Assembly: GCA_002841865.1 (NCBI GenBank)
Contig: PHBD01000016.1
Location: 1-63,822, forward strand
Reading direction: 5' to 3'
Length of the DNA: 63,822 nucleotides
From: Deltaproteobacteria bacterium HGW-Deltaproteobacteria-19
GTDB taxonomy: Bacteria > Desulfobacterota > Syntrophia > Syntrophales > PHBD01
Made by a program: the position numbers and the translations under genes. Below the pieces are notes generated by a model. That model was not told where the DNA came from. It searched no databases and worked only from the letters and a program-made list of their open reading frames with translations. Below, piece by piece: positions 1-63,822 of this stretch. Position 1 is the stretch's first letter. Every line of letters begins with the position of its first letter.

Positions 1-94
1 GCGTCACGTCGAACACCATGTCCGCGAAGATCTGGTCCTTCTTCCTCCGCTCGTACTTCGTCTGCGCTACGCCGACGATTGCAGTTTTGTCCAT
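1..94 (-). CDS. thiolase-family protein, N-terminal fragment cut by window edge
   Basis: Only the first 31 codons lie in the window. They begin MDKTAIVGVAQTKY, the beta-strand start typical of SCP2-type thiolases and matching the start of the thiolase-like gene at 9084. The gene begins 22 bases after the DUF35 gene at 117-572, so the two form another DUF35/thiolase pair like those near 6-9 kb. Whether this copy keeps the catalytic Cys and His cannot be seen. Confidence 0.75.
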   Translation of the reverse strand, partial: MDKTAIVGVAQTKYERRKKDQIFADMVFDVT

Positions 95-116
95 GTGTCT
101 TCCCTCATCCAGGCGC

Positions 117-572
117 TTACACGAATTCAAAGGAGTCGATGTCGAGGATGTGGGCGGTGCGCTCTTCCCTGAAGACCGCCTTCACCCGTTTCCCGACCCC
201 GATCTTCTCCAGATCCTTTTTGATCAGGTGCAGAAACCCGACGTCCGCCCCGTCCAACCGGATCAGGGCATAGGCGAACGGTGCCTGTACCGGCTGCACC
301 GGGTGGGCGTAACGAACGACCGTAAAGGCCTCGATCACCCCTTCACCGCCGATCTCCACCCATTCCGTGATGTCGACAAAACACCGGCTGCAGGACTTCC
401 GGGCCGGCACGTAGACCTTTCCGCAGGACCCGCACCGCGTCCCCAGGATCTTCCGCTCGTCCCGCAGAGATTCGAGAAACCGGCCCGCCGTCTCCCCGGC
501 CCACCAGGAATACGGTACCGAGATCTGCCCCTTCTGTGTCAGGGGCTCTACTTCCTTGATCCAATCCGTCAT
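117..572 (-). CDS. DUF35 OB-fold/zinc-ribbon protein (acyl-CoA-binding partner of a thiolase)
   Basis: A protein of 151 residues. The N-terminal half has a rubredoxin-like zinc ribbon with two Cys pairs (CGSCGKVY, then CSRCF); the C-terminal half is an OB-fold with the family pattern 'YALIRLDGAD'. Proteins of this family (ChsH2 C-terminal domain, BbsA) bind thiolase-fold partners in CoA-thioester C-C bond chemistry. I place the start at the ATG at 572, about 8 bases after a GAGG ribosome site; a GTG at 581 is an alternative. It lies between a BKACE gene and a thiolase-like gene on the same strand, so it probably serves the thiolase-like protein that follows. Confidence 0.85.
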   Translation of the reverse strand: MTDWIKEVEPLTQKGQISVPYSWWAGETAGRFLESLRDERKILGTRCGSCGKVYVPARKSCSRCFVDITEWVEIGGEGVIEAFTVVRYAHPVQPVQAPFAYALIRLDGADVGFLHLIKKDLEKIGVGKRVKAVFREERTAHILDIDSFEFV

Positions 573-583
573 GTTATTCACCT

Positions 584-1444
584 CTACCGTTTTATGGTTC
601 CCATGATCGCCCGGGCCTCGTCGGGTGTGGCCGGCTCGTGGCCCAGAGCCCGGACGATGCGGACCGCGTGCTCCACGAGTTCATAGTTGCCCTTGGCCAG
701 CGCGCCGTCGGGCATCCGGATGTTGTCTTCCAGGCCTACCCGGACATGGCCGCCGCTGAGGATCGACTGGGTGATGGCCGGCCATTCGTCGTTCCCGACG
801 CCGCAGGCGGTAAAGTTGGCTCCCGGCGGCAGCGAGGAGGCCATGGCGATGAAGGTGCCCGGCCGGAAGGAATTCCCGCCGCAGACCCCCCAGACGAAGT
901 TGAAGTTGACGGGATCCGTGAAGGAACCGCCGCCCGCGAGGGCGTGGAAGTTGTCGATTCCCGACGAGGAGTAGACCTCCACTTCCGGTTTGGTTCCGAT
1001 CTCCTTCATCCGGGCGGCGAATTTGGCCACCATGATGAGGGAGTTTTCAAACGTGTAGTCCACCAGAACCTCGCCGGTCTTCCGGTTCACCGCGGCGAAG
1101 TTCATGGTTGCCATGTTGAGGGAGGACATCTCGGGCCGCACCATTTCCATCTGCTGGAGACGGAGCTCCGGCGTCGCCCCCGGGCCGAGGGCCGACGTCA
1201 TGTTGACGATCAGCTCCGGGACCCGTGCCTTGATGGCGTCGTGGCTTTCCTTGATCCGCTCGATCCGGATCGAATTGGCACCGTCGTCCTCCACAGCGTG
1301 GACGTGCACCATGGCCGCGCCCGCCTTGTAGGCCAGCTCCGCCGCGTCGGCGAGCTCCCTGGGCGAGTATGGAGTGTTGGGGTTCTGGTTCTTGCGCGTC
1401 GACGATCCGACGAGCGCGCACGTTACGATTACTTTTCTGCTCAT
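584..1444 (-). CDS. beta-keto acid cleavage enzyme (BKACE/DUF849 family)
   Basis: A protein of 286 residues in a zinc-dependent TIM-barrel family whose members split a beta-keto acid with acetyl-CoA, giving acetoacetate and a new acyl-CoA; Kce of lysine fermentation is the best known. The HVH metal ligands are His47 and His49, after the usual start MSRKVIVTCALVGSS. The glycine-rich 'GGHVRVGLEDN' segment near the C-terminus supplies the expected Glu. The reading frame stays open far upstream, but the ATG at 1444 matches the family start. Substrate cannot be told from sequence. It follows a thiolase gene by 85 bases and precedes a DUF35 gene by 11, suggesting that a beta-keto acid arises in this pathway. 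Confidence 0.88.
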   Translation of the reverse strand: MSRKVIVTCALVGSSTRKNQNPNTPYSPRELADAAELAYKAGAAMVHVHAVEDDGANSIRIERIKESHDAIKARVPELIVNMTSALGPGATPELRLQQMEMVRPEMSSLNMATMNFAAVNRKTGEVLVDYTFENSLIMVAKFAARMKEIGTKPEVEVYSSSGIDNFHALAGGGSFTDPVNFNFVWGVCGGNSFRPGTFIAMASSLPPGANFTACGVGNDEWPAITQSILSGGHVRVGLEDNIRMPDGALAKGNYELVEHAVRIVRALGHEPATPDEARAIMGTIKR

Positions 1445-1529
1445 AAAGACTCCCGTTCCTTCTATGGATATTCCATGATCCGGCGGCGCCCCGCATCGGT
1501 GATGCGGAGCCGTCCGCCGGAGCCGTCCG

Positions 1530-2753
1530 TTACACCTTGAGCAGCAGCGCCTCTCCCTGGGACAGGCCGCCGCAGATGGCCGCCACGCCGAGGCCGCCGC
1601 CGCGACGCCGCAGTTCGTAGAGCATCGCCATGGCGATGCGGGCGCCGCTGGCGCCGACGGGATGCCCGATGGCAATGGCGCCGCCGTTGACGTTCGTCTT
1701 CTGCTGCAGGACCTTCTCCTGCCCCGGATCCTTCCCGGCCAGAAGCCGGAGCGATACCAGGGTGACGGCCGCGAAGGCCTCGTTGATCTCGATCACGTCC
1801 ACGTCGTCGATCTTGTTCCCCGTGCGGGCGAACATTTTTTCGATCGCCTGGGCGGGTACGTTGGCCATGTACTTCGGGGTCCCCGCCGCGGCCTCGCACG
1901 CCACGACCTCCCCCAGGACCTCCAGCCCCAGGGACTCGGCCTTGCGGCGCGACATCAGGACGATCGCGGAAGCGCCGGAATTGAGTCCCGGGGCGTTCCC
2001 GGCGGTGACCGTCGGGCTCCCGTAGACGGGCTTGAGGGCGGACATCTTTTCCAGATTCAGGTTTTCCCGGGGCGATTCGTCCCGGTCCATGACGAGGGGG
2101 GCCTTGCCTCGCTGGGGGATCTCCAGAGGCATCAACTCCTCACCAATCTTGTATTTCCCGGCGGCGAAAGCCTGGAAGTACTTCTGGTGGCTTGCCACGG
2201 CCCATTCGTCCTGCATTTCCCGGGTCACGCCGTATTCCAGAGAGACGTGGCCCGCGTCGGTGGCCACGGGCGCAAAGCCCTTGCGGCCATAGCCGAGTTC
2301 GAAAAGGACGTCTTCCAGAACGATGGGTCCCAGGCGGTTCCCCCACCGGGCCTTCGAGGCATCGGCGATCAGGGGCACGTTCCCCATGTTCTCCGCCCCC
2401 GAGGCGATCACGACCTCGGCGTCGCCGGACTTGATGGCCCGGTAGCCCAGGCGCATCCCCGTCATGGAGGAGCAGCAGGCCCGGTCGATGGTCAGGGAGA
2501 TGTTGCTTTCCGGAAAACCGGCCAGGAGCGTGATCTGCCGGGCCGGAACGTTCGTGTAAATGGCGTATTCGGCGGGAATGCAGGTCCCGTAATACACCTC
2601 GTCCACCTGGGCCGGATCGAGACCGACACGGCGGACGACTTCCTGGAGCACCTTGACCCCCAGGTCGATGCTCAGAATGGAGCGCAGAACGCCGTCGAAC
2701 CGCCCGAAGGGCGTCCGAACCGCGCTGACAATAACAACGTCGTTGGATTGCAT
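1530..2753 (-). CDS. acetyl-CoA acetyltransferase (thiolase), catalytic
   Basis: A full-length classical thiolase of 407 residues that would cleave a 3-ketoacyl-CoA with CoA or condense acetyl-CoA. All catalytic pieces are present: nucleophilic Cys in 'DRACCSSMTG', His in 'IGHPVGASGA' and the second Cys in 'AAICGGLSQG'. It opens with VVIVSAVRTPFGRF. The ATG at 2753 gives the family start; an ATG at 2765, touching an AAAGGA site, would add MART. The reading frame also runs open into the repeat upstream, but that part has no homology. A 409-base gap rich in structured repeats separates it from the FAD oxidoreductase gene upstream. Confidence 0.93.
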   Translation of the reverse strand: MQSNDVVIVSAVRTPFGRFDGVLRSILSIDLGVKVLQEVVRRVGLDPAQVDEVYYGTCIPAEYAIYTNVPARQITLLAGFPESNISLTIDRACCSSMTGMRLGYRAIKSGDAEVVIASGAENMGNVPLIADASKARWGNRLGPIVLEDVLFELGYGRKGFAPVATDAGHVSLEYGVTREMQDEWAVASHQKYFQAFAAGKYKIGEELMPLEIPQRGKAPLVMDRDESPRENLNLEKMSALKPVYGSPTVTAGNAPGLNSGASAIVLMSRRKAESLGLEVLGEVVACEAAAGTPKYMANVPAQAIEKMFARTGNKIDDVDVIEINEAFAAVTLVSLRLLAGKDPGQEKVLQQKTNVNGGAIAIGHPVGASGARIAMAMLYELRRRGGGLGVAAICGGLSQGEALLLKV

Positions 2754-2830
2754 GGTTCTTGCCATTCCTTTCTGTAAGTTTTGATACGCCGCCCCCGCGG
2801 GCAACCGTTTCTTCCTTGGCGCGGGTGCTG

Positions 2831-2951
2831 TCGCGGGGGTTCCCGCCGTCGCGGAGACTTTTCCGCGGGCAGCCTTGCCGGGCCGGATTGCCATCCGGGT
2901 GGAAAAGTCTCCTAATCGCTCCTCTGGGAACCCCCGGCCGCGCCCCCGCGG
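2831..2951. repeat. structured palindromic element A, copy 1
   Basis: A nested palindrome. The outer arms GGGGGTTCCC (2835-2844) and GGGAACCCCC (2926-2935) pair perfectly over 10 bp. The inner arms GGAGACTTTTCC (2853-2864) and GGAAAAGTCTCC (2901-2912) pair over 12 bp. An apical hairpin CCGGAT/ATCCGG sits at 2883-2898. A related copy lies in opposite orientation at 14306-14425 and differs in the inner stem only by compensating changes. It lies in the gap between the FAD oxidoreductase and thiolase genes. Function unknown: a REP-like element or a structured RNA are both possible. Confidence 0.75.
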
Positions 2952-2983
2952 CTGATCGGCCCTGGTAAAAGAAGGAGGTGAAA

Positions 2984-3004
2984 CCCTTTTCCGCAGGAAA
3001 AGGG
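2984..3004. other. perfect 9-bp hairpin CCCTTTTCC/GGAAAAGGG
   Basis: Arms 2984-2992 and 2996-3004 with a 3-base loop. It lies downstream of the minus-strand FAD oxidoreductase gene and could reduce read-through, but only a short T-rich stretch follows it, so I do not call it a firm terminator. Confidence 0.4.
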
Positions 3005-3040
3005 AGCTCCCTTGTTATTTTATGCGTTGCCCCGGCCCGG

Positions 3041-3160
3041 TCGGCCTTCAAAAAGGCCGCAGGCAAGGCGCGCAAACCCCGAGGAGTGAGGCGTACTTTA
3101 TGTACGCCGCAGCGACGAGGGGTGCCGCGCAACGCAGCATCCGGCCTCTTTCAAGGCCGA
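3041..3160. repeat. intergenic repeat element B, copy 1
   Basis: About 120 nt. The ends are inverted (TCGGCCTT and AAGGCCGA), followed by the shared cores GCAAGGCGCGCAA, TGAGGCGTACTT and AACGCAGCA. Related copies lie at 16669-16790 (opposite orientation) and 31218-31337. It ends 2 bases before the stop codon of the FAD oxidoreductase gene. Similar large-hairpin repeats are common between deltaproteobacterial genes; their role is not known to me. Confidence 0.7.
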
Positions 3161-3162
3161 CC

Positions 3163-4689
3163 CTAGCGGATGCCGAAGTCCTTGCCCAGAATCTCCCCCG
3201 CACAAATCACGCCCGAGGCGATGGCGCAGTCCATGGCCACACCGTATCCCTTGGCGGTGTCTCCCGCGAAGAAAAGTCCCTTGACGTGCTCCGACCGGAC
3301 GGGCACCTTCTGGGTCCCCGCCTGGTTGATGCTCTTGGCAACGCCTTCCAGCTTCCAGCAGACCAGGTCGAGCTTCCAGTCGATGCTCTCCTTGAAGCCG
3401 GGGTAGATCTCCTCCATGAATTCCGGAAGCCGAGCGACGATCTTTTTCACCAGCTCGGGATTCCGGGACTCCTTCTCCGTCAGGGGCAGGTAGGCCGTGT
3501 AGAGGTACTTCCCTGCCGGGGCAACGGAGGGATCCACGGCGGACTGGATATTCCAGCAGATGTACACGTCGTAGTCGTAGCCCTCCGATTTGGGGAGGAT
3601 GCAGGTGTTCTTGAGGCCCATTTTTGCCTCTTCCTCGGGCATGACGAGCTTGTTGAGGCCCATGTACGGGGCGTAGCTGCCGTAGCCGTACATGGACTCG
3701 ACCTTCGTCGACCAGGCCTCGGGGAAATACTTCCGGTCGATGACCTTGAAGGTGTGCTGGGCCGGGATGTTGCTGATCACCGTGTCGGCCAGGAACGTCT
3801 CTTCCCCGTCGGGGGTTTCGACCCGAACGCCGGTCACCTTGGCATCGTCCACCTTGATCTCCAGGACCCGGGACTTGTAAAGGATCTCGCCACCGAACCC
3901 CTTGAGCTTCTCAACGATGGCCTTGGACCACTCCATCGTGCCGTTGCCGACGAACCCGCCGACAAAACCCAGGACGTTCCGCGTCAGCTTGGGACCGAAG
4001 GCGTGCTTGAAGTATCGGAAGATGTCTCCCATGGAGATGTCCTTCGGGTCGTTGATCGTCGAGAAGAGGGTGCCCACGGAGTGGAGGTGGTCGAAGAGGA
4101 TGTCGCTTTTCGTGATGCCCTTGCCCTCCGCCCATTCCTGGAAGGAGACCTTCTCCAGCCGGTCGATTTCCTCCTCCGGGAGTCCGTAGGCTTCGTAATA
4201 GAAAGAGAGGAAGGGGATTTTCATCTCCTTGCCGATCTTCTTGAGCTGCGGGTCGACAAAGGTTCCGGCCACGTCGCGGTAGAGCGTTCCCTTGAAGTAG
4301 TTCCCGTACATGGCGCCGTGCTTCGCCACCTCCGGGAGCCCGCCGATCAGGTCTTCGAAGTCCAGCATGTAGCCGGCGCCGTTGGCGCTGATGGCGTGAT
4401 AGCCGATGTCGAGGGTGTAGCCGTCGAGCATCCGGTCCGCCAGGATCTTCTCGATTGCCGGGTCGGAGTCGGCAATGTAGGTGAACTGGGAGGCCAGGAC
4501 CTTCTTGTACCAGTCGAGACCCTTGTCGGCGATTTCCTTCCCCTGGATGGACAGGGCGCGTCCCCCCGGGCGATCGAGCTGCTCGAGAACCAGGACCTTC
4601 TTGCCTTCCTTGGCGAGGAGGGTGGCCACGGAGAGCCCTCCGACTCCCGCGCCGATCACGATGGCGTCGTATTTCTTTGCTGATGTCAT
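3163..4689 (-). CDS. CrtI/phytoene-desaturase-like FAD-dependent oxidoreductase
   Basis: A protein of 508 residues. The N-terminus has an FAD-binding GxGxxG motif (DAIVIGAGVGGLSVA) and then the 'RPGGRA' segment; the C-terminus has the 'GLFFAGDTAKGYGVAMD' FAD motif of phytoene-desaturase and retinol-saturase-like enzymes. Relatives desaturate, saturate or isomerise polyene chains. Carotenoid synthesis is unlikely, since no phytoene synthase or other crt genes are nearby. It follows a CrtC-like gene by 33 bases in a beta-oxidation cluster, so redox or isomerisation chemistry on an unsaturated, perhaps isoprenoid, substrate is plausible. The exact reaction is open. No signal peptide is seen. Confidence 0.82.
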   Translation of the reverse strand: MTSAKKYDAIVIGAGVGGLSVATLLAKEGKKVLVLEQLDRPGGRALSIQGKEIADKGLDWYKKVLASQFTYIADSDPAIEKILADRMLDGYTLDIGYHAISANGAGYMLDFEDLIGGLPEVAKHGAMYGNYFKGTLYRDVAGTFVDPQLKKIGKEMKIPFLSFYYEAYGLPEEEIDRLEKVSFQEWAEGKGITKSDILFDHLHSVGTLFSTINDPKDISMGDIFRYFKHAFGPKLTRNVLGFVGGFVGNGTMEWSKAIVEKLKGFGGEILYKSRVLEIKVDDAKVTGVRVETPDGEETFLADTVISNIPAQHTFKVIDRKYFPEAWSTKVESMYGYGSYAPYMGLNKLVMPEEEAKMGLKNTCILPKSEGYDYDVYICWNIQSAVDPSVAPAGKYLYTAYLPLTEKESRNPELVKKIVARLPEFMEEIYPGFKESIDWKLDLVCWKLEGVAKSINQAGTQKVPVRSEHVKGLFFAGDTAKGYGVAMDCAIASGVICAGEILGKDFGIR

Positions 4690-4722
4690 GACTTTGCTTT
4701 CCTTTCTATGCGGTATGGCCTG

Positions 4723-5745
4723 TTACAGGACCATGAATTCGTGGAGCAGCTCTCCCTGGACGGTATCCGTCTTTCCGTCGATCTCGATGTCCATCCTGTA
4801 GTCGCCGAGGAACCGGAAATAGTACTGGTCCCAGGCGGCGGCCTTGGGAAGCTGCATGGTCTCCACGAGCCGGGTCGTGTCGATGGCCAGTTTCATCTTC
4901 ACGCCCAGGTTGTCGGTTGTGAGCACGAGGCTGTTTGCGTATTCCTGCCCGATCTTGGGGTCCTTGGTGAAATTCCCGAGTTCCGTGTGCATGATGTTCG
5001 TCGACAGGACGATCTCATTGCCCCTGGCGATGAGCAGGGGCGCGAAGACGGGCGCCTCGGGGTCCCGCGGCAGCACCCAGCCGTAGTCGAGGCAGTAGTC
5101 GCCGCTGTGGATGCGGCCCCAGTACCAGGAGGAGCAGACCTCGTGCATCCGTGCGTTTCCCCAGTTATGGTCGTGGTAGGCGGCCCCCTTCACGGGGATC
5201 GTCCCTTCCTTCATGTACAGCTCGCCCTCGACCTCCGCGTAGGGAACGGGAACGACCCAGCCGGCCACCTTCCCCGTCTCCTCGTTCTTGTAGTTGAATC
5301 CCGTTCCCAGCTTCCAGCCGGGGACGACGTTCTTGAGGACGAGCCTTGCGCCTATCTTGTTGATGATCATGGACAGCTCATAACGGCCGTCTCCCAGGTC
5401 CTTCAGCCAGCTGTCGCCCATGCGGACGTCGCACCAGTCCGGCCCGGCATAGGTCTCCTCGGGCTTCCACACGGCGTAGCGCGCCGTCTGCGTGCCGTCG
5501 GGCCGGTAGATCATGAGCTGGGTCGTGGGGATGATGGGGTTCATGAACTGGTTCCGGTAGTGGTACGTCAGCACCATGTGGTAGCCGTTGTCGAAGGAGC
5601 AGTCCACGTACCACCACTCGTAATAATCGCCTTCCGTGTAGATGTGGCTTGCGTCGTCACGGCGCTGGTAGTTCGCGGGATTCCGCACCGCGCCGGGGAC
5701 GCCGTCGAAGGAGGCCAGGAAACACCGCTTTTCTTTTTCTTCCAT
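4723..5745 (-). CDS. CrtC-like (hydroxyneurosporene synthase/AttH, lipocalin-fold) protein
   Basis: A protein of 340 residues with two hallmarks of the CrtC/AttH family: 'YYEWWYVD' near residue 43 and 'AAYHDHNWGN' in the second half. CrtC adds water to an isolated terminal double bond of acyclic carotenoids; most other members are uncharacterised. No signal peptide is present, so it is probably cytoplasmic. A GGAGAT ribosome site stands 6 bases before the ATG. Its position between DUF35 and CrtI-like genes suggests hydration, or the reverse, of a non-activated C=C bond in the pathway. That is inference. Confidence 0.8.
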   Translation of the reverse strand: MEEKEKRCFLASFDGVPGAVRNPANYQRRDDASHIYTEGDYYEWWYVDCSFDNGYHMVLTYHYRNQFMNPIIPTTQLMIYRPDGTQTARYAVWKPEETYAGPDWCDVRMGDSWLKDLGDGRYELSMIINKIGARLVLKNVVPGWKLGTGFNYKNEETGKVAGWVVPVPYAEVEGELYMKEGTIPVKGAAYHDHNWGNARMHEVCSSWYWGRIHSGDYCLDYGWVLPRDPEAPVFAPLLIARGNEIVLSTNIMHTELGNFTKDPKIGQEYANSLVLTTDNLGVKMKLAIDTTRLVETMQLPKAAAWDQYYFRFLGDYRMDIEIDGKTDTVQGELLHEFMVL

Positions 5746-5762
5746 GGTTTATCTCCGTTTCC

Positions 5763-6218
5763 TCAGAGGGGTTTGAAGTATTGAATGTCGAGGATGTTCC
5801 CCTTGCGGTCCTTTGCGAATACGGGTTGAACCCGCATGCCGATGTGCACCTTGCCTATCTCGACCTCGTCGAGGAAATGGGCCATGCCCGTGTCGGCGCC
5901 GTCGAGCCGGATCACGGCGTAGATGAACGGTGCCGTCCGCGGCTGGATCGGCTCGGAGTAGGTCACGAGGGTGAAGGTCTCCACCGTCCCGAGGGGGCCG
6001 ATCTCGACCATGTCCTTGAGCTCACCGAAACAGAAGGTGCAGACGGACCGGGGAGGCCAGAAGACCTTGTTGCAGGCCTTGCAGGGCGACCCGAGAAGCT
6101 TCTTCTTATCCCGGAGACTCGTGAAGAAGCGGCTTCCCGCCTTTCCGGCCCAGTAGTTTCCATGGGCCGTCAGGTGCTGGTCCACTTCGAAGGGTTTGTA
6201 TTCCGTCTTGTTTTCCAT
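5763..6218 (-). CDS. DUF35 OB-fold/zinc-ribbon protein
   Basis: A protein of 151 residues with zinc-ribbon Cys pairs 'CKACNKVFWP' and 'CTFCF', then an OB-fold with 'YAVIRLDGADTG'. It closely resembles the DUF35 proteins at 117 and 6236. The ATG at 6218 is preceded by GGGGAGGAATGACAAG, a good ribosome site, so I prefer it to the in-frame ATG at 6239. It overlaps the upstream region of the next DUF35 gene with only 17 bases between them. Likely forms a complex with one of the two thiolase-fold proteins encoded upstream. Confidence 0.85.
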   Translation of the reverse strand: MENKTEYKPFEVDQHLTAHGNYWAGKAGSRFFTSLRDKKKLLGSPCKACNKVFWPPRSVCTFCFGELKDMVEIGPLGTVETFTLVTYSEPIQPRTAPFIYAVIRLDGADTGMAHFLDEVEIGKVHIGMRVQPVFAKDRKGNILDIQYFKPL

Positions 6219-6235
6219 CTTGTCATTCCTCCCCT

Positions 6236-6742
6236 TCATCGTGATTTCGTTTGGGGCTTCTTCTGCCCCGGCAGGGGCTCGATGTAGCGGATGTCGCTCA
6301 GGTCGCCGATCCGCTCTTCCTTCGGGCGGAGGACCAGCCGGCAGCGCATGCCCACCCAGACCTTGTCCATGTCGGGCTCGACCTCCACCATGTGGTCCAG
6401 GACCGACGTGGCGCCGTCCAGCCGGACGGAGCCGTAGACGAAGGGAGGCTCATGGGGCTTGCCGGTGGTGGGGTCCGTCAGGGGAAGGTACATGATGGTG
6501 AAGTTCATCAGGGTCCCCTCGTGGGGCAGCTCGACCCACTTTTCATTTTTCACGTGGCATTCCGCGCAGACGACCCGCGGCGGCAACTGGACCCGCTTGC
6601 ACTTCGGGCACTCGACCGCGAAAATCTTTCCATTGTCCCGGAGCTCCGTCAGGCACTTGGTCATGTACCCCCCCGCCGCGAATCGGTATGGCACATCCAC
6701 CGTCATGGGGATGGAGATCCATTCTTTGTCTTTTGTCGCCAT
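6236..6742 (-). CDS. DUF35 OB-fold/zinc-ribbon protein
   Basis: A protein of 168 residues with the zinc ribbon 'CPKCKRVQLPPRVVCAECH' and an OB-fold containing 'YGSVRLDGATSVLDH'. It ends in a short basic tail (KKPQTKSR). The AAGGAGG site stands 5 bases before the ATG and overlaps the end of the thiolase-like gene upstream, so the two are probably translated together. Two thiolase-fold genes followed by two DUF35 genes suggest a heteromeric complex like Ltp2-ChsH2 or BbsAB. Confidence 0.87.
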   Translation of the reverse strand: MATKDKEWISIPMTVDVPYRFAAGGYMTKCLTELRDNGKIFAVECPKCKRVQLPPRVVCAECHVKNEKWVELPHEGTLMNFTIMYLPLTDPTTGKPHEPPFVYGSVRLDGATSVLDHMVEVEPDMDKVWVGMRCRLVLRPKEERIGDLSDIRYIEPLPGQKKPQTKSR

Positions 6743-6752
6743 GGTATCCTCC

Positions 6753-7922
6753 TTAATCTTCCAGCGTCTTGGACAGGGCGGTCATGACCGTCCAGTTGGT
6801 GCCGCCGTATGCCGTCGTCATGGCCCGGCGCACGTCCTTGGGCACCTGATGCTCCCCGGCGTCTCCCCGGATCTGCAGGGCCGCTTCCCAGACGCGGAGC
6901 ATGGCGGAAGCGCCGATGCAGTTCGTCGACAGGACGCCGCCGGAGGGATTGACGGGTATCGGTCCGTCGATGTTCGTCTTGCCCTGCTCGATGAGCCGGA
7001 AGCCCTCCCCGGGTCCGCAGAGGCCCAGATCCTCGTACCAGATCAGTTCCGCCCAGGTTGCCGGCTCGTAGATCTCGAAGACGTCGAAGTACTTTGCCGG
7101 GTCGTCCACACCGAGTTTCCGGTAGAGGCGGCCGGCAGCGGCCTTCGAGAAGATCAGGCGCTCCGTCTTCACGTCCCGCCAGTCGAGCTCGAACTGCTCG
7201 TTGTGGGCCGTTTCCATGGCCCGGATCCAGACGGGTTTCTTCGAGCGGGCCTTTGCCGTCTTCTCGTCCGCCAGGATCATGGCACAGGCGCCGTTGGAGG
7301 CGGGGCACATGTCGAGCATGCGGATGGGCCAGGCCAGCATCCGGGAGTTGAGGGCATCCTCGATGGTGATGTCGAGCTTCAGGTGGGCATACTTGTTCTT
7401 CCGTGCATTCTGCCGGGCCTTGACGGCCACCATGGCGGAGTGCTCCTCCGTGGCGCCCCAGTTGGCGATGTAGGAGGATCCCATCATGGCGAAGTAGCCC
7501 ACGGCCGCACCGGCCATGGAGCGGCCCCAGAGGGGATTGGCCACGCCGCTCAGGATGGCCCCCGTATCGCCTTCCTCCTGCTTCTCGAAGCCGATGCAGA
7601 GGACCTTGTCGAAGAGGCCGCTGGCTACATGATGGGCCCCGGCGCAGACCGCCGTGGCGCCTACGGTCCCGCCCGTCGTGATCTTGACGCCCTGCTTGCC
7701 GTAGGCCCCCGAGCCGTGGACGAGCCAGCAGTCCGTCAGGTGGACGCCTTCGAAGAACTCCATATTTCCCAGGATGACCAGGTCGATCTCGTCGATGGTC
7801 ATGCGGGCGTCCTTCAGTGCGGCGCGGACCGCCTCGTTGACCATTTCCGCCTGGTCCACATCGTGGCGGCGCGCTGCATGGTAGGTCTGGCCGCCGCCGA
7901 TGATGGCTACATTTCGTTTCAT
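6753..7922 (-). CDS. thiolase-fold protein lacking catalytic Cys and His (SCP2-thiolase/Ltp-like)
   Basis: A protein of 389 residues with the SCP2-thiolase layout: start VAIIGGGQTYHAA, the 'NPSGGVLS' loop, and 'IRGDAGEHQV'. Where thiolases carry the nucleophilic Cys (CxSG) this one reads T86-V-G-A, and the GHPxGATG motif reads TNCIGASA, so His is replaced by Asn. Normal thiolysis therefore looks impossible. Steroid-degrading Ltp2 aldolases are thiolase-like, lack this chemistry and need a DUF35 partner, which here is the next gene. The SD GGAGGTAAGCC precedes the ATG. Retro-aldol cleavage of a beta-hydroxyacyl-CoA is my best guess. Confidence 0.85.
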   Translation of the reverse strand: MKRNVAIIGGGQTYHAARRHDVDQAEMVNEAVRAALKDARMTIDEIDLVILGNMEFFEGVHLTDCWLVHGSGAYGKQGVKITTGGTVGATAVCAGAHHVASGLFDKVLCIGFEKQEEGDTGAILSGVANPLWGRSMAGAAVGYFAMMGSSYIANWGATEEHSAMVAVKARQNARKNKYAHLKLDITIEDALNSRMLAWPIRMLDMCPASNGACAMILADEKTAKARSKKPVWIRAMETAHNEQFELDWRDVKTERLIFSKAAAGRLYRKLGVDDPAKYFDVFEIYEPATWAELIWYEDLGLCGPGEGFRLIEQGKTNIDGPIPVNPSGGVLSTNCIGASAMLRVWEAALQIRGDAGEHQVPKDVRRAMTTAYGGTNWTVMTALSKTLED

Positions 7923-7938
7923 GGCTTACCTCCGTCCT

Positions 7939-9084
7939 TCAGTTTCCGAGTACGACGACGCACTGGTGCTGGCCGCAGAACCCGGTGTGACCCTGGGCAA
8001 CGGCGATATTCGCCCCCCTGACCTGGCGGTCGCCCGCTTCTCCCCGGAGCTGGAGAGCCGCTTCCGCCACCCGGTTCAGTCCCGCCACGTTGGCGGGAAC
8101 ACCCGACAGGAGCCCTCCCGACGGATTGACCGGCAGCTTTCCGCCGATGGCGGTGGCGCCGGAGGCGGTGAACCGCCCGGCCTCTCCGCGGTCGCAAAGG
8201 CCGAGTCCCTCCAGCCAGAGCAGTTCCTGATAGGAGAACTCGTCGCCCACTTCCGCCAGGTCCACCGAGCGCCGGGGGTTTTTGATGCCCGCCATGGCGT
8301 AGGCGCGTCCGGCGGCTTTTTCCAGGGCGAAGGTGTCCGCCAGGTCCCGGTCGCCCAGGTAATGGGCGTCGTAGCAGGTCCCGATGCCGAGAATCCAGAC
8401 GGGCTTGTCGGTGATCTTCCGGGCCCGCTCCTCCGAGGCCAGGATCAGGGCCACGGCCCCGTCGGCGTCCGGCGCGATGTCGAGCTTGTGCAGCGGCGGC
8501 GCTACCGCGGGGGAGGAGAGGACGTCCGCGACGGTGAAGTCGCCGGACTGGGAGGCGCAGGGATTGCGCTTCGCGTTGGCCAGGTTCTTCACGACGACCC
8601 GGGCCGCGTCCTCCCGCGTAATCCCGTATTTGTACATGTATCTCCGGGCCTGGAGGGCGGCGGCGGAGGTGAAGTCGAATCCGAGCATCCGTGTGTAGAT
8701 GGGGTCGAATGCGACGTTATTGACGATGTGACGGTTTGTCTGGGACATCTTGGTGTGGGCCATGATCAGCGTGCAGGAATATTCCCCGGAGAGAATTCCG
8801 ACGGCCCCGTAGAAAACGGCCGTCGATCCGTCCATGGCCATCTTTTCCTCCGCCCGCAGGTGTCCGCCGATGACGTCGGTGATGCCGATGTCCGAGATGG
8901 TCTGGCCGTCCCAGATGTCGTGGGAACAGCTGATGGCGCTGTCTATGTCCTCGGGCAGGGCCAGCCCCGTGTCCTTGAGAACCTGGGAAATGGCCTCGTA
9001 GGCCATTTCGCCGTAGTTGACGTCGGACCGCTTCGGTGCGAAGCGGGTCTGGGCCACGCCTACAATGGCGACTCGTTCGGTCAT
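7939..9084 (-). CDS. thiolase-fold protein lacking catalytic Cys and His (SCP2-thiolase/Ltp-like)
   Basis: A protein of 381 residues, paralogous to its downstream neighbour. It begins MTERVAIVGVAQTRFAPKRS. The Cys position aligns with Met84 (AMDGSTAV) and the GHPxGATG position reads GVPANVAG, so both catalytic residues are missing. NPSGG and the C-terminal 'GHTGFCGQHQCVVVL' are kept. The frame is open much further upstream, but the ATG at 9084 has a GGAGG site and the family start. It lies 16 bases from the next thiolase-like gene; they probably form a heterodimer served by the two DUF35 proteins. Confidence 0.85.
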   Translation of the reverse strand: MTERVAIVGVAQTRFAPKRSDVNYGEMAYEAISQVLKDTGLALPEDIDSAISCSHDIWDGQTISDIGITDVIGGHLRAEEKMAMDGSTAVFYGAVGILSGEYSCTLIMAHTKMSQTNRHIVNNVAFDPIYTRMLGFDFTSAAALQARRYMYKYGITREDAARVVVKNLANAKRNPCASQSGDFTVADVLSSPAVAPPLHKLDIAPDADGAVALILASEERARKITDKPVWILGIGTCYDAHYLGDRDLADTFALEKAAGRAYAMAGIKNPRRSVDLAEVGDEFSYQELLWLEGLGLCDRGEAGRFTASGATAIGGKLPVNPSGGLLSGVPANVAGLNRVAEAALQLRGEAGDRQVRGANIAVAQGHTGFCGQHQCVVVLGN

Positions 9085-9189
9085 GCCTGCCTCCTTCACC
9101 GGCGGCCGCAGGCGCCTCCGCCGGGACCGTGATGGACGGTTTCCTCCGGGCGGGAGGTCGGCGTTCGGGCGCCGGTCATGGGTTGATAG

Positions 9190-9217
9190 CCCGGTGCGCC
9201 CGCACGGGCACACCGGG
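9190..9217. other. strong 13-bp hairpin (one mismatch) between thiolase genes
   Basis: CCCGGTGCGCCCG (9190-9202) faces CGGGCACACCGGG (9205-9217), with 12 of 13 pairs and a 2-base loop. It lies in the 155-base gap after the minus-strand thiolase gene. No T-run follows, so a factor-independent terminator is not supported; an mRNA-stabilising or attenuating hairpin is possible. Confidence 0.45.
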
Positions 9218-9239
9218 GCCTGGTGGTTTCTTGTCGATT

Positions 9240-10424
9240 CTATAACCGCTCGAAAATTGTCGCGATTCCCTGGCCTCCGCCGATGCACAGAGTGGCCAGT
9301 CCGTAACGGCCGCCGGTCCTCTTCAGGTGATGGAGCACCGCCAGGCTCAGGCGGCCGCCGCTCATGCCGTTGGGATGCCCGAAGGCGATGGCCCCCCCGT
9401 AGGGGTTCCATTTTTCGGGATCGACGGCATGGCCGTTCTTTTTCAGCTCCTTCATGACGGCCAGGGTCTGGGAGGCAAAGGCCTCGTTGCATTCCACGAT
9501 GTCCATGTCCGCCAGTTTCAGGCCGGCCCGGTCCAGGGCCTTCGGAATGGCATAGGCCGGTCCGATGCCCATGTACTTCGGCTCCACGCCGGCCAGGGCG
9601 CAGGTGACGAAGCGGCCCAGGGGCTTGAGCCCCAGGGATTCGCATTTTTCCTTCGCCATGAGCAGGAGGGCCACGCCCCCGTCGTTCATGCCCGAGGAGC
9701 TGCCGGCAGTGACCGTTCCGCCCTTCTTGAAGACGGGCCTGAGCGATGCCAGCTTCTCCAGCGTCGTCGCCCGGGGATGCTCGTCCCGGTCGAAGACGAC
9801 GGGATCGCCCTTCCGCTGGGGAATCGTGACGGGCACGATCTCGTCTTTGAAATACCCGGCCTCGATGGCCCTGATCGCCAGGGTCTGGCTCCGGAGGCCG
9901 AAGGCATCCTGCTCCTCCCGGGAGATGCCCCACTCCTCCGCCAGGATCTCCGCTACGATTCCCATGGGGGCGTTCGTCTCCGGCGTCGGGCCGACTTCCT
10001 TGGTGATGAAGGCGTTGGGTGCCAGGGAGAAGGGGACCTTCTGGCGTTCCATCAGGTAGGGCGCGTTGCTCCAGCTTTCGCAGCCCCCGGCGATGTAGGT
10101 GTCGCCGAATCCCGCCAGGATGGCCATGGCGGCGGAGTTCACGGTCTGCAAGGCGGATCCGCACTGCCGCTCCACCGTCTGCGCCGTCACGGTGACGGGG
10201 AACCCCGCCTTCAGAACCGCCCAGCGGCCGATGTTGACGGCGGCGTTGTTCGTGCAGGCGTGGCCGATGAGGACGTCCTCCACGATGGCCGGGTCGATCT
10301 TCGTTTTTTCGATGAGCCCCTTGAGGGCAAAGGCGGCCAGCTCCTCGGGGCGGAACCCGGAGAGGGCTCCTCCCATCCGGCCGATGGGCGTCCGGACGCC
10401 GTCGACGATGTATACTTCTCTCAT
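9240..10424 (-). CDS. acetyl-CoA C-acyltransferase (thiolase), catalytic
   Basis: A protein of 394 residues with an intact active site: Cys in 'VERQCGSALQTV', His in 'AFGHPNGMSGGRL' and Cys in 'LCIGGGQG'. It begins MREVYIVDGVRTPIGRMGG, the usual FadA/AtoB start. The ATG at 10424 stands 7 bases after AAGGAGG, which overlaps the stop codon of the enoyl-CoA hydratase gene; a TTG at 10430 is less likely. It would complete the beta-oxidation spiral with the hydratase and dehydrogenase encoded just upstream. Confidence 0.94.
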   Translation of the reverse strand: MREVYIVDGVRTPIGRMGGALSGFRPEELAAFALKGLIEKTKIDPAIVEDVLIGHACTNNAAVNIGRWAVLKAGFPVTVTAQTVERQCGSALQTVNSAAMAILAGFGDTYIAGGCESWSNAPYLMERQKVPFSLAPNAFITKEVGPTPETNAPMGIVAEILAEEWGISREEQDAFGLRSQTLAIRAIEAGYFKDEIVPVTIPQRKGDPVVFDRDEHPRATTLEKLASLRPVFKKGGTVTAGSSSGMNDGGVALLLMAKEKCESLGLKPLGRFVTCALAGVEPKYMGIGPAYAIPKALDRAGLKLADMDIVECNEAFASQTLAVMKELKKNGHAVDPEKWNPYGGAIAFGHPNGMSGGRLSLAVLHHLKRTGGRYGLATLCIGGGQGIATIFERL

Positions 10425-10436
10425 GTTCAAACCTCC

Positions 10437-11222
10437 TTACTTGCCCGTGAAGGCGGGCTTCCTCTTCTCCAGGAAGGCGTTCATGCCCTCGACGCGGTCC
10501 TGCGACCCGAAGCACATGCAGAAGCAGCGCGCCTCGATGGAAAGTCCCGTCCGAAGATCCGCCTGGATGCCCATGTTGATGGCTTCCTTGCCCATGGCCA
10601 GGGCGATGGGGCTTTTGGAGGCGATGCGCTTCGCCAGCTTTGCCACGGCGTCGTCCAGCTCCGCCTTCGGGACCAGCATGTCCACCAGGCCGATGCGATA
10701 GGCCTCCTCGGCCTTGATATGCTCGCCCGTCAGGACCAGCTTCTTGGCCATGCCCACGCCGCAGATCCGGGCGAGGCGCTGGGTTCCGCCGTAGCCGGGG
10801 ATGATGCCCAGGTTGATCTCCGGAACGCCCATGATGGCCGTGTCGGCGGCGACGCGGATGTCGCAGCACAGGGCCAGCTCCGTTCCCCCGCCCAGGGCGA
10901 TGCCGTTGATCCGGGCGATGACGGGCTTCTGGAAGTGTTCGATGTTCCAGGTGATCTGCTGCCCCGCCGGGAGGCCGTGGATGACGTCCAGGTAGCCGGC
11001 TCCCTTGGCCATGATGGAGATGTCCCCTCCCGCCACGAAGGCCTTGTCGCCCGTGCCGGTGAGCACAACCACTCGGACGGCGTCGTCCTTCTCGATTCCG
11101 TTCAGCGCATCCTGGATCTCGAACATGGTGTTGTCCCGGATGGCGTTGAGCACTTCCGGCCGGTTGATGGCGATCGTCGCCACGGCCCCGTCCTTCGTTA
11201 CAATGATGTCTTTGTACTCCAT
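10437..11222 (-). CDS. enoyl-CoA hydratase/isomerase (crotonase family)
   Basis: A protein of 261 residues with the crotonase oxyanion-hole segments 'AFVAGGDIS' and 'IALGGGTELALCCDIRVA' and the catalytic stretch 'PEINLGIIPGYGGTQRLARI', where Glu residues sit as in true hydratases. It hydrates a 2-enoyl-CoA to a 3-hydroxyacyl-CoA. Next in line is the thiolase, with only 12 bases between; upstream is the 3-hydroxyacyl-CoA dehydrogenase. The order dehydrogenase-hydratase-thiolase is typical of clostridial and syntrophic short-chain modules. Confidence 0.93.
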   Translation of the reverse strand: MEYKDIIVTKDGAVATIAINRPEVLNAIRDNTMFEIQDALNGIEKDDAVRVVVLTGTGDKAFVAGGDISIMAKGAGYLDVIHGLPAGQQITWNIEHFQKPVIARINGIALGGGTELALCCDIRVAADTAIMGVPEINLGIIPGYGGTQRLARICGVGMAKKLVLTGEHIKAEEAYRIGLVDMLVPKAELDDAVAKLAKRIASKSPIALAMGKEAINMGIQADLRTGLSIEARCFCMCFGSQDRVEGMNAFLEKRKPAFTGK

Positions 11223-11334
11223 GGAATGATCCTTTCTTTCCGTTCTTTCCGTGTTTGATAGATCGCCTTCATCCGTTCCGGGAACGGTCCGGGGGAAGCG
11301 TCCGTTTCACCCGCGGGGCCTTGACGGCGCCGAA

Positions 11335-12222
11335 TCAGAAAACCTTGAAGGGTTTCTTGGTCCCGTCCGGCAGGTAGTCGTAGAAGCCCTTGCCGTTCTT
11401 GAATCCCAGGCGGCCCGCCTCGATCATCTTGCGATACAGGATGTTCAGCTTGTCCGCCTCCGAGTGGGTGTACTCGAAGACCGAATCCTGGGCCATCTGG
11501 ATGACGTCGAAGCCGCCGAAGTCGGCCAGTTCGCAGGGACCCATCGGGTGTCCCGCGCCCAGCTTCATCGCCGTGTCGATGTCCTCCGCCGTCGCCGTCC
11601 CCTCGAGGACCATCTGGGCGGCCGTCATGTAGAGCGGGCCCAGCAGGCGGTTCACGATGAACCCAGGCGTGTCCTTGACTTTGATGGGTGTCTTGCCGAG
11701 GCGCTTCATTGTATCCAGGGCGATCTCCACGGTCTTGTCCGCCACGCCGACGGGGCAGATGATCTCGACGAGCTTCATCACCGCGGCGGGGTTGAAGAAG
11801 TGGGTCCCCACGACCTGGTCCTTCCGGTTGGTCGCCCCCGCCACGGCCGTGACCGACAGGACGGAGGTGTTTGTGGCCAGGATCGTCTCGGGCTTGCAGA
11901 GCTTGTCGAGCTCGGCGAAGATCTTCTTCTTCAGGTCCAGGTTCTCCGGGACGGCCTCGATGACGAAGTCGGCGTCCTTCACGGCCTCCGCCAGGTCTGT
12001 GGAGGTTTTCAGGCGGCCCAGGATGGTCTTCATCTCGTCTTCCGCCATCTTTCCCTTTGCGACGCGCTTGGCGAGGCTCTTCTGGATCCGGGCGGCTCCC
12101 TTCTCGACGAACTCCGCGCTGACGTCGTAGAGAACTGCATCAAAACCTGCCTGGACGGCGGCCTGGGCGATGCCGTGGCCCATGGTGCCGGCCCCCAGAA
12201 CGGTGAATTTTTTTACTTCCAT
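11335..12222 (-). CDS. 3-hydroxyacyl-CoA dehydrogenase
   Basis: A single-function enzyme of 295 residues (Hbd/FadB C-terminal type). The NAD-binding Rossmann motif is 'VLGAGTMGHGIAQ'; the catalytic 'GTHFFNPAAVMKLVEI' holds the His of the His-Glu dyad; 'KDTPGFIVNRLL' is the domain linker. It oxidises 3-hydroxyacyl-CoA to 3-ketoacyl-CoA with NAD. AAAGGAG stands 8 bases before the ATG. It lies 112 bases before the enoyl-CoA hydratase gene. Confidence 0.94.
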   Translation of the reverse strand: MEVKKFTVLGAGTMGHGIAQAAVQAGFDAVLYDVSAEFVEKGAARIQKSLAKRVAKGKMAEDEMKTILGRLKTSTDLAEAVKDADFVIEAVPENLDLKKKIFAELDKLCKPETILATNTSVLSVTAVAGATNRKDQVVGTHFFNPAAVMKLVEIICPVGVADKTVEIALDTMKRLGKTPIKVKDTPGFIVNRLLGPLYMTAAQMVLEGTATAEDIDTAMKLGAGHPMGPCELADFGGFDVIQMAQDSVFEYTHSEADKLNILYRKMIEAGRLGFKNGKGFYDYLPDGTKKPFKVF

Positions 12223-12396
12223 GATGATGACTCCTTTCTTGGGTATTCCCGTCCCCGTCCACCGGGACGGGCATCGGGCTTTTTCAGGCGCTCCCCCGGG
12301 GATGACGGGCGGAGGGTGGCTCCGGAGGGGTGGAGGCCGGTCCCTCCCTCCCGTTCATCCAAGGAGGATGGCGCAAAATCTCATTTTAAATCGGGT

Positions 12397-13956
12397 TTAC
12401 TTCCCAAACTCCTTCTTTATTTCGTCATAGAGGTCGAGTTTCTTCACTTTGCCCAGCAGTGTCAGGGGAAGCTGGGCCCGGAAGATCACGTCCTCGGGGA
12501 TCTTGTAATTCGCCAGCCTGTCTTTCAGAAACGTCTTGATTCCCTCGGCTGTCGGGTTCGTCCCGGGCTTCGGCATGATGTATGCGCGGCCCACCTCACC
12601 CATGACCGGGTCGGGCCTTCCGACAACGGCACTCATCATGACGTCGGGGTGCTTCGCCAGGGCCTCTTCCACCTCCGGCGGGTAGACGTTTTCGCCGCCA
12701 CGAATATACATCTCCTTTTTCCGGCCCACGATGGCGAGGGAGCCGTCCTCTTCGATCCGCCCCATATCGCCGGTATGGAAATACCCTTTGTTGTCGAAGA
12801 CCCGTTTGTCCTCGTCGGGCCGCTTCCAGTAGCCTTTCATGACGGGGTCGCCCTTGAGGGCGATCTCGCCCACCTGGCCCATAGGCAGGACTTTGTTCTG
12901 TTCGTCCATGATGACGAGGTCCACCCCGGGGATGGGCCGGCCGACGGAATATTTCAGTTTCTCCTCGCCATGGTCCGGGTGGGTGAAGGTGATGGCCCCG
13001 CTCACCTCGGTGAGCCCGTAGGCGTTCCGGGGCATGACGCCCATTTTGCTCCGAATCGCCAGGATCAGCTCCGACGGGCAGGGCTGGCTGGAGACGATGG
13101 CCACCTGAATGGACGTAAGATTGTACTTTTCCACGTTGGGGTTCAGGAGCTCCAGGGCGTACTGGGCCGGCACCTGGCCGATGACGGTGATCTTTTCCTT
13201 CTCGATGGTCTTGAGGGTCTCCTCGGGGTTGAACATGTCCATCATGACGACGGTGTTGCCCGCGTTCAGGCAGGCAATGACGGCCATGACGGCGCCCCCG
13301 ACGTGGTTCAGGGGGATGTTCAGGAGGAGCCGATGGTCTCCGGAGAAGCCGGTACTGGCGATCTGGCCGCCGGTGTAGGAGATCAGGTTCCGGTGGGTCA
13401 GGACGGAGGCCTTGGGCACACCTGTGGTGCCGGAGGTATAGATGAACAGGGTCGGATCGTCGGGCTGCACGGCCGCCTTGGCCTTTTCCAGGGCCGGTCC
13501 CGGTTCGGCCAGGAAGTCGTCGTACGGAATCATTCCCTCCGCTGCCTTGTCCCGCTCCAGGATGACGACCTGGCGAAGGGAGAGAAGCTCGCCCCGGACG
13601 GCGGCCAGGTTCTGAATGAAGTCCATGCCCATGAATCCCGCTGTCATGGCGAGGACGGAGATCCCGGCGTCGTCGATGACGAACCGGATCTCTTGAGGTG
13701 TGAAGCGCCAGCTCACGGGAACCGCCACGGCGCCGATCTTCACGGCGCCAAGATAAACGAAAAGGTGTTCCGGCCAGTTGGGAATGTAGATGCCGATGCG
13801 GTCACCCTTCCGGACCCCGAGCTTGAGCAGCCCGGTGGCGACGCGGTCCGTCATCCTGTCGTAATCGCGAAAGGTAAAGCGCCGGTCCTGGAAGACAACG
13901 GCTTCCCGGTCCGGACGTTCCGCAGCGTATTTCTTCAGAAAATCTCCCAGCACCAT
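12397..13956 (-). CDS. AMP-forming long/medium-chain acyl-CoA ligase
   Basis: A protein of 519 residues in the ANL superfamily: P-loop 'YTSGTTGVPKASVLTHRN', hinge 'YFHTGDMGRIEEDGSLAIVGRKKEM', 'GGENVYPPEVEEALAKHP' and the C-terminal 'LGKVKKLDL' with the acylating Lys. It activates a carboxylic acid to its CoA ester using ATP. The ATG at 13956, 7 bases after GGAGGG, gives the usual start MVLGDFLKKYAAERPDREA; the in-frame ATG at 13989 would add 11 residues. The acid it uses is unknown. Some 500 bases of repeats and hairpins separate it from the PaaK-like ligase gene. Confidence 0.9.
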   Translation of the reverse strand: MVLGDFLKKYAAERPDREAVVFQDRRFTFRDYDRMTDRVATGLLKLGVRKGDRIGIYIPNWPEHLFVYLGAVKIGAVAVPVSWRFTPQEIRFVIDDAGISVLAMTAGFMGMDFIQNLAAVRGELLSLRQVVILERDKAAEGMIPYDDFLAEPGPALEKAKAAVQPDDPTLFIYTSGTTGVPKASVLTHRNLISYTGGQIASTGFSGDHRLLLNIPLNHVGGAVMAVIACLNAGNTVVMMDMFNPEETLKTIEKEKITVIGQVPAQYALELLNPNVEKYNLTSIQVAIVSSQPCPSELILAIRSKMGVMPRNAYGLTEVSGAITFTHPDHGEEKLKYSVGRPIPGVDLVIMDEQNKVLPMGQVGEIALKGDPVMKGYWKRPDEDKRVFDNKGYFHTGDMGRIEEDGSLAIVGRKKEMYIRGGENVYPPEVEEALAKHPDVMMSAVVGRPDPVMGEVGRAYIMPKPGTNPTAEGIKTFLKDRLANYKIPEDVIFRAQLPLTLLGKVKKLDLYDEIKKEFGK

Positions 13957-14462
13957 GATGTTGCCCTCCTTTTGTCTGGCTCCCTGCATGGATGTCGGTT
14001 GTTTTCCCCGTCGCCCCGATACGGACGGGCTCTCCGGTTTTGGAGAAGCCCGCCCGTCGGGAAGGATCCTTTCCGCCGGCGCCGCCCCGCCCGTTCGCCT
14101 TTCCGCTGCCTCAAACCCCGCGCCTTGGGGGGAAACGGTTGCGCCGGAGACCGGTCGTCCGTTTCCCCCGCCGGTCGGGGAAGGGAGGCGATGGCGTCGC
14201 CTTACATTCTTTCTTTTTTCTGTTCAGGCGGGTTTCCCGGACCACCCGGGCACAGATTTAAAAAATTACCCTTCCTGAACTTTTTCGTGCCTCTTTACGC
14301 TTCGTCCGCGGGGGCGCGGCCGGGGGTTCCCAGAGGAGCAATTGGAAAACGTTTCCGTCTCCCAGGCTCTTCGGTTTCAGAAGGCGAAGAGCGGAAACGT
14401 TTTCGCGACGGCGGGAGCCCCCGCGCCCCATGGGCCGTCCCGTCTCCCGTCTGATCCCTTTC
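13957..14462. other. 506-base intergenic stretch of hairpins and a repeat
   Basis: No credible gene is seen in either strand. It holds an imperfect hairpin at 14024-14058 (GACGGGCTCTCC against GGAGAAGCCC plus CCGTC), a very GC-rich middle, and element A copy 2 at 14306-14425. The gap divides the cluster into two likely transcription units, one ending with the PaaK-like ligase and one starting with the acyl-CoA ligase. Confidence 0.55.
14306..14425. repeat. structured palindromic element A, copy 2 (inverted relative to copy 1)
   Basis: Outer arms GGGGGTTCCC (14322-14331) and GGGAGCCCCC (14413-14422) pair with one G-U. The inner arms are GGAAAACGTTTCC (14344-14356) and GGAAACGTTTTC (14393-14404). 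An apical hairpin GCTCTTCG/CGAAGAGC follows. Compared with copy 1, three positions of the inner stem differ on each side, and every change keeps pairing. The flanking CCGCGGGGGCGCGGCC block is shared exactly. Confidence 0.75.
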
Positions 14463-15926
14463 TCATTCCTTCGGCCGCTGGTCGACGATCCGGGTGGCCT
14501 TCAGGGTCTGGCCCGGATTGAATATCTCCGCGAACGGCACGAACTCCACCTTCGGCGTCAGCTCCACGGCCCGTTTGACCTTTTCCTTCAACTCGCCTTC
14601 CAGTCTGGCCTTGTCCACGCCCTCGTCGGCCCCGACCTTCAGAAGCAGGAGGTCCATGGAGTAGGGATCGTCGGCCTTTTCCTTGGTCACGATGAACTGG
14701 TACTCGATGACCCCCGGGGTGTTGGCCACGGCGTCCCGCATGGTCTCGGGGTTGATGAGGGTCCCCTTGACCTTCATGAGCTCGCTGGTCCGGGTGCCGT
14801 AGGTGCTTCCCACGGTCGTCACGATCCGCTGGTCGTTCCGGCCGCAGATGGGGCAGGGCTCGTTCGAGATGGCCACGATATCGCCCACGAGGTAGCGCAG
14901 CAGGCAGGTGCCCCGGCGGTCCAGGTGGGTGATGCACAGGAGCCCCGGTTCCCCGTCGGGTTTGCGCTTCCCCTTCTCGTCCACGGCCTCGAAGTAGTAC
15001 ATCTGGGGCACCCCGCAGTGGGCCCCGCCCAGTTCCGCGCACTCCTGGAAGGCCGTCTGCCCCTCGGTGAATCCGAAGGCGTTGCTGATGAAGACCTCGC
15101 CGGCGCCCATCTTCTGGAGGCGCTTGCGCATGTCGTCCCGCATGCCCTTGGGAACGGCCTCGCCCAGGGCCTGGATCTTGTTGATCCGGGAGAGGTCGCG
15201 CCCCTGCTCCTCGGCGGTCATGATGAGCCGCCGGATGTAGGAGGCGATCCCCGAGAGGGCGTTGACCTTTTTTTTCTCGATGTCCTCGATGGCCTGCTGC
15301 ATGGAGCGGTGAATGCTGTAGGGGAATCCGGGCAGCGGGGCGCCGGTGAAGCCCCAGCACATCGTCATCCCCACGGCGGAAGCGAAGTGGACCGTCTTGT
15401 AGTACCCGATGTGGGGGATGAAGTGGAACGGGAAGAGGTTCATGAGGATGTCGTCGGGCTCGAGGTAGGTGATCTTGCAGCCGATGCGGAACATCCAGGT
15501 CTGCAGGAACATGTCGTACGTCGTGTTGTAGAACCTTGACGGAAGCCCCGTGGTCGTCCCGGTGGTGTACGTGATCTCGTAGAGGATGTAATCCATGATC
15601 TTGGCGAAATCCATGTCCAGCTTGAAGGATTCGCCGCGGTCCTTCATGTAGTCGGCCTTGCTTGTGACGGGGATCTTTTCCAGGTCGTCGACGCTCCGGA
15701 TCGACTTGGGATCGACGCCCCACTCCTTGAACTTCTCCCGGTAGAAGGGGCTCTGATTCTCCAGCCGCTCCATCTGCGCGACCAGGTTGGCATCCTGGGC
15801 GCTCCGGATCTCTTCCTTGCTCTTGAAAGCGAGATCCAGCGGCTGGTCCCCTTTGTACAAGGGGATGCTGTCGATCCAGGCCATAATCTCTTCTCGGTTC
15901 CGCGGTACTTTGAACGCTTTCGACAT
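14463..15926 (-). CDS. phenylacetate-CoA ligase-like (PaaK family) AMP-forming ligase
   Basis: A protein of 487 residues. The ATP-binding loop is 'YTTGTTTGLPSRFY'; a Cys-rich segment 'ICGRNDQRIV' and the 'MKVKGTLINPETM' motif are typical of PaaK relatives, as is the C-terminal 'LKATRIVD'. It would activate an aromatic or similar carboxylic acid to its CoA ester. AAAGGAGGAGACAAC precedes the ATG. The palindrome TGACTGACCAGTCA lies just upstream (15944-15961), so this gene is probably controlled by the TetR protein encoded at 21211. The true substrate is unknown. Confidence 0.87.
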   Translation of the reverse strand: MSKAFKVPRNREEIMAWIDSIPLYKGDQPLDLAFKSKEEIRSAQDANLVAQMERLENQSPFYREKFKEWGVDPKSIRSVDDLEKIPVTSKADYMKDRGESFKLDMDFAKIMDYILYEITYTTGTTTGLPSRFYNTTYDMFLQTWMFRIGCKITYLEPDDILMNLFPFHFIPHIGYYKTVHFASAVGMTMCWGFTGAPLPGFPYSIHRSMQQAIEDIEKKKVNALSGIASYIRRLIMTAEEQGRDLSRINKIQALGEAVPKGMRDDMRKRLQKMGAGEVFISNAFGFTEGQTAFQECAELGGAHCGVPQMYYFEAVDEKGKRKPDGEPGLLCITHLDRRGTCLLRYLVGDIVAISNEPCPICGRNDQRIVTTVGSTYGTRTSELMKVKGTLINPETMRDAVANTPGVIEYQFIVTKEKADDPYSMDLLLLKVGADEGVDKARLEGELKEKVKRAVELTPKVEFVPFAEIFNPGQTLKATRIVDQRPKE

Positions 15927-15943
15927 GTTGTCTCCTCCTTTAA

Positions 15944-15961
15944 GATTGACTGGTCAGTCAT
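15944..15961. promoter_or_regulatory. predicted TetR-family operator, site 1
   Basis: Read on the minus strand it is ATGACTGACCAGTCAATC, containing the perfect palindrome TGACTGACCAGTCA. It lies 18 bases before the PaaK-like ligase start. The same 14-mer recurs at 23207-23220 ahead of the CoA-transferase gene, in the same orientation relative to its gene. TetR regulators of fatty-acid and aromatic-acid genes commonly bind such sites. Confidence 0.65.
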
Positions 15962-16007
15962 GTCTGTCTGCACAAAGAACGCTGCTTCCAAAACGGGATG
16001 AATGGCA

Positions 16008-16655
16008 TTACACGGCCTTCAGGCTCCGTGCGGTGACGCGGCGGGCCCGGACTGCGTCGCAGAGGCCCTCCATGTCGGTGATGGGGTCCGGAAACACCGT
16101 CCGGCAGAGGCCGACGCTTCGGAGATCATGGGCGTCGCTGCAGCCGATGCCGGCAAGGTTCCGCTTTCTCATGGCTTCCTCCGCCAGGGCGATGCTCTCA
16201 CGGTCGTAGGAGGGGTGAACCACCTCCAGACCATCCAGGTTGTAGTCGTAGACCCGGAAACCGGCCCCGTAAAAACCGCCGCCGTTGGAGGATACGATTT
16301 TTTTGAAGGGGTGAGCGGCGATGACGACGCCTCCCTCCCCGTGAACCAACTCCAGGATCGTCTCCAGGGAACGGCTCGATCCGAGGCTGCGGGGATAACC
16401 GAACAGCAGAAATTCCCCCTGGAATTCCCCGCGCTTCGTGTAGCAGGCCACTTCCTGGCCCGCCAGAACGAGCAGGTCCTCCACGCCGCTGGCTTCGACG
16501 AGTTCCTGAAGGTTGTCATCGGACCAGCGGATGCCGTGCTCCGTCAGGACGATGCCGCCCAGACCCGCTTCCCGGGCCTTCCGGAGAAGGCCCGACGGGG
16601 GCAGGTTGCTGCAACCGGAGTAGCGGTTGGTGTGGATGTGAAGATCCATCTCCAT
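16008..16655 (-). CDS. PHP-domain metal-dependent phosphoesterase
   Basis: A protein of 215 residues with the PHP metal-binding motifs in order: 'DLHIHTNRYSGCS' (start), 'IVLTEHG', 'GQEV', 'VIAAHPFK', 'LEVVHPSY' and 'GIGCSDAHDLRSVG'. PHP enzymes hydrolyse phosphoesters using two or three metal ions. Its substrate and its part in the acid pathway are unclear. It is 81 bases upstream of the PaaK-like gene, and repeat B copy 2 sits directly before its start, so it may have its own promoter. The ATG at 16655 or 16649 could be the start; no strong ribosome site is seen. Confidence 0.85.
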   Translation of the reverse strand: MEMDLHIHTNRYSGCSNLPPSGLLRKAREAGLGGIVLTEHGIRWSDDNLQELVEASGVEDLLVLAGQEVACYTKRGEFQGEFLLFGYPRSLGSSRSLETILELVHGEGGVVIAAHPFKKIVSSNGGGFYGAGFRVYDYNLDGLEVVHPSYDRESIALAEEAMRKRNLAGIGCSDAHDLRSVGLCRTVFPDPITDMEGLCDAVRARRVTARSLKAV

Positions 16656-16668
16656 GGATGTGTATCCC

Positions 16669-16790
16669 GGGCCGCTGAAAAATAACCGTCTGCTTCGTTT
16701 CCCTCATCCTGCGCCGCTCAACGTACCTTGAAGTACGCCTCGCGGCCCAGGATTTCGGGGGCCTTGCATCCGGTCATTTTTGAGCAGCCC
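16669..16790. repeat. intergenic repeat element B, copy 2
   Basis: About 122 nt, opposite in orientation to copies 1 and 3. Its ends GGGCCGCTGAAAAA and TTTTTGAGCAGCCC are inverted repeats. The interior shares CCTTGCATCCGG, GTACGCCTCGCGGC and TGCTTCGTTTCCCTCATCCT with the other copies on the complementary strand. It separates the acyl-CoA dehydrogenase gene from the PHP gene. Confidence 0.7.
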
Positions 16791-16800
16791 TTTCTCTTGT

Positions 16801-17940
16801 TCATAAACCCATTTGCTTGCTGATCACTTCATTCATGATCTCATAGGTTCCGCCACCGATGGCGAAGAGGCGCGAGTCGCGATAGAGCCGCTCCACGAGG
16901 TATTCCCGGCAGTATCCGTAGCCGCCGTGGATCTGGACGGCATCGTAAACCACCCGGTCGCAGACCTTCGTGGCGAAATTCTTCGCCATGCAGGCCTCCT
17001 TGTAGGCGGGCAGGCCGTTGGCGAGCCGGGCGGCGACGCTGTAGCTCATCTGCTTGGCCGCCTCCACCTGGGTCGCCATCTCGGCGAGCTTGTGGCGCGT
17101 CACCTGGAAGCCCGTCAGGGGCTTGCCGAAGGCGATCCGCTCCTTGGCGTACTTGATCGATTCCTCGAGGGCCATTTCCGCCACGGCGTGGGCCTCCACC
17201 GAGAGGTAGAGACGCTCCTTCTGGAAATTCACCATGATCCCGGCGAACCCCTTGTTCTCCGCCCCCAGCAGGTTCTCGACCGGGACCTCGCAGTCATCGA
17301 AGCTCAGCTCCGCCGTGTCGGAGGACCACCAGCCCATCTTCTCGAGTTTCTTCGAACAGGTGAATCCCGGTGTGCCCTTTTCAATGATCAGGAGGCTGAT
17401 GCCGCCGTGTCCCGGCCCGCCGGTCCGGACCGCGGTGGTCACGTAGTCCGCCCGGCTGCCGCTGGTGATGAAGGTCTTCGACCCGTTGACGACGTACTTG
17501 TCACCCTTCCGGACGGCCCGGGTGAGGAGGTTCGCCACGTCGGAACCGCCGCTCGGCTCCGTCACGCCCAGGACGGCGATCTTGTCGCCCGCCAGGACGG
17601 AAGGAACGAACTTCTGCTTCTGCTCTTCCGTGCCCAGGGCCAGGATGGGAGGTACGGCGATGGCGCTGGAGCCGAGGCTCGACGGGAGACCCACGGCGCC
17701 GCAGCGCATGATCTCCTCCGTGTAGGCCACCTGGTGAAAGATATCGCCCGGTGTTCCGCCGTACTCCTCCGGATAGCCGAGTCCGATGAAGCCGCCGTCG
17801 CCGGCCTTCTTGTACAGCTCCAGGGGGATGATTCCCTCTTCTTCCCATTTGTCGAGATGCGGTGCAATTTCCCGGGCGACGAACCGCCGGACGCTCTCCC
17901 TCAGCATGTCGTGTGATTCACTGAAATATTCGTTGTACAT
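16801..17940 (-). CDS. acyl-CoA dehydrogenase
   Basis: A protein of 379 residues with the family signatures 'LGVTEPSGGSDVANL' and 'IHGGYGYCREYLVERLYRD'; the Glu in CREY is at the place of the catalytic base. It introduces the 2,3 double bond into an acyl-CoA with FAD, passing electrons to ETF. AGAGGGAAG precedes the ATG. Length is normal. It follows the phosphatase gene by 39 bases in the TetR-led unit, and repeat B lies just after its end. Confidence 0.93.
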   Translation of the reverse strand: MYNEYFSESHDMLRESVRRFVAREIAPHLDKWEEEGIIPLELYKKAGDGGFIGLGYPEEYGGTPGDIFHQVAYTEEIMRCGAVGLPSSLGSSAIAVPPILALGTEEQKQKFVPSVLAGDKIAVLGVTEPSGGSDVANLLTRAVRKGDKYVVNGSKTFITSGSRADYVTTAVRTGGPGHGGISLLIIEKGTPGFTCSKKLEKMGWWSSDTAELSFDDCEVPVENLLGAENKGFAGIMVNFQKERLYLSVEAHAVAEMALEESIKYAKERIAFGKPLTGFQVTRHKLAEMATQVEAAKQMSYSVAARLANGLPAYKEACMAKNFATKVCDRVVYDAVQIHGGYGYCREYLVERLYRDSRLFAIGGGTYEIMNEVISKQMGL

Positions 17941-17979
17941 GGATCTTCCCTCTTGGCTCCGGAATCTCGCGGATCCCGT

Positions 17980-18858
17980 TCAGTATATGTCCGGGCTGCC
18001 TTCCCTGGCGCCCGGTAAATGGATTTCGTAACCGTCTCCCGGAGGACACTCCTCGAATTTTTCCCTTCTCCTCTGCTCTTCCGCAGCGCTGGTCCCGCCG
18101 AGAATGAACGGGGGGCTGCAGCCTGTCGGTCCGGCGGGGTCAAGGCACAGGACCGCCGCATCATCGAGGACCTGACCGGGCCTGTCGTACAGGTCGAACA
18201 GGCGATCCGGGATCTCTTCTACGGGATACCGTCGGCAGATCTCTCCGAGTTCCTTCCCGTTGCCCTCCCCCGAGGGGAGCAGGGCGGCGAAGCCGTCTGT
18301 GGCAAAGATCAGGCGGGACGACGCCTCCAGGGAAAATTCCTCGACCTGCGAAAACCGGTCGGCCCGGCCGACGAACCAGAAGTTGTTCTCCGTCAGCCGC
18401 CGCACCGTGCCGTCTTCCGTATCGATCCGGTACAGCATGCTGTCTCCCGCGTGAAACATCAGGCCCTGAAGGCCGTTTCCCGTCCTGAAGAGCAGGACGC
18501 CGGTGAATGTGCAGCCGTCGGACGGGCAAAGATCACGGATCAGCATCGCTGCGGCGAGAGGCACGCTTTCCCGGAGGATCGCCGCTTCATCCTCCCGGTA
18601 GGTCCGGCCCGCCTTGAGGTCGGTGAGTCCATCCAGGATCGCGCTGAAGCCTTCCATGACCCGTCGGACCGCCCGGGGATTCCGGTCGGAGCCGTCCCCA
18701 ATGGCAAAAAATGCCTTGTCGGGGTGAATCAGGATCCCGTCGCCGACTCCCGCAGTCGGCGGGGATCCGGTTGACCCCGCCCGGACCCGCGCTCCGAGCA
18801 ACCCTGGGCGACGGACCGAGCGGCGGTGATGGTTAAAGAGATAGCCGGAATCTTGCAA
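17980..18858 (-). CDS. PP2C/SpoIIE-like serine/threonine phosphatase
   Basis: About 292 residues. PP2C-type metal motifs can be seen: 'FFAIGDGSDRN' (DG), 'FHAGDSMLYRID' (GD), 'LIFATDGFAALL' (DG) and 'DDAAVLCLD' near the C-terminus. Such enzymes remove phosphate from Ser/Thr in proteins. The start is uncertain: a TTG at 18858 follows AGGAG closely, but recognisable homology begins only near 18,760. It is embedded between MaoC hydratase and acyl-CoA dehydrogenase genes. That is unusual and suggests that an enzyme or regulator of the pathway is controlled by phosphorylation; no kinase is nearby. Confidence 0.72.
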   Translation of the reverse strand: MQDSGYLFNHHRRSVRRPGLLGARVRAGSTGSPPTAGVGDGILIHPDKAFFAIGDGSDRNPRAVRRVMEGFSAILDGLTDLKAGRTYREDEAAILRESVPLAAAMLIRDLCPSDGCTFTGVLLFRTGNGLQGLMFHAGDSMLYRIDTEDGTVRRLTENNFWFVGRADRFSQVEEFSLEASSRLIFATDGFAALLPSGEGNGKELGEICRRYPVEEIPDRLFDLYDRPGQVLDDAAVLCLDPAGPTGCSPPFILGGTSAAEEQRRREKFEECPPGDGYEIHLPGAREGSPDIY

Positions 18859-18868
18859 CGTCTCCTGC

Positions 18869-19327
18869 TCAGCCTTTCGGTTTTCTCCCGCAAAGGGCCC
18901 GCGTCGTGTAGATGACCACATCCTCGCCCCGCTGGTTCTTGATGGCGTTCTTCGCGACGATGACGCCCGTCTTGTCGTCCTTCGGATCCAGTTTTTCCAC
19001 GGTGACTTCACAGTGGATCGTGTCTCCGATTTTGACGGGGCCGGTGAACCGGACGGAATCCATGCCGTAAAAAGCGATGAAGGACTTGGGCAGGGCCACG
19101 TACTGGCCGAGACGGAAGATGAGAGCGCTGCCGATGCAAAGGCTCAGCATGCCGTGGGCGATCCGCTCGCCGAAGAAGGCTTTTTTGGCGAATTCGACGT
19201 TCGTATGAATGGGGTGCCAGTCCCCCGTCAGCATTGCAAAGAAGGTGATGTCCGTCTCGGTGATGGTTCGAGCCGGCGATTTCAGAACTTCTCCTACTGC
19301 GTAATCTTCCAAAAACAGCTTCTCCAT
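18869..19327 (-). CDS. MaoC-like (hot-dog fold) enoyl-CoA hydratase
   Basis: A protein of 152 residues. The catalytic hydratase-2 motif is 'MLTGDWHPIHTNVEFAKKAFFGERIAHGML', containing the Asp and His pair. The enzyme adds water to an enoyl-CoA, usually giving the R-3-hydroxyacyl-CoA, or serves branched substrates. AGAGGAG stands 5 bases before the ATG. It follows an acyl-CoA dehydrogenase gene by 80 bases, so dehydrogenation then hydration is the obvious pairing. Confidence 0.92.
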   Translation of the reverse strand: MEKLFLEDYAVGEVLKSPARTITETDITFFAMLTGDWHPIHTNVEFAKKAFFGERIAHGMLSLCIGSALIFRLGQYVALPKSFIAFYGMDSVRFTGPVKIGDTIHCEVTVEKLDPKDDKTGVIVAKNAIKNQRGEDVVIYTTRALCGRKPKG

Positions 19328-19407
19328 GACTTCTCCTCTCTTGAAATGGTCTCTTCCCTTATCCGGGATATAAGGGCGTTGGCCTTTATATCCTTTTCAT
19401 TATCCTC

Positions 19408-21210
19408 CTACAAGCTGTCTTCAGGAATCCGGACGGCCGAGTCGTTCTCGATCTTGATGATTCTTGCCCGCCCGAAGACCTGGGGGAGGATGTTGTTGGC
19501 ATAGTAAGCTGCCGTATGCCGTTTCCCCTCGTAGAACGCCCGATCCGCCGCATTGATGTCCTGTTTCCGGAGTTTGCCTTCGGCGATGAGGGCCTGTTCC
19601 AGGAGCAGGTGGGCAATGGCGACCTCGGCGACGCAGTCGAGGAAACGGGTCGCCGTCAGGGGAACCAGATCGATCTTTCCTTCCTTGAGGTAGGAGTTGT
19701 AAAGCAGGGCGAGTTCCATGACCGTCTCGAGGGCTTCCTCCAGGAGAGTGAACTCACCGGGGAACCGGTTATCGGCCCGCCCTTTCCGGATCAGGGCCAG
19801 GACTTCATCCATCCAGTCGCGGAAGATCTTTCCGCCCTCCATGTTGAGCTTCCGGCCGATGAGATCCACCGCCTGGATGTAGTTCGTGCCGTCCCAGATG
19901 GACAGGATCTTGGAATCCCTCGTGTATTGCTCCACCGGGTATTCCTTCGTGAAACCGTAGCCGCCGAGGATCTGGATGCCTTCCCGGCCCAGTTCGAAAA
20001 TCCGGTCCGAGCCGTAGGCCTTCACCAGGGGGGTCAGGAATTCCAGCCTCCCCCGGGCGATCTTCCGTTCCTCCTCTGTGGCTGCCGCCTTGGACAGGTC
20101 TTCCATGAAGTAGGCCTTGAAGACCAGGGCCCGCATGCCTTCCGTGACGGACTTGATGTTCATCAGCATCCGCCGGACGTCCACGTGCTCCACGATCCGC
20201 ACCCGGTCTCCCTTCTTTCCGAAGGGCACACCCTGGACCCGCTCCTTGGCGTAGGCCAGGACGTTGGCGTAGATGCTGGTCCCGAAGGCTACAGACTCGA
20301 GTCCCACGGCCATCCGGGCCAGGTTCACCATGTCGAACATGTAGGCGAGGCCCATTCCCTGCTGGCCGATAAGGTACCCGCGGCACTTGCCGTTCTCGCC
20401 GAAGTTCATGACGCAGGTGGCCGATCCGTTCAGTCCCATCTTGTGCTCGATGCCGATGCAGGCCACATCGTTGGGCTCCCCGAGAGAGCCGTCCTCGTTC
20501 ACCCAGATATTCGGAACGGCAAAGAGGGAAACCCCCTTGGCTCCTGCCGGGGCTCCTTCGATCCGGGCAATGACGAGGTGGATGATGTTTTCCACCAGGT
20601 CGTGGGCTCCGGACGTGATGAAGATCTTCGTTCCCTGGATCCGGTACAGGTCCCCGTCGGGGGTCGCCTTCGTCGACACCATGTGGGCGTCGGAGCCCAC
20701 CGCCGGTTCGGTGAGGCACATGGATCCGCTCCACGTCCCGTCATACATCTTCCACAGGAAGCGCTCCTTGAGCTCCGGCGTTCCGTACTTCTCGATCATC
20801 GCCCCATTGCCGGGTCCCATGCCGGCGTAGCACCCGAAGGCGAAATTGGCGCTCATGAAGAATTCCTGGGCCGCCTCGGCGATTACCAGGGGCAGACCCT
20901 GCCCACCGAAGTCGGTCTTGGTGGCGAGGGCGAACCAGCCGCCCTCCTGGAAGACTTTCCAGACGTCGTGAAAGGACTTCGGAGCCATGACCCGGCCCGC
21001 TTCAAACCGGGCACCTTCCCGGTCTCCATCCTGGAATGTCGGCGCCATGACGTCGGCGGCGATCTTCTGCGCCTGGGTGAGAATCATGTCGAAATCCTCC
21101 CGGGTAAAATCCCGGTAGGCGTCCAGCTCCAGGAGCCGCTCAATCCCCAGTTGTTCGTGCAGTACGAACCGAAGGTCCCGGTCGTCCCGCTTGTAAAAGT
21201 TCTGACCCAT
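19408..21210 (-). CDS. acyl-CoA dehydrogenase, long (DmdC/FadE-like) type
   Basis: A protein of 600 residues, the longer subfamily with an extra C-terminal domain. Signatures are 'MCLTEPAVGSDAHMVSTKA' and 'QILGGYGFTKEYPVEQYTRD', with the catalytic Glu in KEYP. Members oxidise medium to long acyl-CoAs or 3-methylmercaptopropionyl-CoA. Its ATG directly abuts the TGA of the TetR gene, with the ribosome site inside that gene, so the two are translationally coupled. This places the enzyme under the regulator's own transcript. Confidence 0.92.
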   Translation of the reverse strand: MGQNFYKRDDRDLRFVLHEQLGIERLLELDAYRDFTREDFDMILTQAQKIAADVMAPTFQDGDREGARFEAGRVMAPKSFHDVWKVFQEGGWFALATKTDFGGQGLPLVIAEAAQEFFMSANFAFGCYAGMGPGNGAMIEKYGTPELKERFLWKMYDGTWSGSMCLTEPAVGSDAHMVSTKATPDGDLYRIQGTKIFITSGAHDLVENIIHLVIARIEGAPAGAKGVSLFAVPNIWVNEDGSLGEPNDVACIGIEHKMGLNGSATCVMNFGENGKCRGYLIGQQGMGLAYMFDMVNLARMAVGLESVAFGTSIYANVLAYAKERVQGVPFGKKGDRVRIVEHVDVRRMLMNIKSVTEGMRALVFKAYFMEDLSKAAATEEERKIARGRLEFLTPLVKAYGSDRIFELGREGIQILGGYGFTKEYPVEQYTRDSKILSIWDGTNYIQAVDLIGRKLNMEGGKIFRDWMDEVLALIRKGRADNRFPGEFTLLEEALETVMELALLYNSYLKEGKIDLVPLTATRFLDCVAEVAIAHLLLEQALIAEGKLRKQDINAADRAFYEGKRHTAAYYANNILPQVFGRARIIKIENDSAVRIPEDSL

Positions 21211-21816
21211 TCAAGCCTCCCTCTTGGAAAACCCCTGCTTGAGCATCTGCACGATCTGCTCCTTGGCCTGCTCGATGGGGAAATCCTCATGGTTGAATTC
21301 GGGGTTGTAGACGTACTGACGGATCGTCATGTCCACGGCCCCATAGATGATATATGACGCGATCAGGGGAGAGATGCCCTGGCAGTAGATGCCCTGCTCC
21401 TGCCCTTCGCGAAAGACGTCTGCCAGGTTCTTCAGGAATGCGTTGTACACCTTCCAGTTTTCCGGAGAATAAAACTGGGAATGCCGGGGCACGTCCATGA
21501 TCAGCACCTTCATCATGTCGGAATTGTGCTGATAGCTTCGGAAGATGAAGTCGATGATGGCCAGGATCTTTTCCCCCGGCTCGCTGATGGTCTGGTTGAT
21601 CTGGTCCATCCGGTCCAGGAGAACGTGCCAGCGTTCCCGGAAGATCGACAGGAGAATTTCGTCCTTGCTGGAGAAGTAGTGATAAAGGGAGCCGTAGGCC
21701 ACGCCAGCCTCCGTCGAGATGTCCAGGGTCCGGCTGGAGTAGTACCCTTTCTCGGCGAAGACCCGGACGGCGGCATCCAGGATGATGTCCCTTTTGGAGG
21801 ATGATTTATCCGTCAT
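21211..21816 (-). CDS. TetR/AcrR-family transcriptional regulator
   Basis: A protein of 201 residues. The N-terminal helix-turn-helix reads 'ILDAAVRVFAEKGYYSSRT...GVAYGSLYHYFSSKDEIL', typical of the FadR/TetR group; the rest is the ligand-binding helical domain. It most likely senses an acyl-CoA of the pathway and represses it. Candidate operators are the TGACTGACCAGTCA palindromes at 23207-23224 and 15944-15961. It lies 151 bases after the CoA-transferase gene, probably on the same transcript, giving autoregulation. Confidence 0.93.
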   Translation of the reverse strand: MTDKSSSKRDIILDAAVRVFAEKGYYSSRTLDISTEAGVAYGSLYHYFSSKDEILLSIFRERWHVLLDRMDQINQTISEPGEKILAIIDFIFRSYQHNSDMMKVLIMDVPRHSQFYSPENWKVYNAFLKNLADVFREGQEQGIYCQGISPLIASYIIYGAVDMTIRQYVYNPEFNHEDFPIEQAKEQIVQMLKQGFSKREA

Positions 21817-21967
21817 GACAATTCCCCTCTCTCCGGGAGAAATGGCGCAGTTGATTCCCGGTGCGCCGGCGGCCCGGCCGGATGAAGGGCTTCCGGCCGG
21901 GCCATCCTGGTATCAGCACCCGGCCTGCGAAGGACCGATCTCCTTCGACAGGCATTCCTCGGGACGA

Positions 21968-23152
21968 TTAGACGATCCCCTTGTCCTTCAGGGCGGCCAG
22001 CTCCGCCTCTCCCATTCCCAGCAGCTCGCCGAAGACCTCAGCGTTGTGCTGGCCGACATCCGGGGAGCTCCCCTCGACAGGGAGGATCTGGCCGTCGATC
22101 TTGATGGCCACGCCGGGGACCTTCACCTGAAGGCCGCTGGAGTGGGTTACTTCCGCGACCAGGCCGCGCGCCTGGGCATGCGGATTTTTCAGCATGTCGC
22201 CCGCATTCTGGATCGGCGAGCAGGGTACGCCGTTTTTCATCAGCATACCAAGCAACTCCATCGTTCCGTGCTGAACCGTCCAGCCAACGATGATTTCCCG
22301 GAGGTCGGCCTCATGCACACAGCGCTGGTAGTTGTCGGCGAATTTCGGGTCTTCCATCAGGTCCTCGCGTCCCATCACTTTGGCGAGGGCGCCGAAGTTG
22401 TTGTTGTTTGCCGTGGCGATCATGAGCCAGCCGTCCTTCGTCTTGAAGGTGTCGAAGGGGGTGACGTAGGCGAGGCGGTTGCCGAAGCGCTGGACTTCCT
22501 TGCCCAGGTTCATCGGGCTGAGGAACGGAACGTCCTGGGTGTTGAGGACGCAGTCGAGCATGGCGACGTCCACGTGCATGCCCTTCCCCGTCGTCCGGGC
22601 CTGGAGGACGCCCATCACGATTCCGAGGGCCCCGAAGGTCCCGGAAAGGTAATCCACGGCGGCGTTGCCCGTTCTGGTGGGGGCGCCGTCGGGGAAGCCC
22701 GTGGACATCATCATGCCGCTCATGGCCTGGATGACCGCATCGTAACCCGGCAGGGGGGAGAGGGGGCCGAACTGGCCGAACCCGGAGATCGAGCAGTAGA
22801 CGATTTTGGGGTTTACGGCTTTGATCGTCTCGTAATCGATATTCCAGCGCTTCATCGTCCCGGGTGTGTAATTCTCAAGGATAACATCCACTTTTGCGGC
22901 CAGCTTGCGGAAGAGCTCTTGCCCCTCCGGCTTGTTCAGGTCAATCGACAGGCCCTTTTTGGCCCGATTGATGCTAACGAAGCCCAGCGGAACACCATCC
23001 TTCTGGGGGGGGAACAGCCGCGAGTCCTCTCCCCGGCCCGGCCGCTCCAGCTTGTAGACCTCCGCGCCGTAGTCGGCCAGAAGGGCGCCGCAGTACGGCC
23101 CCGAAATTGAGCTGGTGAAATCGATTACCTTTACGCCTTTCAAAGGTTTCAT
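21968..23152 (-). CDS. class III CoA-transferase (CaiB/BaiF family)
   Basis: A protein of 394 residues. It begins MKPLKGVKVIDFTSSISGPYC, the typical start; the Asp in 'HVDVAMLDCVL' is at the catalytic position, and 'GYDAVIQAMSGMM' is a family motif. It would move CoA from a product or donor ester to a free acid, a cheaper activation than the two ATP-using ligases nearby. The ATG at 23152, after AAAGGAGAGAATC, fits better than the one at 23170. It is the first gene of the TetR-controlled unit. Confidence 0.92.
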   Translation of the reverse strand: MKPLKGVKVIDFTSSISGPYCGALLADYGAEVYKLERPGRGEDSRLFPPQKDGVPLGFVSINRAKKGLSIDLNKPEGQELFRKLAAKVDVILENYTPGTMKRWNIDYETIKAVNPKIVYCSISGFGQFGPLSPLPGYDAVIQAMSGMMMSTGFPDGAPTRTGNAAVDYLSGTFGALGIVMGVLQARTTGKGMHVDVAMLDCVLNTQDVPFLSPMNLGKEVQRFGNRLAYVTPFDTFKTKDGWLMIATANNNNFGALAKVMGREDLMEDPKFADNYQRCVHEADLREIIVGWTVQHGTMELLGMLMKNGVPCSPIQNAGDMLKNPHAQARGLVAEVTHSSGLQVKVPGVAIKIDGQILPVEGSSPDVGQHNAEVFGELLGMGEAELAALKDKGIV

Positions 23153-23206
23153 GATTCTCTCCTTTCCCATTGACTTTACAGGATGATCCTGTGAGTTGGT
23201 GAAATG

Positions 23207-23224
23207 TGACTGACCAGTCAGTCA
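23207..23224. promoter_or_regulatory. predicted TetR-family operator, site 2
   Basis: TGACTGACCAGTCAGTCA: 8-bp arms TGACTGAC and GTCAGTCA around CA. It starts 6 bases after the predicted -10 box of the CoA-transferase promoter, overlapping the likely transcription start. It shares a 14-base core with site 1 at 15944. The regulator encoded two genes away is the natural ligand. Confidence 0.7.
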
Positions 23225-23230
23225 GACACC

Positions 23231-23258
23231 GAATAACGACTTCGGGATATCTTGTCAA
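23231..23258 (-). promoter_or_regulatory. predicted sigma-70 promoter of the CoA-transferase unit
   Basis: On the minus strand a consensus -35 TTGACA (23258-23253) is followed after 16 bases by TTATTC (23236-23231). It reads toward the CoA-transferase gene, with the TetR operator just downstream. The -10 is a moderate match. Confidence 0.5.
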
Positions 23259-23293
23259 GAAAAATCTTCATGGGAAAATCGCCTAGAATTTGC

Positions 23294-23322
23294 TTGACAA
23301 GGTCCAGGTTTTGTCCTTTATT
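23294..23322 (+). promoter_or_regulatory. predicted sigma-70 promoter of the DUF177-rpmF operon
   Basis: TTGACA (23294-23299), 17-base spacer, TTTATT (23317-23322). It starts transcription about 20 bases before the DUF177 gene and is divergent from the CoA-transferase promoter. Confidence 0.65.
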
Positions 23323-23351
23323 CAGCCCTTTCTTCCGGTCGAGGTTTTTCT

Positions 23352-23885
23352 ATGCAAATCCCCATCGGACAGATTCCCGAGGATGGCAAGGCCTGCTCCT
23401 TTAATAAAGGAGAGGGCTGGCTGGCGGAACTGCTGGATGGAAGTGAGCCGGTCGAATTCACGATGGGCGATGTCCAGGTCGCCTGCGTCCTCCGGAAGGT
23501 TCACGAGGCGATTTATGTTGAGGGCTCTCTGGCGACGGAAGTCCGGGGAGTGTGCTGCCGGTGCCTGGAAAATGCGAGGTTGCGTATTCAGTGCGAATTT
23601 CGCTATATATTTCTGCCTGAACCGGATATACACGCGGAGGAAACGGAGCTGTCCAGGGAAGACTTGGACTGCGTGTATTACCGGGAGGAAATCATCGATC
23701 TGGACCCGGTGATCTATGAGCAGATCATGCTACAGGTTCCGATGAAGATGCTCTGCCGGGATGACTGCCGGGGGCTGTGCGGATCCTGCGGGGCCAACCT
23801 GAACCGCGAGGACTGCGCGTGTCCCCCCCGTGAGGGCGACGAGCGCCTCGCCGTTCTGAAAAAACTGAAACTGAAAAATTCTTGA
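23352..23885 (+). CDS. DUF177 (YceD-like) protein
   Basis: A protein of 177 residues. The C-terminal half has the family's Cys motif, 'CRDDCRGLCGSCGANLNREDCAC'; the middle has 'VRGVCCRCLENARL'. Proteins of this family are nearly always encoded before rpmF, as here (18 bases), and are linked to 23S rRNA or ribosome maturation in plants and bacteria. It is the first gene of the plus-strand operon. A GAGG site lies before the ATG. Confidence 0.88.
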   Translation: MQIPIGQIPEDGKACSFNKGEGWLAELLDGSEPVEFTMGDVQVACVLRKVHEAIYVEGSLATEVRGVCCRCLENARLRIQCEFRYIFLPEPDIHAEETELSREDLDCVYYREEIIDLDPVIYEQIMLQVPMKMLCRDDCRGLCGSCGANLNREDCACPPREGDERLAVLKKLKLKNS

Positions 23886-23903
23886 AAACGAGGAACATCG
23901 GTC

Positions 23904-24089
23904 ATGCCAAACCCAGTCAAGAGACATTCCAAGACGCGCCGGAACAAGCGGAGAACACACGATTTCCTGACCCCGACCCTGGGTTCCGCCTGCCCCCAGT
24001 GCGGGGAGACGAAACTTCCCCACCGCGTTTGCCCCAACTGCGGCACCTACAAGGGCCGTGAGGTCGTGCCGGCGGAAAAACTGTCGTAG
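23904..24089 (+). CDS. rpmF: 50S ribosomal protein L32
   Basis: A protein of 61 residues beginning [20 protein letters not shown], the L32 signature, with zinc-type Cys pairs 'CPQCGE' and 'CPNCGTYKG'. It is a structural protein of the large ribosomal subunit. It stands between DUF177 and fabD; the usual plsX and fabH genes are not present between rpmF and fabD. Confidence 0.97.
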
Positions 24090-24120
24090 TCCGAACCGGC
24101 CGTTCAAGAGAGGGCCGTCC

Positions 24121-25086
24121 ATGTTCCGACTGGGACTGGTTTTCCCCGGACAGGGCTCACAGTACGTAGGGATGGGAAGCGACCTGTACCGCGAGTTCAC
24201 CGCTGCCCGTGCCGTCTTCGACCAAGCCCGGGACATCCTCGGTATTGATGTGGCGTCCCTCTGCTTCGAAGGACCGCGGGAGGCCCTGGACCTGACGGTC
24301 AACACCCAGACGGCTGTCCTGACACTGGATATCGCCATCTTCGAGGCCTTTCGCCGCGAGATGCCGCTGGTTCCTGCCGTCCTGGCGGGCCACAGCCTGG
24401 GGGAGTATGCGGCGCTGTACGCCGCCGGCGCCCTGTCCCTGGAACACCTTCTCCCCCTCGTTCGAGCCCGGGCCCGGTATCACCAGGAAGCCGTTCCCGT
24501 CGGGGAGGGGGCCATGGCCGCAATCCTGGGACCCGGTGAGGAGGCCGTTCGGGCAGCCTGCGCCAAGGTTTGCGTGGAGGGGGAAGAGGTTACGCTGGCC
24601 ATCCACAATGCCCCCGGCCAGACGGTTGTTTCCGGGCATACGGGAGCAGTGGAGCGGGTGGTGGAGGAGATCCGGCGGTCCGGCGGAGCCCAGGCGGTGA
24701 AGCTGCCCATCAGCGTTCCCTGCCACTGCAATCTGCTAGCCCGGGCGTCGGAGCGCCTCCGGGAGGAACTGGAAGGAATCCCCTTCGGGGAATTTTCCGT
24801 TCCCGTCATCCCGAACTGCGATCCCGGCGTTTTCTATGCCCGGGAAACGGCCCGGGATCTCCTGTGCCGGCAGATCGTCCAGCCGGTCCGCTGGAAGGAA
24901 ACGGTAGAAAAAATGGCCGCTCTGGGAGTGGATACCATTCTGGAAATGGGACCCAAGCGTACCCTGTCGGCCCTCATCAAGCGCATTGACCGGAGTTTCC
25001 GTCTGCTGAACGTGGAGAATGCGGATTCCCTGAGGAAGACCGCTTCGCTCCTCGGCGGGGAAGCGAAACCGACACTGCAATCCTGA
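24121..25086 (+). CDS. fabD: malonyl CoA-ACP transacylase
   Basis: A protein of 321 residues that loads malonyl groups onto acyl carrier protein for fatty acid synthesis. It begins 'LVFPGQGSQYVGMG', and the catalytic Ser lies in 'AGHSLGEYAALYAAG'; 'VPCHCNLL' holds the catalytic His. The frame is open from 24058, but the ATG at 24121 after AGAGGG matches the family. acpP follows by 15 bases. Confidence 0.96.
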   Translation: MFRLGLVFPGQGSQYVGMGSDLYREFTAARAVFDQARDILGIDVASLCFEGPREALDLTVNTQTAVLTLDIAIFEAFRREMPLVPAVLAGHSLGEYAALYAAGALSLEHLLPLVRARARYHQEAVPVGEGAMAAILGPGEEAVRAACAKVCVEGEEVTLAIHNAPGQTVVSGHTGAVERVVEEIRRSGGAQAVKLPISVPCHCNLLARASERLREELEGIPFGEFSVPVIPNCDPGVFYARETARDLLCRQIVQPVRWKETVEKMAALGVDTILEMGPKRTLSALIKRIDRSFRLLNVENADSLRKTASLLGGEAKPTLQS

Positions 25087-25101
25087 AGGAGGAAACGGTT
25101 C

Positions 25102-25338
25102 ATGACACTGGAGGAAAAGGTCATCAATATCATCATGGAGCAGCTCGGCGTGACGCGCGAAGAGTGTGTCCCAGAGGCGGCCTTCATCGAGGACCTCGGT
25201 GCCGACTCTCTTGATCTGGTCGAACTGATCATGGAGATGGAAGAAAACTTCGGCATCACAATCGCCGATAACGAACTGGAAAAGATCCGCACCATCCAGG
25301 ATGCCATCGCCTTCCTCAAGAGCAAGGGCGTTTCCTGA
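25102..25338 (+). CDS. acpP: acyl carrier protein
   Basis: A protein of 78 residues. The Ser that receives 4'-phosphopantetheine is in '[18 protein letters not shown]', the classical DSL motif; the protein is very acidic. It carries growing acyl chains in fatty acid synthesis. AAGGAGG precedes the ATG. It sits between fabD and fabF; fabG is absent from this operon. Confidence 0.97.
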
Positions 25339-25364
25339 CCATCCATCGACCACAGGCGGATTTC

Positions 25365-26612
25365 ATGACGAACAGGAGAAGGGTTGTCATCACGGGCCTG
25401 GGGGCCGTCACCCCCGTGGGCAACTCTGCCCGGGAAGCCTGGGAAAATGTCTGCGCGGGGCGATCCGGCATCGGGCCCATCACCCGGTTCGATACCACGG
25501 GTCATCAGACCACGATTGCAGGCGAAGTGAAGAATTTCGACGCCCTGGCCTTCGTCGACAAGAAGTGGCTCCGCCGCCTCGACCTCTTCATCATTTATGC
25601 CCTCGCCGCCTCCGACATGGCCATGGCCGATGCAGCCCTGACGGGGGATACGGCCGGGGGGGACCGGGCCGGAACGATCATTGGATCCGCCATCGGAGGT
25701 CTCTCCAGCATGGAGACCGCGAAGGAGGCCTTCGATCGGGGAGGCCCCCGGAAGATCTCCCCGTTCGCGCTTCCGGCGGCCCTGGGCAACCTCGCGGCGG
25801 GTCACGTGTCCATTCGGTACAGCCTCCGGGGACCCATCAACTGCACCACAACCGCCTGCTCCGCCGGAAACCACGCCATTGGGGACTCCTATCGGATCAT
25901 TGCCGGCGGCTGGGCGGATGTCATGCTTGCCGGCGGTGCCGAGGCGGCCGTCACGCCCCTGGGGATCGGCGGCTTCAACGTCATGCGGGCCATGTCGCTC
26001 CGCAACGACGAGCCGGAAAGGGCCAGCCGTCCTTTTGACCGGGATCGGGACGGATTCGTCATCTCCGAAGGATGCGGACTCGTCGTCCTGGAGGAAATGA
26101 ACCGAGCCCTCGATCGGGGCGCCCGGATCTATGCTGAAATCGTCGGTTACGGCTCCACGGCGGACGCTTTCCACCTGGCGGCGCCTCCACCGGGACATGC
26201 AGGGGCGGCCCGGTGTATGCGGGAGGCCATCCGGGACGCCGGCCTCCGGCCGGAAGACATCGATTATATCAATGCCCACGGGACCTCAACGCCCATAAAC
26301 GACGCCTATGAAACAGCGGCCGTCAAGGACGTCTTCGGAGAGCACAGCAGGAAAATCGCCATCAGCTCGACGAAATCGATGACGGGGCACATGCTCGGGG
26401 CCACCGGTGGGGTCGAGGCGATCTTTACGGCCAAGGCCGTGGAGGAAGGAATCCTGCCTCCAACCATCAACCTGGACAACCCCGACCCGGAATGCGACCT
26501 TGATTACGTGCCCCATCGCGCCCGCCGGCAGGAGATCCGGGTCGCCCTGTCGAGCACGTTCGGCTTTGGCGGGGCCAACGCTGTGATTGTCTTACGAAAA
26601 TTCGTACCATGA
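25365..26612 (+). CDS. fabF: beta-ketoacyl-ACP synthase II
   Basis: A protein of 415 residues of the KAS-II type: start 'RRVVITGLGAVTPVGN', nucleophilic Cys in 'CTTTACSAGNHAIGDS', His in 'NAHGTSTPIND' and His in 'TGHMLGATGGVEAIF'. It extends acyl-ACP by two carbons. It follows acpP by 26 bases, and its last codons overlap the rpiB start by 4 bases. Confidence 0.96.
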   Translation: MTNRRRVVITGLGAVTPVGNSAREAWENVCAGRSGIGPITRFDTTGHQTTIAGEVKNFDALAFVDKKWLRRLDLFIIYALAASDMAMADAALTGDTAGGDRAGTIIGSAIGGLSSMETAKEAFDRGGPRKISPFALPAALGNLAAGHVSIRYSLRGPINCTTTACSAGNHAIGDSYRIIAGGWADVMLAGGAEAAVTPLGIGGFNVMRAMSLRNDEPERASRPFDRDRDGFVISEGCGLVVLEEMNRALDRGARIYAEIVGYGSTADAFHLAAPPPGHAGAARCMREAIRDAGLRPEDIDYINAHGTSTPINDAYETAAVKDVFGEHSRKIAISSTKSMTGHMLGATGGVEAIFTAKAVEEGILPPTINLDNPDPECDLDYVPHRARRQEIRVALSSTFGFGGANAVIVLRKFVP

Positions 26613-27070
26613 ATATGAAGCCGCTCATCCTTGGAGCCGACCACGCCGGTTATGATCTGAAGGAAGCCGTCAAGGCGATTCTTGCCAAGGCCGGCATCCC
26701 TGTGACGGACGCCGGCACGGATGGTCCGGAGCCCGTGGATTATCCCGATTTTGCCCGACCCGTGGCGGAGGCCGTCTCGGCGGGCCGGTTCACCCGGGGC
26801 ATCCTCGTCTGCGGCTCCGGTGTGGGGATGTCCATTGCCGCCAACCGCTATCCCGGTGTCCGGGCCGCCCTGTGCCTGGACGAAGAGACGGCCCGCATGA
26901 GCCGACTCCACAACGACAGCAACGTCCTCGTCCTGGCGGGACGCAAGACGGATCCGGAGGCGGCCCGGCGAATCGTCAGGACCTGGCTGGAATCGGAATT
27001 CGAGGGGGGGCGTCACGCAAAGCGCCTCGAAAAGATCCGCGCGATCGAAGATGCCCTGCACCTCAAATAA
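26609..27070 (+). CDS. rpiB: ribose-5-phosphate isomerase B
   Basis: A protein of 153 residues of the RpiB/LacAB family: '[15 protein letters not shown]' at the start and '[24 protein letters not shown]' containing the catalytic Cys. It interconverts ribose-5-phosphate and ribulose-5-phosphate, the latter being a substrate of RibBA encoded downstream. The ATGA overlap with fabF shows coupled translation. Confidence 0.95.
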
Positions 27071-27099
27071 CCCATAGCAACGGGAGGAAGACGGAACCC

Positions 27100-28356
27100 A
27101 TGACGCACCTGAAAAAGACCGATCCGGAAATAGCCGACGCCATTCTGCAGGAAACCGTCCGGCAGGCCGGCAAGCTGGAGATGATCGCCTCGGAGAACTT
27201 CGTCAGCGAGGCCGTTCTGGAGGCCCAGGGCAGCATCATGACGAACAAGTACGCCGAGGGTTACCCGGCAAAGCGCTACTACGGGGGATGCGAGTACGTG
27301 GATGTGGCCGAGTCGCTGGCCATCGAGCGCTGCAAGAAGCTCTTCGGCGCCGACCACGCGAACGTCCAGCCCCATTCGGGCACCCAGGCCAACATGGCCG
27401 TCTACTTCGCCACCCTCCAGCCGGGCGACACGGTCCTGGGCATGAACCTCTCCCACGGCGGGCACCTCTCCCACGGCAGCCCCGCCAATTTCTCGGGGAA
27501 ACTCTACAACGTGGTCGCCTACGGCGTCCGGAAGGACACGGAGACCATCGATTTTAACGAGGTGGAAGACCAGGCGAAGAAGCACCGCCCGAAGCTGATC
27601 GTCGTCGGCGCCAGCGCCTATCCCCGGACGATCGATTTCGAGGCCTTCCGGCGGATCGCCGACTCGGTCGGGGCCGTCGTCATGGCCGACATCGCCCACA
27701 TCGCGGGGCTCGTGGCCGTGGGGCTGCATCCATCGCCGATCCCCGTCTGCGAGTTCGTCACCTCGACGACCCACAAGACCCTTCGCGGACCCCGCGGCGG
27801 CCTCGTCATGTGCCGCCAGGACTTCGCCCAGGCCCTCAACAGCCGCGTTTTCCCGGGCATGCAGGGCGGGCCGCTGATGCACGTCATCGCGGCCAAGGCC
27901 GTGGCCTTCCAGGAAGCGCTGCAACCGGCCTTTCGGGACTACCAGGCCCAGATCGTGAAAAACGCCAAAGCGGTGGCAGACGCGCTCATGAAGGAAGGGT
28001 TCCGGATCGTCTCCGGTGGAACGGACAACCACCTGATGCTGGTGGACCTCACGGATGCCGGCGTGACCGGCAAGGATGCCCAGGAGGTTCTGGACCGGGC
28101 GGGCATCACCGTCAACAAGAACGGCATTCCCTTCGACACCCGGGGACCCATGGTGACCAGCGGGATCCGGATCGGTACGCCGGCCCTGACGACCCGGGGC
28201 ATGAAGGAGGATGAGATGCGCCTCATCGCGGGCTGGATCGCCCGGGTTCTTCGGGATCCCGGGAACGAAAGCCTCGTGACGAGCGTCCGGGCGGACGTCG
28301 CAGCCCTCTGTGAGCGATTTCCCCTCTATGCGGAGCGGATCCGGGCAGGGTCATGA
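27100..28356 (+). CDS. glyA: serine hydroxymethyltransferase
   Basis: A protein of 418 residues. The PLP-binding Lys is in '[14 protein letters not shown]', and '[19 protein letters not shown]' and '[13 protein letters not shown]' are signature segments. It makes glycine and methylene-tetrahydrofolate from serine. The ATG at 27100 follows GGGAGGAAG; the open frame before it has no family match. Its stop overlaps the next start by 4 bases. Confidence 0.97.
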
Positions 28357-28808
28357 CGGACGAAACCCGGCAGCGCCCCTCATGGGACGAGTACTTCATG
28401 GACATCGTCGGGGTTGTCGCCCGGCGCTCCACCTGTGTGCGGCGGAATGTCGGGGCGGCGCTGGTCCGGGACAGGCGGATCCTGTCCACGGGGTACAACG
28501 GGGCTCCCTCGGGAATGGTCCATTGCCTCGACCGGGGTTGCCTCCGGCTGGAAATGAAGGTCCCCTCGGGAGAGCGCCACGAGTTGTGCCGGGGGCTCCA
28601 CGCGGAGCAGAACGCCATCATCCAGGCGGCTCTCCACGGCGTCAGCGTCCGGGGGGCGACCCTGTACTGCACGAATCATCCCTGCGTGATCTGCGCCAAG
28701 ATGATCATCAACGCGGCGATCGTCCGGATCGTCATCCGTGACGGCTACCAGGACGACCTGGCGGCGGAGATGCTCCAGGAGGCAGGCATCGAGGTGTCCC
28801 GGTCATGA
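28353..28808 (+). CDS. deoxycytidylate (dCMP) deaminase
   Basis: A protein of 151 residues with the zinc-dependent deaminase motifs '[11 protein letters not shown]' (HAE) and '[17 protein letters not shown]' (PCxxC), plus the '[10 protein letters not shown]' loop of dCMP deaminases and ComEB. It makes dUMP from dCMP for thymidylate synthesis. It overlaps both glyA and nrdR by 4 bases. It is not RibD: the reductase domain is missing and the length fits dCMP deaminase. Confidence 0.92.
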
Positions 28809-29275
28809 AGTGTCCCTTCTGTGCCAACGGCGAGAACAAGGTCATCGATTCCCGGGTGAGCAAGGACAGCAACTCCATCCGCCGCCGGCGGGAGTGCCTG
28901 GCATGCGGGAAGCGCTTCACGACCTACGAGTACGTCGAGGAGGTCCTGCCGGTGGTGGTCAAGAAGGACGGCCGCCGGGAGCCCTTCGACATGGTGAAGA
29001 TAAGGAACGGCATCAAGAAGGCCTGCGAGAAGCGGCCCATCCCTACGGAGTCGATTGAGGAAATCATCGAGCGGGTGGAGCAGGCCTGCCAGGAATACCA
29101 GGGAAAGGAAATTCCGTCGACGGCCATCGGGGAGCAGGTCATGAGGGAGCTGAAAGGCCTCGACGGCGTGGCTTACGTGCGGTTTGCCTCGGTGTACCGG
29201 TCCTTCAAGGATGTCGGGGACTTCATCGAGGAGCTGCAGGACTTCCTCCAGGTAAACAAGGAAAAGCAGAAATAG
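28805..29275 (+). CDS. nrdR: transcriptional repressor NrdR
   Basis: A protein of 156 residues with an N-terminal zinc ribbon (CPFC and CLACGKRF pairs) followed by an ATP-cone '[20 protein letters not shown]'. It represses ribonucleotide reductase genes in response to dATP/ATP. It overlaps the dCMP deaminase gene. In many bacteria ribD follows nrdR; here ribE follows directly. Confidence 0.96.
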
Positions 29276-29299
29276 CCGGAAGGCCGGGGAATGCGGGTC

Positions 29300-29950
29300 A
29301 TGTTCACGGGAATCATTCAGGGGGCCGGCACCGTCCGGGGGCTTGTGAAAAAGGGCTCCGAGGGCCGGTTGGAAGTGGAGGCTGCCCTGGACCTGTCGGA
29401 CATCAAGACGGGAGACAGCATCGCCGTCAATGGCGCCTGCCTCACGGTGACGCGGCGGGACGGAAACCGCTTTGCCGCCGACGTCTCGGCGGAGACCCTG
29501 GAGCGGACGACCCTGAAGGGTCTCCGGCCGGGGGAGCGGGTGAACCTGGAGAAGGCCCTGCGGCTGACCGATTTTCTCGGGGGGCACCTCGTCCTGGGGC
29601 ACGTGGACGCCGTGGGACGGATCGTCGAGAAGACCGACCGGGGTTCCTCGATCGTCTTCGGTTTCGAGATTCCCAGGGAACTGGGAAAGTATGTGGTGGA
29701 GAAGGGTTCCGTCGCGGCGGACGGCATCAGCCTGACGGTAAACCGTTGTGAAAATAACCGTTTCTATGTTAACGTCATCCCCCACACGGCACAGGAGACC
29801 ACCCTGGGATTTCGAAAGGTGGCCGACGCTGTGAACATCGAGACGGATATTCTGGGCAAATACATCGAGAAGCTTCTCGCGGGAGGAAAGGGCGGCCGGG
29901 GGATCGACCGGGCCTTCCTGGCGGAGCACGGCTTCGACAAGGGATATTGA
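29300..29950 (+). CDS. ribE: riboflavin synthase, alpha subunit
   Basis: A protein of 216 residues. The canonical start is 'MFTGIIQGAGTVRG'; two lumazine-binding repeats follow, each with an 'INGACLTV'-type motif (AVNGACLTVTR and AADGISLTVNR). It makes riboflavin from two molecules of 6,7-dimethyl-8-ribityllumazine. I choose the ATG at 29300 over 29291 because it gives the conserved start. ribBA begins 3 bases after its stop. Confidence 0.95.
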   Translation: MFTGIIQGAGTVRGLVKKGSEGRLEVEAALDLSDIKTGDSIAVNGACLTVTRRDGNRFAADVSAETLERTTLKGLRPGERVNLEKALRLTDFLGGHLVLGHVDAVGRIVEKTDRGSSIVFGFEIPRELGKYVVEKGSVAADGISLTVNRCENNRFYVNVIPHTAQETTLGFRKVADAVNIETDILGKYIEKLLAGGKGGRGIDRAFLAEHGFDKGY

Positions 29951-29953
29951 AAA

Positions 29954-31159
29954 ATGGCAGTCAGTTCGATCAAGGAAGCGCTGGAAGACATCCGGAACGG
30001 CCGGATGGTCATTCTCGTCGACGACGAGGACCGGGAAAACGAGGGCGATCTCTGCATGGCGGCCCAGTTCGCCACGCCGGAGGCCGTCAATTTCATGGCC
30101 CGATACGGACGGGGCCTCATCTGCCTGACCCTGACGGAAGCGGATGCCGACCGGCTCCGCCTGTACCCCATGGTGCGGGACAACCGGTCCCGTTTCGGCA
30201 CGGCCTTCACCGTCTCCATCGAGGCGAAGCACGGGGTTTCCACGGGAATCTCCGCGGCCGACCGGGCCACAACCATCCGGACGGCTGTTGACGACAACGC
30301 CCGGCCGGAGGACCTGGTCAGCCCCGGGCATATTTTCCCGATCCGGGCCCGCAGGGGCGGCGTCCTCGTCCGGACCGGACAGACGGAGGGATCCGTCGAC
30401 ATGGCCCGCCTGGCGGGGCTCAAGCCCTGCGGCGTCATCTGCGAGGTCATGAAGGACGACGGGACAATGGCCCGCATGCCCGATCTGGAGATATTCGCCG
30501 CGGAGCACCACCTGAAGATCGTCACGATCGCGGACCTGATCGAGTTCCGGATGCAGCACGAGCGCCTCATCCACCGCTCCGCCTCGGCGCTGCTGCCGAC
30601 CAAATTCGGCGGCGATTTCCGCATCACCGTCTATGAGAACGACGTGGACGACATCCTCCACATTGCCCTGGTCAAGGGAGAGATCGGGCCGGAGGATGAG
30701 GTCCTCGTCCGGGTGCACTCCGAATGCGCTACCGGCGACATCTTCGGGTCTCTCCGCTGCGACTGCGGCGATCAGCTCCAGACGGCCATGAAGATGGTGG
30801 AGAACGAGGGCAAGGGAGTGATCGTGTACATGCACCAGGAAGGACGGGGCATCGGCCTGGTCAACAAGATCAAGGCCTACGAGCTGCAGGAGCAGGGCCG
30901 GGACACCGTGGAGGCAAACCTGGACCTGGGGTTCAAGGCGGACCTCCGGGACTACGGCATCGGCGCCCAGATCCTGGCGGACCAGGGCGTCCGCAAGATG
31001 CGCCTCATGACGAACAACCCCCGCAAGGTGGTCGGCCTGGAGGGGTACGGCATCACCATCACCGAGCGGGTTGCCATCGAAATTGAGCCGACCGACAGCA
31101 GCATCCGGTACCTGTCGGCGAAAAAGAAGAAGATGGGGCACATGCTGGAGGGAGTTTAG
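29954..31159 (+). CDS. ribBA: bifunctional 3,4-DHBP synthase/GTP cyclohydrolase II
   Basis: A protein of 401 residues. The N-terminal DHBP synthase domain has 'LVDDEDRENEGDLCMAAQF'. The C-terminal GTP cyclohydrolase II domain has the zinc Cys set in 'HSECATGDIFGSLRCDCG' and the 'QEGRGIGLVNKIKAYELQ' motif. It makes both riboflavin precursors, from ribulose-5-phosphate and GTP. It follows ribE; repeat B copy 3 separates it from ribH. Confidence 0.96.
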   Translation: MAVSSIKEALEDIRNGRMVILVDDEDRENEGDLCMAAQFATPEAVNFMARYGRGLICLTLTEADADRLRLYPMVRDNRSRFGTAFTVSIEAKHGVSTGISAADRATTIRTAVDDNARPEDLVSPGHIFPIRARRGGVLVRTGQTEGSVDMARLAGLKPCGVICEVMKDDGTMARMPDLEIFAAEHHLKIVTIADLIEFRMQHERLIHRSASALLPTKFGGDFRITVYENDVDDILHIALVKGEIGPEDEVLVRVHSECATGDIFGSLRCDCGDQLQTAMKMVENEGKGVIVYMHQEGRGIGLVNKIKAYELQEQGRDTVEANLDLGFKADLRDYGIGAQILADQGVRKMRLMTNNPRKVVGLEGYGITITERVAIEIEPTDSSIRYLSAKKKKMGHMLEGV

Positions 31160-31217
31160 ACGGATTCGGGGACGGATGGAAACCCGTCCTCTCGGAGGGG
31201 ACAAGACCTTTGCCCCA

Positions 31218-31337
31218 GGCTGTTCAAAAAGGGTTGGATGCAAGGCGCCCTAAATCCTGAGCCGCGAGTCGTGCCGTTCCGTCCGTCGAGTGGCGAAGGA
31301 TGAGGGGAACGCAGCAGACAGCCGTTTTTCAACAGCC
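31218..31337. repeat. intergenic repeat element B, copy 3
   Basis: 120 nt with inverted ends GGCTGTTCAAAAA and TTTTTCAACAGCC. The cores GCAAGGCGC, AAATCCTGAG, GAAGGATGAGGGGAACGCAGCAGAC match the other copies. It fills most of the gap between ribBA and ribH in the operon, so it is transcribed and would fold into a long hairpin. Confidence 0.75.
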
Positions 31338-31360
31338 CTGGATGGGAATGGAGAGGAGTC

Positions 31361-31825
31361 ATGCCGAAAACAGTGGAAGGAAAGATCGTAGCCAAGGGGA
31401 TGCGGTTCGGTGTCATCGCCAGCCGTTTTAACGACTTCATCTGCGGCCGCCTCATCGAGGGGGCCCTGGACGCCCTTGTGCGTGCCGGCGCGGACGAGAA
31501 GGATATCCAGGTCTACAAAGTCCCCGGAGCCTTCGAACTGCCCCTGGCGGCGAAGAAGATCGCCAAGAGCGGCCGGTTCGACGCCGTCATCTGCCTGGGG
31601 GCGGTGATCCGGGGGGCCACGCCCCATTTCGAGTACATCAGCGCCGAGGTGACCAAGGGAATTGCCATGGTCGGCCTGGAAACGGAAGTGCCTGTCGCCT
31701 TCGGGGTCCTCACGACCGATACGATCGAACAGGCCATCGAGCGCGCCGGGACGAAGTCGGGCAACAAGGGCTGGGATGCGGCCATGACGGCCATCGAGAT
31801 GGTCGACCTCTTCCGGAAAATCTGA
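31361..31825 (+). CDS. ribH: 6,7-dimethyl-8-ribityllumazine synthase
   Basis: A protein of 154 residues with '[15 protein letters not shown]' and '[19 protein letters not shown]', the phosphate- and substrate-binding segments; the His of PHFEY is catalytic. It condenses the DHBP and ribitylamino-uracil precursors into lumazine. GGAGAGGAG stands before the ATG. nusB follows by 28 bases. Confidence 0.96.
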
Positions 31826-31853
31826 AAGGCCCGCCGCCGGCGGCATCACGCCC

Positions 31854-32351
31854 ATGCAAGTCAGAAGAAAGGCCCGGGAAGCGGCCGTGCAGATCCTCTA
31901 CGGCCTCGACGTCCAGGAACGGGACCCCTGGGAAGCTCTTGAACACTATTGGCAGAACTTCGACCGTTCGGAAATGCCGGCGGAGGCGCGGGAATTCGCC
32001 GCGGAGCTGGTGACCGGCACCTGGGAGCGGCGGGACGAGATCGACGGGCTCATCGGCAGCTGTTCCGAGCACTGGTCCCTTCCCCGCATGTCCAAGGTCG
32101 ACAAGGCCATCCTGCGGATGGCCGTTTACGAACTCCGGTTCTGCCCCGGCATTCCCCCCAAGGTAGCCCTCAACGAGGCCATCGACCTGGGGAAACTCTT
32201 CGGCTCCGAGAACTCGGGGGCCTTCATCAACGGTATCCTCGATGCCCTGCACGGCCGCTTCGCCCGGGAGAACAGGCCCCCGGAGCCGCAGCCCGGCGCG
32301 CCGGCATCCGGTGAAAGCGAATCGAAGGGTTCGGCATCCGATCCGGACTGA
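31854..32351 (+). CDS. nusB: transcription antitermination factor NusB
   Basis: A protein of 165 residues, all-helical: 'RRKAREAAVQILYGLDVQ' at the start and 'LNEAIDLGKLFGSENSGAFINGILDAL' near the end. It binds boxA RNA with NusE in rRNA antitermination. It follows ribH as in most bacteria. The last 25 residues are a low-complexity Pro/Ser tail. leuS starts about 100 bases later. Confidence 0.95.
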   Translation: MQVRRKAREAAVQILYGLDVQERDPWEALEHYWQNFDRSEMPAEAREFAAELVTGTWERRDEIDGLIGSCSEHWSLPRMSKVDKAILRMAVYELRFCPGIPPKVALNEAIDLGKLFGSENSGAFINGILDALHGRFARENRPPEPQPGAPASGESESKGSASDPD

Positions 32352-32453
32352 CGGTCCGCCGCCCCGCAATATCCCGTTTTTCCCCAATCCTGTTGAAAGA
32401 AGAAGTCCGTTGTGTTACGACGGGACAACATCTCTACGGCAAGGGAGCCCGCC

Positions 32454-35042
32454 ATGAACATCAAGTACAACCCCTGGGAAATCGAAGAGAAATGGCAGAA
32501 GAACTGGGAGGCGAACAAGACGTTCCACGTCCATGAGGATCCCGCACGGAAAAAGTATTACCTCCTGGAGATGTTCCCCTATCCCTCCGGCCGGATCCAC
32601 ATCGGCCACGTCCGCAACTACGCCATCGGCGACGTCGTGTCCCGCTACAAGAGGATGAGAGGGTTCAACGTCCTGCATCCCATGGGCTGGGACTCCTTCG
32701 GCATGCCCGCCGAGAACGCCGCCATCGAGCGGGGCATCCATCCCGCCGCCTGGACGAACGACAACATCGCCAACATGAAGAAACAGCTGAAGCGAATGGG
32801 CTTCAGCTATGACTGGGACCGGGAGCTCTCCACCTGCGAGCCCTTTTACTACAAATGGGAGCAGCTCTTCTTCCTCTGGATGTACGAGAAGGGCCTCGCC
32901 TACAAGAAGACCTCCACGGTGAACTGGTGCCCCAAGTGCCAGACCGTCCTGGCCAACGAGCAGGTAGAGGCGGGGCTCTGCTGGCGCTGCTCCTCCGACG
33001 TGATCGAAAAGACCCTGGACCAGTGGTTTTTCCGGATCACGGCATACGTGGAGGAGCTCCTGGAAGGCTGCGACCGCCTCCCCGGCTGGCCCGAGCGGGT
33101 TCTCACGATGCAGCGCAACTGGATCGGCAAGAGCCACGGCTTCGAGATGATCTTCCCCATGGCCGACGGCAAGGGCGAGATCAAGGTCTTCACCACCCGG
33201 CAGGACACCATCTACGGCGCCACGTTCATGCTCGTCGCCGCGGAGCACCCCCTGGTTCTGGAGCTGGCGAAGGGCAAGGAGTGCGAGAAGGAAGTCCAGG
33301 AGTTCGTCGAGAAGATCAAGCGGCAGGACAAGAACCTCCGCACCTCCGACTATTACGAGAAGGAGGGCGTCTTCCTCGAGTCGTACTGCCTCAACCCGGT
33401 GACCCACAAGAAGATGCCCATCTACGCCGCCAACTTCGTCCTGGCCGATTACGGCACGGGCTGCGTCATGGCGGTGCCGACCCACGACCAGCGGGACTTC
33501 GAGTTTGCCAAGAAGTACAACCTGCCGCTCATCGTGGTCATCCAGCCACCGAACCGGGCGCTCAACGTCCAGACCATGACGGAGGCCTACGTCGACGAGG
33601 GGATCCTCGTGAACTCCGGACCGTTCAACGGCATGGAGAACATGAAGGCGCTCGACGCCATCGCCGACCACCTGATCTCGATCAACCGGGGGCAGCGGAC
33701 CATCCAGTACCGCCTCCGCGACTGGGGAATCTCCCGCCAGCGTTACTGGGGCGCTCCGATTCCCATGGTTTACTGCGACAAGTGCGGCACCGTCCCGGTT
33801 CCCGAAAAAGACCTGCCGGTGGTCCTGCCGATGGACGTGGAGCTGACCGGCGAGGGCGGTTCGCCCCTGGCGCGGCACAAGGCCTTTGCCGAGACGTCCT
33901 GTCCCGGCTGCGGCGGTCCCGCCCGGCGCGAGACGGACACGATGGACACCTTCGTGGAATCCTCCTGGTACTTCGACAGGTTCTGCTGCGCCACGCACGA
34001 CGTCAAACCCGGCCTGGACCGGAAGGCCCTGGACTACTGGATGCCCGTGGACCAGTACATCGGCGGGATCGAGCATGCGATCCTGCACCTTCTTTACTCC
34101 CGCTTTTACACGCGGGTGCTCCGGGACCTCGGAGTCATCGGTGTGGACGAGCCCTTCGCGAATCTCCTGACCCAGGGTATGGTCTGCAAGGAGACGATGA
34201 AGTGCCCCGAACACGGCTTCCTCTTCCCGGAGGAGGTGAGCGACGGCAAGTGCTCCACCTGCGGCAAGGAAGTCATCATCGGCAAGACGGAGAAGATGTC
34301 GAAATCGCTGAGGAACATCGTCGATCCCGACTATCTGGTGAAAAAATACGGCGCCGACACGGCCCGGGCCTTCTGCCTCTTCGCGTCGCCGCCGGAGAAG
34401 GACCTGGAATGGAGCGACCAGGGCGTGGAGGGATCTTTCCGTTTCCTTGGCCGCATCTGGCGGATCATCACGGAAGAGTACCTGGAAGACATCCGCGACG
34501 TGGCCCCCTTCGACGGGAAGACGCCCCTGGAGGGAGACCTGAAGAACCTCCGCCGCAAGACCCACCAGACGATCCGCAAGGTCACCGGCGACCTGGAAGA
34601 CCGCTTCCGTTTCAACACCGCCATCAGCGCCGTCATGGAACTGGTGAATGCCCTGTATCTGCTGAACAGACCGGATAAGGGCGACAAGCTGGCTCTCTCG
34701 GTGATCCGTGAGGCCGTAGAGGCGGTGCTCCTCCTGATGGTCCCCATCGTTCCTCACATTACCGAAGAGCTGTGGGAAATGCTCGGCGAGAAGACGCCCC
34801 TGGCCGACATGCCCTGGCCGACGTGGGACCGGGAGGTGGCCTCCGAAGAGGAGATCACCATCGTGCTCCAGGTCAACGGCAAGGTCCGCAGCCGCATCAC
34901 CGTGCCGGCCGACGAGGAGGAGGACAAGATCAAGGCGCTTGCCCGCGCGGAAGAGAAAATCGGCAAGCTGATCGAGGGGAAGCAGGTGGTCAAGGAAGTC
35001 TATGTCCCCCGCAAACTCGTCAACATCGTGGTCAAGGATTAA
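32454..35042 (+). CDS. leuS: leucyl-tRNA synthetase
   Basis: A protein of 862 residues. The class I HIGH motif is in '[15 protein letters not shown]', KMSKS in '[14 protein letters not shown]', and the Cys-rich zinc insert in '[22 protein letters not shown]'. The editing domain contains '[12 protein letters not shown]'. It charges tRNA-Leu. The ATG at 32454 gives the usual [11 protein letters not shown]; the frame before it is open but not conserved. lptE follows after 16 bases. Confidence 0.97.
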
Positions 35043-35058
35043 CGGGGGATCAGCACAG

Positions 35059-35592
35059 ATGCAGCTATCAAAACGGCAGGTTTTCTGGCTTATTGTTCTG
35101 GCAATGACATCTCTGTGGGCTTGCGGGTACCATTTCGTCGGTACCGGCGGCGACGGCATCGACCCGGCCATCAAGCGGGTTCATGTCCTGACATTCGGAA
35201 ATGCCACCAACGAGCCCAACGTGGAAACCACATTCCGGTCGGCTTTCATCGACCGGCTCATCCAGGGCGGTCGCTTTCAGATCGTCGACCAGGCCGCCCA
35301 GGCGGATGCCGTCCTGAAGGGAAACATCAAACTCCTGGTCAAGACCCCCTTGGCCTATACGGCGGGAAACCTGGCGTCGGAAGAACGCTGGTCCACAACC
35401 GTGGACTTGTCCTTCCAGGAGCGGGAGACGGGGAAAATCCTCTGGGCAAACAGCGACTTCAGTCTGACGGCGGATTATAAGGTGAGTTCTTCGAGCCTCT
35501 CGGTAACCGAGCGGAATAGAAAAGAAGCCCTCGTCAAGCTGGCCAGCGACACAGCCGAGAGGGCGTATTCCATGATTCTGTCCGGTTTCTGA
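35059..35592 (+). CDS. lptE: LPS-assembly lipoprotein LptE
   Basis: A protein of 177 residues. The N-terminus is a lipoprotein signal, 'FWLIVLAMTSLWAC', with the lipidated Cys followed by GYHF, a hallmark of LptE. It plugs the LptD barrel in the outer membrane for LPS export, and follows leuS as in most Gram-negative bacteria. The ATG at 35059 places the signal at the very N-terminus. It ends 9 bases from the converging rpsT gene. Confidence 0.9.
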   Translation: MQLSKRQVFWLIVLAMTSLWACGYHFVGTGGDGIDPAIKRVHVLTFGNATNEPNVETTFRSAFIDRLIQGGRFQIVDQAAQADAVLKGNIKLLVKTPLAYTAGNLASEERWSTTVDLSFQERETGKILWANSDFSLTADYKVSSSSLSVTERNRKEALVKLASDTAERAYSMILSGF

Positions 35593-35601
35593 ACAGCCGG
35601 G

Positions 35602-35871
35602 TTACTTCTCGAGAAGGGTGTTGACCTTCCTGGTGAGGCGGGAGACCTTGCGGGAGGCGGTCTTCTTATGAAAGGCGCCCTTGGCGGCGGCCTTCTGAAT
35701 GGCCGGAATCGCTTCCTTCAGCGCTGCTTGCGACTCTTCCATGTTCTTGCCGGAGACGGCCCCAAGTACCTGCTTGATCGTCGTCTTGACGTCTGATTTC
35801 ACCATGGCGTTTCTGAGACGCCGTTTCTCACTCTGCTTGCTTCTTTTGATCGCGGATGCGTGCGTGGCCAA
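35602..35871 (-). CDS. rpsT: 30S ribosomal protein S20
   Basis: A protein of 89 residues, rich in Lys and Ala, beginning (M)ATHASAIKRSKQSEKRRLRN as in S20. It binds 16S rRNA. The start codon is TTG at 35871, 7 bases after AGGAGG; rare start codons are well known for rpsT and limit its translation. It has its own promoter and converges on lptE. Confidence 0.95.
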   Translation of the reverse strand: MATHASAIKRSKQSEKRRLRNAMVKSDVKTTIKQVLGAVSGKNMEESQAALKEAIPAIQKAAAKGAFHKKTASRKVSRLTRKVNTLLEK

Positions 35872-35905
35872 ATGCCTTCCTCCTTGAGAAATTAAGGTTG
35901 AAACC

Positions 35906-35932
35906 ACTATCCGAATTACCCCGTCCTGTCAA
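35906..35932 (-). promoter_or_regulatory. predicted rpsT promoter
   Basis: Consensus TTGACA on the minus strand (35932-35927) with GATAGT 15 bases later (35911-35906). The spacing is short, so the exact -10 is unsure. Confidence 0.4.
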
Positions 35933-35963
35933 GGGTAAAGTGCCAAAAGTCGTCAACAATCAC

Positions 35964-35992
35964 TTGACTTGCCACTGCCGATTGGGTATGGT
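35964..35992 (+). promoter_or_regulatory. predicted tRNA operon promoter
   Basis: TTGACT (35964-35969), 17 bases, TATGGT (35987-35992). Transcription would begin near 36000, 26 bases before tRNA-Ala. Confidence 0.6.
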
Positions 35993-36025
35993 GCCCTCCG
36001 CAACAAGCCAATCCGACCAAGACGT

Positions 36026-36101
36026 GGGGATGTAGCTCAACTGGGAGAGCGCGGCGTTCGCAATGCCGAGGTCAGGGGTTCGATCCCCCTCATCTCCACC
36101 A
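36026..36101 (+). tRNA. tRNA-Ala (anticodon CGC)
   Basis: 76 nt including an encoded CCA end. The acceptor stem GGGGATG/CATCTCC pairs with one G-U. The anticodon loop TTCGCAA gives CGC, reading GCG. The T-loop TTCGATC is standard. It lies 23 bases before tRNA-Arg on the same transcript. Confidence 0.95.
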
Positions 36102-36124
36102 TTTCTTTTTACACCTCATCTTTC

Positions 36125-36201
36125 GCCCCCGTAGCTCAGGAGGATAGAGCACCGGATTCCTAATCCGGGTGCCCCGCGTTCGAGTCGCGGCGGGGGCACC
36201 A
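36125..36201 (+). tRNA. tRNA-Arg (anticodon CCT)
   Basis: 77 nt with an encoded CCA. Acceptor GCCCCCG/CGGGGGC; anticodon stem CCGGA/TCCGG around TTCCTAA, so anticodon CCT reading AGG. The 3' part is repeated at 45508 and more weakly at 50683, showing that this gene is an integration target. The gene itself is intact. Confidence 0.95.
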
Positions 36202-36225
36202 TTTATTTCAAGGGGTTGGCCGATA
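36156..36225 (+). repeat. attachment-site repeat, left copy (3' end of tRNA-Arg)
   Basis: 70 nt from the anticodon arm of tRNA-Arg to 24 bases past it. It matches 45508-45577 at 62 of 70 positions. Together they bracket the AT-rich island. Confidence 0.7.
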
Positions 36226-36308
36226 AGCTTTGGAAGGGAGTTCGTATTTCTTTGATTTGGTCCCGCTATGGTCCCGCCGGGCTTGAGGATGTCTTCCGAT
36301 AATTTAAA

Positions 36309-37184
36309 TTATTTAATGACAATGCTTCCATCCTTAACGCCTCTTTCAAACGATTTTGCATCGAATGAAAACCTTTTTGCGTTTTCAGGATATATATCAA
36401 TCATCATAAATTTTCGATAGAATTTAATTAAATAAGGTGCATGCGGTTCTTTTAAGGCCTTTTTAATGAGTTTTCTCTCATCTTTAAGTTTTTGCTTCAA
36501 TCTATACCAATTCCTTGATACAGTCAATAAATCTTCTACTCTCTTTTTCCGACCAGAACCACTACAATAATACTTAATGTACTTATATGCTCCTTTTCTA
36601 AATATTTCGTCGGAAATAATGAGTGCAAATTTTGAACTATCTATTGCATTTGAAAATGCGTCCAATGAAATATCAAAGTTTTTTGTATGGATTAACTTTT
36701 CATAAAAAGCAGAAAAACCCTTTTCTACTTCACCTGCGGTCACTGTTGTTTCAGGAGCGAGCAAGCCCCAAACGGGGCACGCTTCTGTTATAGATACTTC
36801 CCTGTACACATAGGCTGATTTGCATGCGCCACTGGATAGAAATAAATTATTTTTACATGCAACGTTAATCGCTCTCAATAAAGTGAACACGCTACTCCAC
36901 TCGAGATGTGATCCATCCGGAAATGACATTGCTTCGCGTCTCGCGTGCCCTTCTATATGCAAAATGGGGATGGTTCCTTTGCAAATAACATCGTTACGTA
37001 TTCTAATAAGAATATCTTTGAAATTTTTTGAATTGGAACATATGTGTCTTTCACAGGGCATTTCTTGTTTTGTATGTATTAACCAATCAGTCATGTCCTC
37101 GTGAAGTCTACGCCCGGTCTGTAAATCAGTTGCTGGTACAGCATCAATGATGATAAATGCATCTGCAAAAAAGGTCGCAGTCAT
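36309..37184 (-). CDS. caspase/CHAT-like fold protein, putative
   Basis: A protein of 291 residues with no family I can name firmly. The segment 71-165 looks like the core of caspase-like peptidases: 'IPILHIEGHARRE' (His80), 'FPDGSHLEWSSVFTLLRAIN', then 'NNLFLSSGACKSAY' (Cys121) and 'PVWGLLAPETTVTAGEV'. His80 and Cys121 are spaced as a catalytic dyad would be. The C-terminal third is Lys-rich. Composition is AT-rich, unlike the core genome. An IS4-type element lies directly upstream, and beyond it on the same strand is the 591-residue gene. A role as a defence effector is inference. Confidence 0.55.
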   Translation of the reverse strand: MTATFFADAFIIIDAVPATDLQTGRRLHEDMTDWLIHTKQEMPCERHICSNSKNFKDILIRIRNDVICKGTIPILHIEGHARREAMSFPDGSHLEWSSVFTLLRAINVACKNNLFLSSGACKSAYVYREVSITEACPVWGLLAPETTVTAGEVEKGFSAFYEKLIHTKNFDISLDAFSNAIDSSKFALIISDEIFRKGAYKYIKYYCSGSGRKKRVEDLLTVSRNWYRLKQKLKDERKLIKKALKEPHAPYLIKFYRKFMMIDIYPENAKRFSFDAKSFERGVKDGSIVIK

Positions 37185-37257
37185 GAGTGTAACCTATTGA
37201 ATTTATATTATGTAGAATTCATTTTCTTGAATATTCTTTGCATTAATGTGCGTGGAT

Positions 37258-38587
37258 CATTACTGTCCGGAATAATCCGTGAATAAGTTCAGCTGGTTAG
37301 AACTATTATCCGTGTCGTTTGTGTAGTCGTAGAATGTAAGTAGCTGAAACATGGGTGTTCTTTCAAATAGGGAGACGCTCAACACCTGTAAAATTGTGTA
37401 GAGACTTTCCTGGAGATTCAGCCGTTTTTTGATGATCGCAACGATCAGATAGACGGAAATGGCAATCCAGATCTGGGTTTTCACGGCGTTCTCCGAAGTG
37501 CCGTAAAAGCTCTTGATGCGCAGATTCTGCTTGATCCACTTGAAGAAGAGCTCCACCTGCCATCGTTGTTTGTAGAGTTGGGCGACGGTGATGGCGGGCA
37601 ACAGAAAGTTGTTGGTAAGAAACATCAGGGTTTTGTCGGTCTCGGTGTCGTAATATCTCACTCGGCGGAGCTTGTCGGGATAATCCCCGGCCGACTTCGG
37701 AACAGTCAGCCGAATGGATTGATCGCAGACAACCCCTGTGGATTTGTCTACCGGATGGGAGTAGAGCCTGCGGCACTTCAGATTTGACTTGGCCCGGATC
37801 ACGAAGAAAGCGGAGGCCCGGGTGACAGAATGGAGTCTGGAGAAGTCCAAAAAGCCGCGATCCATAATGTAGAAGGCGCCCGTTTCCAGAGGGATCATAT
37901 CCAGGACGTTGACCTCGTGGAGTTTTCCGTCGGAGATATGGATAAAGCTCGGGATATTGCCCCGCAGGTCGAGCAGGGTATGGAGACGGACGGCCCCTTT
38001 TGTCTGCCGGAAGCATGCCCAGGGAAAGAGGGACAGGGACAAGTCGATCGTCGTGGCATCCAGGGCATAAACCGTGTTCTGAAGTTCCACGGCCAACGGT
38101 TCCTTGTGGTAGAGCTTCCTGGCGATGCCGATCAGATGATGGGCAAAATCGGCGTAGATGCGCCAGCCCCGCATCTCGTTCGCTTCTGCCAGGGTGCTGC
38201 GGGAAACCTTGCTGCGGATGCCCATGTGATAGAGCTTGTTCTTTTGCGCTCGAAGGCAGGCCTCGATGTCCCGCAGGCTCTCCCGATACGCCAGTTGTGC
38301 GAAAGCCATGGTACGGAACTGATCCATGCAGGTGAAATGCTTCACGCTGAAGTTGCCGCGGTATCGTTCCACACAGCGCTGAAAGGTTTTCAACGGCATG
38401 AAGTCCATGATTTGGGTAAACACAAGCGGGCCTGAATACATGAGCGTTCCTCCCCGGAGAAAATCCTCGGGAAGGTTTGCAGAATCCGCTATGCGTTTTC
38501 AAGTCGAGGACAGACATAAATTGCATCTTTCGTGATAGATGTTAACCCTTTACAAATCTTAATTGACGATTATTCCGGACAGTAGTG
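37258..38587 (-). mobile_element. IS4-family insertion sequence, copy 1
   Basis: 1330 bp. The inverted ends are CATTACTGTCCGGAATAATC on the left and, reversed, CACTACTGTCCGGAATAATC on the right, 19 of 20 identical. They contain one transposase gene. No clear target duplication is seen beyond a possible AT. It sits between the 591-residue and caspase-like genes. The ends resemble those of the second element at 41763. Confidence 0.85.
37260..38441 (-). CDS. IS4-family transposase
   Basis: A protein of 393 residues. DDE residues are visible in order: Asp in 'VYALDATTIDLSLSLF', Asp in 'GAFYIMDRGFLDFSRLH' and Glu in 'WQVELFFKWIKQNLRIK'. The stop codon lies inside the left inverted repeat. It is intact and of normal length. 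It is related to, but clearly different from, the transposase at 41779. Confidence 0.92.
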   Translation of the reverse strand: MYSGPLVFTQIMDFMPLKTFQRCVERYRGNFSVKHFTCMDQFRTMAFAQLAYRESLRDIEACLRAQKNKLYHMGIRSKVSRSTLAEANEMRGWRIYADFAHHLIGIARKLYHKEPLAVELQNTVYALDATTIDLSLSLFPWACFRQTKGAVRLHTLLDLRGNIPSFIHISDGKLHEVNVLDMIPLETGAFYIMDRGFLDFSRLHSVTRASAFFVIRAKSNLKCRRLYSHPVDKSTGVVCDQSIRLTVPKSAGDYPDKLRRVRYYDTETDKTLMFLTNNFLLPAITVAQLYKQRWQVELFFKWIKQNLRIKSFYGTSENAVKTQIWIAISVYLIVAIIKKRLNLQESLYTILQVLSVSLFERTPMFQLLTFYDYTNDTDNSSNQLNLFTDYSGQ

Positions 38588-38612
38588 ATATGGGCCAGCT
38601 ATTTCTAAGATT

Positions 38613-40388
38613 CTATATGCAAGTCTTCTTAAGGTCTGGATTCACCTCTTTTAAAACCTCCGCGATGCCATATATACTGGATACACACATATGCAAAATC
38701 ATGAATCCTTGAAAAATAAAGGGCTTGGTATCATCAACTTTCGCTAAAGTGTAACTTTCTTTTAACGTATTACTCGGCAAATGAGCGTCCGCTAGTCTTA
38801 ATTCATATATACCAACCAAGGGACTCAACAGCGACCTTGCCTCTTGAGGTTCAATATATTTAGCTAGAACGTTCTCAAGAGATTTCAGAGAACCCCATTT
38901 TTTCCCTTCTGGTGGTTTAACTATTGTTTGTAGTGAGTCTGTATTGATGCTATCCGCTGTTAATCTAGCGAGATCTTTAGCGAGAGACAAAAACCCTGAT
39001 AGGTCAATTGACCGAAATCTATGACAGATTTTTAAGAGCTGAGATTTGTGTTCATGTTCTCTGAAAAGCCGAAAATTGAATTTCGCTAAAGTGACTTCAT
39101 TTGCCAGATCTATTCCTTTGCTGAGAAATGGCTCCGGCGCATGTGTTCTCGCTGGTATAGCTCTCATTTGAGAGGCTAATAGTTCTTCCGAGACCTTGCC
39201 ATCTGGGCCTACATTGTAGCCAGCCCATATTTTCTGTTGCCATTCAGGAAGGAGTGAAATATCTTTAGCATATACATTGATTAGTCCAAGTTGATTAATT
39301 CCAAAATGTATATTGTAGTCTGGTGAACATTTTACTCCTCCCGTATCACATGTGTACCATTCTAATGATCCCCCTCGGCGGTGTGCCAATGCCATAATGA
39401 CATCTGGCTTAAACCAGAGCCAACGCCCATGTTTATCCAATGTTTCTGCATCCTCTCGTGTACCAGAGGAATCAGTTATAAAATAAACCGTTGCCGGCGA
39501 TTTATCGCCACGTATTCTGTGACTTAGAGTGCTAGGATTGACCCACTCGTTTCGCCATAATTCGCCCTCAATGATATATAGCTTACGTCCCTTATCTTCT
39601 ACAGTCCATGATGTTGAAACAATATTTTCATTTGCCGGAAAATCGAAAGTCGGTACATCCTCTTCTGGGTCAACATCGGTCCGTGATGCATGAAAAATTG
39701 CTGTTTTAGCGCCATATGCGCTGCCCCCTTCATGTATTTCAATAACCCGTCCTTCCCAACGATCACCTTTGCTTATTTGAGAAATCGGGTTGTCAGTCCA
39801 CTTTATAAAACTTGGATTATCGACAACGATCATTCTTGTCCTGTATGAAGTTAAATAAAGCGCCATGTCTCTTGCACAAAGATAATCCTTTAAGTGCTCT
39901 GCCCGGATTTCTAATAGGCAGGGACTACCATCTTCTCTTCTTCTTAAGTGTGCAACATCTACATAACCCTCATCCGGACTAACCCAAACATCATCTTCTC
40001 TCTTTAAACCAAGAGCAATAACAATATCTTGGTGTAAATGCCAAATACTGTGTTCATCACTATTCCCACGCTGCGCAAGTAAAAGGTGAATGCCCGTGAA
40101 TGTGCCTTTATCGTCCTCAAAGATATCAGATTGATGATATTTCCCATTATCAACATATGATCCATGATCGTGACTAATTCCAACTTCCATCCAACCTAGC
40201 TTTTCAGTGTCCGATTTATTCTTTAATGGAACAGCCAGAGACCCTGCACCAAAGAACTCTCTCTTGTATCCGATATATCCGTATTCCCCTTCCGATAAAA
40301 TGTCAAAAGCAGCCCTGAGTGGAACCCAAACAGCCGTATCATAAAACCTTTTTCTTATATCCAGCATTTCAAACCATTCTTGATTCAT
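38613..40388 (-). CDS. uncharacterised 591-residue protein with possible C-terminal HEPN motif
   Basis: I do not recognise this family. The N-terminal 350 residues look globular and beta-rich, with motifs such as 'YIGYKREFFGAGSLAVPL', 'DEGYVDVAHLRR' and 'CLLEIRAEHLKDYLCARD'. The last 170 residues are helical and contain R531-LADA-H536, an R-x4-H pattern as in HEPN ribonucleases ('GIYELRLADAHLP'). Composition is AT-rich. AAAAAGG precedes the ATG. Without the IS element its stop would be about 95 bases from the caspase-like gene, so the two were probably an operon. Defence role inferred. Confidence 0.5.
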   Translation of the reverse strand: MNQEWFEMLDIRKRFYDTAVWVPLRAAFDILSEGEYGYIGYKREFFGAGSLAVPLKNKSDTEKLGWMEVGISHDHGSYVDNGKYHQSDIFEDDKGTFTGIHLLLAQRGNSDEHSIWHLHQDIVIALGLKREDDVWVSPDEGYVDVAHLRRREDGSPCLLEIRAEHLKDYLCARDMALYLTSYRTRMIVVDNPSFIKWTDNPISQISKGDRWEGRVIEIHEGGSAYGAKTAIFHASRTDVDPEEDVPTFDFPANENIVSTSWTVEDKGRKLYIIEGELWRNEWVNPSTLSHRIRGDKSPATVYFITDSSGTREDAETLDKHGRWLWFKPDVIMALAHRRGGSLEWYTCDTGGVKCSPDYNIHFGINQLGLINVYAKDISLLPEWQQKIWAGYNVGPDGKVSEELLASQMRAIPARTHAPEPFLSKGIDLANEVTLAKFNFRLFREHEHKSQLLKICHRFRSIDLSGFLSLAKDLARLTADSINTDSLQTIVKPPEGKKWGSLKSLENVLAKYIEPQEARSLLSPLVGIYELRLADAHLPSNTLKESYTLAKVDDTKPFIFQGFMILHMCVSSIYGIAEVLKEVNPDLKKTCI

Positions 40389-40781
40389 ATATATATCCTT
40401 TTTAGTTTTTTATTCTATAATACTCAGGTTCAATACTTGTAAGGAGAGCATTTATTCCATTTTTTATAATTATATCAATATTTATGATGTAGGCCAACCT
40501 GCATGCTGTCTATAAGTTATTTGATGCTAGTAATAACATTTCTTATTCTCGGACGTATAACAATTTTAAAAAATCCATTCTTTTTAGTTTATTATTTTAA
40601 TTGTCTTCATTATATTTTGCTTACAGTATTGTACTGTTATAAAAAGTTTAGATATAATTGAATTTTTTTAAAAAAACCTTTTTCGTAATAGATCATCAAT
40701 GGTTAGATTTATTTAGTCTAAGCAATATGTTATGATATTCTTGCGAGCAATATTATCTATTGTTATTTGACAAAATATATT
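40389..40781. other. 393-base AT-rich gap
   Basis: Strongly AT-rich with runs such as TTTTTTTAAAAAAACC. I see no gene, RNA or clear promoter. It lies between two minus-strand genes and probably carries the promoter of the 591-residue gene. Confidence 0.4.
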
Positions 40782-41249
40782 TTATTCCTCTCGCACTTTT
40801 CTCTCAGATACGAATAGAAAGGATAGATTGAGTAAGGCCTTCGCGTATGGGGGTATTCTTTGAATTTGATATTCCCAAGCTGGCTGGTCAGGAACAGCTA
40901 AGAAGAATTTTTCTTCACCCCCTTGCATCTTTAGCACCAGTTGACCTAACGCAGAGTAGATAGCCTGATCCTTTTGACGTGACGAATCACCCTCAACTTC
41001 GCCAATAAATGTTTCTTTATCAGGGTGTATCGCTACGATATCCGTGCGCCCATATCGTGGATGAGTGCCGATCGTTGCACCTATATTCTTCAAGGCATTT
41101 TCGGCTATACGCGCACGCGTGGCTTTGTCTGGTTTGTGTTGTCCACCATGGGCTCGTTCCATGGGATCGATGTGGACGAACACATTCCAGCCGTTGTTTG
41201 GAGGGAAATGGTGTTGAATAAGCCAGCGCTTTACTTCGAGTTGGTACAT
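40782..41249 (-). CDS. uncharacterised protein, possible PD-(D/E)XK nuclease fold
   Basis: A protein of 155 residues, family not recognised. The core 'GRTDIVAIHPDKETFIGEVEGDSSRQKDQAIYSALGQL' has D70, E84 and E86 followed by Gln and a helix, as in restriction-like nucleases where Asp and Glu bind metal. The C-terminus forms hydrophobic strands (KFFLAVPD, LLNLSFLFVSE). It is moderately AT-rich and lies upstream of the 591-residue gene on the same strand. It may belong to the same defence-like set. This is inference from a short motif. Confidence 0.5.
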   Translation of the reverse strand: MYQLEVKRWLIQHHFPPNNGWNVFVHIDPMERAHGGQHKPDKATRARIAENALKNIGATIGTHPRYGRTDIVAIHPDKETFIGEVEGDSSRQKDQAIYSALGQLVLKMQGGEEKFFLAVPDQPAWEYQIQRIPPYAKALLNLSFLFVSERKVREE

Positions 41250-41762
41250 GGATGATGTGCTCCCGTGAAGAATGAGACATCACGTTGCATATACCTGAAG
41301 CCGACTAATGTGGAAATGGTTCCGGTGGGACTGACTGACGGTCAGGAAGTATAGGAGGCGATGATCAGTCTGTCAATGCAAATTTCCAAGATGCAAGCGA
41401 GGTGATTCAGAAAAAAATTACCCTTTTGTGACATCTACGTCCAGATGGTTACTATTTGATCTTTGTATTACCTGTCTTACTATCGTTACCATTGTCGTAA
41501 CAATATGTTATTGTTGATTTATCTTCCATGCTGTTTTTTGTTCTTCTGTTTTTTGCAAAGGACATCGAAAAGCATCTTAATACATAGGTAACATATAGGG
41601 TAGCAATTTATGGTTTATAATAGGTATTTGAGAGAATCATGAGTAGAATCAAAGCGTTGATAATAAACGTCGTGGCTGTAGCCAATGGAAGCCAGTCAAG
41701 CCAATTGTTTGTAATAAATAAAAAAATAGCAAAAGAATCTCATTAAACTTTTCTCTCTAGTT
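41250..41762. other. 513-base AT-rich gap
   Basis: No gene supported. One short near-palindrome, TGACTGACGGTCAGG (41331-41345), lies upstream of the 155-residue gene and might be an operator; it resembles but does not match the TetR sites. The rest is AT-rich up to the IS end. Confidence 0.4.
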
Positions 41763-43087
41763 CACTACTGTCCCAATGTTAGTCGAACAAATTCAGCTGG
41801 TTGCTGATATCGGTGTCTTCGAGGATGTAACCTGTATTTGAAAGTGCCTGAAAGATGTGGGTTTTCTCGAAGAGGGTGACACTCAAAATCTGTAGAATTG
41901 TGTAGAGACTCTGATCGATTTTCAGGGTCTTGCGAACGATGGCGACCAGGACATAGACGGAGATGGCGATCCAGATCTGGGTCATCACGGCGTTCTCGGT
42001 GGTGCCATAGAAGGTCTTGATCCGGAGGTGTTGCTTGATCCACTTGAAGAACAGTTCCACTTGCCAGCGATTCCGGTAGAGATCGGCGATGGTCAGGGCG
42101 GGCAGGGTGAAGTTGTTGGTCAGGAAAACGAGGGTATGGTCGCTCTTTGCATCGAAGTATCTGATCCGGTGAATCTTTTCCGGGTATTTTTTCTTCACGA
42201 CGGATCCCGTGAGGGCAACGATCTGATCGCACTGAATGCCGGTGGTCTTGTCGACGGGCCGGGAATAGAGGCGCTTTCGGCTGAAGTTGGCTTTCGCCCG
42301 GGTCACGAAGAAGGCCGGTGTCTGCTGGATCCGGTGAAGCCGGCTGAAATCCAGATAGGCCCGATCCATAACGTAAATAGCCCCCGGCTCGAGGATCAGA
42401 TCGTCGAGGATGTTGACGTCGTGAACCTTCCCCGCCGTCACGATGACGACGGAAGGGATGTTGCCCCGGAGATCCAGAAGGGTGTGCAGTTTGACGGCGC
42501 CCTTGTGTTTCCGGAACTCGGCCCAGGGAAACAGGGTCAGGCAGAGATTGATGGTGGTCGAATCCAGGACGTAGACCGCTTGATCCAGTTCGATGCTGAA
42601 AGAATCGGTTGCATAGAGGGTTCTTGCCTTGGCGATCAGGAGGGAAGCGAAATCGGCAAAAATCCTCGCATCCCGGACTTGATTGGCGTGAGCCAGGGTG
42701 TTGCGGGACACCTTTCCCCTGATGCCCAGGTGATAAAGCCGGGATTGGGCTGCCCGTAGACAGACTTGGATGTCCCGCAGACTTTCCCGGTAGGTCAGTT
42801 GGGCGAAGGCCATGCATAGAAATTGATCCCAGCAGGTGAAGCTCTTGACCTTGTAGTTGCCGTTGTATCGCTCGACGCACTTTCGGAACTCGTAGGTGGG
42901 GACAAAATCCATCAACTGGGCAAAGATCGTTCTTCCGGAATGCATCGACAGCCTCCTCCCGCGGTGATGGCGGAGACTGACACAGCCGGGGAAAAATTTT
43001 CAAATCGATAAATGACATTTTTCGTCAATAATGATTTTTAATTAACAGGTTAGGTCACCCCGAAAAACGAACGTTGGGACAGTAGTG
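41763..43087 (-). mobile_element. IS4-family insertion sequence, copy 2
   Basis: 1325 bp. The left end CACTACTGTCCCAATGTT and reversed right end CACTACTGTCCCAACGTT match at 17 of 18. One transposase gene lies inside. The right end stops at the start codon of the DUF1330 gene. No target duplication is evident. Confidence 0.85.
41779..42945 (-). CDS. IS4-family transposase
   Basis: A protein of 388 residues with DDE residues in 'VYVLDSTTINLCLTLF', 'IYVMDRAYLDFSRLH' and 'WQVELFFKWIKQHLRIK'. It begins MHSGRTIFAQLMDFVPTYEF, close in design to the transposase at 37260, but its body and ends have diverged. It is GC-rich, unlike the flanking island DNA, so it is probably a recent arrival. Confidence 0.92.
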   Translation of the reverse strand: MHSGRTIFAQLMDFVPTYEFRKCVERYNGNYKVKSFTCWDQFLCMAFAQLTYRESLRDIQVCLRAAQSRLYHLGIRGKVSRNTLAHANQVRDARIFADFASLLIAKARTLYATDSFSIELDQAVYVLDSTTINLCLTLFPWAEFRKHKGAVKLHTLLDLRGNIPSVVIVTAGKVHDVNILDDLILEPGAIYVMDRAYLDFSRLHRIQQTPAFFVTRAKANFSRKRLYSRPVDKTTGIQCDQIVALTGSVVKKKYPEKIHRIRYFDAKSDHTLVFLTNNFTLPALTIADLYRNRWQVELFFKWIKQHLRIKTFYGTTENAVMTQIWIAISVYVLVAIVRKTLKIDQSLYTILQILSVTLFEKTHIFQALSNTGYILEDTDISNQLNLFD

Positions 43088-43374
43088 TGGCTGCATATGT
43101 AATCGCCCAAGTAGAAGTGACTGATTGGGACAAGTTTAAAGAATACCTGAAGGAAACGCCGATTGTGAGTGCCCAATATGGAGGGAAATATATCGCACGA
43201 GGCGGCGAAATGGTTGTACTTGAAGGAGATGATTATTCAAAGAGGGTGGTTATAATCGAGTTCCCTTCTCTTGCGAAGGCCAAAGAATGGTATAGCTCCA
43301 AAGAATATAGGGAGATAAAGAAACTCCGTGAGGGAGCAGCAAAAGGGTTACTGATTGCTATTGAGGGGTGTTGA
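43087..43374 (+). CDS. DUF1330-like dimeric alpha-beta barrel protein
   Basis: A protein of 95 residues: MAAYVIAQVEVTDWDKFKEYLK at the start and 'VVIIEFPSLAKAKEWYSSKEYREIKKLREGAA', the typical DUF1330 pattern. Function in the family is unknown. The start codon GTG overlaps the last bases of the IS end, so the IS seems to have replaced the original start and all upstream control. The coding part looks complete. Confidence 0.82.
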   Translation: MAAYVIAQVEVTDWDKFKEYLKETPIVSAQYGGKYIARGGEMVVLEGDDYSKRVVIIEFPSLAKAKEWYSSKEYREIKKLREGAAKGLLIAIEGC

Positions 43375-43433
43375 AGGGATTCGTGAAGAGCCCCAATTCG
43401 ACCGGACAACTTCGATTCTTACTGGAGTTGCCC

Positions 43434-44282
43434 CTAATTTACCGGACAAGTCTCTAACTTAACCGCAAGTCTCCGATATTCTCGGGGAGACTTCATTTTC
43501 AGGCCCTTGTGGGGATGGAACTCGTTGTAATCCTCAAACCATTTCGGCAACTGCGCCAAGACGAACCGGGCATTGTACAGAGGGTTGACGTGAACATAAT
43601 CGCGTTTAAATGTCTTGACGAAAGCCTCCGCCATCCCGTTGGATTCGGGGCTGTAAAACGGTGTCGTACAGACGATGAATCCGACGGATTCGGCAAACGC
43701 AACGGTCTCTCTGGCAATATAGGCAGGTCCATTGTCACTGAGCCATTCGATGGGCTCCGGGAGTCGATCAATCATACCATGCCGGGCCTCCGTCGATTGA
43801 ACGATCAGATCCCGGATCATCTTTCCGTTGATTCCGCCCGTCGTCGCCACATAACTGATGATCTCCCGATCGCAGCAGTCCAGAGTAAAAGCCACCCGGA
43901 TCCGTTCCTTGCTCCAGCAGGCGATCTCGAAAACATCGGAACACCACCGCAGGTTGCTTCGTGTTGTCACAATGGTACCGTCATGAACCCGCTGGGAGTG
44001 CCCTGTCGACTTTTGCAGCAACAGGCCCCCGATCTTCATGAGCCGGTAGATCCGCTTGGGGTTCACTGGTGCCTGCCCATGACCGTGCAGCATGCGATTC
44101 AGATGAGCCGTCACTCTCCGGTAACCGGAAGTAACCCGGTGATTGACGATCTCCCGGATCAGGACGAGGTAAAAGTCATCCTCGGCTCTCCGGTAATGTC
44201 GCCTTCGCGGCCTGGTTCCTTCCTGGCGCTTCTCATACTGGCGGGATCTCGATACGCCCAGCGTCTCACAGAGCGCCTTCAT
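43434..44282 (-). CDS. IS3-family transposase, orfB
   Basis: A protein of 282 residues with an rve integrase core: 'FTLDCCDREIISY' (Asp), 'EWLSDNGPAYIA' (Asp) and 'YSPESNGMAEAFVKTFKRDY' (Glu). An N-terminal HTH_21-like region holds 'YRRVTAHLNRMLHGHGQ'. It overlaps orfA by 4 bases. Such pairs often make a fusion by programmed frameshifting; here an ATGA overlap may couple them instead. Confidence 0.92.
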   Translation of the reverse strand: MKALCETLGVSRSRQYEKRQEGTRPRRRHYRRAEDDFYLVLIREIVNHRVTSGYRRVTAHLNRMLHGHGQAPVNPKRIYRLMKIGGLLLQKSTGHSQRVHDGTIVTTRSNLRWCSDVFEIACWSKERIRVAFTLDCCDREIISYVATTGGINGKMIRDLIVQSTEARHGMIDRLPEPIEWLSDNGPAYIARETVAFAESVGFIVCTTPFYSPESNGMAEAFVKTFKRDYVHVNPLYNARFVLAQLPKWFEDYNEFHPHKGLKMKSPREYRRLAVKLETCPVN

Positions 44283-44686
44283 GGGATGTCGTCCCTTTTG
44301 AGCAAGGGCATCCGCGAGATCAGTTTTTTTTCGCGGGCGATCTCCAAGGCGTCTTTCAGAATCTCATTTTCCAAGGTCTTGCGACCCAGCATCCGCTCCA
44401 ACTCCTGGATCCGACGCTTGAGACCCCGGACTTCCGATGAAGGAACCAGCTCTTCCTCTGCCCGGACGGCGACCAGTGCCCCCTCGTGGAACAACCGACG
44501 CCACCGAAATAGCTGGCAAGGATGCACTTCGTATTTGCGCGCCACGATGGAAACTCTCATCCCCAGCTGCTCCGCTTCGAGCACCATCGCCTTCTTCTGT
44601 TCCGCGCTCCATCGCCGCCGGCGCTGCACACTAGTAATCACTTCGACCGGTAACATGGACAACCTCTCTCCCTGGTTTGAGTGCAA
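44279..44686 (-). CDS. IS3-family transposase, orfA (helix-turn-helix)
   Basis: A protein of 135 residues: 'RRRWSAEQKKAMVLEAEQ...SIVARKYEVHPCQLFRWRRL' is the HTH_Tnp_1 domain, followed by a leucine-rich coiled coil (RRIQELERMLGRKTLENEILKD) used for dimerisation. It binds the IS ends. The start is the ATG at 44686 or 44656. Confidence 0.9.
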   Translation of the reverse strand: MHSNQGERLSMLPVEVITSVQRRRRWSAEQKKAMVLEAEQLGMRVSIVARKYEVHPCQLFRWRRLFHEGALVAVRAEEELVPSSEVRGLKRRIQELERMLGRKTLENEILKDALEIAREKKLISRMPLLKRDDIP

Positions 44687-44852
44687 ACACTATATCTTGC
44701 ACTATGACCTATTTCCAGTCTGAGAGTGTCCGGTCGAATTGGGGGCTACTTCACAACTTCGATTCTTACTTCACCGCCAAATAGAAAAAGTCCCAAGATA
44801 TAAAATCAAGGGACCTTTTCATTTAGACTAATATATCGATTTCTTGTCTCTC

Positions 44853-45203
44853 TTATTGTCGGAACCAATTATCAGTACCAACAACCTTCCCATTAGGATC
44901 TAAAGTCTTTTTGACCATTCTGTTATCATTAATTCTTTCATAAACAAGGAAGCCATAACTGTTGCTGCTCACTTTTGTAAGATAATTATATACGAGCAAC
45001 AACTTGTTTTCTTTTACATAACCGGTTGCTTCAAATTTTCCGTAAGCCGATTGAAAACTGCAGGAGCAGGCATTCCCCAAACAATTCACCTTGAGTTTTG
45101 CGTCTGTGCGTCCTTCAATGCCCCACATACCGGTTGGATCCCAAGCGTAGCATGTTGTTGCAATTGTCAAGACCATCAGCATTGCCAGACCGATTTTTCG
45201 CAT
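44853..45203 (-). CDS. small secreted protein, unknown function
   Basis: A protein of 116 residues with a signal peptide (MRKIGLAMLMVLTIATTCYA, cut after CYA), so probably periplasmic. The mature part starts WDPTGMWGIEGRTDAKLKV and looks like a small beta-barrel, with three Cys in 'NCLGNACSCSF'. Composition is AT-rich. No partner genes are seen. I recognise no family. Confidence 0.65.
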   Translation of the reverse strand: MRKIGLAMLMVLTIATTCYAWDPTGMWGIEGRTDAKLKVNCLGNACSCSFQSAYGKFEATGYVKENKLLLVYNYLTKVSSNSYGFLVYERINDNRMVKKTLDPNGKVVGTDNWFRQ

Positions 45204-45507
45204 ATCCTTTCTCCTTCAATTAATGGGGTATGTTGCCTTTCCTGCTCGTCTTCCAGGATCACCTTCAAGACGTGAATGCATAACACATTCGATTTTACAT
45301 TTCATTAGGAAACTGGTTGATTTAAGAATACGGAGTTGTCCCTGAAAAGCGCAATATGTAAAACGTTCTATGATAAAACAACCTGAAATTAAAACAAATG
45401 CTTCAAAATTACAATGACTTGCAAAAAGGGGGTTTGGAAGGGGTACTATCGGGAAATCAGGAGTAAAATCAACGGTATGTAGTCGTTTTCATTGTGTTGT
45501 TGGGTGA
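45204..45507. other. 304-base gap before the right attachment repeat
   Basis: AT-rich; no gene, RNA or integrase remnant can be read. It is the end of the first island segment. Confidence 0.4.
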
Positions 45508-45577
45508 ATTCCTAATCCAGGTACCCCGCGTTCGAGTCGCGGCGGGGGTACAATTTGTTTCAAGAGGTTAGCCAATA
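45508..45577 (+). repeat. attachment-site repeat, right copy (decayed tRNA-Arg 3' end)
   Basis: It matches 36156-36225 at 62 of 70 positions. The T-arm GCGTTCGAGTCGCGG is intact, but changes such as GGGGGCACCA to GGGGGTACAA break the acceptor and CCA. It has no 5' half, so it is not a tRNA gene but the far end of an integrated element. Confidence 0.75.
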
Positions 45578-45731
45578 CGTCCAAGCCGCAATGCCATAAT
45601 GGGTAATACATGGGTAACTTTGCATCTTGATGGTAACTCCAGCCTGTTTTCCCTCGCCATGAGGTTTTTGACGGCGATGGGCGTCCACGTCCCGGCTTTC
45701 TTCCTTGATGTCAGAATTCTGCGGTCGTTGG

Positions 45732-46073
45732 TTAGCCGGAATTCTTACGCAGAATCATTTCTCTATTTGAAGCACAGACTTCATTCTGGCTGGGTTTTGA
45801 TGGATAATTTCTACAAATTCTTGGTCTTGCTTCATATACACGACAAGAATAGTCGCCATTATTCTCATTTAAGAAAAAACAATCTCCATTTTCTAAAAAT
45901 TGCAAAAAATATTCTTCAACCGCTTCGCTTTTTCTGTTCGTAAACACATCAAAAGACAATCCTGTCAGCTTTTCTAACTCATACATTTCATTTTGGGATA
46001 GTTCTACAAATGGATAATCTTTACAGCATAAAGCACATTTTCTACATGTCTCACTTAATATTATGTTATCCAT
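45732..46073 (-). CDS. YkgJ-like cysteine-cluster (metal-binding) protein
   Basis: A protein of 113 residues. The Cys pattern 'CRKCALCCKDYPFVEL', then a Cys in 'CFFLNE', and 'YSCRVYEARPRICRNYP' is that of the YkgJ family, which binds iron or zinc; function unknown. The ATG at 46073 starts right before the first Cys cluster; longer starts lack support. It is AT-rich and lies between the att repeat and the recombinase. Confidence 0.8.
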   Translation of the reverse strand: MDNIILSETCRKCALCCKDYPFVELSQNEMYELEKLTGLSFDVFTNRKSEAVEEYFLQFLENGDCFFLNENNGDYSCRVYEARPRICRNYPSKPSQNEVCASNREMILRKNSG

Positions 46074-46238
46074 GGCTTGATAAATCCTGTATGTATTGCA
46101 TGTGTATCTTGAAAAGGTCACCTGTCCCCGAATCACGTACCGCACCCGGAGCAAGATTTCTGCTACATTAGGGATCGTTGACTGTGGGGCTTCCTCAGCC
46201 GTCTGTTTTCGGTGCCTTCCACCCAGTATCCTGATGCC

Positions 46239-46856
46239 CTAATATTCTGGCTGAACGTCCTTCAACCCGTTCTTCTTGAGCCAGTTGTACAGGTTCGGCT
46301 GGGTGGTACCGTACTTCTTGGCAATGTATACCTGCGTTGAGCCTGTCTTCAGAAGGGCAACGATTTCTTCCTTATAGGCATCCAGCTTTGACTTGCCAGG
46401 CCCCTTAGGCCTACCCAACTGCTTGCCCTGAGCTTTGGCAGCTCTCAATCCTTCCATCGTCCTTTTCTTGATCAAATCCCGTTCAATCTCGGCTGCTATA
46501 CCGAATGCCATAGCCATGACTTTACTCTGAATTGTATCATGCAATTCAAAGCCGTTCTTGACATCGTAAACTGCGATCCCTTTTCCCTTGGCCATGGACA
46601 TGATCTCCATTATCTCCAACAATGACCGGCCCAGCCTTGAGAATTCTGGAACGATCAGCCTGTCCCCTTCGCCTAACTCATCTATGATCCCCTTGATCTT
46701 GCGTTCCTTCCAGGACCTTGCCCCTGACGCCTTCTCTTCCATAAAGTCGACTTGGCCGAAGCCCCGCACATTGACAAATTCCACGATGTCATGCCTGTTT
46801 TTCGCGGTGTCCGGGTCAACTGTACTGACCCGTAAATAAGCCACTGTCTTTGCCAC
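46239..46856 (-). CDS. serine recombinase (resolvase/invertase)
   Basis: A protein of 205 residues. The catalytic Ser is in 'VAYLRVSTVDPDT'; 'LIVPEFSRLGRSLLEIMEIM' and 'EIERDLIKKRTMEGLRAAKAQGKQLGRP' are signatures; the C-terminal helix-turn-helix is 'STQVYIAKKYGTTQPNLYNWLKK'. It belongs to the small resolvase/invertase type, which does not by itself integrate into tRNA genes. A TATGCT...AGCATA palindrome lies 43 bases upstream. No transposase partner is adjacent. Confidence 0.92.
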   Translation of the reverse strand: MAKTVAYLRVSTVDPDTAKNRHDIVEFVNVRGFGQVDFMEEKASGARSWKERKIKGIIDELGEGDRLIVPEFSRLGRSLLEIMEIMSMAKGKGIAVYDVKNGFELHDTIQSKVMAMAFGIAAEIERDLIKKRTMEGLRAAKAQGKQLGRPKGPGKSKLDAYKEEIVALLKTGSTQVYIAKKYGTTQPNLYNWLKKNGLKDVQPEY

Positions 46857-46898
46857 GCCTGTCTCCTATAAGCAAAAACATAAGATACGGCTTCTTGT

Positions 46899-46917
46899 TA
46901 TGCTATTTATAAGCATA
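46899..46917. promoter_or_regulatory. inverted repeat upstream of the recombinase gene
   Basis: TATGCT-7 bases-AGCATA in an AT-rich stretch 43 bases before the recombinase start. It could be its binding (res-like) site or its operator. Only one such repeat is seen; a full res site normally has three. Confidence 0.35.
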
Positions 46918-47203
46918 TGTCAAGCGTTATCGTCTATTCTTTTGCCCACCGCAAACGTCTCCCCCAGTATCGTGTTCGCACAGATCGCTCGGCACATGGG
47001 AGCGTCCGCGGTCAGGAGGAGGTGCTCATTCACATTGCGGAAAGATGGAAGCGCAGGATACTACGCTTTTGTTGTTTATGGGACGATGTTGATCAAAACT
47101 CCAGCGGAGACTGGAATCAGTATTAGAATGATTCATGTTATCCTTTGACATGACGGAATGCACTCTCTATACTTCGCGCACGGCGGTGTAGAAAGGATTG
47201 TAC

Positions 47204-47755
47204 TTGAAACAACTGTTGAGTCTTATTGGAAAATTTCTTTATCTCCTGATGGGGTGGGAATTTGAACCACTCCCAGACTATTTTTCTCACAAACATGTGA
47301 TCATCGGCTTCCCCCATACATCTAACATGGATACGATAAGGGCCTTCATTGGATATTGGATTGTAAAGCGCACCGGGCATATCATGATAAAGAAGGAATG
47401 GTTCTTTTGGCCAATGTCTGTCGTTTTCAAGATGATCGGGGGGATTCCGATTGATCGCAAAGCATCGCGGGGTGCCGTGGAACAGATGGCCGATATTTTT
47501 AAAGACAGGGATGAGTTTCTTTTAGCCATTGTGCCGGAGGGGACACGTAAAGAAGTAAAGACAATCAAAACAGGATTCTGGCACATCGCTAAAGCCGCTG
47601 ATGTTTCCATAATCTGCTGGTTCCTGGATAACGCAAACCGAAAAACTCGTTGGTTGGGCGAAATCATTCCCGGTGAGAATATGATGGATGATCTGATCCG
47701 GATCCGGGATATCTATGAGAAGGCTGGTTATCGATTCCCTCTGGAAGTTGTATAA
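47204..47755 (+). CDS. PlsC-like 1-acyl-glycerol-3-phosphate acyltransferase family protein
   Basis: A protein of 183 residues. The acyltransferase motif HX4D is in 'GFPHTSNMDTIRAF', and 'AIVPEGTRKEVKTIKTGF' carries the EGTR motif that binds glycerol-phosphate. It would move an acyl chain onto a lipid or related molecule at the inner membrane. The start is taken as TTG at 47204, 6 bases after GAAAGGA; a TTG at 47198 touches that site. It is shorter than PlsC (about 240), fitting the compact group. Confidence 0.8.
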   Translation: MKQLLSLIGKFLYLLMGWEFEPLPDYFSHKHVIIGFPHTSNMDTIRAFIGYWIVKRTGHIMIKKEWFFWPMSVVFKMIGGIPIDRKASRGAVEQMADIFKDRDEFLLAIVPEGTRKEVKTIKTGFWHIAKAADVSIICWFLDNANRKTRWLGEIIPGENMMDDLIRIRDIYEKAGYRFPLEVV

Positions 47756-48157
47756 CCGGGTCATGGGGGAATAACTGCTGGCGCTGACAAAATCTGCTGA
47801 TCAGGGTTTTCTTTTCCGGGAGGGGCACTACGAAAGAAGTTTGCAGGACAGCCGCCAGATCCCCAAGAACGAGGAATGGCATGTAGGATCTGAAAATCTA
47901 TGCATAAATCTTAGCCGCCCCAACCGATTACAGGGCGGCTATTACAAAACACATCACTGCAGAATGAACCGGACGGATGACATTTTACCGACTTGATGCT
48001 GCCGTTCCAGCCTATCTCTTTAGAATCACGATAATCACCAACTCCTGAGGGACCGAGCACCTTGCGGGGGCACCGCTTTGCCGGGCTAGTGAACCGACTC
48101 ACATGAAAAGAGCCAATTTGGGCGGGGGGTCCCCAATGGAAAGGTCCATAGGGACCA
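47756..48157. other. 402-base gap with one hairpin
   Basis: No gene is supported. A hairpin TAGCCGCCC (47913-47921)/GGGCGGCTA (47934-47942) lies about 160 bases after the acyltransferase gene, with no T-run after it. The GC-rich last 100 bases before the helicase gene contain no clear promoter. Confidence 0.4.
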
Positions 48158-48211
48158 TTGAATGGCGCACGCAGTGGGAGGCGCCTTTTATCGCGACAAG
48201 ACCAGACAACC

Positions 48212-50410
48212 ATGACGCCGATGCCTTCCGATAATCTCACCGATCTTCAAGGGCAAATCGAAAGAATCACCTTCACCAGCGAGGAAACGGGTTATACCGT
48301 CGCCAAGATAAGGGTCTTTGGACGGCGAGAACTGGTGACTATCATCGGGAGCATCGTCAATCCAACGCCCGGCGAAATCATCAAGATGAAAGGCGAGTGG
48401 GGAAACCACCCGAAATACGGTGAACAATTCAGGATTGTCTTCTGTCAGACAACCACCCCTGCCAGTGTTCACGGGATTGAAAAATACCTGGGATCGGGGC
48501 TTGTCAGGGGCATCGGTCCGATCATGGCGAAACGGATTGTCAAAACGTTCAGGGAGAAAACTCTTGATGTCATCGAGAACGAGATCGAGCGGCTTGCAGA
48601 TGTAGAAGGCATCGGCAAGAAACGCATCGGGATGATCCGGAAGGCGTGGGAAGAGCAGAAAGAAATCCGGGCGGTCATGATCTTCCTTCAGTCCCACGGC
48701 GTCAGTTCCGGTTATGCCGCCAAGATCTTCAAGCAGTACGGGAACGATGCAATCAAGATCGTTCAGGAGAATCCCTACCGCCTGGCCACGGATGTCTTTG
48801 GCATTGGTTTCATCACTGCCGACAGGATTGCCGAAAAGCTGGGATTTGAGAAAGACTCTGATCTGCGGGCATCCGCGGGAGTCCTCTACGTCCTCCATGA
48901 GCTGACCGATGAAGGCCATGTCTTTTACCCATACGAGCCGCTGATCGAGAAATGCAAAGAGATGCTGGACATCGAGCGGGATGTCGTCGTCAAGGCGATT
49001 GGTGCGACTGCCTTTGACAAGAAGATCGTGATTGAAGACATCAGCCAGGATTTTCTGGAATTCCAGGAAAACAACAAGGCTGTTTATCTCGCCGGGTACC
49101 ATCTTGCGGAAAGCAATCTGGCCGTCCGCTTGAAAACGCTCACGAGCGCTCCCCAAGCCATCCGGAAGATAGATTCTGAAAAGGCCATCCAGTGGGTTCA
49201 GGAAAAACTCTCCATCACCCTTGCCGACAAACAGGTTGAGGCTGTCCGGTGCGCTGCGGAAAATAAGGTCATGGTCATCACCGGGGGGCCCGGAACAGGG
49301 AAAACGACCATCATCAATGCCATCCTCAAGATCTTTGCAGCCATCAAAACGAAGATCATGCTGGCTGCACCCACGGGAAGGGCTGCCAAACGCATGAGTG
49401 AAGCCACAGGAAACGAAGCAAAGACCATTCACCGGATGCTTGAGTACAACATGCGGAAGGGCGGTTTTCAGAAAAACGAGGAATCCCCTCTGGATTGCGA
49501 CCTGCTGATCATTGACGAAGCATCCATGATCGACACCTTGCTGATGCATCATCTTCTGAAGGCGATCCCTGTCACCGCCACATTCATCATGGTCGGAGAT
49601 GTCAATCAGCTCCCCTCTGTCGGTGCCGGCAATGTTCTCAAGGACATCATCGATTCCGGCATCGCTCCTGTTGTTCCGTTGAATGAAATCTTCCGCCAGG
49701 CCAAGGAAAGCTCCATCATTGTCAATGCCCATAAAATCAATGAAGGGATCATGCCGAACCTCACGTCCAGTCAGGATAAAGTGGATGATTTCTATTTCAT
49801 TCCCCAGGAGGATCCCGAAAAAGCGCTGGAAACGATCATCAATCTTGTCCGGCAGAGGATACCGAAACGGTTTGGACTCGATGCCGTCAACGACATCCAG
49901 GTCCTCTCCCCCATGCACAGAGGAACCGTCGGCGCCGGCAATCTGAATATAGAGCTTCAGAAGGCTTTGAATCCCGGAGAGGAAGGAGTCTTCCGAGGCG
50001 GACGTCTCTTCAAGGTCAACGACAAGGTTATGCAGATCGTGAACAATTACGACAAAGAGGTCTATAATGGCGACATCGGCAGGATTGCCTCCATTGATGA
50101 AGAGGCAAAGGAAGTCGTCGTGGTCATCGATGACCGGAAAATCGCCTACGACTATTCAGATCTCGACGAGCTTGTCCATGCCTATGCCGTATCCATCCAT
50201 AAATCCCAGGGATCGGAATACCCGGCAGTGGTGATGCCGATTCTTACACAGCATTACATATTGCTCCAAAGGAACCTGCTGTATACCGGAGTGACCAGGG
50301 GGAAGAAACTGGTCGTCATCGTGGGAACAAAAAAGGCAATGGCAATCGCCATCAAGAACAACAAGACCGAGAAGCGGTATACTTTGTTGAAGCAGAGACT
50401 GCAGCAATAG
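48212..50410 (+). CDS. RecD2-family ATP-dependent DNA helicase
   Basis: A protein of about 732 residues. The N-terminus has the RecD2-type OB region 'LQGQIERITFTSEETGYTVAKI' and helix-hairpin-helix repeats (GIGPIMAKRIVKTF, DVEGIGKKRIGMIRKAW). Walker A is 'ITGGPGTGKTTIINAIL', Walker B 'LLIIDEASMID', and the SF1B motif VI region is 'AYAVSIHKSQGSEYPAVVMP'. It unwinds DNA 5'-3' without RecBC. The ATG at 48212 or 48221 fits the family; the frame is open from 48158. It is flanked by an SDR fragment. Confidence 0.92.
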   Translation: MTPMPSDNLTDLQGQIERITFTSEETGYTVAKIRVFGRRELVTIIGSIVNPTPGEIIKMKGEWGNHPKYGEQFRIVFCQTTTPASVHGIEKYLGSGLVRGIGPIMAKRIVKTFREKTLDVIENEIERLADVEGIGKKRIGMIRKAWEEQKEIRAVMIFLQSHGVSSGYAAKIFKQYGNDAIKIVQENPYRLATDVFGIGFITADRIAEKLGFEKDSDLRASAGVLYVLHELTDEGHVFYPYEPLIEKCKEMLDIERDVVVKAIGATAFDKKIVIEDISQDFLEFQENNKAVYLAGYHLAESNLAVRLKTLTSAPQAIRKIDSEKAIQWVQEKLSITLADKQVEAVRCAAENKVMVITGGPGTGKTTIINAILKIFAAIKTKIMLAAPTGRAAKRMSEATGNEAKTIHRMLEYNMRKGGFQKNEESPLDCDLLIIDEASMIDTLLMHHLLKAIPVTATFIMVGDVNQLPSVGAGNVLKDIIDSGIAPVVPLNEIFRQAKESSIIVNAHKINEGIMPNLTSSQDKVDDFYFIPQEDPEKALETIINLVRQRIPKRFGLDAVNDIQVLSPMHRGTVGAGNLNIELQKALNPGEEGVFRGGRLFKVNDKVMQIVNNYDKEVYNGDIGRIASIDEEAKEVVVVIDDRKIAYDYSDLDELVHAYAVSIHKSQGSEYPAVVMPILTQHYILLQRNLLYTGVTRGKKLVVIVGTKKAMAIAIKNNKTEKRYTLLKQRLQQ

Positions 50411-50465
50411 GGGACCCATCGCAAGAGCCGAATGCCCGGCACCCGGATCGATCATCCGGTGTGAA

Positions 50466-50663
50466 TTTCATGACGCAAATGTACGGTTCGGCTTCGTCGA
50501 TACCAAGATGGCCAAGGGCGACGTGAAACCGTTCATGATGAGTGTCGAGAAGGCCGTCGACCACCTGGAACGCTGCATCAGCAGGAAGCCGGCCTGTTAT
50601 ACGGCCCCTGGAATCGTTATTCCTCTCATCAAATTCCGAAAGCTGATGCTCAAGATCGGATAG
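50466..50663 (+). pseudogene. C-terminal fragment of a short-chain dehydrogenase (SDR)
   Basis: The frame ending at the TAG at 50663 reads 'NVRFGFVDTKMAKGDVKPF', then 'SVEKAVDHLERCISRKP' and 'YTAPGIVIPLIKFRKLM'. This is the end of an SDR after the catalytic part. There is no start, glycine motif or YxxxK, so the gene is truncated by about three quarters. It sits between the helicase gene and an att-like sequence, suggesting a cut at an island border. Confidence 0.65.
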
Positions 50664-50682
50664 GGAGGTGAGCGGGACGGTG

Positions 50683-50710
50683 TCCGGGAGCCCTGCGTTC
50701 AAGTCGCGGC
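50683..50710 (+). repeat. third tRNA-Arg-like attachment remnant
   Basis: Over 28 bases it differs from the tRNA-Arg gene (36164-36191) at 3 positions: TCCGGGAGCCCTGCG, then TTCAAGTCGCGGC. The flanks no longer match. It may mark the outer end of a second, stacked island (45,578-50,682). Confidence 0.5.
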
Positions 50711-50743
50711 TTGCAGGGCACGACTTGTCTTGCCGATTCCCCC

Positions 50744-50773
50744 TTGACACAACCGCTGTAAGCCTGCTTATTT
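50744..50773 (+). promoter_or_regulatory. predicted promoter of the amidase gene
   Basis: TTGACA (50744-50749), 18 bases, TTATTT (50768-50773). Transcription would start near 50780, just before the 26-codon leader frame. Confidence 0.55.
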
Positions 50774-50802
50774 CAAAGTCCCTTTAATCCGAGGAAATTC
50801 GT

Positions 50803-50883
50803 ATGTCTACGGTGCTCAGTTCAATCGATGAGGAAAAGGTATTTCCCAATAGGATGATCTCAAGGAGACGTCGGGCATTATGA
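50803..50883 (+). CDS. possible 26-codon leader peptide before the amidase
   Basis: An ATG at 50803, 7 bases after GAGGAA, opens a frame for MSTVLSSIDEEKVFPNRM then ISRRRALL. Its TGA overlaps the amidase ATG (TTATGA). The amidase ribosome site AAGGAG lies inside it. Coupled translation is likely if it is expressed; a chance frame cannot be excluded. Confidence 0.35.
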   Translation: MSTVLSSIDEEKVFPNRMISRRRRAL

Positions 50884-52328
50884 ATGGAAAACCGTCCGCG
50901 GAGCGTGACAGGGGGATCACGGGCCTGGATGCCGTTGATCTGTCGCGGGCCATCCGTGAGAGGCAGCTCTCCTGCCGGGAAGTCATGGAAGCCTTCCTCG
51001 CCCGAATCGACCGTCTCAATCCGGAGGTCAACGCCATCGTCTCCCTGCAGGATCGAGAGGGGCTTCTCAGCCAGGCCGATGATCGGGATCGACAAATCGC
51101 CCGGGGAGAATACCTGGGCTGGATGCATGGATTTCCCCAGGCCCCCAAGGATCTGGCCCTGACCGCCGGTATTCCCACCACCCTCGGATCCCCGATTCTC
51201 CGGGACAACATTCCTCTCCAGGATGCGTTCATTGTCGAACGGGTCAAGCGGTGCGGAGCGATTATCATCGGCAAGACGAACACCTCGGAGTTCGGCCTGG
51301 GCTCACAAACCTACAATACGGTCTTCGGTACAACCCTCAATGCCTATGACCGGACGAAAACAGCGGGTGGGAGCAGCGGCGGTGCGGCGGTTGCCCTGGC
51401 TTTGGACATGCTCCCCGTCGCCGACGGCAGCGACATGATGGGTTCCCTGCGAAACCCCGCGGCTTACAACAACATCTTCGGTTTTCGCCCCTCCTTCGGC
51501 CGTGTTCCCTACGGGCCGACCAATGAAATCTTTTACCAGCAACTGGCAACGGAAGGTCCCATGGGGCGGACCGTTACGGATCTCGCCATGCTTCTGTCCG
51601 TGCAGGCCGGCTTCGATTCCCGGGTCCCCCTGTCCAACAGCGAGGATCCGGATATTTTCACCCGCTCCCTGAAAAGGAATTTCAAAGGTGTCCGGGTGGC
51701 CTGGATGGGTGATCTCGGCGGCCATCTGCCCATGGAGCCGGGCATTCTGGATTTGTGCGGCAAGGTCCTGAAGACCCTTGAGACAATCGGCTGCACGGTC
51801 GAGGAGGCCCTCCCCGATTTTTCTCCTGAACGCCTGTGGCAGACCTGGCTGACCCTGAGGGGATTTCTGATTGTGGGGATCGCCGGACCCTTTTACAATA
51901 CGCCCCGGTGGCGGGCCCTGATGAAACCCGAGGCCGTGTGGGAGGTTGAAAACGGCCTGAAACTCACGACCGATGACGTCTACAAGGCCTCCGTCGACCG
52001 GACGGCCTGGTATCTCGCCCTCGACGCCCTGTTTCAGAAATACGAATACCTGCTCCTGCCCAGCGCCCAGGTGTTTCCCTTTTACGCCGGAACATCCTGG
52101 CCGAAGGAGATTGCCGGAAAATCGATGGATACCTATCACCGCTGGATGGAGGTGGTGATCGGGCCGACCCTGGCCGGACTGCCCGCGATCAGCGTGCCTG
52201 CGGGCTTCAATGACGCCGGACTGCCCATGGGCGTGCAGATCATCGGAAAAGCCAGGGCGGACCTTGCCGTACTCCAACTTGCCTTCGCGTACGAACAGGC
52301 TACGGACCGGGTCCGGCCGAAGCGATAA
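50880..52328 (+). CDS. amidase (amidase-signature family)
   Basis: A protein of 482 residues. The Ser-cisSer-Lys triad can be placed: Lys in 'APKDLALTAG', Ser in 'TAGGSSGGAAVALA' and Ser in 'DGSDMMGSLRNPAA'. Amidases of this kind hydrolyse amides to acid and ammonia; the substrate is unknown. GatA is unlikely as there is no gatB or gatC and the motif details differ. No signal peptide. A good promoter lies 107 bases upstream. Confidence 0.92.
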   Translation: MNGKPSAERDRGITGLDAVDLSRAIRERQLSCREVMEAFLARIDRLNPEVNAIVSLQDREGLLSQADDRDRQIARGEYLGWMHGFPQAPKDLALTAGIPTTLGSPILRDNIPLQDAFIVERVKRCGAIIIGKTNTSEFGLGSQTYNTVFGTTLNAYDRTKTAGGSSGGAAVALALDMLPVADGSDMMGSLRNPAAYNNIFGFRPSFGRVPYGPTNEIFYQQLATEGPMGRTVTDLAMLLSVQAGFDSRVPLSNSEDPDIFTRSLKRNFKGVRVAWMGDLGGHLPMEPGILDLCGKVLKTLETIGCTVEEALPDFSPERLWQTWLTLRGFLIVGIAGPFYNTPRWRALMKPEAVWEVENGLKLTTDDVYKASVDRTAWYLALDALFQKYEYLLLPSAQVFPFYAGTSWPKEIAGKSMDTYHRWMEVVIGPTLAGLPAISVPAGFNDAGLPMGVQIIGKARADLAVLQLAFAYEQATDRVRPKR

Positions 52329-52396
52329 CGAGAAGTCACTTCTTAACGTTCTGTTTCCACCGGTTTCATTGCTCCAATAAATTCAAGGATATCCAT

Positions 52397-52680
52397 ATGT
52401 CCATGGCACTCCGTCCGATCGAAGAGGAAATCGTGTTCCTCAAGGCCATAAAAGAGATCATTGATTCCATCGCTGGGGAATTTACGAGTACCTGAATCCG
52501 GTGTCCCGGCGCAGCCAGGTCTGGGAGGCAAAAGGCTATCCGATGTATCGCTATGACTGCCCGGACGGCGTTACCAATCAATACGTTCAGCAATGCTTTT
52601 CAAGTCTTATGGATGAGGTCCTGCAGGAGCCGTCCCTGCGTCGTTTTCAAGTCACAAAATGGTTGAAGGTCAGATATTGA
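52397..52680 (+). pseudogene. small gene of unknown family with a one-base frameshift
   Basis: From the ATG at 52397 the frame reads MSMALRPIEEEIVFLKAI...SIAGEF and stops early after TST. Shifting by one base at 52483 (TTT to TTTT) gives GEFYEYLNPVSRRSQVWEAK and an uninterrupted frame to the TGA at 52678-52680, about 94 residues in all. The join is natural, so this is one gene with a lost base or a sequencing error. I do not recognise the family. Confidence 0.55.
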
Positions 52681-52727
52681 CCCATTGATGGCCGGCGATT
52701 TCCAACGCAAAACCATCGGGGGAATCA

Positions 52728-53138
52728 ATGAATCAAGATCCCGTTCAGTCCCACAGCGCCTTTATCGGTTACGTCTTGTGGATCTTCGGTTTCACCGGAT
52801 CCCACCGGTTCTATTTCGGGAAGCCCGTTACGGGGACGATCTGGTTCTGCACCCTCGGCCTCCTGGGAATCGGCTGGCTCATTGACGTTTTCTTCATTCC
52901 TTCCATGGCGCGCAAGGCGAACCTGCGGTTCCTGGACGGGAAGATCGACTACAACGTTGCCTGGATTCTGCTTACGTTCGTCGGCGTGCTCGGGATTCAT
53001 CGCATGTACATGGGAAAGTGGATCACGGGCATCCTGTATCTGTGTACGCTGGGGCTCCTGGGAATCGGGTACATCTACGATTACTGGACCCTCAACGACC
53101 AGATCGCGGCAATCAACCGTTCAGTTAGCCCAACCTGA
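52728..53138 (+). CDS. tandem TM2-domain membrane protein
   Basis: A protein of 136 residues with two TM2 domains. Each has the pattern 'GxxGxHRxYxGK' (FTGSHRFYFGK near residue 22, VLGIHRMYMGK near 89) followed by a membrane hairpin with 'CTLGLLGIG'. Most bacterial TM2 proteins have one such domain. It is an inner membrane protein of unknown function. Confidence 0.9.
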   Translation: MNQDPVQSHSAFIGYVLWIFGFTGSHRFYFGKPVTGTIWFCTLGLLGIGWLIDVFFIPSMARKANLRFLDGKIDYNVAWILLTFVGVLGIHRMYMGKWITGILYLCTLGLLGIGYIYDYWTLNDQIAAINRSVSPT

Positions 53139-53206
53139 CCGGACCCTGTCAACACGGTAACCCTGGAATTGAAGAGATTTGATCGGTGATAAAGGAGGAT
53201 GCGCCC

Positions 53207-53983
53207 GTGAACGTGCTGGTCGAAAAGAAGGACAGCGTCTGTACGGTCATCATCAACAGGCCGGAGAGCCGGAACGCCGTCGATCGGAAAACGGCGGAGG
53301 AGCTCGTCGCGGCCTTCGAGGAGTTCGAGCGGGACGACAGCCTGCTCGTCGCCGTCCTGTGGGGCCGGGGAGGAAACTTCTGCGCCGGGGCGGACCTCAA
53401 GGCCATAAACAGCGGGGATTTGAACAACATCAACAGCCTGGATTGGGACATGTCCAGGCCCGGTCCGCTGGGGCCCAGCCGCATGACGACGACGAAACCC
53501 GTCATCGCAGCCGTGTCGGGCCATGCCGTTGCGGGAGGGCTGGAGCTGGCCTGCTGGTGCGACCTGCGCGTCGTCGAGCGGGACGCCTATTTCGGGGTCT
53601 TCTGCCGGCGCTACGGCGTTCCCCTGATCGACGGCGGCACCCAGCGCCTGCCACGGCTGATCGGCATAAGCCGTGCCCTGGACATGATCCTCACGGGACG
53701 CGCCGTGGGCGCGGAGGAGGCTTTTGCCATGGGGCTCGCCAACCGGCTCGTGGAACCGGGCAAGGCCCGGGAGAAAGCGGAAGCACTGGCCGCCCAGATT
53801 GCCGCCTTTCCCCAGACCTGCATGCGCAGCGACCGACTGGCCGTATACCGCGGATTCGACCTGCCCATGGACGAGGCGATGATTCTGGAATTCCGCCAGG
53901 GTATGGACGTGCTTGCCAGCGGGGAGGTTCTGGAGGGTGCGAAGCGTTTTTCCGAGGGAATCGGAAAGCACGGCCGTTTCTGA
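53207..53983 (+). CDS. enoyl-CoA hydratase/isomerase family protein
   Basis: A protein of 258 residues in the crotonase family: 'NFCAGADLKAI' and 'AVAGGLELACWCDLRVVERDA' build the oxyanion hole, and 'YGVPLIDGGTQRLPRLIG' is the active-site stretch. The catalytic Glu positions are not both evident, so it may not be a hydratase. The GTG at 53207, 8 bases after AGGAGG, is the better start than the GTG at 53186. It stands alone, away from the catabolic cluster. Confidence 0.88.
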   Translation: MNVLVEKKDSVCTVIINRPESRNAVDRKTAEELVAAFEEFERDDSLLVAVLWGRGGNFCAGADLKAINSGDLNNINSLDWDMSRPGPLGPSRMTTTKPVIAAVSGHAVAGGLELACWCDLRVVERDAYFGVFCRRYGVPLIDGGTQRLPRLIGISRALDMILTGRAVGAEEAFAMGLANRLVEPGKAREKAEALAAQIAAFPQTCMRSDRLAVYRGFDLPMDEAMILEFRQGMDVLASGEVLEGAKRFSEGIGKHGRF

Positions 53984-54066
53984 CATGCGGCGCAGGCCTG
54001 TGCGTTGAAAGGATGGCTGATATGCCGCCGGGCATGCCGTGTTTGTCCCAACGGAGAGGGTGCATC

Positions 54067-56859
54067 ATGAACACAGGCGAAAAAACAGCGGAATGGAAAC
54101 GGGAAATATCGGTCCTGGAACAGAAAATCAGGGTGCTGGAGCAGTCCGATGCCGAACGGAAGCAGGTGATGGATGCGCTCAGGATCTCCGCGGCCGTCCT
54201 GGAGAGCGTTGTCGAAAACAGCCCCTCGGCCATCTGGATCTCGGATGAAAAAGGAACGATGATCAGGATGAACCAGGCCTGCCGGGACCTTTTTCAGGTC
54301 TCGGACGAAGAGCTGGTCGGGAAATACAATGTCCTGGAGGATAACATCGTCGAACAGCAGGGGGCGATACCCTTGGTGAGGCGTGTCTTTGAGAAGGGAG
54401 AGACCGTTCGCTTCACCCTTCAATATGACAGTGCGCAGCTCCGGCCGGTTCAATTGGGGAAGACAGCGCTGCGAATCCTGGAAGTGACGATCTCCCCTGT
54501 CCTGGATTCCCGGGGGCGTTTCATCCACGCCATCATTCAGCATCTCGACATTACCGAACGAATGACCAATACGGAACAGATCAGGCAGCTCATCAATGAG
54601 CAACGGGCTGTCCTGAACACAATCAGCATGGGGATCTGTTTCGCCAGGCATCGAAAGGTGCAATGGGTCAATCCCTCGTTCGCCAGGATGTTCGGTTATG
54701 AGCCCGACGAATTGCCGGGAGTGGATACGTCCATCTTCTATGCGGACCAGGAAGATTACCGGCGTGTGGGCAAAGAAGGATATGCCCGGATCAGCAAGGG
54801 CGATATTTATGCGACCGAAGCATGGATGATGAAAAAGGACGGCACCCCTCATATCCTGTGCGACATTACGGGTCAGGCTCTCAATCCACAGAACCTGGAG
54901 GAAGGTTCCATCTGGGTGCTCCATGATATCACCGAGCGCAGGCACGCCGAAGAGGCGCTCCAGGAGAGCGAGGAGCGCTTCCGGCGCCTCGCCAATGCGG
55001 CACAGGAAGGAATCATTATCCAACAGGGAGGCGTTATTCTCGAGGCCAACGAGTCGGTCTGCAGGATGTTCGGCTTCGAGCTTCAGGAGGCTGTCGGGAG
55101 AAATGTACTCGATTTCCTGGCCCCCCAGTCGGTGACGCCGGCCGTGAAGATGCTCGGGCGGGAAGAAACCTATGTCGAGGCGCTGGGTATCAGGAAGGAC
55201 AAAACCGTTTTTCCCCTGGAGCTGTTCGGGAAGACCATCACGCTTCGGAATGGAAAGGCCTGGATCATCGCCGCCCGGGATCTCTCAAAGCAGAGGCATG
55301 CGGAGGAAGCCCTGCGGAGCAGCGAGGAGAGGTTCAAGCGACTGGTGCAGAACTCCAACGACATCATCGCCGTGCTGGATGAAAACGGGATGCTGACCTC
55401 CGTCAGCGAGTCGGTGGAGAGGATTCTCGGTTATCAGGTGGAGAACCTGATCGGCGTGGACGCATTCGATTTCATCCATCCTGATGACCTGCAAATGACA
55501 CGTCAGATTTTATCCGAGACGGTGGTGCAGAAGACCGGTACTACCCATTGGGCGGAATTTCGATTCCGGCGCAAAGACGAAAACTGGGCCGTCATGGAAT
55601 CCGTGGCAACGAATCTGCTGAAGGATCCGGTCGTCAGGGGAATCGTGCTGAATGTCCGGGATATTACGGAGAGGAAAAACGCGGAAAAGGAAAAGCACAA
55701 ACTCCAGGAGCAGCTTCAGCAGGCCATGAAGATGGAAGCGATCGGGCGGTTGGCGGGCGGAGTGGCCCACGACTTCAACAACATCCTCACGGTCATCACC
55801 GGTTATGTCGAATTGGCCAGAATCAAGCTTCAGCCGCCGGATCCGCTGCTCCGTGCCGTCAACGGGATCCAGAAGGCCGCCGAGAGCGCCGCGGCCCTTA
55901 CCAAACAGCTCCTCGCATTCTCGCGCCGGCAGATCATCGAACCGAAGGTCGTGAACCTCAACGACCTTGTCCGCAGCCTTGTGAAGATGCTAACCCGCCT
56001 GATCGGTGAGGATGTGGAACTCGATACGGTTCTGGAAGCACAACTTGGGTCCGTCAAGGTGGATCCCGGTCAATTCGAGCAGGTCCTGGTGAATCTGTCG
56101 GTCAATGCCCGCGATGCCATGCCGGACGGCGGCAGGCTGGTCATCGAGACGGCAAACTGCGAGCTTGACGAGGAATACTGCTCCCGCCATCCGGAAATGC
56201 GGCCCGGCAGATACATTCTTCTTGCCCTCAGCGATACGGGGCATGGTATGAGCGACGAGGTGAAGCGGCACCTTTTCGAGCCGTTCTTTACGACGAAAAC
56301 CATGGGGCAAGGGACCGGCCTGGGGCTGGCGACGACATTCGGCATCGTCAAACAGGCGGGGGGTACCATCGAGACCTATTCCGAGGTGAACCGGGGAACG
56401 ACCTTCAAAATCTACCTGCCCAGGGTTGAGGAGCAAGCGGTGCGGCTGATCAAGGAGGCTACCGAGCTTGAACCGGTTCATGGAAAAGAGACCATCCTCC
56501 TGGTTGAAGATGACGATGGCGTGCGTGACGTGGCCCTGAACCTCCTGGAGCATCTGGGATACAATGTCCTGACTGCCGCAAACGGAGGCGAGGCACTCTT
56601 GCTGGTGGAGAAACACGGTGACGACATCGCCATGCTCATGACGGACGTGGTGATGCCGGGAATGAACGGCCGGGAGCTGGCCGAGCGGCTGCTCAGGCTC
56701 AAGCCGGAGCTGAAAGTGCTGTTTACCTCGGGATACACGGAAAACGTGATCGTTCATCATGGAATCTTGAACAGCAACCTGAATTTCATCGGCAAACCCT
56801 ATACCCTGCAGGCCCTGGCGAGGAAAATGAGAGAAGTTCTGGAGCCGGAGAAGAAGTGA
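54067..56859 (+). CDS. multi-PAS hybrid histidine kinase with C-terminal receiver
   Basis: A protein of 930 residues, probably cytoplasmic as no membrane segment is seen. A short coiled coil is followed by about four PAS domains (roughly 45-170, 176-300, 300-425, 425-550), the HisKA domain with His568 in 'GRLAGGVAHDFNNILTVI', the HATPase domain ('NLSVNARDAM', 'DTGHGM', 'GTGLGLATTFG') and a receiver with Asp860 in 'LMTDVVMPGMNG'. It would sense an internal redox or ligand signal and relay phosphate. No response regulator gene is adjacent, so the output is unknown. GGAGAGG precedes the ATG. Confidence 0.92.
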   Translation: MNTGEKTAEWKREISVLEQKIRVLEQSDAERKQVMDALRISAAVLESVVENSPSAIWISDEKGTMIRMNQACRDLFQVSDEELVGKYNVLEDNIVEQQGAIPLVRRVFEKGETVRFTLQYDSAQLRPVQLGKTALRILEVTISPVLDSRGRFIHAIIQHLDITERMTNTEQIRQLINEQRAVLNTISMGICFARHRKVQWVNPSFARMFGYEPDELPGVDTSIFYADQEDYRRVGKEGYARISKGDIYATEAWMMKKDGTPHILCDITGQALNPQNLEEGSIWVLHDITERRHAEEALQESEERFRRLANAAQEGIIIQQGGVILEANESVCRMFGFELQEAVGRNVLDFLAPQSVTPAVKMLGREETYVEALGIRKDKTVFPLELFGKTITLRNGKAWIIAARDLSKQRHAEEALRSSEERFKRLVQNSNDIIAVLDENGMLTSVSESVERILGYQVENLIGVDAFDFIHPDDLQMTRQILSETVVQKTGTTHWAEFRFRRKDENWAVMESVATNLLKDPVVRGIVLNVRDITERKNAEKEKHKLQEQLQQAMKMEAIGRLAGGVAHDFNNILTVITGYVELARIKLQPPDPLLRAVNGIQKAAESAAALTKQLLAFSRRQIIEPKVVNLNDLVRSLVKMLTRLIGEDVELDTVLEAQLGSVKVDPGQFEQVLVNLSVNARDAMPDGGRLVIETANCELDEEYCSRHPEMRPGRYILLALSDTGHGMSDEVKRHLFEPFFTTKTMGQGTGLGLATTFGIVKQAGGTIETYSEVNRGTTFKIYLPRVEEQAVRLIKEATELEPVHGKETILLVEDDDGVRDVALNLLEHLGYNVLTAANGGEALLLVEKHGDDIAMLMTDVVMPGMNGRELAERLLRLKPELKVLFTSGYTENVIVHHGILNSNLNFIGKPYTLQALARKMREVLEPEKK

Positions 56860-56899
56860 ACGGCAACGCTTCCCATCACGGATTCTCGGATATTTGGAT

Positions 56900-57814
56900 A
56901 TGATTGACTTTAAAAAGGCGTTGAATTTGGGGGTTGTCCTTCTGCTGGGAATTGCGGCGATCCTGTTTGTGTTTAACCTGCTGACGCCCAAACCGTGCCG
57001 GAAACCTCTAACATACCGCATTGTCCAGGTTGATGGGCGGTTCGGTCTCACCCATTCGGATCTTGCCATGGCTGCCCGGAAGGCCGCGGCCGTTTGGGAA
57101 AAGCCTCTCTCCCGTGAGCTGTTTCGAGAGGATCCCCGGGGAACGATCGAGATCAGCCTCGTCTACGACTATCGCCAGGAGTCGGCGGAGAAGTTGAAGC
57201 AGATCAATTCCCGGATGGCGGGCACACAGGGGACCCTGGAAAGCATGAAGATGCGCTATGATAGCATGAAGTCGGAATTCGAGCGGAATCGCGCATCTCT
57301 TGACAGCGACCTCCATGCCTACAATTCCCGGATCAATGCCTTTAACGCCGAAATCGAGTCGTGGAACAGGCAGGGTGGCGCGCCCGAAACGCATCGCAGC
57401 CGACTGGCGGCGGAAAAAAACGCATTGGCCGCCACCGGCGAGAGCCTCAGGATCCGCCAGGATGAAACCAAAAGGATGGCGGACGAACTTAACAGCATGA
57501 TGCTTGGCGTCAATGAAATAATCGGCAGGCAGAATCAGGACGTGGGTCATTACCGGGATGTCGGCAGCCGGCTGGGCGGTGAATTCCAGGAGGGGTATTA
57601 TAAGAACAAGGAAGGCAAGCAATCCATTACGATCTACCATTATGACAATGAAATCAGGCTGGTCCGGCTGCTCACTCATGAGTTTGGCCATGCACTGGGA
57701 TTGGACCACAGCAACAATCCCGATGCGATCATGTATCGGCTGAATCGATTCGATACGGCCGAGCTGACCGCGGATGACATCGCCGCCCTGAAGTCGAGAT
57801 GTATAGGCAAATAA
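56900..57814 (+). CDS. membrane-anchored matrixin-type zinc metallopeptidase
   Basis: A protein of 304 residues. It has an N-terminal membrane anchor (LGVVLLLGIAAILFVFNLL). The zinc site is 'LLTHEFGHALGLDHSNNP', the HExxHxxGxxH motif of metzincins, followed by the Met-turn 'AIMY'. Between anchor and zinc site, residues about 95-200 form a long coiled-coil helix (ESAEKLKQINSRMAGTQGTL onwards). It should cut proteins outside the inner membrane. The coiled coil is an unusual insert. The ATG at 56900 is preferred to the TTG at 56894. Confidence 0.88.
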   Translation: MIDFKKALNLGVVLLLGIAAILFVFNLLTPKPCRKPLTYRIVQVDGRFGLTHSDLAMAARKAAAVWEKPLSRELFREDPRGTIEISLVYDYRQESAEKLKQINSRMAGTQGTLESMKMRYDSMKSEFERNRASLDSDLHAYNSRINAFNAEIESWNRQGGAPETHRSRLAAEKNALAATGESLRIRQDETKRMADELNSMMLGVNEIIGRQNQDVGHYRDVGSRLGGEFQEGYYKNKEGKQSITIYHYDNEIRLVRLLTHEFGHALGLDHSNNPDAIMYRLNRFDTAELTADDIAALKSRCIGK

Positions 57815-58018
57815 AGCCGAAGGTACTTCCTCTTGCTGGTAACTTATTGGTTATTGACAGGAATCTTCCATTGGGTTATGGGAGGCCTGACTCAGGACAA
57901 ATATTCTCCGGGCAGCTCTTGGATGGAGTGTGAACGTCCCTTGTCACAGGAGATCTTTCGCTGATCGTGAAGAGTGGATGACAGCCTGGAACCCCGGCTT
58001 CCAACGAGGAGGAGCACA

Positions 58019-58489
58019 ATGGAAAAATACCAGGAATACCTGTCTGTTGGAACTTATGATGGTGCAATTATCGAAGGAACGGCTTTATTGTATAACAAGA
58101 GCCGATTATCGGAACTTTTCAATGATGTAACTTCCCGTTTTATTGTAATGGATGATACAAAGGATGATACGGGAAGAAAAAACGAAAGGATTTTTTTGAA
58201 TAAAGATATGATTATCTGGGCTGCACCCAAAGAGGTAAAACATAGTTCCAATAACGCTTTGTTTGGCGCTACGGAGTATGTCGAAGTCTTTATTAAAACC
58301 ATTAAGAATATCATCATTGAGGGAAGGATCAATCTTCAGGTGTTTGATAATATGTTTGATATGTTAAGGTATACGGGTGCGGCGCCGTTCATCGTATTGA
58401 TCAATGCCCGGGATACAAATGGTGAATTGCATCATACGTTGTTCGTCAATAAGGCAGCGATTATTCATATAGAGTGCAGCGCTTCGTAA
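58019..58489 (+). CDS. uncharacterised AT-rich protein
   Basis: A protein of 156 residues: MEKYQEYLSVGTYDGAIIEG at the start and 'FVNKAAIIHIECSA' at the end. It appears to be mixed alpha/beta with repeated short beta strands (SRFIVMDD, MIIWAAP, FIVLINARD, HHTLFVNK). I recognise no family. The ATG follows GAGGAGGAGCAC. It is clearly more AT-rich than both neighbours, hinting at transfer. No signal peptide. Confidence 0.65.
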   Translation: MEKYQEYLSVGTYDGAIIEGTALLYNKSRLSELFNDVTSRFIVMDDTKDDTGRKNERIFLNKDMIIWAAPKEVKHSSNNALFGATEYVEVFIKTIKNIIIEGRINLQVFDNMFDMLRYTGAAPFIVLINARDTNGELHHTLFVNKAAIIHIECSAS

Positions 58490-58658
58490 AGAGGGTGAAG
58501 ATGGGAGCCCGGTTGCTCCACATGACGGCTTCCCCTGTATGGCGGGCAGGCGCCGGATTCTCCAGGGCAACACACTTTCCTGCAATGACATTCCGGCCCA
58601 TTATTCCGACATTCGGGACGAATGCGGACTTACACCACAAAAATGAAGGAGATGGATC

Positions 58659-58955
58659 ATGCTGGGACTCATCGCGAAACTGAAAATCAAGGAAGGAAAG
58701 ATGGAAGAGGCCCTCGGCCTGTTCAAGGGCCTGGTGCAGGATGTGAAGAAGGAGGAGGGCACGCTCTCCTATACGGTCAACAAGGACACGGCCGCCCCCA
58801 ATGTCATCGTTGTCGTCGAGCGTTACAAAGACGCCGAGGCGCTCACGGTCCATTCGTCCACACCCCACTTCGCCGCTTTTTCCAAGCAGATCGCCGGCCT
58901 TGTCGATGGCCGGATGGAAATGAGCATCCTGGAAGAGGTGGCATCGATTTTATAG
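58659..58955 (+). CDS. antibiotic biosynthesis monooxygenase (ABM)-fold protein
   Basis: A protein of 98 residues: 'MLGLIAKLKIKEGKMEEALGLFKGLV' and 'VVVERYKDAEALTVHSSTPHFAAFS' are typical of YgiN/ABM-like dimers. Members act as quinol monooxygenases or have unknown roles. It is free-standing; a 24-nt hairpin follows 70 bases later. Confidence 0.88.
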   Translation: MLGLIAKLKIKEGKMEEALGLFKGLVQDVKKEEGTLSYTVNKDTAAPNVIVVVERYKDAEALTVHSSTPHFAAFSKQIAGLVDGRMEMSILEEVASIL

Positions 58956-59320
58956 AAGCCGGGCTGCGTCAGGGAACTGTTCGCTGCAGAACCAGGATCA
59001 ATGCTGCAATCCGCGGCCTGATTCCGGCCCCGCTCGTGCGAGCGGGGCCACAGGTTGCGCCTCCTCCCCCGGAAGGGCGACACACCCCTTGTTTCTGTCT
59101 CCAATCCCCACCCGCCGCCTGAAGCGGTAATGATACCTCTTCCCTCTCGCGGAAATAACCTTTGCGGAAAGGCAGGAAATCCTTTAGTCCGTGATGCGGC
59201 GGCCCCACAGGGTGACCGGGAACACTGTTTTGCTGAGATGAATGGATCGCGAAGGACGACCGGCTTCGAGATTCAGGGTATTTTTATAAGGATCATTTTA
59301 CTGGTATCAGGCCTGCATAG
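58956..59320. other. 365-base gap with a strong hairpin
   Basis: No gene is supported. GGCCCCGCTCG (59026-59036) and CGAGCGGGGCC (59039-59049) form an 11-bp hairpin without a following T-run. It may end the ABM-gene transcript with help from Rho, or be a DNA-level palindrome. Confidence 0.45.
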
Positions 59321-60712
59321 ATGTTGGTGGATCAACAAGCGGCGGACGATCTGGGCCGCGGAAAAACAGGAAGGCTTCTGCTTCAATACTCCATCCCCGC
59401 CATCGTCGGGATGGTTGCAGCGTCTCTCTACAATATCATCGACAGGGTGTTCATCGGGCAGGGAGTGGGAGCGCTGGCCATCTCCGGGATGGCGATCACT
59501 CTTCCCATCATGAATATGGCCGTGGCATTCGGCGCGTGGATCGGTATCGGCGCCTCGGCCATGGTTTCCATCCGGCTGGGAGAAAAGAAGGGAAAAGAGG
59601 CCAACCTCATCCTCGGCAATGCCCTCGTCCTGAATATCATCATCAGCATCGCCTTTTCCGCTGTTGCCCTGATTTACCTTGACCGAATCCTGTACCTGTT
59701 CGGCGCCAGCAGGGAGACGCTCCCCTACGCGAAAGAATTCATGCAGATCATCCTGATCGGCAATATTTTCACACACATCCTCTGGGGTCTGAACAGCATC
59801 ATGCGGTCTTCCGGCTACCCCCGGAAGGCCATGGTAATAACGCTGGTCACGATAGGGATCAATCTGGTGCTGGCGCCGCTTTTCATCTTTGCATTCCGGT
59901 GGGGCATCCGGGGCGCCGCCGCGGCGACGGTGCTTTCACAGGTCGTGGGAACCGTCTGGGTCGTCATTCACTTCATGAGCGGGAAGAGTCAGGTCCATTT
60001 CGAACGCGGGCAAATCGGACTCCGGGCGAATGTGGTCCGGGACATCCTGTCCGTTGGAATGCCGTCGTTTTTGTTGTACTTCTGCGCGTGCTTCATCGTC
60101 ATCCTCCTGAATTTGAGACTGGTGATGTACGGCGGAGATTTTGCCGTCGGGGCCTTTGGAATCATCAACAGCATCGTGATGTTCTTCATCATGGTCGTGA
60201 TCGGCCTCAATCAGGGGATGCAGCCGATTGTCGGCTATAACTACGGTGCACGTCAGGGTGAGCGGGTTTTCAGGACATTCCGATATACCGTTATCGCGGC
60301 AACCGGTGTCACAGCCGCAGGCTTCCTGATGGCCGAGTGCATTCCCGGGCTGATTGCGCGTGCATTTACAACCCACCAGGAACTGATCGACCTGTCCACA
60401 ACGGGCATGCGGATCGTGTTCGTGATGTTTCCCCTCGTGGGCTTTCAGATGGTTTCATCCAACCTGTTTCAATCCATCGGCAAGGCGAAGGTCGCCATTT
60501 TTCTTTCCCTTTCCCGACAGGTCCTGTTTCTGATCCCGCTCTTGTTTGTGCTTTCCCATGCCTTCGGACTCGAGGGTGTCTGGGTCGCCTTGCCCGCATC
60601 GGATATCCTGGCATCCCTGCTGACGCTCGTTGTGCTCAAAATGCAGGTAGGAAAGATACGGGCGGAGTGCCGGCAGACAACGGGGGAGAAACCGGAATCC
60701 GGCGCTTGCTAG
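59321..60712 (+). CDS. MATE-family efflux transporter
   Basis: A protein of 463 residues with 12 hydrophobic segments in two bundles. The start 'GRLLLQYSIPAIVGMVAASLYNIIDRVFIGQ' and 'GLNQGMQPIVGYNYGARQ' mark the MATE family. It exports drugs or metabolites by Na+ or H+ antiport at the inner membrane. The ATG at 59321 is used; no strong ribosome site is seen. Confidence 0.92.
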   Translation: MLVDQQAADDLGRGKTGRLLLQYSIPAIVGMVAASLYNIIDRVFIGQGVGALAISGMAITLPIMNMAVAFGAWIGIGASAMVSIRLGEKKGKEANLILGNALVLNIIISIAFSAVALIYLDRILYLFGASRETLPYAKEFMQIILIGNIFTHILWGLNSIMRSSGYPRKAMVITLVTIGINLVLAPLFIFAFRWGIRGAAAATVLSQVVGTVWVVIHFMSGKSQVHFERGQIGLRANVVRDILSVGMPSFLLYFCACFIVILLNLRLVMYGGDFAVGAFGIINSIVMFFIMVVIGLNQGMQPIVGYNYGARQGERVFRTFRYTVIAATGVTAAGFLMAECIPGLIARAFTTHQELIDLSTTGMRIVFVMFPLVGFQMVSSNLFQSIGKAKVAIFLSLSRQVLFLIPLLFVLSHAFGLEGVWVALPASDILASLLTLVVLKMQVGKIRAECRQTTGEKPESGAC

Positions 60713-60912
60713 CACGGATTGCGGTAGGTGATGGACCGATCACAGACCGGAGCATGCCGTTCAGATCCGTTCGCAACGGCCGCGAGACAGGCAAACCTGT
60801 GCGTCATCCGAATCAATGCTATCGGCATGGCGGGCGGAATGATGGCTTCGTGATCATGGAGTGCTTCGTCGTGAAAGGTGGTTCGGATTCGGCCGCGGGA
60901 TCGGCATACGCG

Positions 60913-61857
60913 TCAAGGCAGGGATTCGAGAACTTCGATTTCGTTCGAGATCGTTGTGACAGGCATCTCCTCGAACGGCCGGTCGCAGAAGTCGATTTTG
61001 ATCCTGTACCTTCCCGGTGACAGTTCTGCGGGCAAGTCGAGATGGATGAATCGGGATGTTTTTCGATCTCCGATCCTCAGGCACCGGGCATCCTCAGAGG
61101 TCTGGCTCAGCCTCGTCGGCACTTTGGCGACCGTCCTGGTTCCTTTGGGATCCTTGACGAAAGACGCGACGGGACGGATCCCGAACCCGAAATCGCTTAC
61201 GGAAGAGAGGGAGAGCCGCACGGGGTCACCCGGCCGATAGCGGTCGAAATCAGTGGATACATAGACCTTCCGATTGTAGTCGCTCTCCCTGGTCTTCGTC
61301 TTGGATGTAGCCGCCTTCCAGAACCGGGGCCTTGCCGAATCCAGGTGAATGGTCGCCCCGCCGTAATGGCCCACTCCGCAGCACTCCCTGCTCCTGATGA
61401 TTTCCCACAGTTCCTTGCCGTTCACCCCTTCGATGCGAAAATCGATAGCCATCCCGTCTATGTGCTGGCTGGTCCTGGCGGCGTTTGCGCCGGCACTCCG
61501 GATCCCGGCGTTGTAATCGGGACTCCTGTAACCCGAGAGCAGGATGATTGTCTTTCCCGGGGCCACCTGGTCTGAGAAGTAGTCCAGCATGAACATGAGC
61601 CGGGGAGAGATATGCTCCCCTTTTTCCAGGGTTGGGAACCAGAAGACTTCATCGATCATGGTGAACCCCTCCTCGTTGAGGGACCCGTCGATCTTGAGAA
61701 GATCCACCCGGGCCTCTTTTCCACTCCGAGCATTTTTAATGTGGATCTTCCCGTCACCCGCGAGAAAGAAGCGGCCCGGCCCGGTTCCCGCTTCCGCCAC
61801 CAGGCCGATGGGAAGAAGGAAAAGACAGATCATAATGATTTTGAAAAAAGTGCGCAT
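60913..61857 (-). CDS. secreted M15/DUF882 (YcbK-like) peptidoglycan peptidase
   Basis: A protein of 314 residues with a signal peptide (MRTFFKIIMICLFLLPIGLV...AEA). The zinc ligands of the M15 fold are in 'TSQHIDGMAIDFRIEG' (His, Asp) and 'GVGHYGGATIHLDS' (His); 'ILLSGYRSPDYNAGI' is the YcbK hallmark. It would trim peptide cross-links of the cell wall. A C-terminal beta-domain of about 100 residues is added (VRLSLSSVSDFGFGIRP). An ATG at 61923 is possible but would bury the signal. Confidence 0.82.
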   Translation of the reverse strand: MRTFFKIIMICLFLLPIGLVAEAGTGPGRFFLAGDGKIHIKNARSGKEARVDLLKIDGSLNEEGFTMIDEVFWFPTLEKGEHISPRLMFMLDYFSDQVAPGKTIILLSGYRSPDYNAGIRSAGANAARTSQHIDGMAIDFRIEGVNGKELWEIIRSRECCGVGHYGGATIHLDSARPRFWKAATSKTKTRESDYNRKVYVSTDFDRYRPGDPVRLSLSSVSDFGFGIRPVASFVKDPKGTRTVAKVPTRLSQTSEDARCLRIGDRKTSRFIHLDLPAELSPGRYRIKIDFCDRPFEEMPVTTISNEIEVLESLP

Positions 61858-61990
61858 GAAATCCGGGGCCTTTCCGTTCAAGAATCCTTCCCGCGTCGAT
61901 GACGGGCTTTTTTCATCTTTCATCCCGCCTCAAAACACGCCGGCCTGGAAATCCCCTATCATCTCCCGGTGACAAAATCCACAAACCCTC

Positions 61991-62034
61991 CTCCGGCAAT
62001 TTCCCGTTGCATTGCCCTGCCTTTCCGCTATAAC
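61991..62034 (+). repeat. duplicated promoter region, copy 1
   Basis: 44 nt sharing 39 positions with 62811-62854. It begins CTCCGGCAATTTCCCG and contains the -35 TTGCAT and -10 TATAAC boxes. It stands about 86 bases before the EVE-like gene. Confidence 0.7.
62007..62034 (+). promoter_or_regulatory. predicted sigma-70 promoter, EVE-like gene
   Basis: TTGCAT (62007-62012), 16-base spacer, TATAAC (62029-62034). Upstream of it, CGGCAATTTCCCG is an imperfect palindrome that could bind a regulator. Confidence 0.6.
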
Positions 62035-62119
62035 GGGAAGACCTCCACGATATGGTCGGCATCACAGGCAAGAACGGTCTTTCCTGCGGGCAGAGCGGGA
62101 GGCATCCGGAGCAGAGACG

Positions 62120-62674
62120 ATGTCGAATGTATTCATTTTTCCCGTAAGTGATGCGGCAGCCGGTGAGGGGACAGGCATGTCAAAGGGAGCCGTTTGCGAC
62201 AAGGACACCCTGTCTTCTCTGATTCACGATGAAATGCTGTGCGGGGATCTGCAGCGGTCCTACCCCGACGGAACCTGCTACTTATGGGGGATTGAGGAAA
62301 CAAAAGGCGACAACCTTGCGATATGGAGTGATATGGCTGCAGGGGACCTTGTCCTTGGCTACCGTGATCGTTCCATCGTATCTGCTTCTTATGTGCTGAT
62401 AAAGGCGAATAATCCGCAACTCGCGATGAAGCTGTGGAGCAGGGATTCGGAAGAGCCGTTCGGACTGATCTGTTTCACCGACAAGCCCCACGTGGGAGAG
62501 GTCCCGATCATCCCGCAGATGTCCCGGTATCTCGATCCCGAGTACAATGGATTCGTGATGCTCCCTCCCGAAAAGGTCAGAAACATCTCCAGCGACTATG
62601 GATCCCTCGAGATGTTCGTCCAGCTTTGCCTGGGGTATGACTTCCCTTTCAGTCTTCGCCATACGCAGGACTAG
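62120..62674 (+). CDS. uncharacterised protein, possible EVE/PUA-like fold
   Basis: A protein of about 184 residues, family not firmly recognised. 'LAIWSDMAAGDLVLGYRDRSIVSASYVLIK' and 'KLWSRDSEEPFGLICFTDK' recall EVE/PUA-like modules that read modified bases, where 'W..l..GD.vl.Y' is common. The first 17 residues are not conserved-looking, and the start could also be the ATG at 62177. A duplicated promoter stands upstream. Confidence 0.5.
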   Translation: MSNVFIFPVSDAAAGEGTGMSKGAVCDKDTLSSLIHDEMLCGDLQRSYPDGTCYLWGIEETKGDNLAIWSDMAAGDLVLGYRDRSIVSASYVLIKANNPQLAMKLWSRDSEEPFGLICFTDKPHVGEVPIIPQMSRYLDPEYNGFVMLPPEKVRNISSDYGSLEMFVQLCLGYDFPFSLRHTQD

Positions 62675-62810
62675 GAAAATAAGTCTGACTCCTTTTCCTG
62701 TTGTTTCCTCAATCTACTCATGATGTACCTGCCTTGAATTGCCTGCCCATCTGCACCCCAGGGTTTCCCGGCTTCTGATCATCCCTGCAGCACACTGTTC
62801 ATGGACCCTT

Positions 62811-62854
62811 CTCCGGCAATTTCCCGTTGCATCGCACTGTTTTTGCGCTATAAC
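62811..62854 (+). repeat. duplicated promoter region, copy 2
   Basis: 44 nt matching 61991-62034 at 39 positions; the 22 bases from CTCCGG to TTGCAT are identical. It lies 34 bases before the PLD nuclease gene. Confidence 0.7.
62827..62854 (+). promoter_or_regulatory. predicted sigma-70 promoter, PLD nuclease gene
   Basis: TTGCAT (62827-62832), 16-base spacer, TATAAC (62849-62854). The transcript would have a leader of about 27 bases. Confidence 0.65.
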
Positions 62855-62887
62855 GATGCAACCTCTGCCGTTACATAGGCATCATAT

Positions 62888-63436
62888 ATGAGAAGAACCG
62901 TCCATCCTGTTGCCATCTTTTGCTTTTTATCCATCTTAATTCTTTGTGTCACTCCGATCGCCATTCGGGCCGAGACATTCAGGAACATCCCCTACGTGGA
63001 CGTTTATTTCTCCCCTCGCGGCGGCTGTACCGGGGCCATCGCCGCGGAGATCGACAAAGCCCGCTCGGAGATCATGGTCCAGGCCTACTCCTTTACCTCC
63101 GTTGTGATAGCGAAGGCTCTCATCAACGCCCACAGGCGAGGCGTGAAGGTCATGGCGATCCTGGACAAGAGCCAGCGCAGCAGGCAATACACCTCCGCCG
63201 CCTTCCTGACCCATGCCGGGATTCCGGTCTACATCGACAGCGACCACGCCATCGCCCACAACAAGATCATGATCGTCGACCGTAATACGGTGATCACCGG
63301 TTCGTTCAATTTCACGAAGGCGGCGGAGGAGAAGAACGCCGAGAACCTGCAGGTCATCCGGTCGGAGGACGTGGCGAAACTGTACCTGAAGAACTTCGAC
63401 TGGCATCTGGCGCATTCGAACAGGTATCAGCAATAG
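62888..63436 (+). CDS. secreted phospholipase D-family nuclease (Nuc-like)
   Basis: A protein of 182 residues with a signal peptide (HPVAIFCFLSILILCVTPIAIRA, in part) and one HKD motif, 'HNKIMIVDRNTVITGSFNF', as in Nuc of Salmonella, which works as a dimer. It should cut DNA or another phosphodiester outside the cytoplasm. The ATG is 27-28 bases after the predicted start of the transcript. Confidence 0.9.
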   Translation: MRRTVHPVAIFCFLSILILCVTPIAIRAETFRNIPYVDVYFSPRGGCTGAIAAEIDKARSEIMVQAYSFTSVVIAKALINAHRRGVKVMAILDKSQRSRQYTSAAFLTHAGIPVYIDSDHAIAHNKIMIVDRNTVITGSFNFTKAAEEKNAENLQVIRSEDVAKLYLKNFDWHLAHSNRYQQ

Positions 63437-63471
63437 AATGAGAGGGAAAAACGGGTCGGATCTATTTTTCC

Positions 63472-63819
63472 CTATAGCCCCGTCACAAGCCGGATCCCCC
63501 ACATCGCTGCCATCCCCGCAACAATCGTCACCCACACGTTCTTCGTGCGCCAGGCCACCAGGACGGCCACGATTCCCCCAAGCAGCTTCGGATTCAGGAG
63601 CGACCAGTTGACCACGCCGTTCCGGATCATGATCTCAGGCAGCGTGATGGCCGACAGGACCGCGACGGGTACGAAGGTCAGCATGCGCTGAAACCATTCG
63701 GGCATGCTCACGCGGCCGTGAACGGCAATGAAGGACAGCCGTGTGAGGAACGTGACCACGCCGCACGCGATGATGGCCATCCAGATGCTCAGCGCCCCGT
63801 CCATCGTGTTCCCATCCAT
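63472..63819 (-). CDS. AzlD-like branched-chain amino acid transport protein, possibly cut at the start
   Basis: 115 residues are visible, with four hydrophobic segments and the AzlD pattern 'VVTFLTRLSFIAV' near the start and 'PVAVLSAITLPEI'. AzlD works with AzlC to export branched-chain amino acids. AzlC would lie outside the window. The ATG at 63819 or 63804 gives a normal length, but the frame is open to the window edge, so the start is unsure. Confidence 0.85.
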   Translation of the reverse strand: MDGNTMDGALSIWMAIIACGVVTFLTRLSFIAVHGRVSMPEWFQRMLTFVPVAVLSAITLPEIMIRNGVVNWSLLNPKLLGGIVAVLVAWRTKNVWVTIVAGMAAMWGIRLVTGL

Positions 63820-63822
63820 CCG

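Follow-up and report, generated by a model that had tools for sequence, protein, structure and literature searches.

Two copies of a hairpin in a Syntrophales contig belong to a dispersed, covarying palindromic element

The window analysed here, the whole 63,822-nucleotide stretch of contig PHBD01000016.1 from Deltaproteobacteria bacterium HGW-Deltaproteobacteria-19 (genome G000, order Syntrophales), carries two copies of a hairpin, designated module A. All ORFs next to the copies run on the minus strand, while copy 1 lies on the plus and copy 2 on the minus strand, in agreement with a preliminary description according to which the copies face opposite ways. That description placed them at 2831-2951 and 14306-14425, where they are indeed found. 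The element extends further by an outer arm (CGCGGGTGC/GCCCCCGCG in copy 1); because this arm belongs to the element, copy 1 starts at about position 2818, not 2831 (Table 1). Both copies fold better than shuffled sequences, whichever strand is taken (z = -3.3 to -4.4). Searched against Rfam 15 at the gathering threshold, the window matches two tRNAs only.

Full compensation had been claimed for the inner 12-bp stem. Between the two copies, three of the 12 left-arm positions are different; the right arms change at exactly the three positions that pair with these, so that no pair is lost. Simple arithmetic (1/220 x 1/27) puts the chance that three randomly placed right-arm changes would match in this way at about 1 in 6,000. 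The apical hairpins, of unrelated sequence, were also said to pair. Both do fold, but no common tip structure was seen by eye over 29 module A copies, each folded singly, and the tip pairing is therefore weak evidence.

Table 1. Features of the two module A copies in the window
Feature	Position	Strand	Basis
Copy 1, hairpin module A	2817..2950	+	Model R3 match, 138.2 bits (R3 was trained on 25 module A copies, this one among them)
Copy 1, outer helix 5' arm, pairs with 2942-2950	2820..2828	+	Structure counted; positions from sequence
Copy 1, middle helix 5' arm, pairs with 2926-2936	2834..2844	+	Structure counted; positions from sequence
Copy 1, inner covarying stem, 5' arm GGAGACTTTTCC	2853..2864	+	Sequence and pair counts
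Copy 1, inner covarying stem, 3' arm GGAAAAGTCTCC	2901..2912	+	Sequence and pair counts
Stretch adjoining copy 1; inverted module B at this place in sister genome G001, absent here	2770..2817		Pairwise alignment
Copy 2, module A with 12-bp deletion	14307..14435	-	R3 match, 118.3 bits; alignment with G001
Copy 2, inner stem, minus-strand 5' arm GAAAACGTTTCC	14393..14404	-	Sequence
Copy 2, inner stem, minus-strand 3' arm GGAAACGTTTTC	14345..14356	-	Sequence
Copy 2, 12-bp deletion junction	14415..14416		Alignment with G001

Both window copies are reduced forms. Copy 1 is without the second hairpin, module B, that its counterpart in the same-genus genome G001 keeps; a search with model R2 at E-values up to 0.01 found no module B in the window. 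Copy 2 has lost 12 bp that are present in G001 in the pairwise alignment.

The preliminary description had proposed a search for further copies. Model searches found module A (about 135 bp) 32 times in loci from this genome and 33 times in loci from G001, leaving out eight opposite-strand echoes and a weak R3 match in L196 (E-value = 1.3e-4) that overlaps the module B copy of that locus. Module A was found within this one genus only. The stem changes in the further copies are compensatory, and the earlier reading that structure is kept rather than sequence holds across the family. Watson-Crick pairs account for 669 of 693 scored inner-stem positions in 63 copies, a tally that omits four copies whose left arm could not be located. 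In the 25 gap-free copies of alignment A5 (25 of 29 listed, those with another stem length being left out), the inner stem is 98.7% paired, 6 of its 12 pairs show changes on both sides, and its covariation exceeds that of 500 shuffles. RNAalifold did not recover the inner stem from a first alignment (made without L024), because the stem-length classes were misaligned in it. Gene calls around module A are crude and misplace window copy 1; no orientation claim for A is therefore based on them.

Module A frequently forms part of a foldback element, T-A-B-T', of about 430-490 bp, in which two terminator-like palindromes, T and T', point inward and flank A and the nested hairpin B. The outer arm, this composite and the phylum-wide occurrence of B all lie beyond the scope of the preliminary description. 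In the aligned copies T' repeats T in inverted orientation, so that terminal inverted repeats are present. Fourteen of the 16 aligned T-bounded copies have the full T-A-B-T' order, the remaining two having part of B only, and at one site in G001 A is inverted relative to B. Two pairs of sites, L116/L096 and L100/L151, oppose a filled site to one with a solo T. Since both empty sites retain one T, neither the insertion ends nor a target duplication can be read from them. The one pair of distant T copies examined for an autonomous parent (L088) encloses ORFs not recognised as transposase. A 461-base composite had no match in plasmids and phages, two patterns had no exact match in viral contigs, and the module A pattern had no match in a genome-contig collection. 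Three matches to the B inner-stem pattern in the same collection were rejected, being unmatched by model R2 at E-values up to 1.

Module B is a much older hairpin family than A, spread across the phylum. It was found by model search in 91 of 155 genomes of the class and in 50 of 395 genomes sampled from the phylum; its copy numbers are lower bounds, as limited candidates were scored (23 per genome in the class, 9 in the phylum sample). Related genomes differ in the sites of both A and B. Along a 16-kb stretch of G036, B occupies four intervals, at three of which the genus mate G020 has minimal spacer only. At one place, between two homologous genes, B is shared by four genomes of two families (flanks 67-81% identical); some copies are therefore old and kept, not moving.

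A look for a RAYT transposase gene elsewhere in the genome had been suggested. The one transposase family searched, PF01797 (Y1), gave no match in G000 or G001, the two genomes of the genus. Across the order it turned up in 111 of 155 genomes, and among control genomes in 5 of 14; the occurrence of B in the order does not go with it. The T core, alone tested there, is absent from all 11 Y1-transposase neighbourhoods taken from relatives. RAYT as the mover is thus not supported.

On balance, we consider it somewhat more probable than not that the window copies are reduced representatives of a dispersed palindromic element that is non-autonomous, resembles MITEs or REPs, is unmatched here to a described family and has its folded strand as the substrate. 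The full T-A-B-T' would be gained and lost at intergenic sites, and its arms would change together because the folded strand, as a hairpin or a cruciform, is used by mobility or recombination machinery. The fold would act mainly at the DNA level, the element would be moved in trans by an enzyme that works on the hairpin, and a solo T may be an excision scar. This reading is supported by the copy counts, the pairing and covariation of the inner stem and the T-A-B-T' anatomy, by the filled and solo-T site pairs, the G036/G020 difference and the inversion of A in G001, and by the low wobble of A and B and the mixed orientation of B given below. The earlier suggestion of a REP-like or transposable hairpin fits the presence/absence at orthologous sites. 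Against the mobile reading we count that the PF01797 search found no mobilising enzyme, that no target duplication is readable, and that B sits at a conserved place in four genomes. As for B itself, it may be a phylum-wide class of mobile, strand-specific hairpin that a non-Y1 enzyme moves through RNA or in the form of single-stranded DNA, and that in this genus has been joined to A and the T ends as a new composite; we offer this tentatively, as possible but doubtful.

Alternatively, B, and perhaps A too, could be a structured non-coding RNA, with genes copied around genomes and arms that covary because the RNA must fold. We regard this as unlikely, although B has properties that would suit it and that count against the mobile reading: conserved unpaired loops and motifs and, on the drawn strand, more G.T than A.C (59:23, or 53:21 in distinct rows). 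The strong covariation of B across the phylum, with its structure kept, also favours an RNA (L158, L167, L170 and L175 are not in alignment A3), as does the location conserved in four genomes. However, the orientation of B relative to genes is mixed. Among 74 distinct copies, 61 were placed by crude gene calls (30, 12, 12 and 7), with 9 at an edge and 4 far from genes; between co-directional neighbours B runs opposite to them in 30 cases and with them in 12. Flank GC skew relative to B orientation, positive in 31 and negative in 43 of the 74, gives no information on this. The wobble share of standard-pair cells is low, 2.8% in B and 0.7% in A, with no RNA value for comparison, the 58 loci scanned containing no tRNA. 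The G.T/A.C asymmetry of A (29:5, mostly from one column pair) falls on the other strand than that of B, though A and B are adjacent, and the terminator-like T points inward at both ends. Module B matches no Rfam family, and 13 loci with A or B, searched against Rfam 15 at E-values up to 1, yielded mir-3926 alone (in L166 on both strands, at 42 bits where the gathering score is 82).

It is quite improbable, in our judgement, that the matched arms are mainly mutational, template switching in the palindrome copying one arm onto the other so that both change at once. Such copying would account for the inner-helix cells of A, of which 43 are changed on both sides, 4 are unpaired and only 2 have a standard change confined to one side. 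It would also account for T and T' being more alike within a copy than between copies, down to the centre bases (0 of 10,000 permutations; 18 copies, orthologous pairs included). Yet the outer arms, middle arms and loops of A stay constant while the inner stem changes, and the structure of B is kept across the phylum. Moreover, the independent stem types of A are few, and the missing intermediates may be simple lineage history. We give hardly any credence to integron attC-like sites, which as folded single strands are recognised through their structure; a preserved structure with variable stem sequence would speak for them, but no gene-cassette array is apparent in the loci read.

A covarying repeat family that is phylum-wide, variable between genus mates and without a known mover would indicate that hairpins can be moved or maintained in a manner so far unrecognised, and B supplies a structural model, clear and open to testing, of a family missing from the Rfam release used. 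Among the literature matches listed, none describes A or B. Geobacter metallireducens is a member of the same wider group. Its genome has several multicopy, partly palindromic, intergenic families resembling the element in these respects, although the motifs printed in the text consulted show no likeness to A, B or T (PMC2700814). REPs, as described in PMC2817692, are short, begin with a GT(A/G)G head and lie on either side of a RAYT gene. Module A differs in its length, in that such a head was not noted and in lacking PF01797 in its genus; like REPs and BIMEs it is a dispersed, multicopy intergenic palindrome that occurs in both orientations and in composite arrangements. From prokaryotic MITEs, as characterised in the part of PMC10969869 consulted, the element departs in its covarying internal hairpins, in being GC-rich rather than AT-rich, and in that neither a parent transposon (one T pair examined) nor a target duplication (the empty sites keep T) was found. 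It shares with them small size, non-autonomy, terminal inverted repeats (T/T'), intergenic location, stem-loop folding and presence/absence between relatives, the last seen at both filled/solo-T site pairs and for B in G036 against G020.

The two mutually inverted stretches that the preliminary description reported both exist in the window, and each folds more stably than its dinucleotide shuffles on both strands. Their location was right; the length was not, the element being longer than noted with its real start at about 2818. In this hairpin (module A) an outer helix of 9 bp, a middle one of 11 bp and an inner one of 12 bp are stacked, separated by conserved unpaired stretches. The compensatory changes described for the inner stem are borne out: the left arms of the two copies differ at three positions, and the right arms at exactly the three partner positions. 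At the site orthologous to copy 1, the sister genome of the same genus (G001) carries the same A and, before it, an inverted copy of a second hairpin, module B, which the window lacks there; A and B can therefore flip relative to each other. No module B is found anywhere in the window (covariance model R2, E-value up to 0.01). At the site orthologous to copy 2, the G001 sequence is longer by 12 bases, so that the window holds the shorter form.

Features of the window and of loci (L) from G000, G001 or relatives
Feature	Location	Strand	Remark
Module A, copy 1	window 2817-2950	+
Module A, copy 2	window 14307-14435	-
Another palindromic repeat	window 3036-3166		adjoins copy 1; many matches in G001 (query about 1537-1667)
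tRNA gene	window 36026-36098
tRNA gene	window 36125-36198
Different repeat in module A tip	L089:1227-1467; L099; L008:935-1174		GGGCTGTTGAAAAA ... TTTTTGAACAGCCC
Weak R3 hit	L196:1462-1658		E-value 1.3e-4; overlaps the B copy of that locus
Palindrome within B internal loop	L170 near 1490; L216 near 4866 and 8838		GGGGACAG...CTGTCCCC type

Further copies do occur in the genome: a DNA search with copy 1 gave 36 matches (E-value up to 0.001) in the genome that the window comes from (G000; 87 contigs, 3.98 Mb in total). With another A copy as query against 60 genomes, the module was found in G000 and in its only genus mate in the collection, G001 (17 matches); of the remaining 58 genomes, 57 had no match and one (G051) a single 26-base match. 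A hand-structured covariance model of A (R3) gave 73 hits (E-value up to 1e-5) on 65 loci of G000 and G001. After setting aside eight opposite-strand readings of the same palindrome, 65 copies remain, 32 in G000 and 33 in G001 as counted by hand from the table. Four G000 contigs (C22, C28, C57, C71) end inside or within about 100 bases of A copies, so these repeats seem to break the assembly.

Inner-arm pairs of 63 copies (four others, whose arms were not placeable, were left out) are Watson-Crick at 669 of 693 scored positions, the rest being 14 other, 6 A.C and 4 G.T, with 17 gaps aside; eight distinct inner-stem sequences occur fully complementary. Across 25 copies free of gaps, pairing in the inner helix reaches 98.7%, and 6 of its 12 pairs show both-sided changes. 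Over the whole structure both sides changed in 50 cells against 16.4 in shuffled alignments (0 of 500 shuffles equal), and slid controls gave 0-9 such cells. The number of pairs with a double change (7) is unexceptional, being reached by 23 of 500 shuffles, as is that of further pair types (12; shuffled mean 14.3, reached by 500 of 500). Since the outer and middle helices exhibit almost no variation, the covariation evidence for A comes mostly from the inner helix, and independent stem types are modest in number.

The flanks of A copies reveal a larger unit, in the order T, A, B, A-rich run, T'. T is a short palindrome with the core CGGATTTSAAATCCG, followed on its inward side by a T-rich run, and by eye resembles an intrinsic terminator; B is a nested hairpin of about 185 bp; T', beyond the A-rich run, is T inverted. 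Among 16 aligned T-bounded copies B is present in 14 (one with an assembly gap) and partial in two. Exact matches to the T core number 17 in G000 and 30 in G001 (reversed control pattern, 0); in the window they do not exceed chance (2 when up to 3 mismatches are allowed, against 3.1 expected). T' resembles its own T, taken as reverse complement, more closely than it does those of other copies (mean score 25.0 vs 20.8; 0 of 10,000 permutations over 18 copies, orthologous pairs among them).

Module B is old and widespread. Among 155 genomes from the order, a search with a 119-base core found it in 39. R2 detects it in 91 of an equal number (155) from the class, and also in 50 out of a phylum-wide draw of 395 genomes, 41 of the 50 lying outside the order. 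In an alignment of 26 sequences made without structure, 96.1% of cells pair, double changes occur at 15 of 28 pairs, and both-sided change is seen in 87 cells against 25.3 shuffled (0 of 500). For 79 sequences (74 distinct) the values are 96.2%, 27 of 28, and 444 against 111.5 (0 of 500), in an alignment that is model-fitted and thus biased towards its structure. The inner part reads TGTYTGAG-stem-GAGTT, including in most of 21 sequences from outside the order. Comparison with Rfam yielded no real match for B.

Comparisons between genomes bear on movement or loss. Two composites (L116, L100) have counterparts in the other genome of the genus (L096, L151) with a single T and neither A nor B, and a single orthologous locus, L027/L113 of G000 and L082 of G001, carries A stem types that differ between the two genomes. 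B has 21 matches in a relative (G036) and none in its genus mate (G020); at the four intervals holding B within a 16-kb stretch of G036, G020 has a minimal gene spacer at three and a spacer of other sequence at the fourth. In four genomes, which represent two families (L178, L180, L182, L183), B shares one place between two homologous genes, presumably guaA and carB from their protein sequences, with flanks 67-81% identical, which speaks against constant movement.

A fixed cis-acting RNA is disfavoured, because orientation is mixed and the terminator-like ends point inward. By crude gene calls, the 61 placed B copies lie between co-directional genes in opposite (30) or same (12) direction, or at convergent (12) or divergent (7) pairs. 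Mismatches on the drawn strand of B, in cells that are non-independent, are G.T in 59 against A.C in 23 (distinct rows, 53 vs 21; outside the order, 13 vs 6), which suggests that the drawn strand is the one that folds. The asymmetry of A is opposite (5 to 29), largely from one column pair. Wobbles account for 2.8% (B) and 0.7% (A) of cells with a standard pair. Both the strand asymmetry seen in B and its constant place in some genomes would be compatible with a role as single-stranded DNA or as RNA.

No support emerges for a RAYT transposase as the mover. The Y1 (RAYT) family PF01797, which 111 of the 155 genomes from the order carry, was found in neither genome of the genus, and B shows no association with it (27 of 39 B-positive genomes vs 84 of 116 others by BLAST, Fisher p 0.69; 64 of 91 vs 47 of 64 by R2, p 0.72). 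The T core is absent from 11 Y1 neighbourhoods of relatives. Features of RAYT/REP systems are taken from PMC2817692 and those of MITEs from PMC10969869. The element is best filed outside the REP/RAYT system. In the term-matched passages of two surveys of structured RNAs in bacteria (PMC8632094, PMC11109978) such an element is not mentioned, and a limited literature collection yielded no published description. Geobacter metallireducens has multicopy palindromic families (PMC2700814), whose motifs as printed in the main text are unlike A, B or T. The paired-arm hairpin is genuine and was under-described; the element is best filed as a new form among dispersed, non-autonomous palindromic elements, with module B as its strongest new part.
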